Source: Mesoplasma seiffertii ATCC 49495 (GTDB lineage: Bacteria; Bacillota_I; Bacilli_A; Mycoplasmatales; Mycoplasmataceae). Taken from it: DNA of 64,000 nt. The stretch is taken from NCBI RefSeq assembly GCF_000518725.1, contig NZ_KI912485.1, forward strand, positions 251,866-315,865, in the 5' to 3' direction. Every line of letters begins with the position of its first letter. The first letter of the stretch is position 1. The notes under the pieces are model-generated. The model searched no databases and was not told the DNA's origin. It saw nothing but the letters and a program-made list of their open reading frames with translations. Positions 1 through 64,000 of the stretch are shown in pieces. The position numbers were made by a program, and so were the translations under genes.

Positions 1-329
1 TACGTTTAGCTACTCTTAAACTTTGACGAACGCCATCATATAATCTTTAGAAAATGCAAATTCAGATTATAATCATTTTTTTCTTAATTCTATGTATTCC
101 TAATTATAGACTTTCTTTAAAAAATAAGCATATCCAATGCCTATTTCAAAAAAACTTATGTTCTTTTCATGATTTCGCCTTAACTTTATACTCAAAAATT
201 ATTTTTTATCTTTATTTTTCAAAAAATGTCACTCTTCATTTTTTTTATCTTTCTAGTCATTAACTTCATATTAATAAAATACGCTTTTTTAAGGCAACCT
301 TTTAATTTAAATGACAAGTAGTGAACAAA
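1..329. other. No intact gene; possibly decayed coding DNA
   Basis: No convincing gene is present. A 69-codon plus-strand frame starting at 54 has no ribosome site and low-complexity hydrophobic content, so it is treated as chance. Minus-strand reading gives short peptide-like stretches in different frames (for example LYDGVRQSLRVAKR running off the left edge) separated by stops. That would fit a decayed gene or the end of one continuing outside the window, but no family is recognisable. Confidence 0.3.
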
Positions 330-998
330 CTAATCAGTATATATATTTGTTAATAAGTTTTTTAATACATTAGAGATATTTGTTAGTTCTTCATCTGTAG
401 CAACTTTTACTTCATGATTTTCTTCATTTCCAAGTTTGCGAATTAAATCTATTTTCTCTTTTCAATTTCTACCGACTAGGTCACTTTCTTTAATGGCCTC
501 TACATACTGAATGAATTTACGGCCTTCTTGACATAAGTTTTGCTCCACTGCAATATGCATCAATATTTTTCTAGCCAGCATAGTTGCAGAAGAATTAAGA
601 TGTAATCCTCTTGTTATATAAAATTCTTTAATTATCTTTTTCAAGGATTCTTCAGAAATTTTGTCATATTCTTTTATCTCCAAAAAATCTTTATCAGTTG
701 GAACTATTGAAGCAGGTGATGAGATAAGTGCAGCATTTTTATTTATATTTCTACAAAAGTTACATTTTCATAATATGTAATCTCCCTCATAGAAAGTGTA
801 ATCTCATAAATCCAATGAATTATGTAAAAATGTTTGCTCCTTAAAAAAATCATCATCGTACTGATTACCACCAAAATATATATAATCAATACCACTCTGT
901 AAAGAGAACATTACATTACATTTACCACACATATATGTATGATTATCTATTGCATAATTTTCCTTAACTTCCGCTTTCCATACTTTACTGCTCGCCAT
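330..998 (-). CDS. DUF4145-like zinc-ribbon protein
   Basis: 222 residues with several in-frame TGA (Trp). The N-terminal part has two CxxC knuckles (MCGKC near residue 25 and KCNFC near residue 80), as in a zinc ribbon. The C-terminal half is helical, with a conserved-looking stretch from about residue 105 (DKISEESLKKIIKEFY, then LNSSATMLARKILMHI). This ribbon plus helical layout is that of DUF4145 proteins, whose function is not settled; the domain also occurs fused to restriction-type enzymes. It starts only 3 bp after the DUF2130 gene and probably shares its transcript, so the two products may act together. The family assignment comes from recalled motif layout and was not searched. Confidence 0.65.
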
Positions 999-1001
999 AG
1001 T

Positions 1002-2441
1002 TTATTGCCCTCCCAATTCATAATTTGAATTGTAATGTTGTTTATTTTCGTCTTGTTCTTCAACTATTAGGGTTCCCAAAATTTTTGATAATCCTTTAAT
1101 GATTTTTTCCTTAAATTGATTATTTAATCTAGTAGAAGCCTTTGCTAATTTTGCAGAGTTATTTTCTAATGAGTTTTTAACACTATCAATTGCTTTTAGC
1201 TCAGTTTCAATAATCTTATAAGTTTTAGGAAACTCAATTGTTCAGTATTCATCTAACTTAGCTTTTTTAAGTTCGTACTCTTTAATAACTTCGTTATTAG
1301 TATCCTGAGTTAATAATTGAGTTTTTGCTAAGTAGTCACTTTCAACTTCAATTAGCTTACGAACAATTTGTCCGACAAATACAAAACTCTCACTATCAGT
1401 GATTCAAATATTTGGATACTTCTCACTTCTTATAAATGGAATCCCATTATATTTTTCATTGAAACTAGTTGCCACCAAGATTCCATACTTAGTTTGGTTA
1501 TTAGCAACATCAGTTGCTAATTTACCTTCTCATGAATCTTTTCATTCAGCGTTCTTAACTTCATACACGATTTTTCCAATTTCAACACCTTGACCATTTT
1601 TGATAACTTGTAAGTAGTCAGCTTTTTTATCAGCTGTAACATTATTGATTTTAGTAATCGTATCAAATAGTCCAAAAGCTTTGCGTAGCTCACCTTCAAC
1701 TTCGTGCTCAAAGTTTTCCCCCTTACGTTTTGATTGTAAGATTTTGTTTTGAGCATTAGCAATTTTTAGTTCTTCAATTTGTTGATGATATTTGCGTTCA
1801 GTTTCAGCTTGAAGAGTTGCTAATTTAACTTCAAATTGAGCCTTCATATTTGAAAGATCAATTTCTTTTTTCATAATTTGTTCTCTTAAAGCTTCAATTG
1901 TTGGTTTAATTTCTTCTTGATATTCAGCACGTTTTTTAAGTAATAGATTTTGTTGAGCTTGTTCCATTTCAAATAGCTGGTTTTTTAATTTATTAATTGT
2001 TTCAGCATATTGTTTTTGCTTGGCAGCAACTTCATTTTGAATCATCAATTCTTGTTGATCTTGAACTTGAGTTAATTTTGCTTTAATTTCGTTAATCTCA
2101 GTTTGTTTTTGATTTAGTAGGTTTGCTAATTTTAAATCATAGTCCTGTTTTGCACTAATTACTGCATTATTAAATTCAGCACGGTTCTTTTCAATTTGAT
2201 TTTTGTAGTTTAAGATTTCTTGTTCTAACTCTTTACGAGTTTCTAGAACTTCCAATTGTTTAGCCTTTTCAAAGTCAATTGTTAAAGATTGACGAACTTG
2301 ATTTTCAATTGTTTTTAACATTGCAGCTTTTTCTTGGTCTAAGAATTTTTCTACATTAGCTCAGCTGTGCTCGCTAGTTTCTAAGTTAGCTTTTGTAATA
2401 CTTTGATTACAATGGGGGCAAATTAAAATAATATCACTCAT
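1002..2441 (-). CDS. DUF2130 protein with PD-(D/E)XK nuclease-like core
   Basis: 479 residues. The start at 2441 is fixed by a strong AAAGGAG ribosome site 7 bases upstream. Order: an N-terminal CPHC knuckle (residues 9-12), a long charged coiled coil (about 40-240) and a C-terminal alpha/beta domain. That domain has an acidic helix (FEHEVEGE, about 244-251), ADYL with Asp near 275, EVKN with Glu/Lys near 294-296, then a Lys/Asp helix and YGILVATS. This is the arrangement of a restriction-endonuclease-like (PD-(D/E)XK) fold, so nuclease activity is inferred, not shown. The length and coiled-coil front match DUF2130 proteins, which resemble RmuC in layout. It is first in an apparent two-gene unit with the zinc-ribbon protein, behind a palindromic operator candidate. 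Confidence 0.75.
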
Positions 2442-2743
2442 GGTAATATCTCCTTTTCTGTAGTTTGTTTTGATTTTAAAGTTGTTATGAAGATTATTGC
2501 AATCAAGTACTGCAACTACTTGAATTGACAATGCATTATATCGAACTTTTAGATCTCTCTAAGTGTGATTATATTAATCACACAAATATTATAGCAAGTT
2601 AATGTTTAAATATTCGAAATATTCGGAAAACAAAAAACTAAAATAAATTTTTAACCTATTTCATCACTATAGTTTGTTTTATAATACACAAAAAAGCAAT
2701 TAACCTATCAACTAATTTTATAGTTTAGAACGGAAGTTATTGT
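2442..2743. other. Intergenic region between divergent genes
   Basis: Holds the ribosome site and operator/promoter of the minus-strand DUF2130 gene, and a plus-strand TATAAT (2680-2685) that could serve the small membrane gene beginning at 2744. No other gene or RNA is evident. Confidence 0.4.
2563..2593 (-). promoter_or_regulatory. Candidate promoter and palindromic operator
   Basis: On the minus strand a TATAAT -10 box (2588-2593) is followed directly by a perfect palindrome with 9-base arms GTGTGATTA / TAATCACAC and a 3-base centre (2563-2583). The palindrome covers the expected transcription start of the DUF2130/DUF4145 unit, a typical repressor site position. No good -35 box is seen. 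A second TATAAT (2535-2540, minus) lies closer to the gene. Confidence 0.45.
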
Positions 2744-3030
2744 ATGATAATATATTTCATAATTTTAATTTTAGTTAATGCTTTGTACTTAATCATTTGA
2801 GTATTTTCTAATATGTTGGAAAACTATTTAAGAAAAACTCTTAAATGTAGATACAGTAAAAAGCATCTGCTTTATTGAATTATCAGGATTTTAAATTACT
2901 AGGTTTGCTTAACTTTTACTTTTCATTTTTCATAGTCTTGACTATATTTGTAGAAACAACTTGATTTTTATTATTAATTATTGGATTATTTCTTATTGAA
3001 TTAATTTTAATATTCTTAGTCTTAAACTAA
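2744..3030 (+). pseudogene. Small membrane protein, frameshifted at an A5 run
   Basis: Plus-strand reading from ATG 2744 gives a hydrophobic N-terminus (IIYFIILILVNALYLIIWVF) followed by a basic segment (RKTLKCRYSKK), then stops soon after. One extra A in the A5 run at 2858-2862 would continue it into ALLNYQDFKLLGLLNFYF and two more hydrophobic segments ending at TAA 3030. The restored product would be about 95 residues with three membrane segments. Both halves use TGA as Trp, which supports former coding in both frames. It could be a true pseudogene, a sequencing error or a slippage-controlled gene. The family is not recognised. Confidence 0.5.
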
Positions 3031-3139
3031 ATCTTGATTATTTTTGCTTTTAAGTATCGATATATTTGACCCTCTATTTTTAAATATTTGTAAGTTTTTA
3101 GATCTAACATCACAATTTACAAATAAAATGATTCAGTGG

Positions 3140-4210
3140 TTAAAAGTCAAAATATAGTTCCTTTTCCCAACTACTTATTTCAATTTTTTTGTCTTTTTTA
3201 ACCTCAAAAATCCCTTTAAGAATAGTATGTATTAATTTTTTATCAAAGTAATTTTTGACTACAAAAATATCATTACTATGTAATATGAAATTTGATTTTA
3301 TGTTAAATAATCAAAAATTTAAAATAGTAACAATATACTCTCTTTGTTCTATAATTACTTGATAAATAAAAATATCATCGTTTGAAAGACTAAATTTGTT
3401 TTTGTCTTTATCTTTATTTATATACTTGTATTCTATGTTTTTATCTATGTATTTGCCTCCAAAAATTTCCTTTGCGATTGCGTGACTTTTACTAAAACGT
3501 GCAAAAATGTTAATTGGCAAAGAAAGATTGTCTGTCTTAACAAAGACTATAGCAGTTTTAGGACTAAGAGGAAAAAATTCAAACGCCATATTTTGATCAT
3601 TTGGAAATCTGCAACTGGCCAAATCGCTAGTAACAAATCCTTGTTCGATACTATCATCTAGATGAATAATATTTAAATATGTATCTTTGAATAAATATTT
3701 TAAATTTAAGTTAACATATTTATCTTTAAAATTTTCTTCAAATTTATTAAAGACTTTGTTCTCTTTAACTATGGGAAAAAATATTTTTTCATATAAATAA
3801 TTTAAATCATTTAAAAATACGTTAGTTTCATTATTTTTATCTAGCTTTTTCTTGAAAGACTTTGACCTAATTTTTTGTAGCAATACATAAATTTTTAATA
3901 TAACTAATTCTTTTCTACTCAACGATAAAAAATCGTTGTTTCTTGAATTGATTATTTTATTTATTACTAAACTTGCTGCATTTTCCATCTGAGATAGTTT
4001 ATTCTCAATTTCATTAATAAAAAATAATAGTTCATTTTCGTAGAAATAGTGTTCTTGAAAAATATCATTATTTGGATTTTTAATGTTACCTTTTTTGTTC
4101 ATATTTTCTTTTTTATTATAATAGTTATAAACATTTCCATCAGTAATTCAATTTTTAATAAAAAATCGCGGAATGTAATGTTGTGACCGTTTTACTTTCT
4201 TTTTTTCCAT
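3140..4210 (-). CDS. DUF4238 domain-containing protein
   Basis: 356 residues, starting MEKKKVKRSQHYIPRFFIKN. The QHYIPRFF motif at residues 10-17 is the hallmark start of DUF4238, whose biochemical role is unknown. A second conserved-looking region lies near residues 185-205 (DLASCRFPNDQNMAFEFFPLSP, quoted in part), where the family has a substrate-like pocket signature around a Pro-rich loop. No signal peptide or membrane segment is seen, so it is probably cytosolic. It stands alone between the frameshifted membrane gene and the sugar operon. The low G+C and Lys/Asn-rich composition resemble other accessory genes in this block. Confidence 0.75.
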
Positions 4211-4405
4211 ATTATTTCTTTCTATGCTTTACAATTAAAAATCTTAATTTTTTATTTAAATCGTAACATATTTTTAAGTTATCTTTGTTCTAAATTAATA
4301 AGATAAAAGCAAAAAAACTTCTTATATACTTATTCATGATAGTCTTTAACTACCGTTTTGTATATTAGAAGAATTTTAGTTATTAATATATTTTTACATT
4401 AAGCG

Positions 4406-5860
4406 TTAAATTTCTTTTGTTTCCATAAAGTTTTTAAATCAGTGATATGATTTTTTCAAATACCTATCACCTGTTCCATTATGATAATCATCATAATCAA
4501 CAAAGATCATTCCATAACGTTTTGAAAACTCATTTGAACCAGCTGACACGACATCAATTGGCGTTCACATTGTATAACCAAATAGATCAACACCATCCTT
4601 AATGGCTTCACTCATTTGTTCAAAATGTTGTCCTAAATAGTCAATTCGATAATCATCTTCAACAGTATTGTTGGCATTTAGTTTTTCTAAAACTCCAATT
4701 CCATTTTCTGAAATGAACAATGGTACTTGATATCGATCTCATAACTGATTTAAAGTGTATCTCAGTCCTAAAGGATCAATTTGTCAACCTCAATCAGTTG
4801 CTTTTAAAAATGGATTTTTACCTAACCTCATTAAGTTACCTTCTGTTAGTTCACCCATTTCTTTAGAAATTGTACTTGACATATAGTAACTAAAAGTTAT
4901 GAATTCAACAGGATTATTTTTTAAGATTTCTAAATCACCTGATGCCATTTCAAGGTTTACTCCAATTTCTTTAAAGAATCTTTTTGAGTAGCTTGGATAT
5001 TCACCTTTGATCATTACATCATAATAAAAGAACTTTTTCATTTGCTCTTTTTGTTGATTTTCTAGAACATTAATAGGATTACAATCTAGGGGGTATGTTG
5101 TTGTATCTGCTACCATACAACCTATTTTTATATGTTCATATTTTTTAGAATATTCAACAACTTTAGCTTGAGCAATAAATTGATGATGCAGTTCTTGATA
5201 AGTAGCTGCTAATTTTTCAACAAAACTTTTTGAGGCATCTTCTTCTCCAGTAGCTATTGCGGAAAATAATACACCCAAGTTAATTTCATTGAATGGCAAT
5301 CAATATTTTACATATTGATTAAACTCATCAATAATAACTTTCGCATACTTAAGATACATATCAATTACTTCACGATTTTTTCAACCATTGTAGTTTTGAA
5401 TAATCGGGAATGGCGTATCAAAGTGATTCATAGTTACCATAACTTCTAATCCTTGTTTTTTACATTCTTCAAAAACATTTCGATAAAATTCTAGACCTTT
5501 TTGATTAGGTTCTTTTTCATCTCCATTAGGAAAGATTCTTGTTCAGGCAATTGACATTCTGAAGATTTTTAAACCAGCTTCTTTAAAAAGTCTAATATCT
5601 TCTTTATATCGATGATAAAAGTCGTTTCCAAATCTTTTAGGATAATGTAGTCCTTTTTTATTTTCAATTGAATCTAGAAAACTTTGCATTGTCAAGTTTC
5701 TAGTTTTTGACAAATCTTTACGATCTTCTAATTCTACAAACGGAATCATTTCCATAATCGAAAGTGATTTTCCATCAACATCATAGGCACCTTCTATTTG
5801 TGTGGCAGCGGTTGCTCCACCTCAAAGAAATTCTTGAGGAAATTCTAATTTTTTACCCAT
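4406..5860 (-). CDS. bglA: 6-phospho-beta-glucosidase (GH1)
   Basis: 484 residues, full length for the family. GH1 enzymes hydrolyse phosphorylated beta-glucosides delivered by the PTS. Visible features: N-terminal FLWGGATAATQIEGAY, acid/base Glu192 in PFNEIN, nucleophile Glu385 in FISENGIG, and a C-terminal SKRYG motif that in this family binds the 6-phosphate. Its ATG overlaps the TAA of the upstream GH1 gene (TAATG), so translation is probably coupled. It is the last gene of the beta-glucoside operon. The exact aglycone cannot be told from sequence. Similarity to the neighbouring GH1 gene is limited, suggesting different substrates rather than a recent duplication. Confidence 0.9.
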
Positions 5861-7263
5861 TATATATTCTCTCCGTTATTCTTAATTAAATCTTTATATC
5901 AGAAGAAACTATCTTTACGATATCTTTTCATATCTTTTTCATCGTCTTCATCGCGATTTACATAAACAAACCCATAGCGTTTAGAAATTCCTTCATGAGT
6001 TGACACTAAGTCAATTGCACTTCATGGCATATAACCAATCATTTCAACTCCATCAGCAATTGCGTTTGCCATTGAAGAAATATGTTTTTGATAGTATTCA
6101 ATTCGATAGTCATCATGAATTTTATTATCTTTTGTTAAAACATCTCTGGCTCCAATTCCATTTTCTGTAATCATAATTGGTAACTTGTATCGATCTCAAA
6201 CTTCTTTTAAAGTATTTTTAAATCCTAACGGATCAATTTCTCAACCAAACTGAGTTTTTTCTAGATTTTCATTTTTGACGCTTTTTCCAATTCCAGGAAT
6301 TACTAATTTTGATTGTTGATCGGCTGGTTGATTTTTTGATTCAAGATATTCTTCCATTGTGATATTAGCAACTGTCATTGTTGTGTAATAATTAAAAGCA
6401 ATAAAATCAGGTTTTGAGTCTTTTAAAATTTCTTTTTCTTCAGCAGTTATGTCAATTTCCTGATTAATTGATTTCAAGAAGTTTTTGAATCAATTACTGT
6501 AATCTCCAAAGCAAACAATATCTAGAAAAATCCAGTTACGTAATTGATCAAAATTTAATTTTGCTTGGTAGTCCTCAGGTTTACTTGATGCTGGATAAAC
6601 TGAAGCAATGTTTGGTGCTGGTCCAATTTTTGCGTCAGGCAACATTTTTTTACACAATCTAATTGCTCGAGCTTGAGCAACATTTAGATTATGCATAATT
6701 TGTCATTTAGTTGCTTGTGATTTTTCTGATATAACTCCGATGATTTGTCCAGCGATGGCAAACATGTTTAATTCATTAATTGTTAATCATCATTTAACTC
6801 TTGAACCAAAGTTTTCAAATAATACTTTTGCATAATGCTCAAATAATTTACCAAAGTCATGACTGTCAATACCACCAATTTCATCAATAAAATCAGGGGT
6901 ATCAAAGTGTAACATTGTTACAACTGGTTGAATATTATTTTTTAAAAGTTCGTCAATTAAATCACTGTAGAACTTAATTCCTTCTTCATTGACGTCTCCC
7001 TTAACATTTTTAATAATTCTTGGTCAAGAAATTGAAAATCTATAAGATTTGAATCCCATTTCGGCCATCATTGAAACATCTTCTCTTCATTTATTGTAAT
7101 GATCTGATGCCACCTTAAACCCTGTTATTCCTTTTGGATATGAGTCTCGTTCATCAAAGCGATCCATAATTGAGGGAACTTTTCCGCCTTGATTAATTGC
7201 TCCCTCTATTTGATAAGCACTAGTTGATGCTCCTCATAAAAAGTCTTTTGGAAATTTATGCAT
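5860..7263 (-). CDS. 6-phospho-beta-glucosidase (GH1), second enzyme
   Basis: 467 residues. It begins MHKFPKDFLWGASTSAYQIE, a classic GH1 start. The acid/base is Glu164 in WWLTINELN (the usual NEP is NEL here) and the nucleophile is Glu367 in MITENGIG. The C-terminal ISKRYGFVYV carries the phosphate-binding Ser/Lys/Tyr set of 6-phospho-glycosidases. The ATG lies inside the end of the ROK kinase gene (8-bp overlap) and the stop overlaps the start of the next GH1 gene by one base. It probably cleaves a phosphorylated beta-glucoside or cellobiose-like sugar in the cytosol. Confidence 0.9.
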
Positions 7264-8197
7264 TTTTTTCTTTCTCCTTATTTAATAAATATAAACCACC
7301 ATAACATGCTGCTTTATTTTTTAATATTGACTCATCAAATTTGCCTTCAATATGATGATTGCTATAAACGATTGTCTCATTTCAATAAAAGTCTTTATGC
7401 TTAGTTATTTTGTTTTTTATCATTTTGATGAATTGGGGATTAGCACTGACTCCTCCACCAATTGTGATCAAATCAATATCTAACATGTAATCAAGATTGA
7501 TAATTAGTTTAGCAATATGACTAGTAAAATCATCCATCATTTCAACAGCCAATTGATTATGATTATTAAACAATTCAAAGAACTCTTCACCAGAAATCTT
7601 TGTTTGAGTTTCCAATCAATATTTTAATAACAATGTTCCCATACCAGTATCGATTGCTACTACTGAAGGATTATTTTTTTCTAAACTGCTATACATTTTA
7701 CCAATTTCACCAGCTTGAAAACTTTTTCCTTCTACAACTTCTTTGTTTATAATAATTCCCGCTCCAAGTGCGGTTCCAATTGTTAAATGAACCATATTAG
7801 TGATACTTTGATCTTTTTTAATTCTCTCTTGATACTCTCCGATAACTGCAGCTTTTGCGTCATTTGCGATAACAAAGTTTTTTAGCTTTTTATATTTTTT
7901 AAAGTAGGCCACTAAATCTTCATCAACATTAATAATTGATGATGGTGCCAACACCTTTTTATTCTTAGTATCAATAATTCCTGGAAAAGAAATTGCTAAA
8001 TTAAACTCTTCATTAACATTATCTAAGACTTCAGAAATCTTTTTCAAGACATCAATTAAAGGAGTTTTCAGCATTAAATTTTCTCCAATTTGCATTTGAT
8101 TACTATGATTTAAATATTTTGTTTCAATTTCTTTGTTTTCCTCAAAGACAATGACTTTTATACCAGTGCCTCCGACATCAAAAGTTATATTAAGCAT
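7256..8197 (-). CDS. ROK family sugar kinase
   Basis: 313 residues. The N-terminal phosphate motif FDVGGTGIKV (residues 5-14) and the GTALGAGII stretch (about 138-146) identify the ROK (repressor/ORF/kinase) family. There is no N-terminal helix-turn-helix, so it is a kinase rather than a repressor. The usual ROK zinc Cys cluster after the catalytic region is not obvious. Between a PTS and two phospho-beta-glucosidases, a sensible job is phosphorylating the free glucose left when a phosphorylated disaccharide is split. A direct beta-glucoside kinase (BglK type) is the alternative. Overlaps of 8 bp on both sides suggest coupled translation. Confidence 0.85.
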
Positions 8198-10838
8198 TAA
8201 TTACATTTTCCTTTTTCTGTTTTTTTAGTAGACTTTTTTGATCATCAATTAGATTATTTAAATTTACATTAGGGTTTTTAACTTCTAATAACCCATAATG
8301 AATTTGAACACTATTTAAATTGTTATAGATCATTAATTTTACTTCATTGATAAGATCATCACTTAAGTATTTTGAGTTAGCTAAAATTTGCTCAATATCG
8401 TTTTGCATTTTTGCTGCAGTATTATTTAAAGCAGCAAAATCAATTTCCTTGTATAATTCTTCTTTTAAGCTTCTTAGTTGATTTACTGTTTCGGTACAAT
8501 CTAAAGCATTATATCGATGCATCAATAACGAAGCTTTATCAAATTTTTCTTTTGCTATTAACTTTTTACCTTGAGTGATTAATTTATCTTTGGCAATTTC
8601 TTCTTTCTCTAATAGCGTATTAATTTTTTCAGAAACTCTTAGTCATTTTTGAATTCTTTTTTCATTTTGAATAATTTCTTTTTTTGTTTCTTTTGTAAAA
8701 AGACTTAAAATTTGATGTTCATCATTTTTCAAAGTTTTTACATCATCAATAGTTAAGTTTAGTTGTAGTTTCGCTAACAGAATTGTTTTTTCCAATGTTT
8801 TTGTTAACAATGTTTTTTCATTAACTCTTTCTTTATAACTTAGCATACTGAATAAAATTGCCAATCCTAAAGCAATAGCACATGCTAATAGATAATACAC
8901 TCCATTTTCTATTGGTGATATTGCTCCTTTTCCATTGTAAATTGGTTCTGAGAAAAATCCAATAGCTTCAAAAACTCCAATTCCTGAAGAAGCTCTTTTA
9001 GTTACTCCTAAAATGTTGGCAAAAGCACCAGCAATAAAGGCAGCTGCAACTCCAGAAAATAATGGTCTTTTTTTAGGTAAATTAATTCCGTATAAAATTG
9101 GTTCTGTAATTCCTAAAAAACCTGCCGGTAGCATTCCCAGACCTTGCTTTCTTAGTTTTGAATTTTGGGTCACTACTATAACCCCAATTAGGGCTCCAAC
9201 TTGAGCTCAAACTGATAGTGAACCAGCTATTCCATAAATTGATTGACCACCATTTTGGAAGTGATCTAATGTACTGATTAATGAAAGCATAATGTGCAAT
9301 CCAAAAATAACAGCAACTTGTCATAAAGCGACAAATATTCCTACTCCAATACCTACTGGAATTTTACCAACGTAAAACATTAGTGCTCCAAATAAAGTTT
9401 CTACAAAGTTTCAAACGATTCCATATCCAAAAAAGGCTAATGGAGCAACAACTAGAATTACAATAAATGGTCTAAACATTAATTCTAGAGCAACTGGAAT
9501 TACACTTTTTAATCAAGTGTCCAATACTTTAGCAGTATAAATTGCCCCAACAATAACAAATATTTTTGTATTCATGGTATTTATTTTAATTTTGGAGATA
9601 CCATCTAGCATTGGGTTTCCCGTATTCAAGTCTCCAAAATCAAATAAAATAAATTCATTTCCAATACCTAGCGGTCCTCCGTCATAAAACATCATCGGAC
9701 AACATAGAATTATTCCTAATGCGACTCCCATTAAACCTTCTAATTTAAAGTAGTTTGCTGCTGAAACAGCAATTATAATTCCTACAAAGTAGGTTGTTGA
9801 TTTACCCATCGCAAATAAGATTGCTCATCCAATAGGAGCTTGAGTAATCAAAACATCATTGGCTGCAGATTCGGCAGTTATTTTAAAGACAATATTGGGC
9901 ATAACTCCTACTTGTATTAAAATAGCTATAATTGCCTGAATTAATCCGGCTCCAACCATAATTGGAATTATTTTAACCATAATTCCTGAAAACATTGCTA
10001 GAAGTTTTCTTCCCAAAGGAATTTTTACATTTCTAGAACCTAAAGACGCCTTAAGAGCATTTGAATTGCTATTGTCTTTAATGATTTCATCTTTAACTTT
10101 GAAAACATCTTGACCAATAACAACTTGCAATTCATTTCCGTTTCATACTGTTCCTTTAACCAAACTTATTTTTTTAAGTTCATCGATATTTACTAGTTGT
10201 TTATCTTTAATCTTAAATCGAAGTCTTGTCATACAGTTGTAAACTTCATCATAATTTGCTTGATTTCCTACAAATGCATTAATATCTTTTGCTCCTCTTT
10301 CATATATACCAGAAACATTAAAGAATTCTGCAGGATCAGTAACAATTTTAGTTTCTTTTTTAGTTGTTTCTTTTTCATTGATATACTCAATTGTACAAAT
10401 TTGTTCTCCTTGTTTAACCATTCCTGTTTTTAAATCTTTAATTTGGTACTCTTTTAGTTGATTAAATTCAAAAACAATTGGTGTCTCAGCTGAAATATTT
10501 TTGTCTTTTAAAAGTTTTAAATCAACATTAAATAGTTCATCATTTTTGGTAACTTTAGTTCCAACTGTTAAGTTTGTTTTAAAACCTTCTCCATCAAGTG
10601 AAACAGTGTCCATTCCACAGTGAAGCAAAAATTGTAAACCATCAACGTCAAAACCATAAGCATGCTTTGTATCAAAAATCATCGTTACAGTAGCCATATC
10701 AAAAAAACCTTTAAATGTATTTTTTGAGGGAATTATAACTAGACCATCGCCAAGCATTCGATCAGCAAACATTGAATCTTTACACTTTTCAATACTTTTT
10801 ATCTCGCCATCAACTGGCGCATAAATAATAATCTCCAT
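8190..10838 (-). CDS. bglF: PTS beta-glucoside transporter IIA-IIB-IIC with coiled-coil tail
   Basis: 882 residues, much longer than the usual ~620. Order: IIA (about 1-150) with His59 and phospho-acceptor His73 (FLLHCGMDTV); IIB (about 165-250) with phospho-Cys202 in NCMTRLRF; IIC (about 265-665) with many membrane helices and GITEPILYG near 575. A charged helical tail (about 670-882) rich in Lys/Glu/Leu is predicted to form a coiled coil. Family members often run IIB-IIC-IIA, so both the order and the tail stand out. It imports and phosphorylates beta-glucosides at the membrane using HPr. The start has a GGAAGG ribosome site; the stop overlaps the ROK gene by 8 bp. The substrate is inferred from the GH1 neighbours. 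Confidence 0.88.
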
Positions 10839-10884
10839 TTTCTTACCTTCCTTACAGTAATATTTTCCATTATTTAAATTTTTT

Positions 10885-10925
10885 TGGGTAAAAATGGAAA
10901 GAGCTTTCCTAATTGGAAAGCTCTT
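10885..10925 (-). terminator. Rho-independent terminator after rpiR
   Basis: Perfect 11-bp arms AAGAGCTTTCC / GGAAAGCTCTT with a 5-base loop (10899-10925), followed on the minus strand by T-rich sequence. The TAG of the regulator gene lies within the stem. Being immediately before the PTS gene, it could also act as an attenuator of readthrough into the operon. Confidence 0.7.
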
Positions 10926-11652
10926 GAATATTTTCAAATATATACATAAATAGCATTTCAATCGCAAGATTTCGATATACCTTTTTAGACTTATCAAAAT
11001 TATAATCTATTAACATTATTTCTTCAAAAGGCATTTTCATTTTTTCCTTTTGTCTTTCAGTTGTAACTAAAAAGCTTTGTTGCTCTGGATTATTTTGTGC
11101 TTTAAATACTCTAATTAATGATTCATTATCTCGTGAACAAAGTAACACTAAATTTATTTCATCTGCTTTATTTGGTTTCATATCGTTTCTTAGCTCATTT
11201 GAAATTATTTTAACTACTTTATCCATTGAAGAAAATAACTCCACAATATACTTAGCAGCATGCCTAACTTGATATGAAGCATAAATGTTGATTGTTTCTT
11301 TTGCTTTAATAGCTTGCACAATTGCTCTTACAAAACGATAATTTTTTGAAATTCACTTTGTTATTTGATTAAATTTTTCTATTGATGTAACTTCATTTTC
11401 ATTTTGATCTCATCCATAATGTTTGTACTCATTTTTTAAATTAAACAATAACTCTCGATATCCTGAATAACCAATTTTTTTTGAAAATTTTGTTACTTGT
11501 GAAACAGCAACATAACATTGTTTGGCTAAAGCTTCTTGATTATTAAAAACTCCTGCAAAAAAATTCTTCAAAATTTCTTGTGCGATTATTTTATAGCTTG
11601 TTTCATCAATCGTTTTTGACGCTTTTTCTAACTTCTCTAATACTGATTCCAT
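10909..11652 (-). CDS. MurR/RpiR family transcriptional regulator
   Basis: 247 residues. The N-terminal helix-turn-helix (about 30-75) includes NQEALAKQCYVAVSQVTKFSKKIGY, cited only in part, and matches RpiR regulators, which sense sugar phosphates. The C-terminal SIS-like region (about 105-240) is weakly conserved: INIYASYQVRHAAKYIVELF and LLCSRDNESLIRVF are where the sugar-phosphate pocket would be. It sits directly upstream of and co-oriented with the PTS/GH1 operon, so it most likely controls it. A hairpin terminator separates the two, so they may have separate promoters or partial readthrough. Confidence 0.85.
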
Positions 11653-11892
11653 TTTTACCTTTTCCCACTTAACATATAAAAAACTATCATTTTTTACGGT
11701 TAAAAATAAATCCCTTTTGACAATGGCTTATATTTCAATTAAAACATATATTATCTAAATTTCCAAAAATAACTGCTATCTTTTAAAAGCTGTTAAAAAA
11801 CGTCTTACAAATCAAAAAAAGTTTTAAATACTTGAGTAAATTGCATCTCAATTTATCTTTGTATCTAAAACTTTTAAATTATTGTATTTCAA

Positions 11893-12117
11893 TCAAATCA
11901 TCTATAATGAAATTGCTTCATTTACCTTTTAAAGAAAATAATAGATTTAGTAAATCTTTGTTTCAAGTAACAAAAATTCCTTGATCAATCATTTCAATAA
12001 TTTCTGCTTGTGTAGCTCATTTAACTGTTGCTGCTTTTTTTAACATCGCTGCAGCAGGTGTTGTTTTTAAAACAAAGTCAAATGATTTATCATCTTTTTG
12101 TTTCTCCTTTACACTTA
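11893..12117 (-). pseudogene. Fragment duplicating the Nudix hydrolase C-terminus
   Basis: Minus-strand frame reading KWATQAEIIEMIDQGIFV and onward through a segment that almost exactly repeats the last ~40 residues of the Nudix gene at 12729-13256. Upstream of the match is unrelated sequence (FDFVLKTTPAAAMLKKAAT) with no ribosome site or obvious start, and the Nudix box is absent. It is therefore a partial gene copy and is not expected to be functional. Nucleotide matching to 12738-12859 is near-perfect, so the copying is recent. Confidence 0.65.
11909..12030. repeat. Direct repeat, copy 1 (partner 12738-12859)
   Basis: About 115-120 bases match 12738-12859 in the same orientation, with about two substitutions seen by eye before the match decays at the left edge of the Nudix tail coding. 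The copies are 829 bases apart and flank the small plus-strand membrane gene. Confidence 0.8.
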
Positions 12118-12223
12118 TATAATCCTACAAAAGACTAGTAATAGTTAACTTAAAATAGGTTCTGTATTCGTCACTTATTTTTTTAAAAGATATAACATAT
12201 TTATATACTAGGGGGTAAAACGA

Positions 12224-12637
12224 ATGAATTTTTTTCAAATATTTTCTTCATTTATTTTTTTAATATTCCCTTTCGTATTAATGATTCATATCGACTATAA
12301 GGAAATAGTCTTACATAAAGATCAATCAAATGAAAAGAAGTTTTGATTAGCAGGATTAGCATCAATTTTGTTTTCCATTGGTTGAGTAATATTTATGCTC
12401 TTTGTCATTATAGCCTTTACCTCTAATACGAATGCCAAAGTTTTACCAATGATATTATTATTTATTTGTTGACTTCTGTTTAGCTCAAATAGTTTACTCA
12501 TAATTAAACAATCTAAAAAAGTATTAACTCCAAAATCTATAATGATCTTAAGTGTTTTAAGTTTCTGACCTTTTTTAACATTTGGAGTAATCTTTTATGT
12601 AGGATGAAAAATTGACAAGATAGATAAGTCACTATAG
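12224..12637 (+). CDS. Small four-helix membrane protein
   Basis: 137 residues from ATG 12224, with a strong AGGGGG ribosome site. The protein starts MNFFQIFSSFIFLIFPFV and has about four hydrophobic segments (near 5-22, 42-65, 72-92 and 105-128) with short charged loops. TGA codons at Trp positions support translation with code 4. No enzyme motif or signal peptidase site is seen. It is a rare plus-strand gene here and is flanked by the two copies of a direct repeat, so it may have been inserted, or flanked, by the duplication event. Function is unknown. Confidence 0.7.
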
Positions 12638-12703
12638 ATTTAAAACTGTTATTAAGTTTGTCATCATTTTAGTTCAAAATCCCTTACAAAACATTGAAGC
12701 AAT

Positions 12704-12730
12704 AAAAAAAGCACACTAGTGTGCTTTTTT
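12704..12730. terminator. Bidirectional terminator
   Basis: GCACACTAGTGTGC is a perfect palindrome preceded by an A run and followed by a T run, so it can end both the plus membrane gene and the minus Nudix gene. The Nudix stop (12729-12731) touches it. Confidence 0.85.
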
Positions 12731-13256
12731 AAATGTCGAAATTGCTTCATTTACCTTTTAAAGAAAATAATAGATTTAGTAAATCCTTGTTTCAAGTAAC
12801 AAAAATCCCTTGATCAATCATTTCAATAATTTCTGCTTGTGTAGCTCATTTAATTGCTGCTACTTCTTCTGGTTGTAGCGTCAATGTTGCAATATCTAGT
12901 TTAGGAATTTCGATAAGATAAATATCATCAAATCCTTCATAAAAATTAATTGTTAATGCTGGTCTTGTTTGCGAAAAATCATAGTGCAAGCCCAACTCTT
13001 CTTGTACTTCACGTTGAATTCCTTGCTGACTAGTTTCTCCTTGAATCACTGATCCAGAAACGCTGATATCTCAATAATTATCTCAGCGTTTATTTTGCTT
13101 GGTAGCTTGACGCTTTTGAATTAACATTTGGTTATGTTCATTAAAGATCGCTGCTCGAACAACTAAGCGATAATGATCCGGAATAACTTTTTCCCCTCGA
13201 AGATGTTTTTTGGATGTCTTGATACGATTAATGTCGTATAAATCTAGAATCTCCAT
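12729..13256 (-). CDS. Nudix hydrolase
   Basis: 175 residues. The Nudix box GSVIQGETSQQGIQREVQEE (followed by LGL) around residues 69-91 is complete, including the REVQEE metal-binding glutamates. Nudix enzymes hydrolyse nucleoside diphosphate-linked compounds; the N-terminal layout (MEILDLYDINRIKTSKK and RAAIFNEHNQMLIQKRQ) resembles the isopentenyl-diphosphate isomerase-like or YfcD-type subgroup, so the substrate is uncertain. It starts 9 bp after the M13 peptidase stop and probably shares its transcript. Its final 40 codons are duplicated at 11909-12030. Confidence 0.85.
12738..12859. repeat. Direct repeat, copy 2 (within Nudix gene)
   Basis: The coding copy of the repeat, forming the C-terminal end of the Nudix gene. 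It matches 11909-12030 with about two substitutions. Confidence 0.8.
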
Positions 13257-13265
13257 ACTTAACCT

Positions 13266-15167
13266 CTATCAAACCTTAATACGGTCCTCTTTTGGTTTAT
13301 ACATTTTATCTCCTGGTTTAGTTTCATAAACTTCATGGAACTCATCAATATTTACAAAAACACCATTAACTCTAACTTCTTCAGGTGAATGAGGATCAGT
13401 TAATAAACGAGTATTTTGTAATTCAGGAGTTGTAATACGACAAAAGACAGTTGCAAAGTTTTCAAAAAATAGTTTTAAGTCATTTGGTGCTTGCGCTTTA
13501 CAAATATCTAATGCTGCTGCAACTCCACTTAAATCTCCAATGTTTTCTCCCAATGTTAATTGTCCATTAACATGAGTACCATTAAACTCATAAGCATTGT
13601 ATTGTTCAACTACCTTATTAGTACGTTGTTGGTATTGCTCATAATCAGCTGGAGTTCATCAGTCTTTAAGATTTCCATCTTTATCAAATTTACTTCCTTC
13701 ATCATCAAATCCATGACTAACCTCATGACCAATAACTGCTCCAATTCCTCCAAGATTTTTGGCTAATTCTTGGTCTTCACCATAAAATGGTTTTTGTAAG
13801 ATTGCTGCTGGGAAACAAATTTCATTTGATGTTGGATTGTAATAGGCATTAACTGTTTGGGCATACATATATCACTTATCTTTATCGACTGGTTTGGCAA
13901 TATCTGCTAGTTCTTTATTTAAATAGTGTTGATTAATACTCAAGACATTTTCAAATAAACTTCCTCCATCTTCATACAAACGAATATTTAAGTCACTAAA
14001 ATCTTCTCATTTATCAGGATATCCAATTTTGACTGTAAATGAATCTGCTTTTTCTAATGCTTTAACTTTAGTTTCTTCTGACATTCAATCTAAAGCTTTA
14101 ATACGAGTTTTATAAACCTTGATTAAATCATTTACCATTGCTAAAACTTGTTGTTTCGCTGTTGGTGAAAAATGACGTTTAACATATTCTTGTGATAACA
14201 ATTCTCCAATTAAATCATTAACAAATTTTGTTGCACGATCTTCAGCTGGTTTTTTAGTAGTAACTCCACTAAAGACTGCTTGATAAGCAAACTTAATTTC
14301 ATAAAGATTAATTGTTAGTAATCCAGCATAACCAGAAATTACTCGTAATTTCATAAAGTCTTTTAAGTCTTCTAATGGCATATCATTTAACATCGCTGTT
14401 AACTTTGTAAAAAATTTCGGTTCACTAACAATAATTTTAGGAGCTTTAATATAACCTGTAGCAGTTAAGTATTTTGTTCAATCAATAAATCCAAAGTTTG
14501 TGGTAATTTCTTCAGGAGTAAATAAATTGTAAATTGCTTTAGGGTCTCTTAACTCCTCTTTTTTCAACATTGATTGAGCAATCTCTTTTTCAAAGTTATA
14601 CACTAAATCAAATATATTAGTTGTTGACAAAGTCACTTGACTTTCTTTAACTAAAGCATTTAAGTAAGTTTGGTATGCTGCTTTGATTTGTTCATGACGA
14701 GGATGAGTTGGTTCATAGAAATCACGATCTGACATTCCCAATCCCATTGAATCAATCATTAAAGCTCGAGTATTACTATCTTCAAAATCAGCATCAATCA
14801 TCTTACTATGGAAGAAACTAATATCTCATTTCTCACTTAATTCAATAAACATTGCTGTTAAGTCCGCTTTTGATTTTAAACCCTCTATTGTTGTCAAAAT
14901 TGGCTGAATTGGTGAAATCCCATCTTTATTACGGGCTTCATCATTTAAATAATTTTTGTAAAGATTAACAATAAATTGACTTTCTTTTGACAATGGTGTT
15001 TTTTGGTTTATTAGTTCATGAATAATGCTCTTGATATCATCATCAGCCTTTTTTCCTAGTTGTTCAAAGCTTCCTCATGATGCATAACCATCTGGTAATT
15101 TAGTATTATCCATTCACTCTTTGTTTACATATTCAAAAAAGTTGTCTTGTGCTCTTACTTTACTCAT
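13266..15167 (-). CDS. pepO: M13 family zinc endopeptidase (PepO-like)
   Basis: 633 residues, typical for M13 (neprilysin-like) peptidases. Zinc ligands are visible as HEVSH (His481, Glu482, His485) and ENIGD (Glu541). NAYYNP (about 440-445) forms the substrate-binding NAFY/NAYY motif, and the end RIKVW matches other members. There is no signal peptide or membrane anchor, so it is cytosolic, cutting oligopeptides up to modest size. The start at 15167 has an AGAGG site. The last Trp is a TGA, a clear example of code 4. The Nudix gene follows 9 bp downstream. Confidence 0.95.
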
Positions 15168-15210
15168 TTTTATAACCTCTATTCTGTTTTCTATTTATAT
15201 AATTGTATAT

Positions 15211-15238
15211 TAAAAAAGAAAGTGCTAAACTTTCTTTA
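15211..15238 (-). terminator. Terminator after membrane gene 15236-15928
   Basis: Perfect 9-bp arms AAAGAAAGT / ACTTTCTTT with a 5-base loop, followed on the minus strand by five T. The gene's stop codon lies at the stem base. Confidence 0.75.
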
Positions 15239-15928
15239 AAAAATTTTTGCTTGAATTTCTTCAATTATCTTGTCATCCAAATCAATTTTAATATTTTTGT
15301 TTTTTATAAAACTAAACAAGAAACAAAATAATATTGCATACCCAAAAATAACCAATTGTAAAAGTGCAACAAAGGGAATAAAAAAATATGTCAAATAGTC
15401 AGTTCAGTCATTAGAGTGAGATCTTATTGATGCAATTACAAAAAAATTTATAAATAGCATTATGAAATTTAAAGATCCATAAATGACTTTTCTTATTTTA
15501 GTACTTTTATTAAATTTTATTGATTTAAAGACTTTTTTGTAAGACTCTCGATTACAATAAACAAGAACTCCCAAAAAATAAAACTTTCAAAGATATTCTT
15601 CGTAACTAAATTCATACGAGATTACTTCATTCAGGTGTTTTTTTTCAACACTAGATATATACTTCGCATAGCGTAACAACAGTAAGTGTAGAATAAAAAA
15701 TGGTATTAGCATAATATACACGCCTATCATTGGGCCAAAAATATAGCCCATAATAATAACTACTCTCTCACCTTGTGCAGACTCCAAAGACGAAAATAAG
15801 ATTCCTGCCAATAAAAGTATGGCTAAGCATATCAATCCAATGTATCCAAAAATTTTAACTTTTTTGCACGTTCTTTCAACAATAGTCTGATCAAAAATAT
15901 CAACGCTAATAATATTGGTATTTTTCAT
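15236..15928 (-). CDS. Four-helix membrane protein, unknown
   Basis: 230 residues. Hydrophobic segments lie near 27-47 (IFGYIGLICLAILLLAGIL), 58-85, 147-170 and 185-215. Between them is a cytosolic-looking charged part, KKVFKSIKFNKSTKIRKV, around 130-145. No signal peptide cleavage site or enzymatic motif is visible. A good ribosome site (GGGAG) precedes ATG 15928. It lies downstream of the frameshifted gene (31 bp away) and has its own terminator. The family is not recognised. Confidence 0.7.
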
Positions 15929-15959
15929 TGTATTTCTCCCTTCTTATAAGTAGTTTTCT

Positions 15960-17585
15960 CTATCAAAATAAACTTGAAAAGTGACGTAGATTTTTATTGA
16001 TGTGCCCTTGTTGTTTAGGATAATTTTTGAACAACTGCACTTCTTCTTTTTCTAAACCACTATCTATTAAGACCTGAGAGTCATTTTCAAAAATATCCAC
16101 CATTGATTCAATAGAATCTAAATTTTTTGCAACAAATTGACTTTTAGCAATTATTTGAGATTTTTTCTCAAATGTTGGTGTCAATTTTAAATTGGTTCAT
16201 TCTAAAATAGCTCTTCCTCAATGCACATCATAATAACCCTCTCTAGGATTATCTATTGGACCATAATATGTTCCCGTTCAAGAACCTTTTGTAGCTAATG
16301 TAGATGTAAAAAATACTAATGATTTATCAATATTCTTTGTATAGTTTCTTTCAGCACTTGCTTTATATGTTGATAAAAAGAATCATCATGTACGTCATTT
16401 ACCAACTGAATATGAGTTAATATTTTTCAAGTTTCAAACAGGATTTTTAGTTTTGTCAAAAATAATGATTGCTCTATCTTTTACATTTTCTTGTCCAAAA
16501 GAACCTAAAAATTTATGTCCTAATCCGTTTCTAAATCCTTCCTTCATAAACTTTTCATATTTATCAGAAATATTTTTCCCATAGTTTTGTTGCAACATTT
16601 CTTTGTTTTTCTTAATAAAATCATCAATCGAAACATTTTTCCCTGAAACATCAATTCCAAATAATGCTTTAAGAATAAAGTTGATCATTTTATTAGGCGT
16701 CACCTTTATTGTTCCCTTAACTATAAAAGACATTACTTTTCCCAATGCTTTTTTTACATTAGTTGGAGATGTAGATAAAACTTTAAAACCTTTGACAAAA
16801 GCATTTGTTATGGCACCAGCTGTTTTTGCAATAATTCTTTTAACAAGCACACTTTTCATAGTAGCCATTACAGTTGCATAAATTAATATCTTAGAAAAAA
16901 TATCCAAAGCCTTGTTTATATCTCGATATCCATTGATACTTTCTGAAAAAAAAGACAGGCTTATCTTCTTTAGCATAATCATCTTCATAATGTTTTCAAG
17001 CATTATTTGTCAAATACTTCATTCCCTGATCGTTTGTTGCACTTGAAGCACTTATGAAAATTTCTCCTAGTTTGTTAATAAAACTACTATCATAATGAAG
17101 GTCCTGATTTTGAGCATATTTCTTAACAAATTTAATGTCTTCAGCAAAACCATTATCCTCAGTGTTTTGAATCGTCAAATCATCTAATGAATGTTGATCC
17201 TTAATATTTTCAGTTAAATATTTAACCATATGTTTTTCAATTTTATCTTTATCATAAACGTATGTTCTTTGTAAATTAGAATCATGGTCATATACTTGAA
17301 TGTACTGACTAACCTGCTGCTCTAATTTGGATTTTCCGAAATATTTATAACTAGTTTTTTGGTAATTATAATTTGATAAATTTAAATTATATTTCTTAAA
17401 TATAATACTGCTAGCATCTATATGAAAAGAATTTTTTTGTAACACTTCTTCTTTGATTTGGCTAGCTAATTTAGCTTTTTGGGTTTCCTGCTCTTCAACC
17501 AATTTTGAATTCAAATATGAATTCAAAATTGGTGCCACAGAAAAACCACTTAATGTTGTAATATAAGCAACGATTTAAAATGCAT
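15960..17585 (-). pseudogene. Large membrane-associated protein broken by two frameshifts
   Basis: An AAAGGAG site and ATG 17585 start a reading frame that stops after 11 codons. Adding one A to the AAA run just after MHFK restores a signal/anchor-like N-terminus (IVAYITTLSGFSVAPILNSYL) and a long frame down to about 16953. There an eight-T run (minus strand) throws the frame off; seven T would join it to SESINGYRDINKALDIFSK and run to TAG 15960. The restored protein would be about 540 residues with a hydrophobic middle and a Trp-rich C-terminal domain (KWRTWWFFLSTYKASAERNY and GTYYGPIDNPREGYYDVHW). No family is recognised. The upstream part could also be translated from GTG 17538. Pseudogene, sequencing error or phase-variable gene are all possible. 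Confidence 0.6.
17498..17533. repeat. Perfect 15-bp inverted repeat inside coding DNA
   Basis: Arms ACCAATTTTGAATTC (17498-17512) and GAATTCAAAATTGGT (17519-17533) are separated by six bases. They lie in the N-terminal coding part of the broken gene, near its alternative GTG start, so they would fold over the start of translation. Confidence 0.8.
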
Positions 17586-17719
17586 TTTTTCTCCTTTGGT
17601 TATATATAAATCATTATTTAGTTTATGCCTAGGTATCTAAATATTAATACTAATTATTAAGAACTGCTATTTTTATTTTGTTGTTGAAACCATTTGCTTT
17701 TTTGTTGAGTAATATTTAT

Positions 17720-17752
17720 AAAAAAAAGAGACTTTCTATAAGAAATATCTCC
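17720..17752 (-). terminator. Terminator after membrane paralog A
   Basis: Imperfect hairpin (GAGA-TTTCT pairing with AGAAA-TCTC around an ATA loop, with a bulge), followed on the minus strand by eight T. Confidence 0.6.
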
Positions 17753-17763
17753 AAGGGTTAATT

Positions 17764-18456
17764 TTATTCAGGCCAGAATTGTAATAGTATATTTTTGTAA
17801 TTTTCATTGACTTCGACAGTATCTTCAATTCTAAAAATATTTAATAGCGAATTAAAGTAAGTAACAATATTTGGGAGAAAAACCATTACCGCAAATATTG
17901 CAATTAGTATTCAAGAGAAAAGTTCTCCAAATCATCATATTATTCATCGTAGCATACGAAATAATGATGGTCGTCTACTTATTCCTATATTTTCAAATTT
18001 GTAACTTTTATTTTCATCATAATTTATATCTAAAGATAGTCGATCATGTTCAACTTCAAAACTTTCTAAAGTTTTTCTTGAAAAATAACTTTGTGATATT
18101 TTTAAAACATTAAGATAGACTCAAAATTTATCTATTTTTGAAAGTTGATTTCAATTCTCAGTTTGTCTGCGAGATTTAATCAAAATTAAGTATTTTTTGA
18201 TTGTTGCTAACAATCTTAAACATCCAAAAACAGCAATAATGCTTCCAATAATTTCAACAGTTCGATACGATAGTATTGAAACCTTGCTCTTTTGCAAAAT
18301 TACTAATTCAATCAAAATAATAAAAAATGTGATTGCTCCAACAACTATGCTTGTGATCAATAAATCTTTGAGCATTCTCAGACGTAATAAATTTAAAAAC
18401 TCTAGCTTAGTTAATTTAAGATTGGGCGTCCTAAACATTTTTTCCATCTTTGACAT
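17764..18456 (-). CDS. Membrane protein, paralog A
   Basis: 230 residues, starting MSKMEKMFRTPNLKLTKLEF. Two hydrophobic segments lie near 35-55 (LLITSIVVGAITFFIILIEL) and 65-88, and a pair near 165-200 (WIIWWFGELFSWILIAIFAV). The C-terminus LNIFRIEDTVEVNENY...FWPE closely parallels the next gene's LNFFRIEDSPQVRQNY...FWPV, so the two are paralogs. No known domain is recognised. TGA serves for most Trp codons. Ribosome site AGGAG lies before the ATG. Confidence 0.75.
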
Positions 18457-18576
18457 GATATACTCCTTTATTCATTTTAAATAGAATATCAAAAGCAAAC
18501 TTGTTTTATAATGATTTTAAAAGCCTTTTGTCAAATTTTTAATAACTTGTCAATTTAAATTACCCATTTTGACTTT

Positions 18577-19284
18577 TTAAGCATCTATATTTGTTAAATC
18601 AACTGGTCAAAATTGTCTAAGCATTTTTTCATAATTTTGACGCACTTGTGGACTATCTTCAATTCTGAAAAAGTTTAATCAATGGCTAATATAGTCAATA
18701 GATTTTGGTAAAAAGAAAAATATTGCCGCTAAAATGGCTACCAGAAGACTATAAATGTTGTCAGCCATTCAAGCTATTCAATAAAGTATTTCAAAAAGTC
18801 ATGATCGCTCTTTACACCCCATTGAGCCGCATTCAATCGATTGCTTATTATTAAATACAATAGGATTTGGTTCGGGGCTTTCATATATACTTTTAACCGT
18901 TTTTTTGGCAAAATATTTTTGTGATATCTTGCTAACTTCTAAGTAGACTCAATTTTTTTGAGATAGTGAAGTTTTTTCTCATTGCTGACAATATCGGCAA
19001 CATTTAATTAGGGAATACCAAGTCTTCACAGCTAGAAGCATTTTCAAAAAAGAATAAACACTGATAATCATTGCTAATACTTCACCTACTCGGTAAGAAA
19101 CTAAACTACCTTGTTTATTTCGAATAATTAAAAACTCAACTAAGAGAACAACCCCAATAGCCATAATTAAACTGCTTAAAGTAACAATTAACTCTTTAAC
19201 AATTTTAGTTTTAAACAATTGCAAATATTGAATTCTTGTTAAGTTGCAATTAGGGTTTTCAAAAACTTTTCTTAACTTTTTCAT
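18577..19284 (-). CDS. Membrane protein, paralog B
   Basis: 235 residues from ATG 19284 (MKKLRKVFENPNCNLTRIQY). The ATG is preferred over TTG 19290 because AAAGGA is better spaced from it. It shares the layout of paralog A: N-terminal basic segment with N-x-N/K-L-T, a hydrophobic pair at about 35-95, SQKNWVYLEVSKISQKYFAKKT matching DKFWVYLNVLKISQSYFSRK, and a second hydrophobic pair, ending FRIEDSPQVRQNYEKMLRQF. The two lie head-to-tail 120 bp apart, a tandem duplication that has diverged. Function is unknown. Confidence 0.75.
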
Positions 19285-19335
19285 TAGCAAGTTTCCTTTC
19301 TAAAGTTACTAATATTATTATCAATGTTCTTATTC

Positions 19336-19387
19336 AAAAAAAAAAAAAAAAGTTTATGAAACTAAAATAGTTTTATAAACTTTTTTT
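19336..19387. terminator. Bidirectional terminator beside a 16-A run
   Basis: Stem AAGTTTATGAAACTA / TAGTTTTATAAACTT with a G-T wobble and AAA loop. On the minus side it is followed by 16 T (the A run 19336-19351), ending the lipoprotein gene. Confidence 0.75.
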
Positions 19388-19396
19388 ATAGAAAAC

Positions 19397-21370
19397 TTAT
19401 TTTTTTAATTGTAGTAATAATCAATTAGCTTTATTTTTCATTACTCAATTGGCATATTCTTGTTCTGACAAATTACTTCCAAAAACATCTTTGTCAACAA
19501 TTTGTTCTCTACTTTCATCACCAGTATAGACATTTTGACCACCATCATTTTGTTTAAACATTGGCAATAAGGATTGAATTCGAGTATTTCCAAATTGAAG
19601 CTTATATTCTATATAACTGCCATCAATCGTTTTAGCCTCATTTGATAGTCCAATACCAATTTTACCATCAGCGGTTTTTTTAAGTGCAACATGATTTGAG
19701 TTGTCAAGTTGAATTCAACTACGAAAACCATCAAAGGCAAAGTTCATTTCTGTTTGTAAAGTCTTACTCATTTGAGTTCCAACTAATTGAATTTGATATT
19801 GCTTTTGCTTTGTAAGTTCAAAGAAAGTAACTTCATTATTAGGGCTTAGATCTAACTTTGCTAAAATTTCCGTTCAAGAAACTTCAGTTTTTTCTTCAAT
19901 TAAAGTTTTGATATCGCTGTCTAAAGTTTCACTCAACTTTAAAAATTCTAAAGGCTTGGTATCTTGATCATTATTAATTTGTAACATATAGTTATTGGCA
20001 ATTAAAATTGAGTCATAAATTTCGGCAAAAAAGGCATCTTCTTTTGTAGAATTTTCTGGAGCTAAATCATTGGTATAAGTTCAAGGAACTGTAATTGTTG
20101 GAATTGGGAGTTCTTTAATCTCTTCACCGCTATTTATTTTAATTTTAATATTTGACAAAACAAATGTTCCATAGTTATAAGTTTGCGAAATAATTTCTTC
20201 AGTTTGAGTTTCAGCTACAGGAATTTCATTTAAAAACTTTTCCAGACTACTATCAAAAGCTTCTAATAAAGCTTCATAGTCATGAGTACTGTTTTTAATT
20301 TCTTTAATTACTAAATCTTTTTCAATAGCTTTTGTATCACTACGTTTTAATAAAAAACTGTTTAGTAAGGCATTATTGCTAATGTCTGCTCATCATTTAA
20401 TTTGGTTTAAACCAATATTATCAAATAACGCTTTTTGAACTGATACTTCATCTTGATTAACGATTTCATCGCCAAATTCCACATTAGCTGTAAAAGCAGT
20501 ACTAATTTGGTTTTTGATTGATGTTTCTAAAACATCTTTAAACTCTGCTGAGTTGATATATTTAGCAATACCATGATCTAAAATTCCATAGCTTTTGAAA
20601 TTCGGATTGGTTTTTCTAAAATCTGAAAGTTTAAGTTTGGTTGAGTTAGTTTCTGTATTATACAGTTCCTTGGGAAGATTCTGAACAACGTTGGTAATTA
20701 ATGAAAGGACTGCGCCTTCTTCACCAACCACAATTTTAATTGGTAACTGGTTAGTTGAAAATGATGTCTTAACGTTATTATTATCGTTAAAATACATTTT
20801 TTTAGTAACAGTCAATTCAATTGAATAAATTTCCTGACCATCTATTTTAGTGTTTTTCAAAACAAATGGACTTGTTGCTACAATTTGAAATTCTCCCAAA
20901 GTTGCAGCAGCATTACCTAAATAAATATTGCGATATTTAATGGCATTCTCTCCAGTTTCAAAAGCATCATATATTGCTTTTTCAAACTGTAGTTGAGTAA
21001 ATAATTTATTTAAATCATTAGTCATTAACGCTTGAGCATCAATATTGGAATTTTGCTCGCTTAGATCTCAAGAAAAGTCTTTTTCAGAATCATTTTCATA
21101 ATTTTCTAATAAAAAATCTAAATTAAAAAGGTTATACGAGCTAGAATCTCCAGTTTCGGGAACAGCTCTGGTAAATTTTGCTTGATTTTCACTTAGTGAA
21201 TAAATCTCAGCTGTTAATTTATTTAAATCATTTTTGAAGTCTTTTAAAGTTTCTTCATAGTTTTCATTTGTTGGAGGTTTGACAACATTTTTCTTTCCAC
21301 AGGCAACAGCTGTAGTTCCTGCAGTTGTAATTAAGGATAACGCTCCTAGTAGTGTTAATAATTTTTTCAT
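19397..21370 (-). CDS. Large surface lipoprotein, paralog 1
   Basis: 657 residues. Signal peptide MKKLLTLLGALSLITTAG and lipobox AVAC put the lipid-modified Cys at residue 24, so the protein is anchored on the outer face of the membrane. The body is acidic and Asn/Thr/Lys-rich. A repeated-looking module KFRNIYLG/MGSAQATLGDFKI-type occurs here as KYRNIYLGNAAATLGEFQI (about 145-163) and again in the next gene, showing paralogy. Two further modules of the same kind (YGTFVLSNIKIKI) suggest internal repetition of a beta-rich domain. Ligand and role are unknown; immune-exposed adhesion or substrate capture is only a guess. Confidence 0.85.
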
Positions 21371-21801
21371 TCTTTTTCTCCGTTTATGATTTTAAAATTT
21401 TTCATAGTAGGACTAATCACAAGTAATTGATTTAACATTTTTATAGTATATTATGAAAAATTAAAATGTTTTCTATTTGTTTTCTTCATATACTAGCAAT
21501 TACAAATAAACTCTAACAAAAAAAAAAAAAAACAAGAGATTGTCCCAAAACGGGAAATTCTCTCGCTATTTCACATTTTTGTAAGTTTAATATAAATTTG
21601 TGTGACATTTTGATTAGCTCAGAAACTGCTATTGAGCTTAGCAGTTGGTTATATTGTTATTAGTTTAGATAGGAGGGAATTGTTGCTAATAACCTATATA
21701 AGTTATATTGCTTAAGTCATAAATCAAATAAATCTAAACGTTTTTTTGTTATTTAATAACTACCTTTGTAAGTAATTACAGAAGCTATAAGTTAAAAACT
21801 C
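21371..21801. other. Intergenic region with duplicated leader/terminator
   Basis: 430 bp without a gene. The right-hand part is the upstream region of lipoprotein 1. Positions 21496-21565 are a near-copy of 24090-24160, including a long A run and a hairpin. The rest (21566-21801), downstream of lipoprotein 2, shows no coding or RNA signature I can support. Confidence 0.5.
21496..21565. repeat. Copy of leader/terminator (partner 24090-24160)
   Basis: GCAATTACAAATAAACTCTAAC, then a run of about 15 A, then a hairpin ending in TCTCTCG. Matches 24090-24160 with scattered changes. On the minus strand the hairpin is followed by the T run, as in a terminator, but no gene end lies close upstream. Confidence 0.7.
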
Positions 21802-23979
21802 TTAATCTTTGTTTTTAAAAAATAATAAGGGAATACTTTTCAGCCCATAAACTCCAGAATCTTTTGATTCACTAACGCTTGCTAGTTGTTTATAGGGATT
21901 AGCCAAATTTCAGTCGAATTTATTGGGGTCTCTAGAGTCTGCAAATAAGCTTTTGTCATTGCTTAGTTCTCAATATTCTTTTCCATCTCATGTTCGACTA
22001 TTATTTTTATTAAAGTTTTCTAGTCAAATACCTCTATCAAACGGTAAGAATAAATCAAAGTTCATTCAGCCTAAATTAAATTTGTAGTTAACACTATAAG
22101 GTAATTTCATATTTTCTTTATGATATTGGTTTAGTGTCAAAACCGAAGTATGTCTTGCTGGTTCTGCAGGTCATCCACCTCTAACAAATAATGATGGCGA
22201 AGCTAAACCTTCCTGATCTGTAGCTTTAAAACTATCAGTTGGAGTTAAAGTTCCTTCACGTTTATCGTGCCCAGAAATACCTTCTATTTTTGCAGAGAAT
22301 AAATTAAAATCGTATAGTTCATTGTTAGTAACTAAATTGTTGGTGTTAGCAGAATTTTCACTACCTACCAAATGAAACGTGTTAACTCCCGTTGTTGGAT
22401 CAAAATTGAACATGTCTTTTGTAAAAAGAACATTTCAGTACTCGAAAAGCGGATTGCTTGCAGCTTCAATATCTTCTCAAGTTCTTTTAAAAGAGTTTTT
22501 TAAGTTTTTTCCAATCTCATCACTAATGGTAAAAATATTAGCTCTTAAATCACTGTAACTATTACCCTCATGTCAGCTTTCGTTTGTAACCAACTCTGAG
22601 TTAGCCTTAAGGACATTGTTATTAACAATTTTTAAAGCTTGATAAATTGATTTACCTAAGGCTTCTTCTTTACCAACCAAGTTGGCATCATTTTCATAGG
22701 TTCAGGGAATTACCATCGTTGGTAATTCTAACTTTGTAGTTTGATCTAATTCAATATAAATATTTTGTAATCTAAAATACCCAAAACTATAACTAGTTTG
22801 AACTAAGAAGTCTTTAAGGTTACTATCTACTGAATATAAACTTAGAAAACTTTTTAGGGCTTGTTCATGAGTTACTATTGCTTCACTGACATCTCCAATA
22901 ATTTCATTGATCATTGGTAACGCTTGCTTTTCTGTAAGAGCTTCTGTTTCAGTCTTTTTTAAGATTAAACTGTTAGCTAAAGGATTGCGTTGAAGATCAT
23001 ATAAAGTTTTAGTTTCAAACCCATGATTAGTTTCCGTATTATTCTGAAGCATTTCTGACATTACTTTAATATCAGAATGGTCAGCAATGGTATTGCCATA
23101 AGAAATTTGATATTTAAGTTCCTCATTATTGATTTTTTCAATATTTTGCGACAATTGATTTTTATATCTAACATCGTTAATGAATGGATGTAAACTTAAG
23201 TCAAATGAATTAGTATACGTTTTAAAGTCAGGTATTAAGGCTTTAATTTTAGAACTACTAAAATTAGTATCTCCATTTTTGATCATTTGCTTTGGCAGTT
23301 CATTAACAACTTTTTCAATAAAGGTTAATACTTGCCCTTCTTTTCCAATTAATAGTTTTAAAGGAATTTTATTAGTTTGGTGAACTTCGGTATTTCCTTG
23401 AGTGTTTTTATAATACATATCCTTAGTAACAGTTACGTTAATTGAGTACATTAACTCTTTAGTTGAAGTATTAACATTAGTATATTCTGTTCTTTGTAAA
23501 CTAAAGTCATCAACTTCAGAAATTTTAAAGTCTCCTAATGTTGCTTGGGCTGAGCCCATGTAAATATTACGAAATTTGATAGAATCTTTTCCTGTTGCTA
23601 AATTACTTTGGATCAAACTGGCAAACTCTTCTTCGGAAAATAAGATATTAAGATCTTTAACAAACATTGCTTGAGCACTGTTATTTTTAAAGAGATCAAA
23701 ACTTTCATTACCCTCTCCACCATATTGCTGGTTTAAATAGTTATAGTTGAATAACTGATAGTTTTGTTTATCCCCACTGGCTTCAATTTTACGTACAAAC
23801 TTAGCGGAATTTTGATTATAAACAGTACTTCAAATATTGTTTAACTCTGTTTTAAATTCACTAATAGCCTCATCAGTTGGTGGAATTGGTGGAGTTTTAG
23901 TATTTCCACAAGCAACTACAGATAAGCTAGTCGAAGCCGTTAAGGTTATCGCTCCCAGTATTGTTAAAATTTTTTTCAT
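21802..23979 (-). CDS. Large surface lipoprotein, paralog 2
   Basis: 725 residues. Signal MKKILTILGAITLTASTSLS and lipobox VVAC give a lipidated Cys near residue 24. Shared modules with paralog 1 include KFRNIYMGSAQATLGDFKI (about 123-141), ELPKQMIKNGD-type loops and FGYFRLQNIYIELD. The C-terminal part differs more (DRGIWLENFNKNN, WELSNDKSLFADSRDPN, ending LLFFKNKD), consistent with diversification of exposed ends. It lies upstream of paralog 1 in the same orientation, with related flanking repeats, so the pair arose by tandem duplication. Confidence 0.85.
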
Positions 23980-24089
23980 ATTGTCCCCTTCTTAAACTTC
24001 AATTTTTTTAAAGAGCTTTTCGGTTGCATCTACTATGTTGACATCTCTTTGAAATTTGAAGCTTTTGTTCTTTTTGTTGCAAATGCATG

Positions 24090-24160
24090 GCAATTACAAA
24101 ATAAACTCTAACAAAAAAAAAAAAAAACAAGAGTTTGTTCCAAATCGGAAAATTCTCTTG
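24090..24160. repeat. Copy of leader/terminator (partner 21496-21565)
   Basis: GCAATTACAAAATAAACTC and following, A run, hairpin. This copy sits directly after the second PTS gene and works as its terminator. Confidence 0.7.
24105..24160 (-). terminator. Terminator after PTS IIBC
   Basis: Hairpin between CAAGAG and CTCTTG (stem with inner mismatches, GG/CC core around an AAAT loop) followed on the minus strand by about 15 T. Confidence 0.7.
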
Positions 24161-24169
24161 TAATATTTT

Positions 24170-26086
24170 CTACTTTACTGCTATTTTAAAGGTACTAGTA
24201 TCGAAGTTTTCTATTCCTTGACTAGTCATTAGCAACTGATAATCATTAACAATATTTTTATATTCTGCTAAAGTTTGTTCATAAGTATTTTGAGACTCAT
24301 CAATTAACTTATGTTGTTGCTTAATTAACGCTGCTTTTTTCTCAATTAAAGATACAATTTTTGTTGTTTCTTTATTTTTAGCTTTTTTAAGCTCTAATTT
24401 ATCAGTTAGTTCTTCTTTTTCAAGTTCCAAGTTTGCTAAGATTGCCACTTGTTTTTCATATTCATTAATAATTTTACTTTCTGTAGCCATTGCTGTTTGG
24501 TGTTGATTAATAAATTGTTTATGTTCATTAACCAATTGTTTATTTTGAAAACGAATTTTTAAACCAAGTTTTCTAAAACTGCTGTTAAAGTCATTCCTAA
24601 TATTTACGTTATTTGAAAATAAGAAGAATGTTAATAAGAATGCAGTTCCAAAACCTACAGCATTGACTCCTAAAATTCCAATTAAGTGTGTTGGTTGTCC
24701 TGAATACAATAATAACCCTGGAATTACTGTTACTCCCATTCCTGGACAAGTAACATTGAAAATTCCGGCAATAAATCCTCCAGCAGCTCCTCCAACTAAA
24801 CCATATAAAAAGGGTTTAACTTTTGGTAAATTAGTTCCAAATATTACTGGTTCGGTAATTCCAAATAATGATGTTAATCCAGCAGATAAATGTAATTTAC
24901 TATCAACTTTATTTTTAGTTAAGAACGCTACAGCAAATGCTGCTCCCCCTTGACTAACAATTGATGCAGTTCAAACTGCATTCATAATTGAACCATCGCC
25001 AGTAATTTGACCTTCAATTACCATTTGCATTTCCAATCCTTGTAGTAGTTGGTGTGCTCCAGTAATTACAATCGCTTGTAATGTTCCAGCCAATAATGCT
25101 GTTCCAAATCCATAAGGGATTTTTAAGAAGCTAGTCGCTCCAATTAAAATTCCCTTTTCTACAATTTGTAATAACGGACCAAAAATAAATAGTCCAACTA
25201 CAAAGGTAACTGTAATTGTTGTAAATGGTGTAATAATCATATTCAATGATTTTGGCACTACTTTTTTAAGATTTTTTTCTAGCACAGCTGCTAAAATTCC
25301 TAAAGCGATTGGTGGCAATACTGATCCTTGTCATCCCATAATTGAAATAAACCCAATTTCTCATGGCACAGCTCTAATTGGTTCTGCTAATCCCATATTT
25401 ATTCATGCTTGTTTAGCGATATCTTGACTTGGATAATCTTGGGCAAACTTTAAGAAGTAATCTCAAGTTGCTATCGCATTTTTGTCTGGCAATATTGGTG
25501 AGACAAACATAATTCCAATAATAATCCCAATAACTGGGGTTCCTCCAAAGCGTTTAACAGTTGATCAACAAACTAATGCTGCTAAAAAGGCAAACGCTGT
25601 GGTTGTTAGAATATTTAAAATCTTTTCAAATTCTGTCCCTACTTGAATAATTCCAATTTGAACAAATAATGCTTTGAACCCCATTAATAATCCAGCAGAT
25701 ACTAATGCTGGAATAATTGGTAAAAAGATATCTCCCAATGCTGTAAACACTGGTCCAATCCCGCGTTTACGTTTTTGAGCGAACTTTTCTTTTAACTCAA
25801 AACTTCCCGTATTTGTTGAACCTGAATTGTTTAACAAGTTTTGAGTTTCTTTGAAAACTTCTTCTACTACTCCTGATCCTAAAATGATTTGCAACTGATC
25901 TCCATTTCAGTTGATTCCTTTAGCGATCGGATTTTGTTTAATTGTATCAATATCAACTAATGATTTATCAATTACTTCATAGCGCATTCTTGTAAAACAA
26001 TGCACGTAATTGCTAATATTTTCTTGTCCACCAATTGCTGTTAAAAAGCTTTTGGCGTGTTGATTATAATTAACCTTCTTTTTCAC
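24170..26086 (-). CDS. PTS glucose/sucrose-family transporter IIB-IIC with coiled-coil tail
   Basis: 638 residues from GTG 26086 (AAGGAG site; no in-frame ATG fits). IIB is first with phospho-Cys30 in VHCFTRMRYEV, then IIC (about 110-500) with ITGAHQLLQ and GITEPVIFGTNLPKV, typical of the Glc family of PTS permeases (trehalose/sucrose/beta-glucoside group). There is no IIA domain, so a separate IIA must phosphorylate it. The last ~135 residues (about 500-635) are Lys/Glu/Gln/Leu-rich with heptad-like spacing and are predicted to form a coiled coil. That feature is shared in kind, not in sequence, with the other PTS here. Substrate is unknown. Confidence 0.85.
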
Positions 26087-26161
26087 AATTTCTCTCCTTA
26101 TAAATTTGAGTATAGTAAAAACTTTTAAATAAAATAATACATATAATCATAAGTTTTAGGG

Positions 26162-26208
26162 CAAAATATGAGTTTGGAAAATTACTTATTTTCCAAACTC
26201 ATATTTTG
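26162..26208. terminator. Long perfect hairpin at end of dNK gene
   Basis: Two perfect 21-bp arms, CAAAATATGAGTTTGGAAAAT and its reverse complement, around a 5-base loop. The arm covers the last codons and stop of the kinase gene. It probably works as a terminator, although no separate T run follows. Confidence 0.6.
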
Positions 26209-26826
26209 TTTAAGATATTCAACTACTTGATTTGCATAAATTTCGGGGTCTTCTAAATTCCCATCAATCACCATAAATGGAAACGCATCTTTTAAATGTA
26301 AATATCAACGATCATACATTTCAGTTAATTTAGTTCAAAAATCAATATCAACTGCCAATTCACGTTCAATTGCTCGGGTATGAATTCGACGAATTGAAGT
26401 TTCTGGACTAACCTTCAAATAAATGACTAAATCATATCCCTCTTGATTAGGTCCTTTAAAAATTGACGGCAATACTGAAATTTCAAAATATTCACGATAT
26501 ACTTTTCAATCACGTTCATCAATATTACCAGCTTCATAATTACAATGAGCAAAAATAATTGTATCCATAATTCCACGATCATAAATAACATTTTCATATT
26601 GTTTAGAATCTAAAAATTGTTTCATTCGATTGGCTAACATTAACAGTTCCATTTTATAAGCAGCCGCACGAGCAATAACAGGATTTGGAGAATACGAATC
26701 TTCAAAATATGGATTGTCAGCTAACGGTTCTCAAAACACTTGATAATCTTTAGGTAGCTTCGCTTTTAGCTTTTCAATTAAAGTTGTTTTCCCGGCTCCC
26801 ACAGTTCCAAAAATTGCAATTTTCAT
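26182..26826 (-). CDS. Deoxynucleoside kinase
   Basis: 214 residues. P-loop GTVGAGKTT at residues 7-15, WEPLADNPYFEDSY near 32-45 and the DRGIMDT (DRS-like) motif near 84 identify the deoxyadenosine/deoxyguanosine kinase family (dNK/dAK). It phosphorylates deoxynucleosides for salvage, which mollicutes rely on. ATG 26826 has GGAG upstream. The gene's final codons are part of a 21-bp perfect hairpin. Specificity cannot be told from sequence. Confidence 0.9.
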
Positions 26827-26937
26827 AAACTCTCCTTTTTACAATTAAAATTATTTTAACATTTTCTTTTGCTGTGAAACTCGTAATTGAAGTTTATTTC
26901 AAATATTTTATTTTAGACAATTTTGACAATATTTAAT

Positions 26938-27003
26938 AGAAGTTGCATTTTGAACTTCTATCATGATATAGTATTAAAATCACAACAAAAACGATGTGAT
27001 TTT
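26938..27003 (+). promoter_or_regulatory. Promoter region with two inverted repeats for the FtsX permease
   Basis: TTGCAT (26943-26948), 18-base gap, TATAGT (26967-26972). Inverted repeat 1 AGAAGTT / AACTTCT (26938-26959) overlaps the -35 box. Inverted repeat 2 AAAATCACA / TGTGATTTT (26976-27003) lies at the expected transcript start and could be an operator or a 5' hairpin, followed by the ribosome site at 27015-27022. Confidence 0.45.
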
Positions 27004-27025
27004 ATTAAGCATTACGAGGAGAATT

Positions 27026-30000
27026 ATGCGCTGATTATTTTTAAAAAATTCTATACGAAAGTCTCAAAAAAAACTTGTGCAGATTATGGCTTTAGGGTTT
27101 TTAATTTCTTTATTTTTTATGGGACTTTTTGGAATATTTGCTGTTAACTTGAAAGTTAATACTGCCTATCAAGAAATTAAAATTGCAAGTAATCTACGAG
27201 ATATTGTCATGGATGTTGACTCTACTACTCGATTGACCAATCCAACTAAAGATAATCTTGATAAGTTACCTGAAAGTCAGGAACTTTATCAACAATATAT
27301 CTTAAATCAGTTGGCTCTAGAAAATGGATTTGAATGGTCAAAAACTGAAGAATGAACAATTAACAATATTACTAATCAACAAGCAGCTTTAAAATTAAAA
27401 GTTATTGCAAAATTTGATTCAACTGCTGATACCCAAATTGATAAACTTGTAATCACTCAAGGAAATAACTTTTCTAACGATGCTTTATCAGCTAAGCGAC
27501 AAGTTATTCTTAATCCAGCTTTTGCTAAAGCTAATCAAATTGAGATTGGATCAATCATCCGTTTACAACCAGATGAATATGGAACAAGTTTATTAGTTAA
27601 GGAAAATTTAGCTGTTAATCAAGATATTTTAGCAACTGCTTCTTTAGAAGAACTTTTAGAAAATGGGAAGTATTATGGATTAAACTGATATGAAGTTATT
27701 GGACTAGGGACTTCTGTTGATTTTGCATACCCAACTTTTGACAGTTTGTCGTTGTATCCTAAAGCAAAACAAGAAGCTTTAGTATATGTTGATAGTCGAA
27801 CTTTAGGATTTCAAAATTATTCATTTGAAATTAATTACAATACTGACTTATCGCAATTACGAACAATGAAAATTTTTAACTCAAATAATGCTTTGGTTTC
27901 ATTGACATCAGAATTTGATCGTCAAACTTATTACTCTCTTAAAACTAATGACTCTCAACAAAGTCTTAATCCAGATAGTTTAAATAAACAATATAAGGAT
28001 TTAGGAGGATTATTTAATAATCAACAATACTTCTTTAAGAATAGCGACAAAAATTATCGCCATTACAACCGTATAAATAATGTTTCACAAATCATTAAAT
28101 TCTTTGATCTTTTAGCAGGATTATTAATGGTCGTTGTTTTAACAATTACACTTTTTATTTTCTATTTAGTATCTAAAAAAGAGTTGGAAAATGAACTAGC
28201 TGAAATTGGATATTTAAAATCAATGGGGTATACAAACAGGAAAATTATTTTTAATTACTTAGCATTAATTGTGTTTGCTTGCTTAAGCGGGTTTATTTTG
28301 GCAACGGGGTTATTTATTTTCTTAGAACCTCACTTTATCGATTTATTTACAAATATCTTTAACTTTAAATTTATGACTGCTCCTAGTTTATGAATTTTTG
28401 AACTTTTAAGCTTAATAATTGTCATGGTAATTTTATTAATAATTAATGCTGGGATTTGTTATCGCAATTTTAACAAACCAATTACTGATTTGAATTTTGG
28501 GATTAAGTCATCAAAAATCTCTTGAATTGCTATTAAATATAAGCAGTGATTTGTAATTAACAAGTTTGATCATAAACTTCGTGCTGCCCTCTTTATTTCA
28601 TCGTTTTCAAAAATTATTGGAATTGCTTTTGCGATGCTTTTATGTGCGACTTTAACTTCATCAGCTTTAGTTGTTCCTCAACAAATTAAAAATAACTATC
28701 AAAATGTCTTTGCCAACATTAATTATAAAAATAAGGTAGTTTATACAGCTCCGGTTGCCAATAATCCTTTAAGTTTTTTAAAAACTTATAATCCTTACTT
28801 TAAAGATGAACAATGAGGATTTGATTTTGATAATAAAATGGTTAAAGAATATATTGGTTCTAAAAGTAAGGATTTTGCAAGTACAGCCTATCCCCTACTA
28901 CAAGATGGTTCAAACAAAATCAACTGAGAAAAAGTGACAACTGATATTTTAAATAATAATATTCACACCGATTATTATTCATATGATATTGCTAAGAAAA
29001 ATAATACTGCTTGAGCTGAATTTTCTTGATTAAACTGAAAAAATTTATCAACTAACTTTTTATTAGAATTGGATAATGCTGAAATTGATGATTCAGGAAT
29101 TGTTGGGGGATTTGGTGCTGGTGAAACAATGAAAAGCATTTACTCTCAATGAAATGATCACACAATGCTAACTAATGAACTTGAGCAGTTTAAAAAACAA
29201 ACTCCTAATCGTCAAAGTTTATTGGCCTATTGTAATTTGTTGCTAAACTTTTATAAAAAGTATTCTGATGCTTTGCCATTAACTTATAACCAAAAAGTTA
29301 TTAAAAATAACCTATTAGACAACAGACAAGTTAACAATGTTTTAAGTAAAGCAATTGCGATCAAGAATAACACTTATCAAAACTTCTGAAAGTTAGATAA
29401 GGATTATAATAAGTACTACCAAATTAGTGCAAGCAAACAAGCAGACTTTGACTTTTATTTAGACAGTCAACTAATTAATGTTAAGACATTAAAGCAAGAA
29501 ATTTTGAAATCATGATCTGATGAAGACATTAAGCGATTAAATAATAACTTAACCCTTTGATTTACGTCTGTGTTTGAATGACGTTTGGGAACAACAATTT
29601 TAATGTTGACTTATACGAATACTCCTTATTACATTCAACAAAAAATTATCAAGGCCTTAGAAAATAATGATACTTTTACAATTAGCAATAGTATCATTCC
29701 TTATAATCAACTAACTGATGAACTAGGTACAACTTTTAAAGCCAAGTATCAAGATTTAGAATTTGATATTAATGGGATTAATCAAAACTCTCAATTAACA
29801 ATACTTCTAGATAAAAAGACGCAACTTTTAAATCAAAATCTTTTTACCCCAACAACAGATGTATACAACATTGTAATCAACCAAGCATTGGCTAAAAAAC
29901 TTGATTTAAAAGTAAATGAATTGGTTAACTTAGATGTGATTAATGCGAAATTAGAAACTTTGAGCAATAATGAATATCAACCAATTGATTTGAACGACGT

Positions 30001-31213
30001 CAAAATGGGTTGAACTAAAAATCCATACAAGGACTTTCGAACTCAATCAAGTCGAAGTTACTATTCTTCTCCAAAAAATTCTCGAGAAACAAGAAACTTT
30101 GCTGATACTAATTTATTTGGAATTCCTGAAACGTTTACCTCAGCTAGCTTTGGGGGAGCAGAATTAGCAATTACTAATAATGGCGCTATTGGTGCTTCTA
30201 AACAACCTCCAGTTCATAAGCAAGTAACTAATAATCAATTACGAATTGGAACAGATCCAGTTAAAGCTGTTAAACCATTTAAGGTAGTCGGAATTGAACA
30301 TAGTTATGGAAAACCACAGGCTTGAATTGCTAATAGCAGTGCAAATGAAATTTTAGAGTACAATAAAATTCAAAAGTTTAATTTTGAAAACTTCTTTGTC
30401 CCTGAGTGAGCCTTTGTTAATGACTTATATAATTTTGAAAACTTTAGTGACCCTGATTTAAAAACTTTTTTACAGGGTTCACCATCATATGAGGATTTCC
30501 AAACTAGGTTAGCAACAACTTCAAATATGGCGTGACATAATTTAGATACCTTCTATAATAACCTTTATCCTGTTTTCAACTATAAGTTATCTGGTAATAG
30601 CGAAATTGATGATTTGACTTTGGGATTATCAACAACTCAGCGCTATGGAGACTTTAGTCTATTTGGAACTCGCGGTTCTTATGAAATGATAACTCCTCCT
30701 GGATGTGAAGATGGTAATTGTGAGTTAATTATCAACAAAGATAAATATTACGAAGGATTCTCAACACCAACTTTGAGTATGTTAACTCCGGTAAACTTAA
30801 CAATGAATATTATTGAAAATTTAACTGTTAAGTTAACCTTAGTAATTTACATTTTCATAGCTATTTTATTAATGATTACTTTGATTATTTTATTGTTAGC
30901 GACAACCTTGATTATTGAAGATAATCAACACTTTATTAAGACAATGAAAGTCTTGGGATATTCAAACTTTTATGTAATTAGACAAATCTTTAGATTATAT
31001 AATTCTTGAATTATCTTTATGTTTGTTGGAGGTTTAAGCTTAGGAATTTATAGTATTTATATTATAATTGGGGCGATTTCAAATAGCAGCTCTTATGTGT
31101 TTTTTGCAAGTGTTGTTTGATGACATCCATTAGCAATTTTAGGTGGTTTAGTTTTCTTATACTTAATAACTTTTATTGCCAGTTGATTAAACGTTAAAAA
31201 ACTTACCCAATAA
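27026..31213 (+). CDS. FtsX-like ABC transporter permease, giant
   Basis: 1395 residues, starting MRWLFLKNSIRKSQKK with GAGGAG ribosome site. The layout is one membrane helix near 20-42, a first large exposed region, three helices near 355-475 (QIIKFFDLLAGLLMVVVLTI; NYLALIVFACLSGFILATGL), a further helix near 535, a second exposed region of ~700 residues, and three C-terminal helices (about 1265-1390). This is the FtsX/MacB permease plan, with two FtsX domains. It would export or release surface proteins or lipids with an ATP-binding partner, which is not encoded beside it. Many TGA codons are read as Trp. Several mollicute genomes carry similar giant permeases. Confidence 0.8.
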
Positions 31214-31250
31214 AAAAATAACTTCCTTATTCATTAGGAAGTTATTTTTT
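31213..31250. terminator. Bidirectional terminator
   Basis: AAAAAATAACTTCC and GGAAGTTATTTTTT arms with a 10-base loop between the convergent FtsX and mtnN genes. Confidence 0.85.
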
Positions 31251-31933
31251 TACTTTAAATATGCTCGAATTACTTCACTTAATTTTAAAGCTGCTTTTGG
31301 TAAAAATTGATCAAATTGTTCTTCATTAGGATCTTCATTTCCAATCACATCAGAAACAATCTTGATTGCTCCGATTGGAACATTGAAAATATGAGCAGTT
31401 TGCATAAGTGCTGCACATTCCATTTCAGCAATTGCAATTTCAGCTGGAAGTTTTGAAGTATATTCATTGATCTTCGCTTGTGATTCAAAGAACATATCGC
31501 TTGATGCAGTATTGGCAAATACATAGTGGTTGTTTGCCATACAATTTGCCAAATTTGCTCTAATTTTATCGTCTGTTGAGTAATGTGGCGGCATTCCTGG
31601 TAATTGACCATGAACATAACCAAAACCAGTTGAATCAGCTGTTGATAGGTAGGCATTTTCAACAACGACTAAATCTCCTCGTTTTAAGTGATGCTTATCT
31701 AAACAACCAGCTGTTCCTGCATTAACAATTTGACTAATTTGTCCTTGATACTTAGTAAGTAAGTATGTTAAGGCTGTTGCTGCGTTTACTAAGCCAATTC
31801 CTGTATATGCTACAAGAACTTTTTTGTCTGGGGTTAAAAATTCACGAACTAGGGAATTTTTAACTGGTGTTGCTTTAATATCAGCAACTAATTGATGAAG
31901 TTCTTCTTCCATCGCTCCAATTAATAATATCAT
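31250..31933 (-). CDS. mtnN: MTA/SAH nucleosidase
   Basis: 227 residues from ATG 31933 (MILLIGAMEEELHQLV). This start fits the family and lies one base past the nadD stop; an earlier ATG at 31948 is less likely. Motifs: GAMEEE at residues 6-11, NAGTAGCLD near 74, MECAAL near 175 and SDVIGNEDP near 197, containing the catalytic Asp. It removes adenine from S-adenosylhomocysteine and methylthioadenosine, recycling products of methylation such as that by TrmL nearby. The gene is last in the trmL-HAD-nadD-mtnN cluster. Confidence 0.95.
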   Translation of the reverse strand: MILLIGAMEEELHQLVADIKATPVKNSLVREFLTPDKKVLVAYTGIGLVNAATALTYLLTKYQGQISQIVNAGTAGCLDKHHLKRGDLVVVENAYLSTADSTGFGYVHGQLPGMPPHYSTDDKIRANLANCMANNHYVFANTASSDMFFESQAKINEYTSKLPAEIAIAEMECAALMQTAHIFNVPIGAIKIVSDVIGNEDPNEEQFDQFLPKAALKLSEVIRAYLK

Positions 31934-31934
31934 T

Positions 31935-33044
31935 TTAATCTCTCTCATCTTCTATTCAGTATTTAACTGTATTAATCAACATTTTACCAATGTTGTCAAT
32001 GCCATGATCAGCAACTGAGCGATCATATTGCATTTGTAATAATTCTTTAAACCCTTGTGTTAAATCTTTAAAACATAAATTTCGATAATAGTCTACTCTA
32101 GGATAATTGCGTTCAACAGAAATCTTATCAGCGCAAAAAACAATCATATCCAATCGAGTCATATCAGGGCTTCCCACAGTATGATTGAATACCGCTTGCA
32201 AAATTTCTGTATCTTTAATCAATCAATCTTTTTGCAAATGTAAATACCCCGTAAACGAATGTCAAACTGGTTTTGGCTCTGCTAATAATCCTGGCATGTA
32301 GTGTTTTAAATATCATTGAGCTTTTTGATCATCTCAGCGTTTCGTAACATCATGTAGAGTTCCGGCAATAAACGCTTTTTGATCATCTTCACCTCAAATA
32401 ACTGCTAACTCTTTAGCCATCGCTCCGACATTTAAACAGTGCAAATAACGTTCCTGATCCATTTGTGATTCCAAACGCTCATGTAAATATAATAAGTTGT
32501 AATTAATATAATCGTTAATTTCCGGAATCTGTTTATCTAAATCAATAAGATTACGAATTTTTGTTGAAGATAAGAAGTTATTATTAAATTCAAATACTTC
32601 TAAATTATACTTTTCAACAATTTCTTGATTAATTTCTGGTTGACGTTTAAAGACTTTGAAAGGAACTAGTTTAATTAATTTATCAAATTCATTTCACTTT
32701 TCAAAACTATCTAATTGATCACTTCCCATAATAAAGGCAAAATCAATTTCAGGATAATGTTCTAAAATATAACTTACCGTTTCAAAAGTTGGTGTTGCTC
32801 GTTGATTACGAATTTCATATTCATTTATTCGAATAAACGAATTTTGGGCTTCAACAATTTTTAACATTGATAAACGATCTTTAGTAATACTGTTTTGTTT
32901 CTTTTTAAATGGGTTTAAATACGCCGGAATTAGTCAAACCTCTTCAAATCCTAATTGTTCATGACAAGCTTTGGCAATATTGACATGATCGGTGTGAATT
33001 GGATCAAAAGATCCACCAAATAAAGCAATACGTTTTCTAGCCAT
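31935..33044 (-). CDS. nadD: NadD-YqeK fusion (NaMN adenylyltransferase plus HD hydrolase)
   Basis: 369 residues. The N-terminal half (1-190) has GGSFDPIHTDH (nucleotidyltransferase HxxH-type motif near 10-20) and FLSSTKIRN, as in NadD. The C-terminal half has the HD-domain set: HCLNVGAMAKELA, GTLHDVTKRW and HTVGSPDMTRLD, as in YqeK (a Ap4A/HD hydrolase). In many bacteria the two are adjacent genes; in mollicutes they are often fused. It makes NaAD for NAD synthesis. The start overlaps the HAD gene's stop by 8 bp, and mtnN begins one base beyond its stop. Confidence 0.9.
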
Positions 33045-33894
33045 TAGTTGCCACCAGTCTTTCTAATTCTTTTCCTACACCATTATTATCAATTGTCTCA
33101 CAAACTTTGTAAGCTTTAGTTTTTAACTCATCAACAGCATTCCCAACAGCAATTCCTTTAAAGACACCTTCAACCATTGCTAAATCATTGTGATTATCTC
33201 CAAAAACAATTACCTCTTGATAATTTGTTTGTACAATTTCTGCTCAACGAATTAATCCAGTTAATTTGTTAGTCCCCTTATTCATGACATTAAACATTGT
33301 TGGTAGGGATTGCACTACATCAATTGATTGATCATAGGCTGCTAACATTGCCAAGGCTTGCTTAAGCTTATTTTGGTCTTCACAATACATTGTTAATTCC
33401 ACAGGACAAACTTGTTTTTGTTCGATCGCACTAGCTAGCTTTTCTAGGTCATCATAAAAATGAATTGGTCACTTATCAGCTTGATTAGTTATTTGCTCTT
33501 GATAGCGTTGTCAAACTTGCAAACGATGTGAAGTTTTAGTTCCTACCATTGCTCCAGGAACATAGGCAATCATATCAATCTTTAGTTTATGACATTCGCG
33601 AAAAATTGTCGCACAAATTTGTGAATCTAAATAGTCAGCATATAAAACTTCGTTTGTTTTTAAATCAGTTATTAGCGCCCCATTGCAAGCAACAATTGGT
33701 AATTGAACCTTAAGTTGACGAGCTAATTGGCGGTTAGCAACATCTAGTCGCCCAGTACAAAATGCAAAGCGGTATCCACTTTGTTTTTGATATTTTAAAA
33801 TTGCAGCAATGGTTTCTTTGGCAATCGTTAAATCATGGTTGACAATTGTTCCGTCACAATCACTCATTACATAAGGTAATTTAGGTCCAAACAT
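33037..33894 (-). CDS. Cof-type HAD phosphatase
   Basis: 285 residues from ATG 33894, chosen because it begins one base after the trmL stop; longer TTG starts are unlikely. The HAD motifs are seen: DCDGTIVN (nucleophile Asp near 13), FCTGR near 48 and VFGDNHNDLAMVE near 233 (metal-binding DxxxD). A cap domain sits between the second and third motif, as in Cof/YidA enzymes, which remove phosphate from sugar phosphates or cofactors. Overlaps nadD by 8 bp. Confidence 0.9.
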
Positions 33895-33895
33895 T

Positions 33896-34441
33896 TTAAT
33901 CTTCGAGTCCTTTTCAATTGCCTTCAACAATATAGTTTTCCCCTTTTTGAACTTCAACTTTTGATAAATTTAAATAGTCTCATTGACGAAGAACTTCATA
34001 AGCCGTAATTCCCACGCAATTTGAAATATTAATACTTCTTGCTTCAGGAACCATTGGAATTCTAAAAGTAGTTTCAAAGTTGTCTGCTAATATTTGTTTC
34101 GGAATTCCAGTTGATTCTTTTCCAAACATAATGAAAACATCCCCATCAACTTTCGTAAAATCATAGTCAGAAATTGGTTGTTTTCCATAACGTGATAAAC
34201 AAAATAATGTGACATTTGGATTAAGTTCCTGAAAGTGAGCTCAATCATCATATCGAACCATATCAACATATTTAAACTCATTAGCACTTGGACGTGATAA
34301 ATGACGTTCATCAAACGGAAACCCTAAAGGTTCAATGATATGAAGTTTTGCAGCAGTAGCTACACAAGTACGCATAATTGCCCCAACATTTTGAGCAATT
34401 TCTGTTTCATATAAAACAATATGTAATTTTCTTTGATTCAT
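33896..34441 (-). CDS. trmL: tRNA (cytidine34-2'-O)-methyltransferase
   Basis: 181 residues with ribosome site GGAGAAT before ATG. The SPOUT fold signature is clear: IVLYETEIAQNVGAIMRTCV near residue 9, DVFIMFGKESTGIP near 107 and IPMVPEARSINISNCVG near 136, forming the trefoil-knot SAM site. The family (TrmL/CspR) methylates the wobble cytidine of tRNA-Leu. 181 residues includes a short extra C-terminal tail. The next gene, a HAD phosphatase, starts one base after its stop. Confidence 0.92.
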
Positions 34442-34451
34442 TTTATTCTCC

Positions 34452-35054
34452 TTAATAATTTTTAATAAACTTTTTGAATTCATCTACGGCTTTTTGACGT
34501 GAAGAATTTTTATTTTTGATAGTCAATCCCATTTGCGCATAAGTTAACTCTGAATTTTTGGGCATAAAAATATGGTCATAACCAAATCCCTTATCTTTTT
34601 CTCCTAAAACTGCTTTTGCAATTCTTCCCGGAACCTCACAATAAATGATTTTTTCAACTTGATTAATTGGATCATAAAATGCAATTGCTGTGCTCATAGT
34701 TGCAGTACGAAGTTCCATTGCTTGATAGTCATTCATTCGAGCTAATAACTCTTGAGAAATTTCAATAAAATCAGTTAAGGGTTCAGCTCATCGCTTAGAA
34801 TGTATTCCAGGAAATCCTCCTAAACAATCAACACTTAATCCGCTATCATCACCAATGGCAATTCCGTTGACATATAATGCTAAATCTTTAGCTTTAATCA
34901 TCGCATTTTCTTGAAAGGTAGTTCCATCTTCAACAATATCTTGATATTCAGGAATATCTAATAAAGTTTTAATCTGATACTCGGGAAATAGCGTTTTGAA
35001 TTCTAATGCCTTTGAGACATTTGCTGTCGCTATTCATAAAGTTGGCTGTGTCAT
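34452..35054 (-). CDS. rdgB: ITP/XTP pyrophosphatase (RdgB/HAM1)
   Basis: 200 residues, the family's usual length. ATANVSKALEFK near 9-20, GDDSGLSVDCLGG near 69-81 with substrate-binding Asp residues, and KGFGYDHIFMP near 155 are HAM1 signatures. It removes non-canonical purine triphosphates (ITP, XTP), preventing their incorporation into nucleic acids. The trmL gene begins 11 bp downstream, so the pair is likely co-transcribed. Divergent from the choline-kinase-like gene. Confidence 0.95.
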
Positions 35055-35112
35055 TAATTTGCTCCTTTAGTGTAAAATTAAATTATATAATATATATTTT
35101 AGAGGTTTCAAA

Positions 35113-35877
35113 ATGGAAAATAAACAATTTCAAGGATTAACTAATACTTTATTTCTTAAAAATGACTTAATCGGGAAAAAATCTAATTCAGTTGTTGATT
35201 ATTTTCTAGATCGAAACAATGAGCAACGATTTTATGAACAAGTTCAACATCTTCAACTAACCTGACTTTTAACACCAAAGCACTGAGAATTTGATGAAGA
35301 TGGCACTTTTACTTCTTATACTAAGTATCATCCTCAAGCCAAAACTTTTCATGATGTTACAATTTGTGTTAATAAAATGAAAACTGTAATCAACTTAATT
35401 GAGCACTTTCATCAACTTGATATGGATTTAGCTGTTTTTGATCCTCAAAGATTATTAGCTAAATTTAAAACCAAAATAACTCCGATATTTGATCTTAGTC
35501 AATATGATGCTGAAATTACACGAATTATTAGCAATTGAGATGATGGTTCACCTTTAGTCGTATCTCATAATGATTTGGTTCGTGGAAACTTTTTAAAATT
35601 AAAGCGTCGTTGAGTATTAATTGATTTTGAGTTTGTCAGTTTAAATCATTGATTATTTGATTACGCCAGTTTTATGAGTGAATCACTAGAAGTTGAACAA
35701 TGACCAAAATTTTTAAACTTATTAAATTTATCAGTTGATAATCAGCAAAAGCTGCAAGATTTCATTACTTATCAAAATTACTTATGAAGTTATTGAGCAA
35801 GTTATATGTATCACTTTACAAGTCAAGAAATCTTCAAAGAAATTGCTCAAGATAAATTAAAAAAATTAGCATTTTAG
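35113..35877 (+). CDS. Choline kinase-like phosphotransferase
   Basis: 254 residues with AGAGG site and a TATAAT upstream. The kinase-like Brenner motif HNDLVRGNF (near 154-162) and IDFEFVS (near 173) are those of aminoglycoside phosphotransferase/choline kinase (LicA, CotS) enzymes. In mollicutes these act on choline or other small alcohols for lipid/glycolipid head groups, which is inferred here, not proven. Plus-strand gene between two minus-strand blocks; its end shares a terminator hairpin. Confidence 0.75.
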
Positions 35878-35891
35878 TGCTAATTTTTTTA
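35858..35891. terminator. Bidirectional terminator
   Basis: AAAAATTAGCA / TGCTAATTTTT arms with a 6-base loop, ending the plus choline-kinase-like gene and the facing membrane gene. Confidence 0.8.
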
Positions 35892-35894
35892 TTC

Positions 35895-36779
35895 TTAAAT
35901 ATCTAACATATCAATAAATACTGAATCAAAAACTCGTTGAATTAAGAACGCTAAGCGACGGTCACGACCTTTAGTGTGTTCTTGATTAATATATTCTAAA
36001 AAGTCACTATACTTACTTCAAATTTCTTGATAAGTATCCAAGACCATTAAATTATGTTTTAACAAAGTCTTTTGACATTTAGCATCTTTAACATTTGCCA
36101 ACAAGAATAATCCTTTTTTAGAAGCAATTGATAAATCTTTAAATTCAATAAATTCATAGTCATTAACAACTTCATGGTTTTTAATAAAATCTTTATTAGC
36201 ATAAAATTGATCACGTACTAATAATTTATAGTTATTATTAACTCCACTCTTAATTGTTGAAATTTTGTTTAATGACGCTGTAAATGATGGAATTAATAGT
36301 AAGGTACTTAAAGTTGTTACTAAGACTTTAACAATCGGTGTTTCACTATCATTAAAAATCAGTTCTACTTCAAAATTTAAAATAACAACAATAATAATGT
36401 TTAAAGTAATCATTAAAATAACAAACTGAAATGGTAAGTAGTTAATTACTCGGTTAGTTTTGATTTCCATTGTTTTTAATTTAATGTTTTCTTCATAAAT
36501 ACAAATTTTTTTAAAATACATTGAATCATACATAAAGTTAGTTACCGTAAATTTTAATAAAATATAAAATGAACTTACGATAATTAAGTAGTTTAATGTT
36601 GTTTCAATGGTTTCATTCATGTTCGGTAAACCCAATTTTGTAAAAAATGAAATACAAACTGCAGTAAACAATACCATATCAGTAATAAATAATATTAACA
36701 GTGGTTTACTAGTTATAAAATATTTTTTTGTAAAATCGTAATAAAACTTGCGAACTTCGGTTTTAGTTTTCTTATGCAT
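35895..36779 (-). CDS. Four-helix membrane protein, unknown
   Basis: 294 residues. Begins MHKKTKTEVRKFYYDFTKKY, then hydrophobic segments near 28-48 (PLLILFITDMVLFTAVCISF), 70-90, 125-150 and 160-180. The C-terminal 110 residues are soluble, charged and rich in Lys/Asp (NHEVVNDYEFIEFKD). Start overlaps the upstream gene by 8 bp. Not recognised; the pattern suggests a membrane protein with a cytosolic regulatory domain. Confidence 0.7.
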
Positions 36780-37545
36780 TTTTCTCTCCCTGTGTTTTTT
36801 TCCGATTTCGCTTTTTGGTTTCTTTAGCATCAAGTTTAACTTTGATAATTGCGGCTTTTTCAGCAGCTTTTTTATCATCATAACCTTCAATCAGACGTAG
36901 ATCTAATTGTGCTTTAAAAACTTCTAACTCCTGTTTTTCTGCTTCGCGTTTTTGTGCGGCTTTTTCAGCACGAACAATACGTAATTGTTGCTTTGAAGGA
37001 ACCGGTAATCCTTGACGATATGCTGTCAAGATTTCTTGATCTTCTTCTTCAATTTTATAAACTCAGTTACGTGCTAAGTTAGTTAGTAAGACTCCAAAAA
37101 TTACTCCAATAATTCCTAGAACAACTGCTATTATAAATCTAATAAAAATTTTTAGCATTTCTGTTTGCTTTGCAACCTCTCAATTGCTCATTCAAGCTCC
37201 ATTTAAAATTATTGAAATACCCACAAATGCCAATCCACATGTATAAGTAAATGAATCAGCTTTTTGAAGACGAACGAAAAATAATATTGTATTAAATAAA
37301 AGAGCATAGCTAAAATAGCCTAGCACAATTGCAATTAAAATTCCAAAGTTATTATTTAGTCTTGAAGTATAAACATTAAAACTGTAAGCCTTGAAATCTG
37401 GTCCAACGACCAATCATAAAGCAACAAAAGGTATGATAGTTAAACAAAACTCTGACAACAAACTAATTCAAAAATTAGTTCTTGATGCTGAAAATTGACG
37501 TAACTGCTGTCAATAAGAATCAGTCATTGTTTGTTTTTCTTCCAT
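36772..37545 (-). CDS. Membrane protein with charged coiled-coil tail
   Basis: 257 residues, starting MEEKQTMTDSYWQQLRQFSA with AAAGGAG site. Four hydrophobic segments at about 25-45, 65-90, 98-120 and 130-155. The last ~90 residues are Lys/Glu/Arg/Ala-rich (AEKAAQKREAEKQELEVFKA), forming a predicted coiled coil. The overlapping downstream membrane gene may be its partner. Not recognised. Confidence 0.7.
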
Positions 37546-37615
37546 AGCTATCTCCTTTATTTATTTAATTATACAATTATCTTTTTTAGTTTGGTTTAAA
37601 GTAAATTTAAAAATT

Positions 37616-37646
37616 TAAAAAGTAAGCCTTGCAACTTACTTTTTAA
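37616..37646 (-). terminator. Terminator after degV
   Basis: AAAAAGTAAG / CTTACTTTTT hairpin with 8-base loop, just after the DegV stop. Confidence 0.75.
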
Positions 37647-37649
37647 ATT

Positions 37650-38489
37650 CTATTTAATTGGTTTTTTTCAACCACACAAAGCCACAGTTTCACGACCAGT
37701 ATGAGAAATAATAACATTAGTTAATTCTGACATCGTATCAACTTTAAAACCTTCATCCGCAATAATTTTTAGAATCATTTCAAAGTCTTCTGAATTGAAA
37801 CGTGAATACGCTACATCAATAACCTTGACTCCATGACATTCTTTTTTAATCATTTTTAAAGCTTCTTTAATTGCTCTTTTAAAAGTTCTTGCTGTATCTT
37901 CTTTGTCTATTGTTCCATCATAACGAAGAATTGGAATAATTTTCAACATTTTTGCAAGAGCAGCAGCTGTTGGAGTGATTCTTCCTCCACGTTTTAATGT
38001 CTCTAGGTTTTTCGGAATAATAAAAGTTGTAAAGTTACCATTATATTCCTTAACTAATTCTAAAATTTCAAATCCAGTTTTATTTTCAGCAATTCAAAAA
38101 GCAATTTGCTTAACAGTTTTTTGTGTAATAATTGAAACATTATTTCCATCACAAACAAAAACCTTCCCTTTATAAGCCTCTTCAGTCTCACTTAACATAC
38201 GGGCATTGGCAAACTGACCTGATAATCCTTTAGAGATTGGTAAATAAATTATTTGGTCATAGTTAACCAATAAGTCATCTCATACTTTCATTAACTGACC
38301 AGGAGTTGCCTGAGAAGTTTTTAAAAGCTGACTATCTAATAAATCATAAAATTCATCTTTTGCTAAATTATTATCATCTAAGATTTCTCGTCCATCTTCG
38401 GTATTAATAATTAATGGTACTAGATGCAAATCCTTGTATTCATCAATTCTTCCATCATATGATGAATCAGTTAGTATTGCTATTTTCAT
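37650..38489 (-). CDS. DegV family fatty-acid-binding protein
   Basis: 279 residues. Starts MKIAILTDSSYDGRIDEY, with the TDSS motif at 7-10, ISKGLSGQFANA near 84 and NLETLKRGGRIT near 146, as in DegV. DegV proteins bind a fatty acid and, in firmicutes, serve as the FakB subunit that presents exogenous fatty acids to a kinase (FakA), feeding phospholipid synthesis. Here it fits lipid scavenging by an organism that cannot make its own fatty acids. It follows the large lipoprotein gene on the same strand (14 bp gap). Confidence 0.9.
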
Positions 38490-38503
38490 TTAGTTCAATC
38501 TTT

Positions 38504-40597
38504 CTATTTGCTTAGTTTTGTGAATGTATCTACTTTAAAGTATCCAGTTTTTTGACGAACAATTTTTAACTCATATTGATCGCTTTGGTAAGCAACTTTG
38601 ACAGACAATTCTTTTATGATTTTACCACTTTGTTTTTTATTGTAAGAACTAATTGTTCATTTTGTTGGATCCATCAATTGAGTTTGAATAATTTTAGCAA
38701 TTTCTTGATTGATAGAAGTATCAGTTGCATGGCTAAATACTTTTAAAACTTTCAGCATTTCTGCAATTGCAACTCCATCTCCTAGCATATCTTTAATCGC
38801 TGCTAATGGACTATCTTTATTAAACTTACCAGTTTTATTGTTGTATCCTAAAACTTCAAACATTTCATAAGGATTTCTTAAGGCTCTTTCTAAAACTGAA
38901 GTTGTAACAACGTTAATTTGACCATTAACTTGTTCTCTTCATGTTACTTGATTGGTCAATGAACGAATCACAGTACTTATTTTACTTAAAACAATAGGTT
39001 GCTCTGAATATTTTCCATCTTCTACAACAGTGTGAACATCTAGTTCTAATTCTTCACATATATTATTTAGTAATCCCGAAATTGATTGATTATCAATTAT
39101 CGGTGTCGATAACATTGCTTTAATATTAAATCCTGTGCTCGTTCCTAAATTAATTCCTAATGGTGCTAAAACTGGTCCCAACTCATGCATAACGTCTCCA
39201 TTATAAAGTTCACCATAAAAGTTTTTGTTTAATTTTGAGGCACTTAAAGCACTCGTAACTTGTTTAGCAATTACTTTTAGTTCTTCTGAAAAACCAATAG
39301 ATGCTAATGTGATTGCCGAAATTAAACCATCTAGGGTTCCTCGATTTGCAAGAGCATCAAAGATGCTTCCTGATAATGTTGGAATGAATGCTCCAATTAA
39401 TTTTCCATTAGGAACATTTGCTTCAACAACAGATTTTAAAATTTGATTGACTAATGGTGCTAATCCAGATTTTGATGATGGAATTAATCCAGGAGTTTTG
39501 GCAAAAAACATTGCCATTAACTTTTGAAAATTATATCCTTGCTCATCGACTGTAAAAATACTTGTAATATTTACCATCAACTTTTTGAAATCAATATTGT
39601 TATCATTTTGAGTTTCATTTTTAACAAATTGTTTTTTTAGAACTTCATCAACGACTTTATTGTTATTTTGACTACTTGAAAATAACTTTTTGCCATCTTG
39701 AGGTTGATAACTACGGTATTGATCAAATTGCATCATGTAGCTTAACAACCCACGACCAAAACGAATTACTTGTGCTAAACCACGAGCGCTGTTAAACATA
39801 TTTACATTAACCTCAGCTTTTTGACCAATTAAGCTTCCTAACATTTGACCAATATTATCAGTTGCCTGATTAAAATTATTAATGTCATTGTCAACTGTCA
39901 CTTCTGCTAAGTTTTCAAATCCTAAAATATTACGTAAACCATTGCTTAATTCAATTGAACTAGCATTAACTACTTCTTGATAACTATATCCATCATATGC
40001 CAAGTCATCAAAAGCATAAGCTAATTGATCAATAGCAGCGATTGGTAAATTTAATGTTTTAATAAAGTCTGCTAAATCAGTTGAAATAAAGGCTTGAAGA
40101 ATTACTGAATTAGATATAATTCCAACAATTGCTTCTAAGGCATTACCTTTAGTTAACAATTTAATAGCATCTCCTAATCCAGCAATTGTTTCAAGAATTC
40201 CTTGACCGTTTGAAACAACTTGTTTACGAACAGTTAAATTAGCATTAGTTTTAATTGTTTGCTTATTAAAAACACTCGGTGAACTAAAGTAGTTTTTAGT
40301 TCATTCATTTAAACGGGTATATTGTGTCATTGTTGGCTCAGTTAAATCAAATCCTTCAATGCTATTTAAACGTTGACCTGAAGTAAAGTTATCAAACATA
40401 TAATTAGCATCAATTCCTGTTTGATCATTTAAAATTAGTGTTTTAGCAATTTCAGCTGTGACTAGTTTTAAGTTAGTTTCATTATTAACAGTTTCTGAAT
40501 ACCCAATATTATTAGGTACAGTTCCACAACTAACAATTGTTGCACTTGAACTAGCAACAATTGTTAATGCTCCTAAAATGCATAATAACTTTCTCAT
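38504..40597 (-). CDS. Large surface lipoprotein
   Basis: 697 residues. Signal MRKLLCILGALTIVASSSAT and lipobox IVSC (Cys24) place it on the membrane outer face. The body is alternating hydrophobic/helical (NALEAIVGIISNSVILQAF and AFDDLAYDGYSYQEVV), unlike the beta-rich lipoproteins at 19.4-24 kb. Regularly spaced hydrophobic helices suggest an all-helical fold. Its ATG overlaps the TAA of the GDSL lipoprotein by one base, so they are co-translated. Role unknown. Confidence 0.8.
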
Positions 40598-41688
40598 TAT
40601 TTATTACCTCATTTCATAACAAGCTGTTCTAAATCATCAGCTACTTTTTGATGAGCTCATTTAGTTGGATGGACAGCATCATAGAAAAAGTAATTTTTGA
40701 TTGCTTCTTCATCAACACCAGCATTGTATTCAACTGGAATAACTCCTGTTTCTAAAACAGTATTCAAATCAAATTTTGTTGTTGTACCAGCATCTTTAAA
40801 ATTTTTACCTTCTTTTTCATAAGTAGCTAACATTTCATCAAAACTTTTCATTAGATCATATTTTTGCATTGAGTTATTATATTTTTGATTAACTTCTTCA
40901 AAAACAATATCAAAACGAGCATTAAACTCGTGACTTAGTTCTCTAGCTTCTTGCTGGACTTCTTCAGACTTATTATTATATGTCGGGATTCGGCTAATAT
41001 CTGGTGCATTCATTACGACAATATTAGTTAAACCGTTGTTCAATAATGTCAACATTGCTTTTTTAATATTTTCCATTGCTTCAGCCATTTTAATTGCCTT
41101 ATTAGTATCACTTGTTCCCATCATTCCAAATAAATCGTTTCCCCCAATTTCTAGAAGTACTAAATCAGTTGGTTTAACTTGATGTTGTTTAATAATTGAT
41201 TCAGCTTGATCTTGAATTTTAAAAAAGTTAACAACTGCTCCCATTGGACCACCAGCAGTTGCCGCTGTTGCTCCTCCAATTGCATAGTTTTTTCCATGTT
41301 TGTTTAAAGTTGTTTGACCTAATTTGTAATTAAATCCTGCTTCAAATTTTTCAATTCCTAATTTTTCTGCTAAATTAACCGCTGCAGTATTTCCATTTGT
41401 AAATGAGTTGTGGTAACTTGGATCACTAAAAGAAATATTAGCATTTAATACAGCTCCCAATGCTGAAGTCAACCCCCCAGTATCACTTAAGCTATCGCCA
41501 ATTGTGTAAAAATTTGTAAACATTCCAGTGTTAGTTGAGTCATCAATTGCTTGTGACTTATCAATATCTAGTCCTACTAAGCGATCAAAATCAATATTTT
41601 GCTTTTGAGGAATTGTACAAGCAGATACTGCTGCAATTGGTGATAGTACTAAAATAATTGTTCCACTTATAACTAAAAATCGTTTCAT
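40597..41688 (-). CDS. GDSL/SGNH esterase lipoprotein
   Basis: 363 residues. Signal MKRFLVISGTIILVLSPIAA and lipobox VSAC (Cys24). The four SGNH blocks are visible: FYTIGDSLSD (Ser nucleophile near 68), HGKNYAIGGATAA, LEIGGNDLF near 182 and DAVHPTK (catalytic Asp/His near 345). It is a surface-exposed lipase/esterase, probably acting on host lipids. The gene overlaps the lipoprotein after it and begins two bases after the stop of the preceding secreted protein, so all three may form one unit. Confidence 0.9.
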
Positions 41689-41690
41689 AA

Positions 41691-42623
41691 TTATTGCCCA
41701 TCCTTTTTACTTCTAATAACTACAGTTACAATTACTGCAGTTCCCCCAATTAAAACAATCGGAGTGATCACTAGTAACATTCATGTTCCAATTGCAGTGA
41801 CAATAATTCCCGCTGTAAAATTAGGTTGGTATAAATCATCAGCTGTAATTAAATCTGGTAAATCTGCTGTTGTTAATGTTTTATCTTTAAATACACCTGC
41901 TGTCGAAGCGATTGGGTCATTTAAAGCATATTCAACGTTAGCACGTTGAATATTGATAAATCAAACCTTATTGTTAACAATATAACTTCCTAATGAACTG
42001 GTTACATTAATTCCGTTAAGTCCCGGTCCTGTGTGTTTAACATAAGCATCATATTTATCTTGATCAATTGTTGTTTGCTTTTCTAAAGCTTCTTGATACA
42101 TTTCAGTATTTTTTAAATTAAAGCTTAGCATGTCTTTAGCCACACCTTCTTTAAAGATTCAGGAAATTCCTGGATGAACATATCCATAGCTATGAAATTC
42201 AGTTGCAAAAGCTTTATCAAATTTAATCAAATCCATTGAGACATCATTTAAATCAATATCTTCACGGTTCTTAATTGCTTGTCCTCAACGCGCATCAAAT
42301 CATTCATCAATGAATTTATTGTATTCAGCAATACGTTCAGGGCTAGCTTCTTTTTGACTGTATCAATTAGTTGACGATAAAGCATCAGCTTTGTAACTAC
42401 TTTTGATTGCTGAGTTGACAATCATTTCGTAAACCATACTTGATCCATCAATCACGAACTTACCTTTGGCAAAATTAGTATCAATTTGCTTTTTGACACT
42501 ATTAATAAATTTGTATGACTCAAGTCCCATTCCTGGAGTTGCTAATCCCGCAGAAATAATAGCAGTCGAACTCATTCCAATCGCTGCTAAAGTAACAGTT
42601 AATTTTTTTCCTAGTTTTTTCAT
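41691..42623 (-). CDS. Secreted/anchored protein with C-terminal membrane helix
   Basis: 310 residues from ATG 42623 (MKKLGKKLTVTLAAIGMSST); an ATG nine bases earlier (42632) has a worse ribosome site. An N-terminal signal-like segment is followed by a soluble body with ASPERIAEYNKFIDEWFDAR, then a long hydrophobic C-terminus (FTAGIIVTAIGTWMLLVITP). This is a bitopic surface protein with no recognised domain. It sits directly upstream of the GDSL lipoprotein, 2 bp apart. A hairpin lies in its leader. Confidence 0.7.
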
Positions 42624-42644
42624 ATCATTCATACTTTCTTTCTT

Positions 42645-42691
42645 AATAGTCTCATTTTGAGACTATTGCTTCAAATACTTTAAATATTATA
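42645..42691 (-). promoter_or_regulatory. Candidate promoter with leader hairpin
   Basis: Minus-strand TATAAT (42686-42691), then inverted repeat AATAGTCTCA / TGAGACTATT (42645-42667) with a 3-base loop just before the ribosome site of the 41691-42623 gene. It could be an operator or a hairpin affecting translation. Confidence 0.45.
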
Positions 42692-42748
42692 TATCCTTAA
42701 AATCAAATGTGTATCATTTTAAGACTATATTTTACTTTTTTAAAAATT

Positions 42749-43807
42749 TTATTTATACATGCTTTCGATTAACTTAATTAAGTCGTCAGCTACCTGTTGA
42801 TGAGCTCACTTTGTTGGATGTGCTTCATCAAAAAAGAAGTAATTATCTAAATGATCAGAGACTATCCCTGGTTTGAATTCGATTTCAATTGTACATCGCT
42901 TAATTACTGCTCTTAAATCGCGTTTAATAATTGTTGGTGCGTCACAAATATTACCCTTAAACTGTTTTAACATTTCATAAAACTTATTTTGTAGGTTATA
43001 AAGCTTCATTGAATGACCATAGTGACTATTTACTCTAACAAACATTTTATAAAGTCTGTCATTAAACTCATGACTTAAACGTTTTGCTGTTTTAGCTAGT
43101 GGAGTATTTAAGTATTTTGGTAAGCGACTAATATCAGGAGTATTTGCCAAAACAATTTTTCGTAGACCATGATTTAATAACAACACCAATGTTGCTTCAA
43201 TATTGGCAATTGCCTCGTTTAATTTTGCTTGGCGAGATTCACGGGGAAGTTCCATAATTTGAAATAAATCATTACCCCCAATTTCAATAAAGACTAAATC
43301 CTTAGCCTGAATTTGATGTTGCTTAAGTAAAGTTACTGCTTGATCTTTAAGTTTAAAGCTATTTAACATTAAACTTAACCCAGTAGAAATTTCGGCAGCT
43401 GTTGCTCCAGCAATTGCATAGTTCTTTCCATGTTTAACAAAGTGATTATTAGCAGTTTGATAATCAAACCCTGCACTAAAATTTTTGATGTTAAAATGTT
43501 TTGCTACAAGTAGCGCTGCATTATCACCATTTGTATAAGAATTATTAACACTTGGTGGGCTTACATTAATCTCGCGACGCAATGACATACTAAAAACTGA
43601 GGTTAGGCCATTAAGGTCACTTAAACTATCACCAATAGTATAAAAATTACTTAGTAGTCCGTTTGCTTGTGAGTCATCAATTGCTAAGGATTTATCAATG
43701 GTTTCTTTTGCCAAGGTAAAATCGTTAGCAGAGTTAACTTTTGATAATCGTTTATTGGCACCAAGTTTGCCAGTGAAGTTGTCTATCACTCGTAAAAATC
43801 ATTTCAT
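42749..43807 (-). CDS. GDSL/SGNH esterase paralog without signal peptide
   Basis: 352 residues, paralog of the GDSL lipoprotein: FYTIGDSLSD (Ser), HGKNYAIAGATAA, FIEIGGNDLF and DEAHPTK (catalytic Asp/His) are all present, so it looks active. Unlike its paralog, the N-terminus MKWFLRVIDNFTGKLG lacks a hydrophobic signal and any lipobox Cys, so it would be cytosolic or exported in another way. ATG 43807 with GAGGG site is used; no upstream in-frame signal coding is seen. Either the signal was lost or a different start/fusion is involved. Substrate unknown. Confidence 0.8.
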
Positions 43808-43930
43808 GCTGAGCCCTCAATTCATTTTATGTTAATTATAATTCTTTAAACAAATGAATTTTTTAATAAAAATTGTTTCTTTTCTTTGGTTATTATTTTA
43901 CTGGTTAGTAAATTCATTTATTATTGCAAC

Positions 43931-43957
43931 CAAAAAAAAGAACTCTTACGAGTTCTT
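43931..43957 (-). terminator. Terminator after tRNA-Gly
   Basis: AAGAACTC / GAGTTCTT arms with TTAC loop, then eight T on the minus strand. Confidence 0.85.
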
Positions 43958-43972
43958 GTTTAATGTCTATAA

Positions 43973-44046
43973 TGGAGCAGGTGAAGGGAATCGAACCCTC
44001 ACAGTCAGCTTGGAAGGCTGAAGTTCTACCATTAAACTACACCTGC
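43973..44046 (-). tRNA. tRNA-Gly (anticodon TCC)
   Basis: Folds as a complete tRNA: acceptor GCAGGTG / CACCTGC, anticodon stem TCAGC / GCTGA with loop CTTCCAA (anticodon TCC), T arm with GGTTCGATTCC, and encoded 3' CCA after discriminator T. A strong promoter is upstream and a terminator follows. Confidence 0.95.
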
Positions 44047-44053
44047 ATGTTTA

Positions 44054-44092
44054 ACACTCTTATATAATAAATAATTTTAGTAAGAGTGTCAA
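44054..44092 (-). promoter_or_regulatory. tRNA-Gly promoter with inverted repeat over the -10 box
   Basis: Minus strand TTGACA (44087-44092), 17-base spacer, TATTAT (44064-44069). Arms ACACTCTTA / TAAGAGTGT (44054-44062 and 44081-44089) flank the -10 box symmetrically. Confidence 0.7.
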
Positions 44093-44123
44093 GATATTTT
44101 TTTGTTTTTTTATAAAAAATTAA

Positions 44124-44390
44124 TTATTTTCTTAATCCTAATTTTTCAATAATTGCTTTATAACGATTTACATCATTTCTAGCTAAGAAATCTAGTAAGT
44201 GTCTTCTTTGAGCAACTTTTTTTAATAATGTTCTTCTTGTTGGAACATCTTTTTTATGCATTTTTAAGTGTTCTGTCATATTTGAAATATCTTCAGTTAA
44301 AATTGCAATTTGTACTTCAGCTAAACCAGTATTTTTTTCTGATCCACCAAATTCTTTAATTAATTCTAATTTTCTTTCTTTTGAAACCAT
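44124..44390 (-). CDS. rpsO: 30S ribosomal protein S15
   Basis: 88 residues, standard length, from ATG 44390 ([20 protein letters not shown]). A longer in-frame ATG at 44411 lies in the ribosome site and is rejected. [21 protein letters not shown] and [18 protein letters not shown] are S15 signatures. It is the last core gene of the nusA-to-rpsO block, as in Bacillus. Confidence 0.97.
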
Positions 44391-44515
44391 TAATATGTTC
44401 TCCCTTTTCATTTTGATTTTTAGCGTTTTATCAAAGTAACATCTCGGGAAAGATCGAAACTTTGGTAAACAATCACCTATAAAATAATATCATATTTAAA
44501 TTTTAAATACATCCC

Positions 44516-45085
44516 TTATTTAACTTTTATTCCCAGAAGCTTATTTGCTGCTACTTTATCACCATTTTTTAGCAGCTGGCGAATTTTCGTTGATGATATT
44601 TGATTTGTTCTTGGTTCAATCCAAACATTGTCTAAACCAAAAGTTTTTTGCAAATCTTCAACAGTTCCTTGTCCTTGAACACCAAAACGAAAATCGGCAC
44701 CTTCAACAATCTTAATAATCTTGAAATCATCTTTTAAGATTTTTAAAAAACTTTCTTTTGAAGTATTCACTAGTTCATCATCAGTTTGGATTTCAACAAA
44801 TAGTTCAGGATTGTAGGTGTTTTGAATATATTCAGCCTTTTGACTGGTTGAAGTTATTCGATTATCTTGTTGATTTAAATAATCATAAATATTTTGACTA
44901 AAAGTAATTACCATCATTGGTAAATTATTTTCTTGACTTCATTGTTTTGTTTGCTTCAAAATTTTTTGGTGATATATATGCATTCCATCAAAATTCCCAA
45001 TTGTTGCCACAAATGGTTGTTTAAAGTTAGCAACATGTTTAGCAATTGGTTCTCGATTAGTAAGATTTAATTTAATTAATTCCAT
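44516..45085 (-). CDS. ribF: FAD synthetase (FMN adenylyltransferase) domain
   Basis: 189 residues. The nucleotidyltransferase site ATIGNFDGMHIYHQ (near 27-40) and NQISSTKIRQLL (near 160) identify the N-terminal half of RibF. The riboflavin kinase half of bifunctional RibF is missing, so the protein makes FAD from FMN only, if active, and riboflavin kinase would have to come from another gene. The truB stop lies 9 bp upstream; order truB-ribF-rpsO is the common one. Confidence 0.85.
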
Positions 45086-45093
45086 AAGCTTCC

Positions 45094-45963
45094 TTAATTA
45101 TTCAGTCCACCACGACGACACTTAAAGACCTTATCTTGTTCACGTTCATAACAAGCTAAAATATTGTGGTGTTCATCTTCAATGAAGACGAGATTATCTT
45201 GAGCATCCAAAATTATTTTTTTACCAAACATAACATCTTTAAGGTTATTGGTTTTTAAAATTGGATAGTGTTCATTCTGTAAGACTGTATACAAATCAAT
45301 AATATCATTTTCATTAACATCATACATATCAACTGCTTGTTCAATAGTAAACGATCCCGATTTAGTGCGTTGTAAACTTGTAACATGTGCAACTGTTCCC
45401 AGTTCCTTAGCAAGATCAACGATTAAACTACGAACATAGGTTCCTTTTGAACACTTAACATCTAATATAATTTCTTGCTTGACATGATCATACTTGACTA
45501 AGTCAAGATTTTGAATTGTAATATTTCGTTTCTGAATTTCCACTTCTTGATTTTGAAGAGCATACTCATATAATTTTTTGCCTTGAACTTTAATTGCTGA
45601 GTAAATTGGCGGAGTTTGGTCATAATTTAAGCCCGAATATTTGGCAACGACCGCTTCAACTTCTGCTAAAGAAATCGGAAATGGTTCTTGTGTTTCAATA
45701 ACTTCTCCATCACTATCATAACTATCTGTTGCTACAAATAATTTCATAGTTACTAAATACCCTTTATCAGCATTTAGTAAATAATCACTAATTTTAGTTC
45801 CGTTATTAACTAAACAAATAACGACTCCAGTTGCTAACGGATCCAGTGTTCCAGCATGACCAACTTTTTTAATTCCCAAGTTACGTTTAACTTTTTGAAT
45901 AACTCCGTTAGTACTAATTCCTGAAGGTTTATTAACAATAATAATTCCTGATTTGTTTGTCAT
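45094..45963 (-). CDS. truB: tRNA pseudouridine(55) synthase
   Basis: 289 residues, usual length. The catalytic motif GHAGTLDPLATG (Asp41) and the GTYVRSLIVDLAKEL motif near 180 identify TruB, which makes pseudouridine 55 in the T loop of tRNAs. Downstream of rbfA (with a terminator hairpin between) and upstream of ribF. Confidence 0.97.
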   Translation of the reverse strand: MTNKSGIIIVNKPSGISTNGVIQKVKRNLGIKKVGHAGTLDPLATGVVICLVNNGTKISDYLLNADKGYLVTMKLFVATDSYDSDGEVIETQEPFPISLAEVEAVVAKYSGLNYDQTPPIYSAIKVQGKKLYEYALQNQEVEIQKRNITIQNLDLVKYDHVKQEIILDVKCSKGTYVRSLIVDLAKELGTVAHVTSLQRTKSGSFTIEQAVDMYDVNENDIIDLYTVLQNEHYPILKTNNLKDVMFGKKIILDAQDNLVFIEDEHHNILACYEREQDKVFKCRRGGLNN

Positions 45964-45977
45964 AATTGCTCCCTCTA

Positions 45978-46004
45978 TAAAAAATTCAAGACAATGCTTG
46001 AATT
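45978..46004 (-). terminator. Hairpin between rbfA and truB
   Basis: AATTCAAG / CTTGAATT with 6-base loop and a T run on the minus strand. Partial terminator or RNA processing site inside the operon. Confidence 0.55.
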
Positions 46005-46029
46005 GTAAGCTCTTTTAATTTGTATCGAC

Positions 46030-46377
46030 TTATTTTAAATCTTTTAATATCTTTTCAATTTTATTAGCATTATCTAATGATGTATCATAAATAAATTGCA
46101 AGTCCGGAACAGCACGCATTTGTACTTTTCTTGCCAAATTCATACGAATTTTTTTGTGATTTAGTTCTAGTTGTTCAGCGACACTCTCTTGATTGATTTC
46201 TGAACTAAATGCTAAAAATGTGTAATATACTTTTGCCAATTCTGAATCGTTTGTTAATCTAACTTCAGAAATTGAAACTGCTTTTAAAATTTCATTATCC
46301 ATTTCTCGATTTAAAATTAATGTTAACTCTCTTAAAATTAATGATTCTTTTCTTGCCTGAACTTTTTGATTTGCCAT
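46030..46377 (-). CDS. rbfA: 30S ribosome-binding factor A
   Basis: 115 residues, starting MANQKVQARKESLILRELTL. The KH-like fold is seen in SISEVRLTNDSELAKVYYTF and IRMNLARKVQMRAVPDLQFI. RbfA helps 16S rRNA 5' end maturation. It stands between a small membrane gene and truB, the canonical nusA operon place. Confidence 0.95.
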   Translation of the reverse strand: MANQKVQARKESLILRELTLILNREMDNEILKAVSISEVRLTNDSELAKVYYTFLAFSSEINQESVAEQLELNHKKIRMNLARKVQMRAVPDLQFIYDTSLDNANKIEKILKDLK

Positions 46378-46433
46378 AATTGATACCTCTTCTTGTTTTA
46401 ATTATAGCATTTATCAGTAATTTATAAAAAGGC

Positions 46434-46459
46434 AAAAAAAATAACCTGACGGTTATTTT
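46434..46459 (-). terminator. Terminator after membrane gene
   Basis: AAAATAACC / GGTTATTTT arms, TGAC loop, followed on the minus strand by T. The stop codon of the membrane gene lies within the stem. Confidence 0.65.
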
Positions 46460-46983
46460 GTAGTTGTTTTTGTTACATGGTTTTTTGATGCTCTTAACAT
46501 TTTTTCATTAGCCAAAGTTACAAACGCACATGGTAATGCTGTAATTGCAAAAGTAATTACTCATGCAATTGCAAAGTTAGCAACGTTTCCTGAACCAATA
46601 TTCATAATTGCTCCAACCATTAAGAAAATTAAGTATAGCAGTACTAATACAAAAGCAGCTCCTCCTGTAAAGTTAGCAATTCTTAAATTTAGTTTAACAA
46701 ATTTATTTTTCTTGAATACTAGTGATAGCAATAATCCTAAAATTTCAAAGACTGCGAAGATACATACTAATAGTAATCCAAAGATTCCCATGTAGTAAGC
46801 AGCAGATGCTCATCAAGGACGTGCACCTCCTAAATTTGATAATGTTGCTAATGTATAACTTAATCCATCAAAATTAAATTTGATTCCGTAAAGTCCAACG
46901 ATTACAGCAATAAAGAAAATTGTTCCAAAAATAATCGCAAAAATTTCCTTAATCCCAAATCTTGTATTTTTTGTTGTTGTCAT
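46453..46983 (-). CDS. Four-helix membrane protein in nusA operon
   Basis: 176 residues, MTTTKNTRFGIKEIFAIIFG start. Hydrophobic segments near 12-34 (EIFAIIFGTIFFIAVIVGLY), 64-92, 103-125 and 138-160. Not one of the standard members of the infB-rbfA block; it sits between those genes with its own terminator, so it may be a lineage-specific insertion. No known domain. Confidence 0.7.
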
Positions 46984-47040
46984 TTATACCCTCCATATTA
47001 TAAGGTATTATACCTTAAATTTAATTTAAGCAAATCTGTT

Positions 47041-48930
47041 TTAAACAGATTTTTTGACTTCTTCTTTGTAGGCTTCAATTACATCGCCTTCTTTAATATC
47101 ATTATAGTTTTTAATAGTTAATCCACCTTCAGAACCAATTTTAGCCTCTTTAATATCATCTTTTTGATGTTTTAAAGAAGAAATTTCTCCTGTATAAACT
47201 ACAATTCCATCACGTAAGATACGAATACGAGCATTACGTGGAATCATTCCATCAACTACATGGAATCCAGCGATAACTCCAATATCAGTATGTCTAAATA
47301 AAGCACGAACTTCTGCTTGTCCTAGAACGACTTCTTCAACAATTGGATCTAACATTCCTTTAGCAGCATCTTCTAACTCTTCAATTACTTTGTAAATAAT
47401 GTTATGTAAACGAATATCAACTCCATCTTCTTCAGCTTTTCGACGAACTGAAGCATCAGGACGAACATTAAATCCATAAACAATTGCTGATGAAGCCATT
47501 GCTAAAGTGATATCTGAGTTTGAAATAGCTCCAACAGAACCACGAATTACATTTAGTTTAACTCCTGCAATATCAATTTTTGCTAATGAACCTTTTAACG
47601 CCTCAACAGAACCTTGAGTATCGGCTTTAATAATAACGTTAATATTTTTTAGTTCTCCTTGATCGATATGATTTTTGATTTGATCTAAAGTAAAGGCTTG
47701 TTTTGATTGTTGTTCGGCTGCACGTTTTTTATCAATTTGTGCTTCAGCAATTTGACGAGCCATTTTTTCATCATTCATCACAATAAACTTATCTCCAGCA
47801 TTTGGTACTGAGTTAAGTCCAAAGATTACTACTGGGCGAGATGGTTCAGCTTTTAAAACTTTTTTATGGTTTTCATTTTCCATATTTTTAATTGCTCCAA
47901 ATGCTCCCCCAGCAACTACCATGTCACGCATTTCCAATGTTCCGGCTTGAACTAAGATTGAAGCGACTGGCCCACGTGATTTATCTAAATGGGCTTCTAA
48001 TACTACTCCAGAAGCAAATTTATTTGGATTAGCACGATAGTCTTTAATTTCTGAAATAAATAAGATTGTTTCTTGTAACTCATCTAAACCTTGTTTTTCT
48101 TTAGCTGATCCTAGAATAAATGGAATATCTCCTCCATATTCTTCAGCAACTAATCCATAGTTCATTAATTCAACTTTAACTTTTTCAGGATCTGCTCCGG
48201 GTTTATCACACTTATTAACAAAGACAATAATTGGAACTTCTGCCATCTTTGCATGGTCAATTGCTTCTTCAGTTTGGGGCATTACACCATCATCAGCTGC
48301 TACAATTAAAATTACGATATCAGTTGCATTTGCTCCACGACTACGCATTTCAGTAAATGCCTCATGTCCAGGAGTATCAATAAAGGTAATTTTTTTACCT
48401 GAACTATGTGTAACTTGATATGCTCCAATTGCCTGAGTAATTCCTCCAGCCTCAGATGCAGCTACATCAGCATTTCGCATCGAATCTAATAAAGTTGTTT
48501 TTCCATGATCAACGTGTCCCATAATTGTAACAATCGGTGCACGTTCAACTAAATCTTCGGGTTTATCTTCTACTTGTAATTGTTCAAAAATGTTTTCTTT
48601 TGTTAAAGCTTCCTCTTTTTTGAAATCAAATCCAAATTCTAATGCTAATTCTCCCATTTGGTCTTCAGTTAACATCATGTTTTGGTTCATCATTAACCCT
48701 TGGTTGAAAAAGAATTTCAAAATATGGGCTGTTGATTTACCAACTTTAGAAGCAAATTCTGTAATTGATAATGGCCCTGTATAAACAAACACTCCATCAA
48801 TTAAACCAGTTGCAACCTCTTCTTTTAGTTGTTGTTTAATATGTTTTGTATGTTCTTTAGCTTTGGCTTTAGCAGCTGAGTTAGCATTTTTATTTTTGTT
48901 ATTGTTTTTGTTATTTTTATTTATAGCCAT
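47041..48930 (-). CDS. infB: Translation initiation factor IF-2
   Basis: 629 residues, a short form with a reduced Lys/Asn-rich N-terminus. G motifs: GHVDHGKTT (Gly138 onward), [15 protein letters not shown] and NKCDKPGAD; then the beta-barrel and C-terminal domains that bind fMet-tRNA ([20 protein letters not shown] region). Brings initiator tRNA to the 30S subunit. Preceded 19 bp upstream by the ylxQ stop. Confidence 0.98.
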
Positions 48931-48949
48931 GTAAATATTCCCCTTTCCT

Positions 48950-49255
48950 TTACTGTTTAATTGTAGATTTAAGCAACTTAATAAAATTTTGTTCTTTAAA
49001 TCCTACAGCGACAATAGTGGTTCTTCCACACGCTTGAGCAAGCTCTTCAACAGTTAGAATATCATCACAATATTCAACTTCATTAAACTTGCATTTATCA
49101 GTTATTTTTTTCTTTTGACTTGGACCCATATTTGATCCAATAATGACAAATGTCACTTTTTTTGCTTTGATGAAGTCTAATAATTTTGCTCCATAAATAA
49201 CGTTTCGTGACCCATAGGCCATTCCAATGGCATTTAATAGTTTTTGTTTATCCAT
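48950..49255 (-). CDS. ylxQ: L7Ae/YlxQ family ribosomal-like protein
   Basis: 101 residues, starting MDKQKLLNAIGMAYGSRNVI. GAKLLDFIKAKKVTFVIIGS and CDDILTVEELAQACGRTTIV match the L7Ae/L30e fold of YlxQ (RplGA). Overlaps ylxR by 8 bp. Role probably in ribosome/RNA binding. Confidence 0.88.
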   Translation of the reverse strand: MDKQKLLNAIGMAYGSRNVIYGAKLLDFIKAKKVTFVIIGSNMGPSQKKKITDKCKFNEVEYCDDILTVEELAQACGRTTIVAVGFKEQNFIKLLKSTIKQ

Positions 49256-49511
49256 TGATAACCTTTTCTAGTTCATCGTAAATGTTTTGATCAATTCGGA
49301 CTTTCAAACCTCGAGATAATAAGTTATGTTTTTTAACAATCATAAATGATTGCAAATCATTTTTAACATAAGTACCTCGGCCCTCCGCTGTGTGAGTTAG
49401 GTCTATAAAGATTTTACCTTCTTTATTTTTAACAATGCGAATTAAATCTTTTTTTGGCAACATTTGTTTTGAAGCAATATCTTTTCTTAAGATTGGACTT
49501 GGACGCTTCAT
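49248..49511 (-). CDS. ylxR: YlxR family RNA-binding protein
   Basis: 87 residues: MKRPSPILRKDIASKQMLPK start, LIRIVKNKEGKIFIDLTHTA and GRGTYVKND are YlxR (DUF448) signatures. In firmicutes it sits between nusA and infB, as here, and has been linked to transcription or ribosome tuning. Overlaps ylxQ start by 8 bp. Confidence 0.9.
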   Translation of the reverse strand: MKRPSPILRKDIASKQMLPKKDLIRIVKNKEGKIFIDLTHTAEGRGTYVKNDLQSFMIVKKHNLLSRGLKVRIDQNIYDELEKVING

Positions 49512-49516
49512 CTTAA

Positions 49517-50968
49517 TTAATCGTAATACTTATCGTAATTAGCAATCTCTTCTTCATCAAATTCAGTTTCTTCAGTATCTTCAATGACATTTTCAAATTC
49601 TTTTAATTTTGCAGCAATTGCATCTAAATCATGTTCTTCAACAAGTTCTTCTTGAACTTCTTCAGCTTCTTGAAGTTTTATTGGTTCAGGAATTGTTGTA
49701 AATTCTAATTCTTCAATTTCATTTTCCAATTTAATTTCATCTTGTAATGCTGCTAATGCATCAATATCAAAGACTGGTTTTTGATTAGTTCTTGGTTTTG
49801 ATACTCGTGGGTTACCAGCAGTTTTTTCACGACGTCTATTAATATTTGCTAAGAATTCAGGGTTTGATAATTCTGCTTCTGAAATATTTCCATTTCATAA
49901 AATCTCTAATTTATCTTCTAAAGCATTAGCATATGAGTAAATATTGACACGAATTTTAAGTAAATTAGCAACTAAACGCGCAGCAATTCCTGACTTACCA
50001 ATTGCCAATGACAATTGCTCATTTGGCACAATTACATCACATTCTCCATTTTCTTCATCAACACTAACTGAAATAACACGTACTGGTGCCATTGCATTCA
50101 TAATGAAATTTTCAATTAATGGATCTCATTTAACAACATCAATTTTTTCTCCACGAAGCTCAGTTGAAATATTGTTAATACGTGCTCCATGAGAACCAAC
50201 AACAGCTCCAATTGGATCAACAAATTCATCATGAGAATAAACTGCTACTTTTGCACGTTTTCCAGCTTCACGAGAAACTGCTTTAACTTCTACGATTCCT
50301 TCGCTAATTTCAGGAACTTCTTGTTCTAATAATTTTGCTAAAAAGTTTGGTGCTGTACGTGAAACCATAACTTGTGAAAATTTGTTGTCTTTGGCAACTT
50401 CATCAATATATAAAGTTACATACTCATTAACTTCAAATTTTTCACCATTGATAGTTTTTTGATTTCATAATGAAGCAACAGTTCCATCAATATCAACTAA
50501 ATATGATGTCCCTTGTTCGTTCATTCCAGTAATTTTTCCCTTAATGATTTCACCTTGTTTATCAATAAATTTAGCATATACTTTAGCACGTTCTGCACCT
50601 TTAATTTTTTGTTGTACAATTTGACGTACTTGAAATACGGCTAATCTTGAAAACTCTTCGTTAAACTCAATTGGTCGTCTAACTAAATCATGTTCTGCAA
50701 ACTCTTGACCAAACTCTTTTTTAGCATCTGCTGGAGTGATTTCTAATCAATCATCTTCAACTGTGTTTAAAACTTCTAATTCTTGGAACATTTTAATTGC
50801 TCCTGTTGATTCTTCGATTTCAACTTGAATAATTGCATCTGTATCGAAGAAACGTTCAAAGGCTTTTTGGAACCCTTCAACAATCCCTTCAAAGATTGTA
50901 TTCTTGTCGATACCTTTTTCTTCAGCAATTAAACTAATTGCCTCTAATAATTCTGCACCGTTTACCAT
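49517..50968 (-). CDS. nusA: Transcription elongation/termination factor NusA
   Basis: 483 residues with in-frame TGA at several Trp. Order: N-terminal RNAP-binding domain (1-125), S1 (about 130-205), KH1/KH2 (about 205-345; GAVVGSHGARINNI and LSLAIGKSGIAARLVANLL), then an acidic tail (about 390-483) rich in Glu. NusA controls pausing and termination. First ribosome/transcription gene after rimP, with the standard order rimP-nusA-ylxR-ylxQ-infB. Confidence 0.97.
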
Positions 50969-50977
50969 GCGATCCTC

Positions 50978-51472
50978 CTAAAATTTAACTGCGTATCTAA
51001 CAGTTTTGATATCTGCTCATTTGAATAGAGCTTTTTTCTTTTGACCTTTAACGAAGAACTCAAGTTTGAACTCTTCGGTTTGATTATTAAAGTCGACTAA
51101 TATACCTTCAAAGGTTGTTAAATTTTTAATTGCTGCTTGAAGTTCTACACAAATGTATTGTCCAATAGCTTTTAACATTTCTTCAAAATCACGAATTGGT
51201 TTTTCAATTCCGGCACTAGCGATCTCCAACATATAAGGTTCTTTTATTGAATCAAATTCATCCATTGCAATTGATAATTTTTCGTTAACTGCTGTTAACG
51301 CATCAAAATCTAATGGCTTATTGGGTTGATTTAAATCTTCAACCAGAATTTGCAATACATCACTTTCAAAATCAACAAAGTTATTAACTTCATAAACTCG
51401 TAAGTTATGTTCTTTTAAAATGACATTAGCTATTTCAATAATTGCTGGTTTAATGTTTGAAAAATTTTTCAC
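50978..51472 (-). CDS. rimP: Ribosome maturation factor RimP
   Basis: 164 residues. MLEIASAGIEKPIRDFEEML near 80-100 is the RimP signature (SPGxxRPL in most bacteria, here SAGIEKPI), with the C-terminal SH3-like domain (FEGILVDFNNQTEEFKLEFF). It helps 30S maturation. Begins the operon; nusA starts 10 bp beyond its stop with GGAGGAT between. Confidence 0.93.
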
Positions 51473-51501
51473 TAAGTTCTCCTCTCATAAGGTCAATAAG
51501 A

Positions 51502-51523
51502 AAGCAAGCCTTGCGGCTTGCTT
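51502..51523 (-). terminator. Hairpin before rimP
   Basis: AAGCAAGCC / GGCTTGCTT with TTGC loop. Lies between the small membrane gene and rimP; weak T run. Confidence 0.6.
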
Positions 51524-51580
51524 AGATTTCTATCAATCTTATAATTAAATAATAGCACTTATTTGCAAAAGTTGCAACGA

Positions 51581-51979
51581 CTATTTATTATTTGAGTTGT
51601 TTGGTGAATCAACTCCAGAACCACTAAATACATGATCATTTGAAAAACCAGAATCGGGATTTTGTTGATTAAAAATAATTACAGGTTCAGATTTTGTAGC
51701 TGTGGCAACTAAGATTAAAATTCCACCAATTCTGCTAACTAGCACTAATGAGACAATTCCTAAACCAATATGAGATATTTCTTGTGGAGTATCACATTCA
51801 ACATAAGCACGTTTAGAAGCAATGGTTGCAGGAATACATCATAATAGTGGCAAAATAAAAATACCCATTATCACTGTCGCAATTATATTAAAAATATACG
51901 CTACAAAGTACAAAGTTTTGCGAGTGCTTGGTTGTTGTTGAATTCCATATCCAGATTGATTTTGTTGTTGATTATTCAT
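51581..51979 (-). CDS. Small membrane protein with Gln/Asn-rich ends
   Basis: 132 residues from ATG 51979. N-terminus MNNQQQNQSGYGIQQQPSTR and C-terminus (NNSNNK) are Gln/Asn-rich; the centre has two hydrophobic segments near 25-48 (FVAYIFNIIATVIMGIFILP) and 75-96. An inner-membrane protein with disordered ends. Unrecognised. Confidence 0.65.
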
Positions 51980-52014
51980 ATTTTCCTCATTTCATCATTT
52001 TTTTAATTGTTTTT

Positions 52015-52677
52015 TTATTTTACATCAATTCTAAACTTTTCGATAGGCATTCTAACTTTTTCTTTTGAATGTGAATTTATAATTGACTGATCAATTTTCC
52101 CTAATGCCAATCCAACAGCTACTTGTTGATGTTCAGTAATTAAACCATGTTCACGTAAGACAGTTTCTAACGCTGCTTTATCTAATCCTTCATGAGGACA
52201 AGTGTCAATATTTAAACTTGCTGCAGCAACAATTCCCACTCCTAAAGCAATATATGATTGTTTCATACTTCATTCTTCAGCTAAATTGAGAGTTTCAGGA
52301 GTTCCAAAGCGATAGTTTCAAACTTTATAAAAGTTTTGTAAAAATGCCTCTTTTTTTTCAATTTGATCTTTAAAGATTAAATCAGTTGTATATGGCATTG
52401 TTTGATCACAAATAATTTCAGCTTTATCATTTACAAAAATAATGTAAGCTGAAGCTTGAGTAAAATTATCTTGATTATAAAAAATTTTATTAAGACTATC
52501 TTTAAAAGCTCCCTTTTTCATCACAACTACTCGAGTATTTAATGCTCCATAACTAGCTGGTGACATACGAATTGCTTCAACGATTTGGTCTAAATCATGA
52601 TCAGCAATCTCATAGTTAACATCAAAACGACGAGCACTATGACGGTTTTGCATTAATTGTTTAACAGTTTGATTCAT
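52015..52677 (-). CDS. Nitroreductase family protein
   Basis: 220 residues. NRHSARRFDVNYEIADHDLD near 11-30, MSPASYGALNTRVVV near 39 and SYIALGVGIVAAASLNIDTCPHEG near 145 are FMN-dependent nitroreductase features. It uses NAD(P)H and FMN to reduce nitro/quinone compounds. It stands between a small membrane gene and guaB, and is not a known partner of either. Confidence 0.88.
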
Positions 52678-52692
52678 ATTTCTCCTTTGATT

Positions 52693-52725
52693 AAAAAAAT
52701 ATCGAACATTTGAAAGGTCCGATAT
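52693..52725 (-). terminator. Terminator after guaB
   Basis: ATATCGGAC / GTTCGATAT hairpin (one G-U pair), followed by seven T on the minus strand. Confidence 0.75.
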
Positions 52726-52738
52726 AATATATTTTACG

Positions 52739-53881
52739 CTATTTATTGTAATTTGGAGCAGCCTGAATCATTTTTACATCATGAGGATGAGATTCAACAA
52801 GCCCAGCATTAGTAATTTGAACAAACTTTGTATTAGTTCTTAGTTCTTCAATTGTATGACTTCCAGTATAGCCCATCCCTGAGCGTAAACCACCCAACAT
52901 TTGGAAAACAATTTCAGCTATTGGTCCTTTATAATTAACCATTGATTCAATTCCCTCAGGAACTAATTTTTTGGCTCCCTTTTGGAAATAACGATCACTT
53001 GATCCACGGTTCATTGCCGCAAGACTTCCCATTCCAACATATGTTTTATAAGAATTACCATCAATATGAATCACATCACCAGGAGATTCTTCAGTTCCCG
53101 CAAACATTGAACCTAACATAACTGTATTAGCACCAGCTGCAATTGCTTTAACAATGTCTCCTGAATACTTAATTCCTCCATCAGCAATAAACGGAATATT
53201 ATGTGCTTGACAGTACTCATAAGTATTGGCAATTGCCGTAATTTGTGGAACCCCAACTCCAGCAACAACTCTTGTTGTACAAATACTTCCTGGTCCAATT
53301 CCAACTTTGACAGCATTTGCTCCAGCTTCAACTAGTGCTTGTGCCCCTGAAGTTGTCGCAATGTTTCCCGCAATAATTTCTAATTTAGGAAAGGCATTGC
53401 GAAGAGTTTTTACAGTTTGCAAAATTCCTTGAGAGTGACCATGAGCTGAATCAACAACGATAAAGTCTACTCCTGCTTTGATTAATGCTTCAACTCTTTG
53501 TAAAGTGTCAACTCCTGTAGAAACTGCTGCTCCTACTAATAAACGATTTTGACGATCATAAACGGGGTTCATGCTTTCTTCAATTTCAAATTTAAATTCT
53601 TTAACAAGTTTAACTTCATTGGCTTGTTGTTCAATAGTCAAGTTTTTATGAATGACCCCAACTCCACCAAGCTGAGCTAAAGCAATTGCTAATTTATGTT
53701 CTGTAACTGTATCCATAGCTGCTGATACAAACGGAATATTTAAAGTAATGTTATTAGTTAGCCGTGTTTTTAAGCAAACATCATTTGGTAAGACATCACT
53801 GAAATTTGGCACTACTAAAACATCATCAAAAGTAATTCCTTGATCAATTAATTTGTTATTTAAGTTATTAGTTTTTTCCAT
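52739..53881 (-). CDS. guaB: IMP dehydrogenase, short form without CBS domains
   Basis: 380 residues from ATG 53881, chosen because GGGAG precedes it and guaA ends just before. Catalytic-barrel motifs: [35 protein letters not shown] (catalytic Cys) and the flap region MNRGSSDRY. Most IMPDHs are ~485 residues with a CBS pair after residue ~90; here [20 protein letters not shown] joins the two barrel halves directly, so the CBS domains are absent. It makes XMP from IMP. guaA lies just upstream (2 bp gap), making a guaA-guaB unit. Confidence 0.95.
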
Positions 53882-53883
53882 AA

Positions 53884-55428
53884 TTACTCCCATTCTATTG
53901 TTCCCGGTGGTTTTGAAGTTACATCATAAACAATTCGATTAACATGTTTAACTTCATTAATAATTTTATTAACAACATTATCAATAAAGTCTCATGGTAA
54001 GTGTGTTGCTGTTGCAGTCATAAAATCAACTGTATCAACACTTCTTAAAGCAGCCACATATTCATAAGTACGATTATCACCCATAACACCAACAGTTTTA
54101 ACAGGTAACAAAACAACATGTGCTTGTTGAACTTGAGTATATAAGTTTGCCTCATGCAATGCTGAAATAAAGATATCATCAACTTCTCGTAAAATGTCAC
54201 ATTTTTCTTTAGTGACTTCGCCAATAACACGAATTCCTAATCCTGGTCCTGGGAAGGGATGACGATCAATCATTTTGTCAGGAATTCCTAATTCACGACC
54301 AACCTTACGAACTTCATCTTTAAATAAATCACGAATTGGTTCTAATAATTCAAACCCCAAATCTTCAGGTAAACCTCCAACATTGTGGTGAGATTTAATT
54401 GTTTTTGAACTATGTCCTTGTTTTGAAGATTCAATAACATCAGGATAAATTGTTCCTTGTGCTAATCATTTTGCATCACGACTCATTTTACGGGCTTCTT
54501 CAGTGAATACATCAATAAACAATTTTCCAATCATTTTACGCTTTGCTTCTGGTTCACTAATGCCACGAAGATTTTTATAAAACAATTCACTAGCATCAAC
54601 CATTTTGATATTCATATCAAAATTTTTAGTATAAGTTTCCATTACTTGAGAACCTTCATTTTTACGAAGCAACCCAGTATCTACAAAAATACAAGTTAGT
54701 TGTTTACCAATTGCTTTTGAAATTAAAGTCGCCGCTACTGAAGAATCAACTCCTCCACTTAATCCCAAAATTACTTTATCTGTTCCAACTTTAGTTTTAA
54801 TATCAGCAATTGCTTTTTCAATGAAAGTCGCCATATATCAATCTTTTTGAGCTTGTGCAATTTTAAACACAAAGTTATTCAACATTTCAGCTCCAAACTC
54901 TGAATGAGTTACTTCTGCATGAAATTGAATTCCATAAATTTCTTGAGTTTGATGTTTAATTGCTGCAATTGAATTTTCTGAATGAGCAATTTGATAAAAA
55001 TCTTTAGGAATGACTGTCAAATGATCAGCGTGACTCATTCAAACATTTTTATGATTAGGAATTTCGGCAAATAGCAAGTTTGTGGCATCATCAATGATTA
55101 ATTGAGCTTTCCCAAATTCTTGTTTGGTTGCTGCTTCGACTGTTCCCCCAAATAAATGCGTGATTAATTGTAGTCCATAACAAACTCCCAAAACAGGATA
55201 ACCTGCCTCAAGAATTTCTTTATCAACAGTATAAGCATCTTGTTCATAAACACTTGCTGGTCCCCCTGATAAAATAATTCCTTTTAAGTTAGGGTAGTTA
55301 TCTAGATCAGCTTTAGTAATATTGAAATCGACCACTTCAGCTAAGACATTTTGTTCTCTAATTCGACGAGCTAATAATTGAGTATACTGACTTCCAAAAT
55401 CTAAAATAATAATTTGTGTTTGTTGCAT
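53884..55428 (-). CDS. guaA: GMP synthase (glutamine-hydrolysing)
   Basis: 514 residues, full length. Glutaminase Cys83 in GVCYGLQLI with HAEVTH downstream; PP-loop ATP site [13 protein letters not shown]; and dimerisation tail ending [16 protein letters not shown]. Converts XMP to GMP. A purine riboswitch lies in the leader; guaB follows. Several Trp are TGA. Confidence 0.97.
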
Positions 55429-55444
55429 AGTTCTCCTTTGACAA

Positions 55445-55563
55445 ATAAAAAACTCGTAGATTTTGCAAAAAGTATGCAAAAAACTTCTCCACGAGTGTTA
55501 AGTCTTATAGATTCGTATTGGTACGACGTAGAGACACCAACCCATTATGTTGGCTTATACAAG
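55445..55563 (-). promoter_or_regulatory. Purine riboswitch (guanine type, divergent) with terminator platform
   Basis: Aptamer at 55504-55563 on the minus strand: P1 CTTGT / ATAAG, the TATAA joint, P2 CCAAC / GTTGG with loop ATAATGG, the J2/3 joint TGTCTCTAC, P3 TCGTA / TACGA with short loop CCAA, then the CTAT joint carrying C in the purine-pairing position (guanine type). Downstream, CTCGTGGA / TCTACGAG plus six T (55447-55495) forms a terminator that competes with P1. The guaA gene follows. The short P3 loop is unusual; recognition of 2'-deoxyguanosine, known from Mesoplasma, is possible and not tested. Confidence 0.85.
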
Positions 55564-55629
55564 TTTTTTATATTAAATTGTTAAGATAAATATTACTATC
55601 TTTAACAACAAACTACAACTATAAAATAA

Positions 55630-55653
55630 AAAAACTTAGCAAGCTAAGTTTTA
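55630..55653 (-). terminator. Terminator after polC
   Basis: AAAACTTAGC / GCTAAGTTTT with a 2-base loop, including the polC stop. Confidence 0.75.
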
Positions 55654-58600
55654 AAATTCAAATGTTAATTGTTCGTCACTTGATAATGAATCAGTAATTC
55701 CTAATTCATCAAAGATTTTTAATTGTGTTTGTGTAACTTGAGTTCGATTTTTTAAATCCGATACTGAAGCAATTGCTGAAATTTCTCGAGCTTTAACAAT
55801 TGATTCGGCCACAGTGATTCCTAGTGAATCAATAATATTAAATGGCGGAATAATTGTCTTTTCATGAGTTTCAGGATTTTCTACAACCACAAATCTTGAA
55901 GCTTGTGAAACCTTAAAATCAATATTTCCAAATTTAATTCCACGAGAGAACATTTCCAACATGATTTCATAAACGACCATCAGGTCTTCATCTTTTTTAG
56001 TTAATTTATCACCATAAGTTCCTGATGATCTAGCTTCTAACTCTTTAAGACGAGCATTAACTGCATCATATCCTCCAAGAGAAACTTTTAAATCAAAAGC
56101 ATCAGCTCTAGTTGATAAGAAGGTCGCATAGTATTCTGCTGGATAATGAATTTTGTATCACGCAATTCGATATGCCATTAGCACATACGCTGTCGCATGG
56201 GCTTTAGGGAACATATACTTAATTTTTAAACATGAATCAATATATCAGTCGGGAACATTGCATGCCTTCATTGCTTCAATTCAAGGTTTTTTCAATCCTT
56301 TACCTTTACGAACAGATTCCATAATTGTAAAGGCCATTGATGAATCTAATCCCATTGACATTAAGTACACCATGATATCATCACGACATCCAATAACTGT
56401 CGAAATATTTGCTTTATTTTCTTTAATTAAATCACGAGCATTTCCTAATCACACATCAGTTCCATGAGATAATCCAGAAATTTGCACTAAATCGGCAAAA
56501 GTTTTAGGACTTGTTTCTTTAAGCATCCCTCTAACAAACTGAGTTCCAAATTCGGGAATTCCAATTGCTCCTGTTGTTTCTCCATTAATTTGGTCTGGTT
56601 GAATTTTTAAAGCACTTAATCCAGAAAAGAGTGAATAAACTCGTTTATCATTTGTGGGAATTGTCATTGGATCAACTCCTGTAATATCTCTTAAAATTTT
56701 TAAAGCTGTCGGATCAACATGACCCAAAATATCCATTTTCAATAAGTTGTCATGAATAGAATGGAAATCAAAGTGAGTTGTTTTTCAGCTTGAAGATGTA
56801 TCATCAGCTGGATAGTTAATTGGCGTAAAATCTTCAATTTCATACTCCGATGGTAAAATGATAATTCCTCCGGGGTGTTGTCCAGTTGTTCGTTTAACTC
56901 CTTGAGCTAAACTAGCCAAACGTTCAATTTCAACTTTTCGTGGTTGATTTTCATAACCAAATTTTTCTTCATAGTATGATTTAACATACCCAAACGCAGT
57001 TTTTTCGGCAACTGTCGAAATTGTTCCGGCACGAAAAACATTATTTTCACCAAACATTTCTTTAGTAAAGTTATGGGCTGTTGGTTGATATTCTCCAGAA
57101 AAATTTAAATCAATATCGGGAACTTTATCTCCTTCAAAACCTAAAAAAGTTTCAAACGGAATATCATGTCCATCCCCTACTAAACTTGACTGACATTTTG
57201 GACATTGTGCTGGTGATAAATCATAACCACATTTAACATCAGCTGGAGTATTAAAATCTGAATACTGACAAGTTTCGCAACGATAATGCGCCTTCAAAGG
57301 GTTAACTTCGGTAATCTTTGCCATTGTTGCTACAAACGATGAACCAACTGATCCTCTTGAACCTACTAAGTAACCATCATCTAAAGACTTTTTAACAAGT
57401 AAGTGAGAAATTCAGTAAACAACTGAAAATCCATACTTGGTAATTGAAGTTAATTCTTTTTCCAATCGTGCTTTAACAATTTCAGGCAATTCTGGACCAT
57501 ATAATTCATGTGCTGTTTCATAACATTTTGCTCGCAATTTTTCATCTACATTTTCAATTGATGGAGTATATAAACCATCTTTAATAGCTTCAATATTTGG
57601 TTCTACCATTTGAGCAATTAAATTTGTGTTTTCAATTACAAGTTTGTTAATCAACTCTTGGTCTTCTAATCAAGCAAACTCTTTAAGCATTTCATCTGTT
57701 GTTCGTAAATGCTGATCTGGGTTATCTTTAACTCGTCCTTTGTAATCAAATAATGGGTGACGTGTTCCTCCCAATCCTTTAGCATTAATATAAACTTCAC
57801 GAATTTGTTTTAATTCAGGATTGGCATAATGGGCATCACTAGTTGCCACTACAATTTTGTTAAATTTTAAGGCTGCTGAAATAATTAATTTGATTGTTCG
57901 TTTTAATTCTTCTTCATTTAAAGAATCATTTTGTAAAAGATTTTTATAAACACTTAAAGGTTGAACTTCAACATAGTCGTAGTCCTGAATACGTTTTTCC
58001 AGTTCAACAATTGTGTTAGTTCGAGCCATTTCAAAAATCTCTCCATTAACGCAAGAAGTTCCTAATAAAATATTGCCACGATCACGAGTTTCAATTAAAG
58101 TATTTTTAAAGATTTTTGGACCTCCAAAAAAGTTATCGGTATGTGATTTTGAAACAAGTTTATATAAATCTTTTAATCCTACTTGGTTTTTAACTAAAAC
58201 TGTTGTGTGAAATCCACGAGTTTTAACATAGTTCATATTTTCTTTATCATTTTCTGGATGAATTTTTGCTCAATCAGAATCAAGATTGATATCAGTTTTT
58301 TTACGCATTTCTGCTCACATGTGTTCATAAATATCTGTTAAAACATCAGCGTCATAATCTCCACGGTGGGCAACTTTTTCATCATAAAGAATTCCATTCT
58401 TTTTAGCAACAGTTCCCAAACGGTGATTTTTCAATCCAGGGTACATTGCACGAGCAATAGTTAAAGTATCAATCACAGTATTTGTTAATTCCGGATATCC
58501 TAATTTTTGAGCATAACTATTTAAGAAGTTAAAGTCGAAATTAGCGTTGTGAGCTACTAAAATTGCTCCATCAATAATTTCATAAATTTGTTTAAAGGCT

Positions 58601-60132
58601 TCTGCAATTGAAGGTTTATCTGCCAGCATTTCATCAGTAATATGAGTCAAATCTTTTGTAAACTGTTTAAGCTTTTGTTCAGGTTTAATTAGAATATCTA
58701 CTTGCTTACGTTCTCCAGTTTTGTAGTTATAAATAACTGCTCCGAACTCAATAATTTCATCAAATTCTGGTGACAGTCCTGTAGTTTCTAAATCGTAAAC
58801 CACTAGCTTAGTTTCACGTAAGTTTTGGTTTTTAGGATTTTTAACATATCACAAATCGTTTGGTAACATTGTCATTTCCAAACCATAAATCATCTTCATT
58901 TGGTTATCAAGATCACGTTTTTTATTAATTGACTTAATTGCTGCATAAGCATCGGGAAATGATTGGACATTATTATGATCAGTTAAAGCTATAGCATTTC
59001 ATCCTCATTGGTTTGCTAAATTTGCATAATCTTTAAACTCAGAAATTCCATCCATCGCTGACATCTTTGAATGTAGATGTAACTCAACACGTTTATCTGC
59101 TGATAAATCTTTACGAATTTCGATATTTTTTTCAATTTTACAAAAGTTGTCAATGTAAAAAACTTGTTCTTGATCATATTGCGAATAACTTGTTTTTCCT
59201 TTTAAAGCAACTCAATCACCTTTGTCAATTCGTAAAGCTTGAAGTTCTTTGGCATTTTCAGCAGCTGCTTCTTCATCAGTCAAACTATCAAATAAACAAT
59301 CGTTTTCATCTTTTCCAAAATAAGTTGCCTTAATTGAAGATTTATGATCGGTAACTCCCAGAATATAAATTTTTCTTCCAGCACGAGAAACTCTAATTTC
59401 TTTAGTCATTATCATTCCATGAATAACTACATTTTGCGCATCATTATCAATATCAGCAATTGACTGATAAGTTGGCTCGTCTAGTTTCACAAAGTTTCTT
59501 TTAAAAACTTTATTGTTAGCTTGGTAAGTTGTTCGGTTTGATTCATAACTAGTCTTAATTGTTTGCTCAAACTGAGCTTTTTTCTCAACAGTTAATTGAT
59601 AATTTTGTTCGTGTTTTTTTCAATACTCTTCTTCATTGGTTTGGTCAACTACAATGTTAAAATTAATATTTTTAAAACCACATTGTTTTAATTTAGCATC
59701 ACAGTATTTTGTTAAAATTTCCAACTCTTCTTTTTGCGATTGAGATTCAAGATTAAAAGTAATCGTTTGACTATCAATATCAAAAGAATATCCTTCGCGG
59801 TCTATGAAATTTCAACAACCTCCTTTTTCCTGAGCTTTATTGTTTTTAATTCATTCTAAATATTCTCAAACAATTCCTTCTTCAATTTGTTGATGTTTAA
59901 CATCTAAAATTAATTTCATTGGAACATAATCATTATTCTTAAAAGATTGATTAATTTGATTGATAATTCTAATTGGCAGAAAATTATTGATTCGAATATG
60001 CACATAAGCTTTTCCTTTTAATTTAGAAATCTTAATTTGTTCAACCAACTCAGCATTTTCAAAATACGCTAAATCAAGGTCATCAAAAGTTATTGATAAC
60101 TTCTCGAAAATATTTTTAATTGCTTTGTTCAT
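55651..60132 (-). CDS. polC: DNA polymerase III PolC-type alpha subunit
   Basis: 1493 residues, typical for gram-positive PolC. Order: N-terminal domain (1-220), OB (about 230-320, [11 protein letters not shown]), PHP halves around an embedded DEDD exonuclease starting near residue 444 (VYDLETTGL), zinc knuckle Cys952/955/968/977/980 (CETC ... CPKC) and the catalytic Asp1006/1008 in VPDIDLNFS. Replicative polymerase with proofreading. The rseP stop is 14 bp upstream, so they may be co-transcribed. TGA is read as Trp at many sites. Confidence 0.97.
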
Positions 60133-60146
60133 AAATGTTGTCCTCT

Positions 60147-61397
60147 CTAGCCAATTAATAAATCTTTTAATGTAATGATAATAAATAATCCTGCAAATAA
60201 TAACGCTCCAATTGAATAAACTATTAGTTTAAATTTTTTATTAAGCGGTTTTTTAGTAACAGCTTCCACGGCATTTTCTAAAAAACGGTATCCGTCAAGC
60301 GGTGGAATTGGAATCATATTTAGCATAAACAGGTTTGCTGAAATTCCCGCTACATATAAGAAGAAAGTTGTTGGTGAATTCATCACAGTTGCTGTTTGAC
60401 TTGCCATTCCTAATGGTCCTGATAGGGCTTGAATATTTCCAGTAAACAACATTCCCAAACCTTTTAATAATGCAATTGATTGATCAAAAGTTTCTTTTCA
60501 TCCATATCCATAAGCACTCGCAGTTGATTTGAAATATCTTGTTGGTGCAGCAATTCCCATGCTAATTTTATTTTGTTGTTTTCAACTTTCAATAATTGCT
60601 TGATCTTGTTCTTTGTCAATTTTATAAAAGTTACTATCTTTAAAATCATAAACTTTTGTAACTCTTCCTGAATAACGATCAATTTCAACAAACGAAAATC
60701 TTAGCTGTAAAGTTTCAAAATTTTTAGGGTCACTAAATGCTTCTGCTTTTAACGTATCAATCATTGGATAAACAATTTTTGTGTAAGTTGGTGCTAAGTC
60801 ATTAATATCATACTCTTTATAATAAGCAATTGGATCTTGACTATCTTCAAATTTAAACTCTCATCCGGTAATCGCATATTGTTGGGCATCAGGAGCAAAA
60901 CTTTTTAGATTTTGCTCTTCTAGTTGGTTATTAATAACTTTGTAAGCAATACTATTATCAGCAAATTTTTGGCCATAAAAACTCATATCATTATCTTTAT
61001 AACCATTGGCCATAAAAATTGTTGTAATTAAAAATAAAGCAATTATAAAGTTCATTAATGGACCAGCAATTATAAAAAAAGCTTTTTTTCAACGAGCAAT
61101 ATAATCAATTTTACGAGCATCTGGAATTTGAAGTGCTTCTTCTTCGCGACCTAACGGTGGTTCAGCAGCATCAGAAGCAATTGAAACAAATCCTCCAATT
61201 GGAATCAAACGAATTGAATATCAAGTTTCTTTACCTTTTTTAGTAAATAGTCTTGGTCCAAATCCTAACGATAACTCATAAACATAAGCTTTTGATAATT
61301 TTGCTACAATAAAATGCCCAAGTTCATGAAGCATAATTAAAAATAGCACTGCAATAATTCCTACAAAAAAGGCAACAATAATTAATCCTGTACTCAT
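60147..61397 (-). CDS. rseP: Site-2 intramembrane protease (RseP/RasP)
   Basis: 416 residues. The zinc motif HELGH (His24-Glu25-His28) lies in the first membrane helix, and MIPIPPLDGYRFLE near 355 is the second active-site motif (usually NPxxDGG). A PDZ-like region is reduced; instead a ~180-residue loop lies between helices 2 and 3. Cleaves membrane proteins. Gene order cdsA-rseP-polC is conserved in firmicutes. Confidence 0.93.
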
Positions 61398-61437
61398 TTG
61401 GCCTCCTTTTTACTACCTGCTTTAAGTAAAACTTCTT

Positions 61438-62604
61438 TTAAGCGAACAATGTCAAAATATAGATCATGAAAAATACTAAATAAAATGAATCTAATCGATC
61501 AAGAATCCCTCCATGACCAGGAATTAAATTTGAATAATCTTTAATTCCCAAATTACGTTTAATCGCACTAAACAATAAGTCTCCTATTTGACCAGTAATT
61601 GAGACAGCAATTGTTATAAAAATAAATATTAGAATTGGAATTCAAGCTGTGTCTCCTTCAACTAGAATGTAGATAATTCCAAACAATGGAGCAAATTCTT
61701 GAGTTTCTTCAATAAATAATAGCGAAACAGAAAAACCAATTCCAATTAATGCCGCCACTGCAGTTCCAATAATTGCTCCTTCTCAGGATTTATTAGGACT
61801 TATTCTCGGTGACAACTTATGTTTTCCAAATTTTGATCCACCTAAATATGCAAACGTATCTGTAAAAATAATTGTACATCAAATTCAAAGGATAGCAGTA
61901 AATGAATAAGTTGGTGTATTTTCCGCTAACTGAACAAAATCATTTGCATAAACGTTAGGAAGTGAATCTAAAAATAATGGGTTTATGCTTGAGTTGTCAT
62001 ATCTAACTGATAAAGAAATTGTTGTAAAACCTTTCATTGCAAAAACAATAATAATTGTAATTGCAAAGATTAATAATCCTTGCTTGTAAGTTCCTCTTTT
62101 AATTTGAGTTGGATCCTTAGCTGGACGTTTTTCAGTTCTTCATCCAACAATCCCGATAATTACAAACCCTAAAATTAAAATGATTGTGCAAACTCAAGGA
62201 CTTCGCATCCCTTTTAAGAAGTTAATATTAATAAAGCGATAAAAAAATAAATCTCTCAAAGTTTCTATTTGTCCAAAAGGTCAAACAAAGATAAATAATG
62301 CAGTAGCTATAAGGACTATTTGGACTGGCCATTTTCGAATTCCGACAGCTTTATTGAATTCATAGACACTGGCTCCGATTAAGATAGCCGTTGTTAATAA
62401 CGATAAATATCCAAAGATATTTGCCAATAAAGTTGATTCACCTTCACTTCGATTAATTTCGGTGTGAAAAATTGGTAACAACAAATAAACTATCATTAAA
62501 ATAACTAAAAAAATTGCTGATATAAGGCGAACCTGAAGATTTGTCTTTTCCTTTTTAGGAGTTAGGATAGATTCGCCAACTGTTTTTTTAGATGTTGAAT
62601 TCAT
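61438..62604 (-). CDS. cdsA: Phosphatidate cytidylyltransferase
   Basis: 388 residues, polytopic with about eight membrane helices. The CDP-diglyceride synthase signature [20 protein letters not shown] (continuing EGAIIG, about residues 275-300) is complete. Makes CDP-diacylglycerol, the precursor of phosphatidylglycerol and cardiolipin. The N-terminal 25 residues are charged and longer than in many members. rseP starts 40 bp downstream. Confidence 0.95.
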
Positions 62605-62715
62605 ACATTCCTCCTACGCATAAAATACATTTAAATTTATTTTAACATTTTTAATGATTGTTTTGCCAATCTAAAAATTAATCTTTTCTTTTAAATTATT
62701 CTAAGATGAGTGGAA

Positions 62716-62744
62716 ATACAAAAAACCAGAGTTTTTCTGGTTTT
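62716..62744 (-). terminator. Terminator after GH31 gene
   Basis: AAAACCAGA / TCTGGTTTT with 5-base loop, T run on the minus strand. Confidence 0.75.
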
Positions 62745-62765
62745 GTTGAATTTAAATCTTATAAA

Positions 62766-64000
62766 TTACTCAATAGAGAAGTCTAAATCTGAAATAACCT
62801 GAATTTGATTATCTTTAGCAATAACTTTGTGAACTTTATTATTTAGGAAAAATTCATACTCTTGCTCGATAGTTTCACCAAAAGTCTTAATAATTAGCTT
62901 TTGGTGATCTAAAGCGTTAAAGTGATAGTCTCCATTTGCTAAAGTCACAATTAGACTCCCATCTTTTATAAAAATTAATGTTTCTGTTAATGGGCAATCA
63001 ATTTCGTAAACCTGATTACCATAATATATTTGAGTTTTGTCAAAGAAATTTCGCCATTTTCCTTTAGGGAAGTATACTTGGCGGCGAGTTGTGTTGGCTG
63101 TTAAAATTGGAGCAACCATCAAATTATCACCTAGGTAAAACTGATCATCAATAGTTGTGGCGATTTGATCAGTTTGATGTTCTAAAACTAGCGGACGCAT
63201 AATTGGCAATCCTGTTTTAATCGCAACTTGCTCAAAAATTTTGTAATGCGGTAGCAATTGTTTTTTCAATTTTGCAGCCTTGACAGCAACTTCCAAAACT
63301 TGATCAGAAAAATATCAAGGTTCACCTTTACCAATACTGTGATACCTACTAAACGGAGTCAACATCCCTACTTGAGTTCAACGAATATATAAATCATCAG
63401 TTAACTCTGCAGTTTTTTTGAATCCAGAAATATCAGTTCCTCACATTATTTCTCCTGCTAATCCTAAAGACAATCCAGCATTTAAATGAATTTTTAATTC
63501 TCGAAAATTACTAATTGTATCTCCAGATCATTTACCAGGAAATTTTTGCGTTCCAATATATCCAGGACGACATAAAACCATTGTTTTACCAGCCCCAAAG
63601 TACTCTTCACTTGCTTCATGGCAACATCTAACATAAAGATATGTATAATATTGTTTAAATTCCTTACCAGTGAAGCCATTATACATTAGGGCATCTTCAG
63701 GTAATCCATCCCCATAATCAGGTTTAAGATAACGCAGACCTAAACTAAATAACTTTTTCAGTTGCTCTTTGTATCATAAATAAGCTTGAGGATTTGTAAA
63801 ATCAATTAAGTGATTATTTTCTTGATAAGTTTCGGTTCCTGTTCAAGGATGAGCCAATTCTCCATTTGAAGTTTTAACTAAAAAGTTGTTATCTAGCAAA
63901 AACTTTCAGGTTGCTGAATTGTCATCTTGAATATAGGGATTAATTCAAAAGCACATTTCTAAATTACTTTCAGCTACTTTTGTAAACAATGCTTCAAAGT
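62766..64000 (-). CDS. GH31 alpha-glycosidase, C-terminal part
   Basis: Partial: 411 residues up to the window edge, N-terminus missing. The nucleophile region LRYLKPDYGDG and the acid/base region RPGYIGTQKFPGKWSGD, followed by GLSLGLAGEIMWGTDISGFK and TPFSRYHSIGKGEPW, are those of glycoside hydrolase family 31 (alpha-glucosidase/alpha-xylosidase type). No signal can be judged, so location is unknown. It would release glucose or xylose from alpha-glycosides. Has its own terminator and lies next to cdsA. Confidence 0.88.

Follow-up and report, generated by a model that had tools for sequence, protein, structure and literature searches.

A purine riboswitch with a short P3 loop before guaA in Mesoplasma seiffertii, predicted to sense guanine

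Background

The leader of the guaA gene of Mesoplasma seiffertii ATCC 49495 raises the question of which purine an aptamer with a strongly shortened P3 loop recognizes, and how it might control GMP synthesis. We analysed a window of 64,000 nucleotides of this genome (contig NZ_KI912485.1), within which the original prediction placed a divergent purine riboswitch at 55445-55563, an interval that spans the aptamer core and the terminator. Taken together, the results described below make it very probable that a guanine-sensing purine riboswitch turns off guaA-guaB by premature transcription termination.

Results and discussion

The aptamer and its gene context

The covariance-model search with Rfam does detect a purine riboswitch, as had been claimed: RF00167 matches the minus strand at 55582-55488 with a score of 41.7 bits (gathering threshold, 37) and E-values of 0.0018 when the window is compared with all Rfam families and 6.7e-6 in the genome search (Table 1; aptamer positions follow the numbering of Bacillus subtilis xpt). 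All the core elements that had been pointed out from the sequence are present, namely the UAUAA joint (55559-55555), CUCUAC (55533-55528) and C74 (55510), as is the very short P3 loop, CCAA (55521-55518). The alignment assigns U22, U47, U51, A52 and C74 to the pocket; U47, too, is counted among the ligand-contacting bases. The proposed alteration of the loop-loop contact is correct inasmuch as the contact is shortened, but it is not lost, as both the GG of L2 and the CC of L3, which form the G-C loop-loop pairs, are retained.

Table 1. Features of the guaA leader and the adjacent genes (positions in the window)
Feature	Positions	Strand	Basis or remarks
guaB, IMP dehydrogenase gene	52739-53893	-	overlaps the end of guaA
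guaA, glutamine-hydrolysing GMP synthase, 514 aa	53884-55428	-	genetic code 4; TGA encodes Trp at 4 positions
Terminator hairpin (55495-55453) and U tract UUUUUU (55452-55447)	55447-55495	-	folding, sequence
T (switching) strand CUCGUGGAGAAGUUUUUU, also 5' arm of the terminator	55478-55495	-	folding; conservation
P1 3' strand UAUAAG (A strand)	55504-55509	-	RF00167 alignment, folding
J3/1 U73 C74	55510-55511	-	C74, expected Watson-Crick partner of guanine
P3-L3 hairpin GUCGUA-CCAA-UACGAA	55512-55527	-	short loop; G54.A72 mismatch at the junction end
J2/3 GUCUCUAC, predicted ligand pocket	55528-55535	-	U47 55534, U51 55530, A52 55529
P2-L2 hairpin GCCAAC-AUAAUGG-GUUGGU	55536-55554	-	RF00167 alignment; GG 55543-55542 pairs with CC of L3
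J1/2 UAUAA	55555-55559	-	RF00167 alignment; U22 55557
P1 5' strand CUUGUA	55558-55563	-	RF00167 alignment, folding; overlaps P (switching partner) strand AAAAAACUU, 55569-55561

The location before a GMP-making operon is borne out as well: the guaA start codon (55428) lies 3' of the U tract that ends at 55447, and the IMP dehydrogenase gene follows, the two genes probably forming one operon. The identity of GuaA is supported by a match to the NCBIfam model of glutamine-hydrolysing GMP synthase (779.7 bits), and the protein is 84% identical to its homolog from Mesoplasma photuris and 83% identical to that from 'Acholeplasma' multilocale, in line with an origin among mollicutes of the Entomoplasma-Mesoplasma-Spiroplasma group. 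The IMP dehydrogenase consists of only 384 amino acids, and a Pfam search (E <= 1e-10) detected no CBS domain in it. Upstream of the leader, on the same strand, lies polC, separated from the leader by an inverted repeat, AAAACTTAGCAAGCTAAGTTTT (55629-55655), which is likely to be the polC terminator on the minus strand.

Conservation of the aptamer before guaA

Searches of all four genomes of the genus to which the window belongs identified the aptamer directly before guaA in each of them, and the same association is found in another genus (genomes G207-G209). Within the four-genome set, UCGUA/UACGA is replaced by UUGCA/UGCAA in P3, and CCAAC/GUUGG by CCGAC/GUCGG in P2, in both cases with compensation, whereas J1/2, J2/3 and J3/1 are invariant and U73 and the G54.A72 mismatch are conserved. 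The retention of the element before guaA in four of four genomes, with changes in P2 and P3 that preserve pairing, argues that it is more than a chance match. At the level of the order, 94.5% of the cells are paired in an alignment of 33 aptamers, 17 of the 22 pairs show changes on both sides, the covariation score is 0.69 compared to 0.23 after shuffling, and the two GG-CC loop-loop pairs are retained in 32 and 29 of the 33 sequences, respectively.

The RF00167 score of the guaA element is lower than those of most of its paralogues, three of which reach 52-56 bits in the genome search, as could be expected of a decayed aptamer that has lost its regulatory function. Such decay appears extremely improbable, considering that the four genomes keep the element with compensatory pairs, an invariant pocket and a conserved T strand.

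The guaA elements of the Mesoplasma florum genus (L238, L240, L242, L243, L244 and L247) have a rebuilt core, with C22, A47, a J2/3 that is one base short, U51 and G52; their scores against a model derived from the surveyed aptamers are only 35-40 bits. Given these changes, the family has no single fixed core in front of guaA.

The predicted ligand

To place the guaA element among its relatives, we compared 124 distinct aptamers from the order. The combination U22/U51/A52/C74, which the guaA element shares, is found in 102 of these; C51 is limited to three nrdF elements, all other aptamers having U51, and U74 to purA elements and some of the NCS2-permease elements, with C74 in the remainder. 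The inner L3 loop of 4 nucleotides is the commonest form of L3 (70 of the 124 aptamers) and also occurs in the adenine-type purA and permease paralogues of the same genome; for these reasons, it does not point to another ligand, and the short loop was rejected as a sign of a new one. Thus, the suggestion of a ligand other than guanine was not supported, the loop being clade-wide and the pocket that of the large majority of the surveyed aptamers.

Guanine is contacted by U22, U51 and C74 (PMC9295807), whereas C51 is critical for the preference of a nucleoside over a base: replacement of C51 with U reduces the affinity 83-fold and 18-fold in the two 2'-deoxyguanosine (2'-dG) classes, and the U51C change alone makes a guanine riboswitch prefer dG (PMC8872408). 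The presence of U51 in the guaA element, combined with this published role of C51, makes guanine the expected and, judging from the aptamer sequence, the most likely ligand. An adenine riboswitch was rejected because C74 occupies the position where U74 is required.

The element could instead sense a nucleoside, 2'-dG or guanosine, and control GMP synthesis in the manner of the 2'-dG-I riboswitch of M. florum (dGsw), with which it shares the bacterial family and the logic of the expression platform; furthermore, a shorter L3 has been described for 2'-dG-I as well (PMC8872408), and the C22/G52 core of the guaA elements in the M. florum genus resembles that of 2'-dG-I. We nevertheless regard nucleoside sensing as quite unlikely. 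The guaA element has U51 rather than C (C58 in M. florum numbering), U47 rather than A, and a U-A rather than a C-G pair at positions 22 and 52; the genome has C51 aptamers at other loci, upstream of nrdF and of a BMP lipoprotein gene; and the short loop is common in adenine-type and permease aptamers. Membership in 2'-dG-I was accordingly rejected on positions 22, 47, 51 and 52: instead of the C22-G52 core pair of this class, the element has U22 and A52, and its CCAA loop, although shortened as in 2'-dG-I, is not diagnostic, being of the common 4-nucleotide form. The claimed kinship with the 2'-dG group stands in the sense that the element comes from the same bacterial family in which 2'-dG-I was found.

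Conceivably, U73 and the G54.A72 mismatch, both close to the ligand, might tune a broad purine-base sensor to hypoxanthine or xanthine: U73 is present in all four guaA elements of the genus, and guanine riboswitches favour their ligand over these two purines by a factor of only about ten (PMC9295807). This seems very unlikely, however, because the ligand-contacting bases are unchanged, and U73, present in 43 of the 124 aptamers and upstream of genes of many classes, does not track a gene-specific ligand and was rejected as a gene-specific marker. A xanthine-II riboswitch was also rejected, as the element has U51 rather than U51G and lacks the junction insertions of that class. U73 and the mismatch may lower the affinity. 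Considered more broadly, sensing of a guanine nucleoside or of any purine other than guanine by the guaA leader appears unlikely; what speaks for it is that U73 and the G.A mismatch are fixed in the genus and that the guaA core was rebuilt in M. florum relatives.

Competing folds and the proposed mechanism

Downstream of the aptamer lies an expression platform, for which competing folds were computed, followed by the purine genes guaA-guaB. When growing transcripts are folded, the ligand-free minimum at 112-118 nucleotides (-21.7 kcal/mol) is an antiterminator, compared to -13.1 to -13.8 kcal/mol when the aptamer is forced. The antiterminator consists of two pairings, one between AAAAAACUU (55569-55561) and AAGUUUUUU (55486-55478), and the other between CUCUACG (J2/3 and the first base of P3, 55533-55527) and CGUGGAG (55493-55487). 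At 135 nucleotides, when the terminator strand is complete, the terminator fold becomes the minimum. A simple consensus scan of 55380-55700 flagged neither a promoter nor a terminator, so the terminator assignment rests on folding.

The core of the T strand, AAGUUUUU, is invariant in the four leaders of the genus while the surrounding sequence varies. In the comparison of the fold gap with shuffled tails, 3, 7, 3 and 11 of 100 shuffles reached the observed gap in the respective elements; the support from this test is only moderate, and the antiterminator rests on anatomy and conservation rather than on the shuffle statistic.

By analogy with the 2'-dG riboswitch of M. florum, for which a metastable antiterminator scheme with strands named P, A, T and H has been described (PMC5838219, PMC12268651), the guaA leader may operate kinetically. 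When guanine is scarce, the T strand (55495-55478) would disrupt the aptamer by pairing with both J2/3 and the P1 5' strand, and with this antiterminator in place the polymerase would read through into guaA. When guanine is available, it would pair with C74 and contact U51, U47 and U22, locking P1; the T strand would then remain available for the terminator hairpin, which is followed by the U tract. Hypoxanthine or xanthine would be expected to act likewise, albeit more weakly than guanine. Since ligand binding favours P1, an OFF switch is predicted, and control in this direction would be sensible for guaA-guaB.

Other purine aptamers in the genome and the C51 group

The genome encodes further purine aptamers before purA (L001) and the genes for an NCS2-type permease (L002), a PhnD-like lipoprotein, NrdF and a BMP lipoprotein, of which the PhnD-like lipoprotein aptamer is guanine-type (C74, U51). 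The nrdF aptamer (L004 1515-1586, G000:C6:35208-35279) combines U22 with a J2/3 of GACUCCACC, that is, A47, C51 and A52; C51-type nrdF aptamers are also found in G203 (L118, with U47) and G205 (L119). The aptamer before the BMP-family lipoprotein gene (L298 1501-1570, G000:C2:252281-252350), the sixth in the genome, has the same J2/3 (A47, C51, A52). It was found with the model built from the surveyed aptamers and is absent from the hits of the RF00167 genome search; relatives are present in G203, G204, G205, G151 and G152. The lipoprotein itself probably binds nucleosides. Judged by their junctions, the nrdF and BMP-lipoprotein aptamers are candidate 2'-deoxyguanosine sensors.

Elements with C51, A52 and U22 occur in genomes of four genera (g1, g2, g11 and g12), and the nrdF elements of the M. 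florum genus and of G153 have GACCCCGCC with C22, as in 2'-dG-I. Three more C51-type aptamers (L321, L326 and L328, from G209 and G202) precede other genes; the gene downstream of L326 and L328 appears to be DHH-like (RHxxPDGDAYGSQLG), and none of the other aptamers was seen with a gene of this class. Because 2'-dG-II contacts its ligand with U22, C51 and C74 (PMC8872408), the C51/U22-A52 group would combine a first shell resembling that of 2'-dG-II with a scaffold resembling that of 2'-dG-I. The group appears to be a naturally occurring intermediate of the guanine and 2'-dG-I riboswitches and is directly testable as such; in the literature searched, we found no description of these aptamers.

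These observations suggest that 2'-deoxyguanosine sensing should be sought in the C51 aptamers rather than in the guaA element, and indicate that, in this bacterial family, a short P3 loop is no sign of a new ligand. One small genome would divide the labour among U74 aptamers before purA and the permease gene, aptamers with C74 and U51 before guaA and the PhnD-like lipoprotein gene, and C51 aptamers before nrdF and the BMP lipoprotein gene.

Comparison with known riboswitches

By sequence, the guaA element appears to be an ordinary transcriptional guanine riboswitch of a known kind. It resembles guanine-I riboswitches (RF00167) in the three-way junction, the U22/U47/U51/A52/C74 pocket, the GG-CC loop-loop pairs and the predicted OFF control of purine genes by termination. 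It differs from them in that L3 comprises 4 nucleotides inside an A-U closing pair (L3 of the B. subtilis xpt aptamer has 7 nucleotides), U73 replaces the commoner A73, a G.A mismatch is present at the base of P3, and the predicted antiterminator also recruits J2/3 itself. The purA and NCS2-type permease paralogues from the same genome share the scaffold and the short L3 with the guaA element but have U74 instead of C74. The dGsw of M. florum is similar in its short L3, its origin from the same bacterial family and an antiterminator composed of the P1 5' strand and a downstream T strand; its core, however, is C22, A47, C51 and G52, compared to U22, U47, U51 and A52 in the guaA element, which would control guaA rather than nrd genes.
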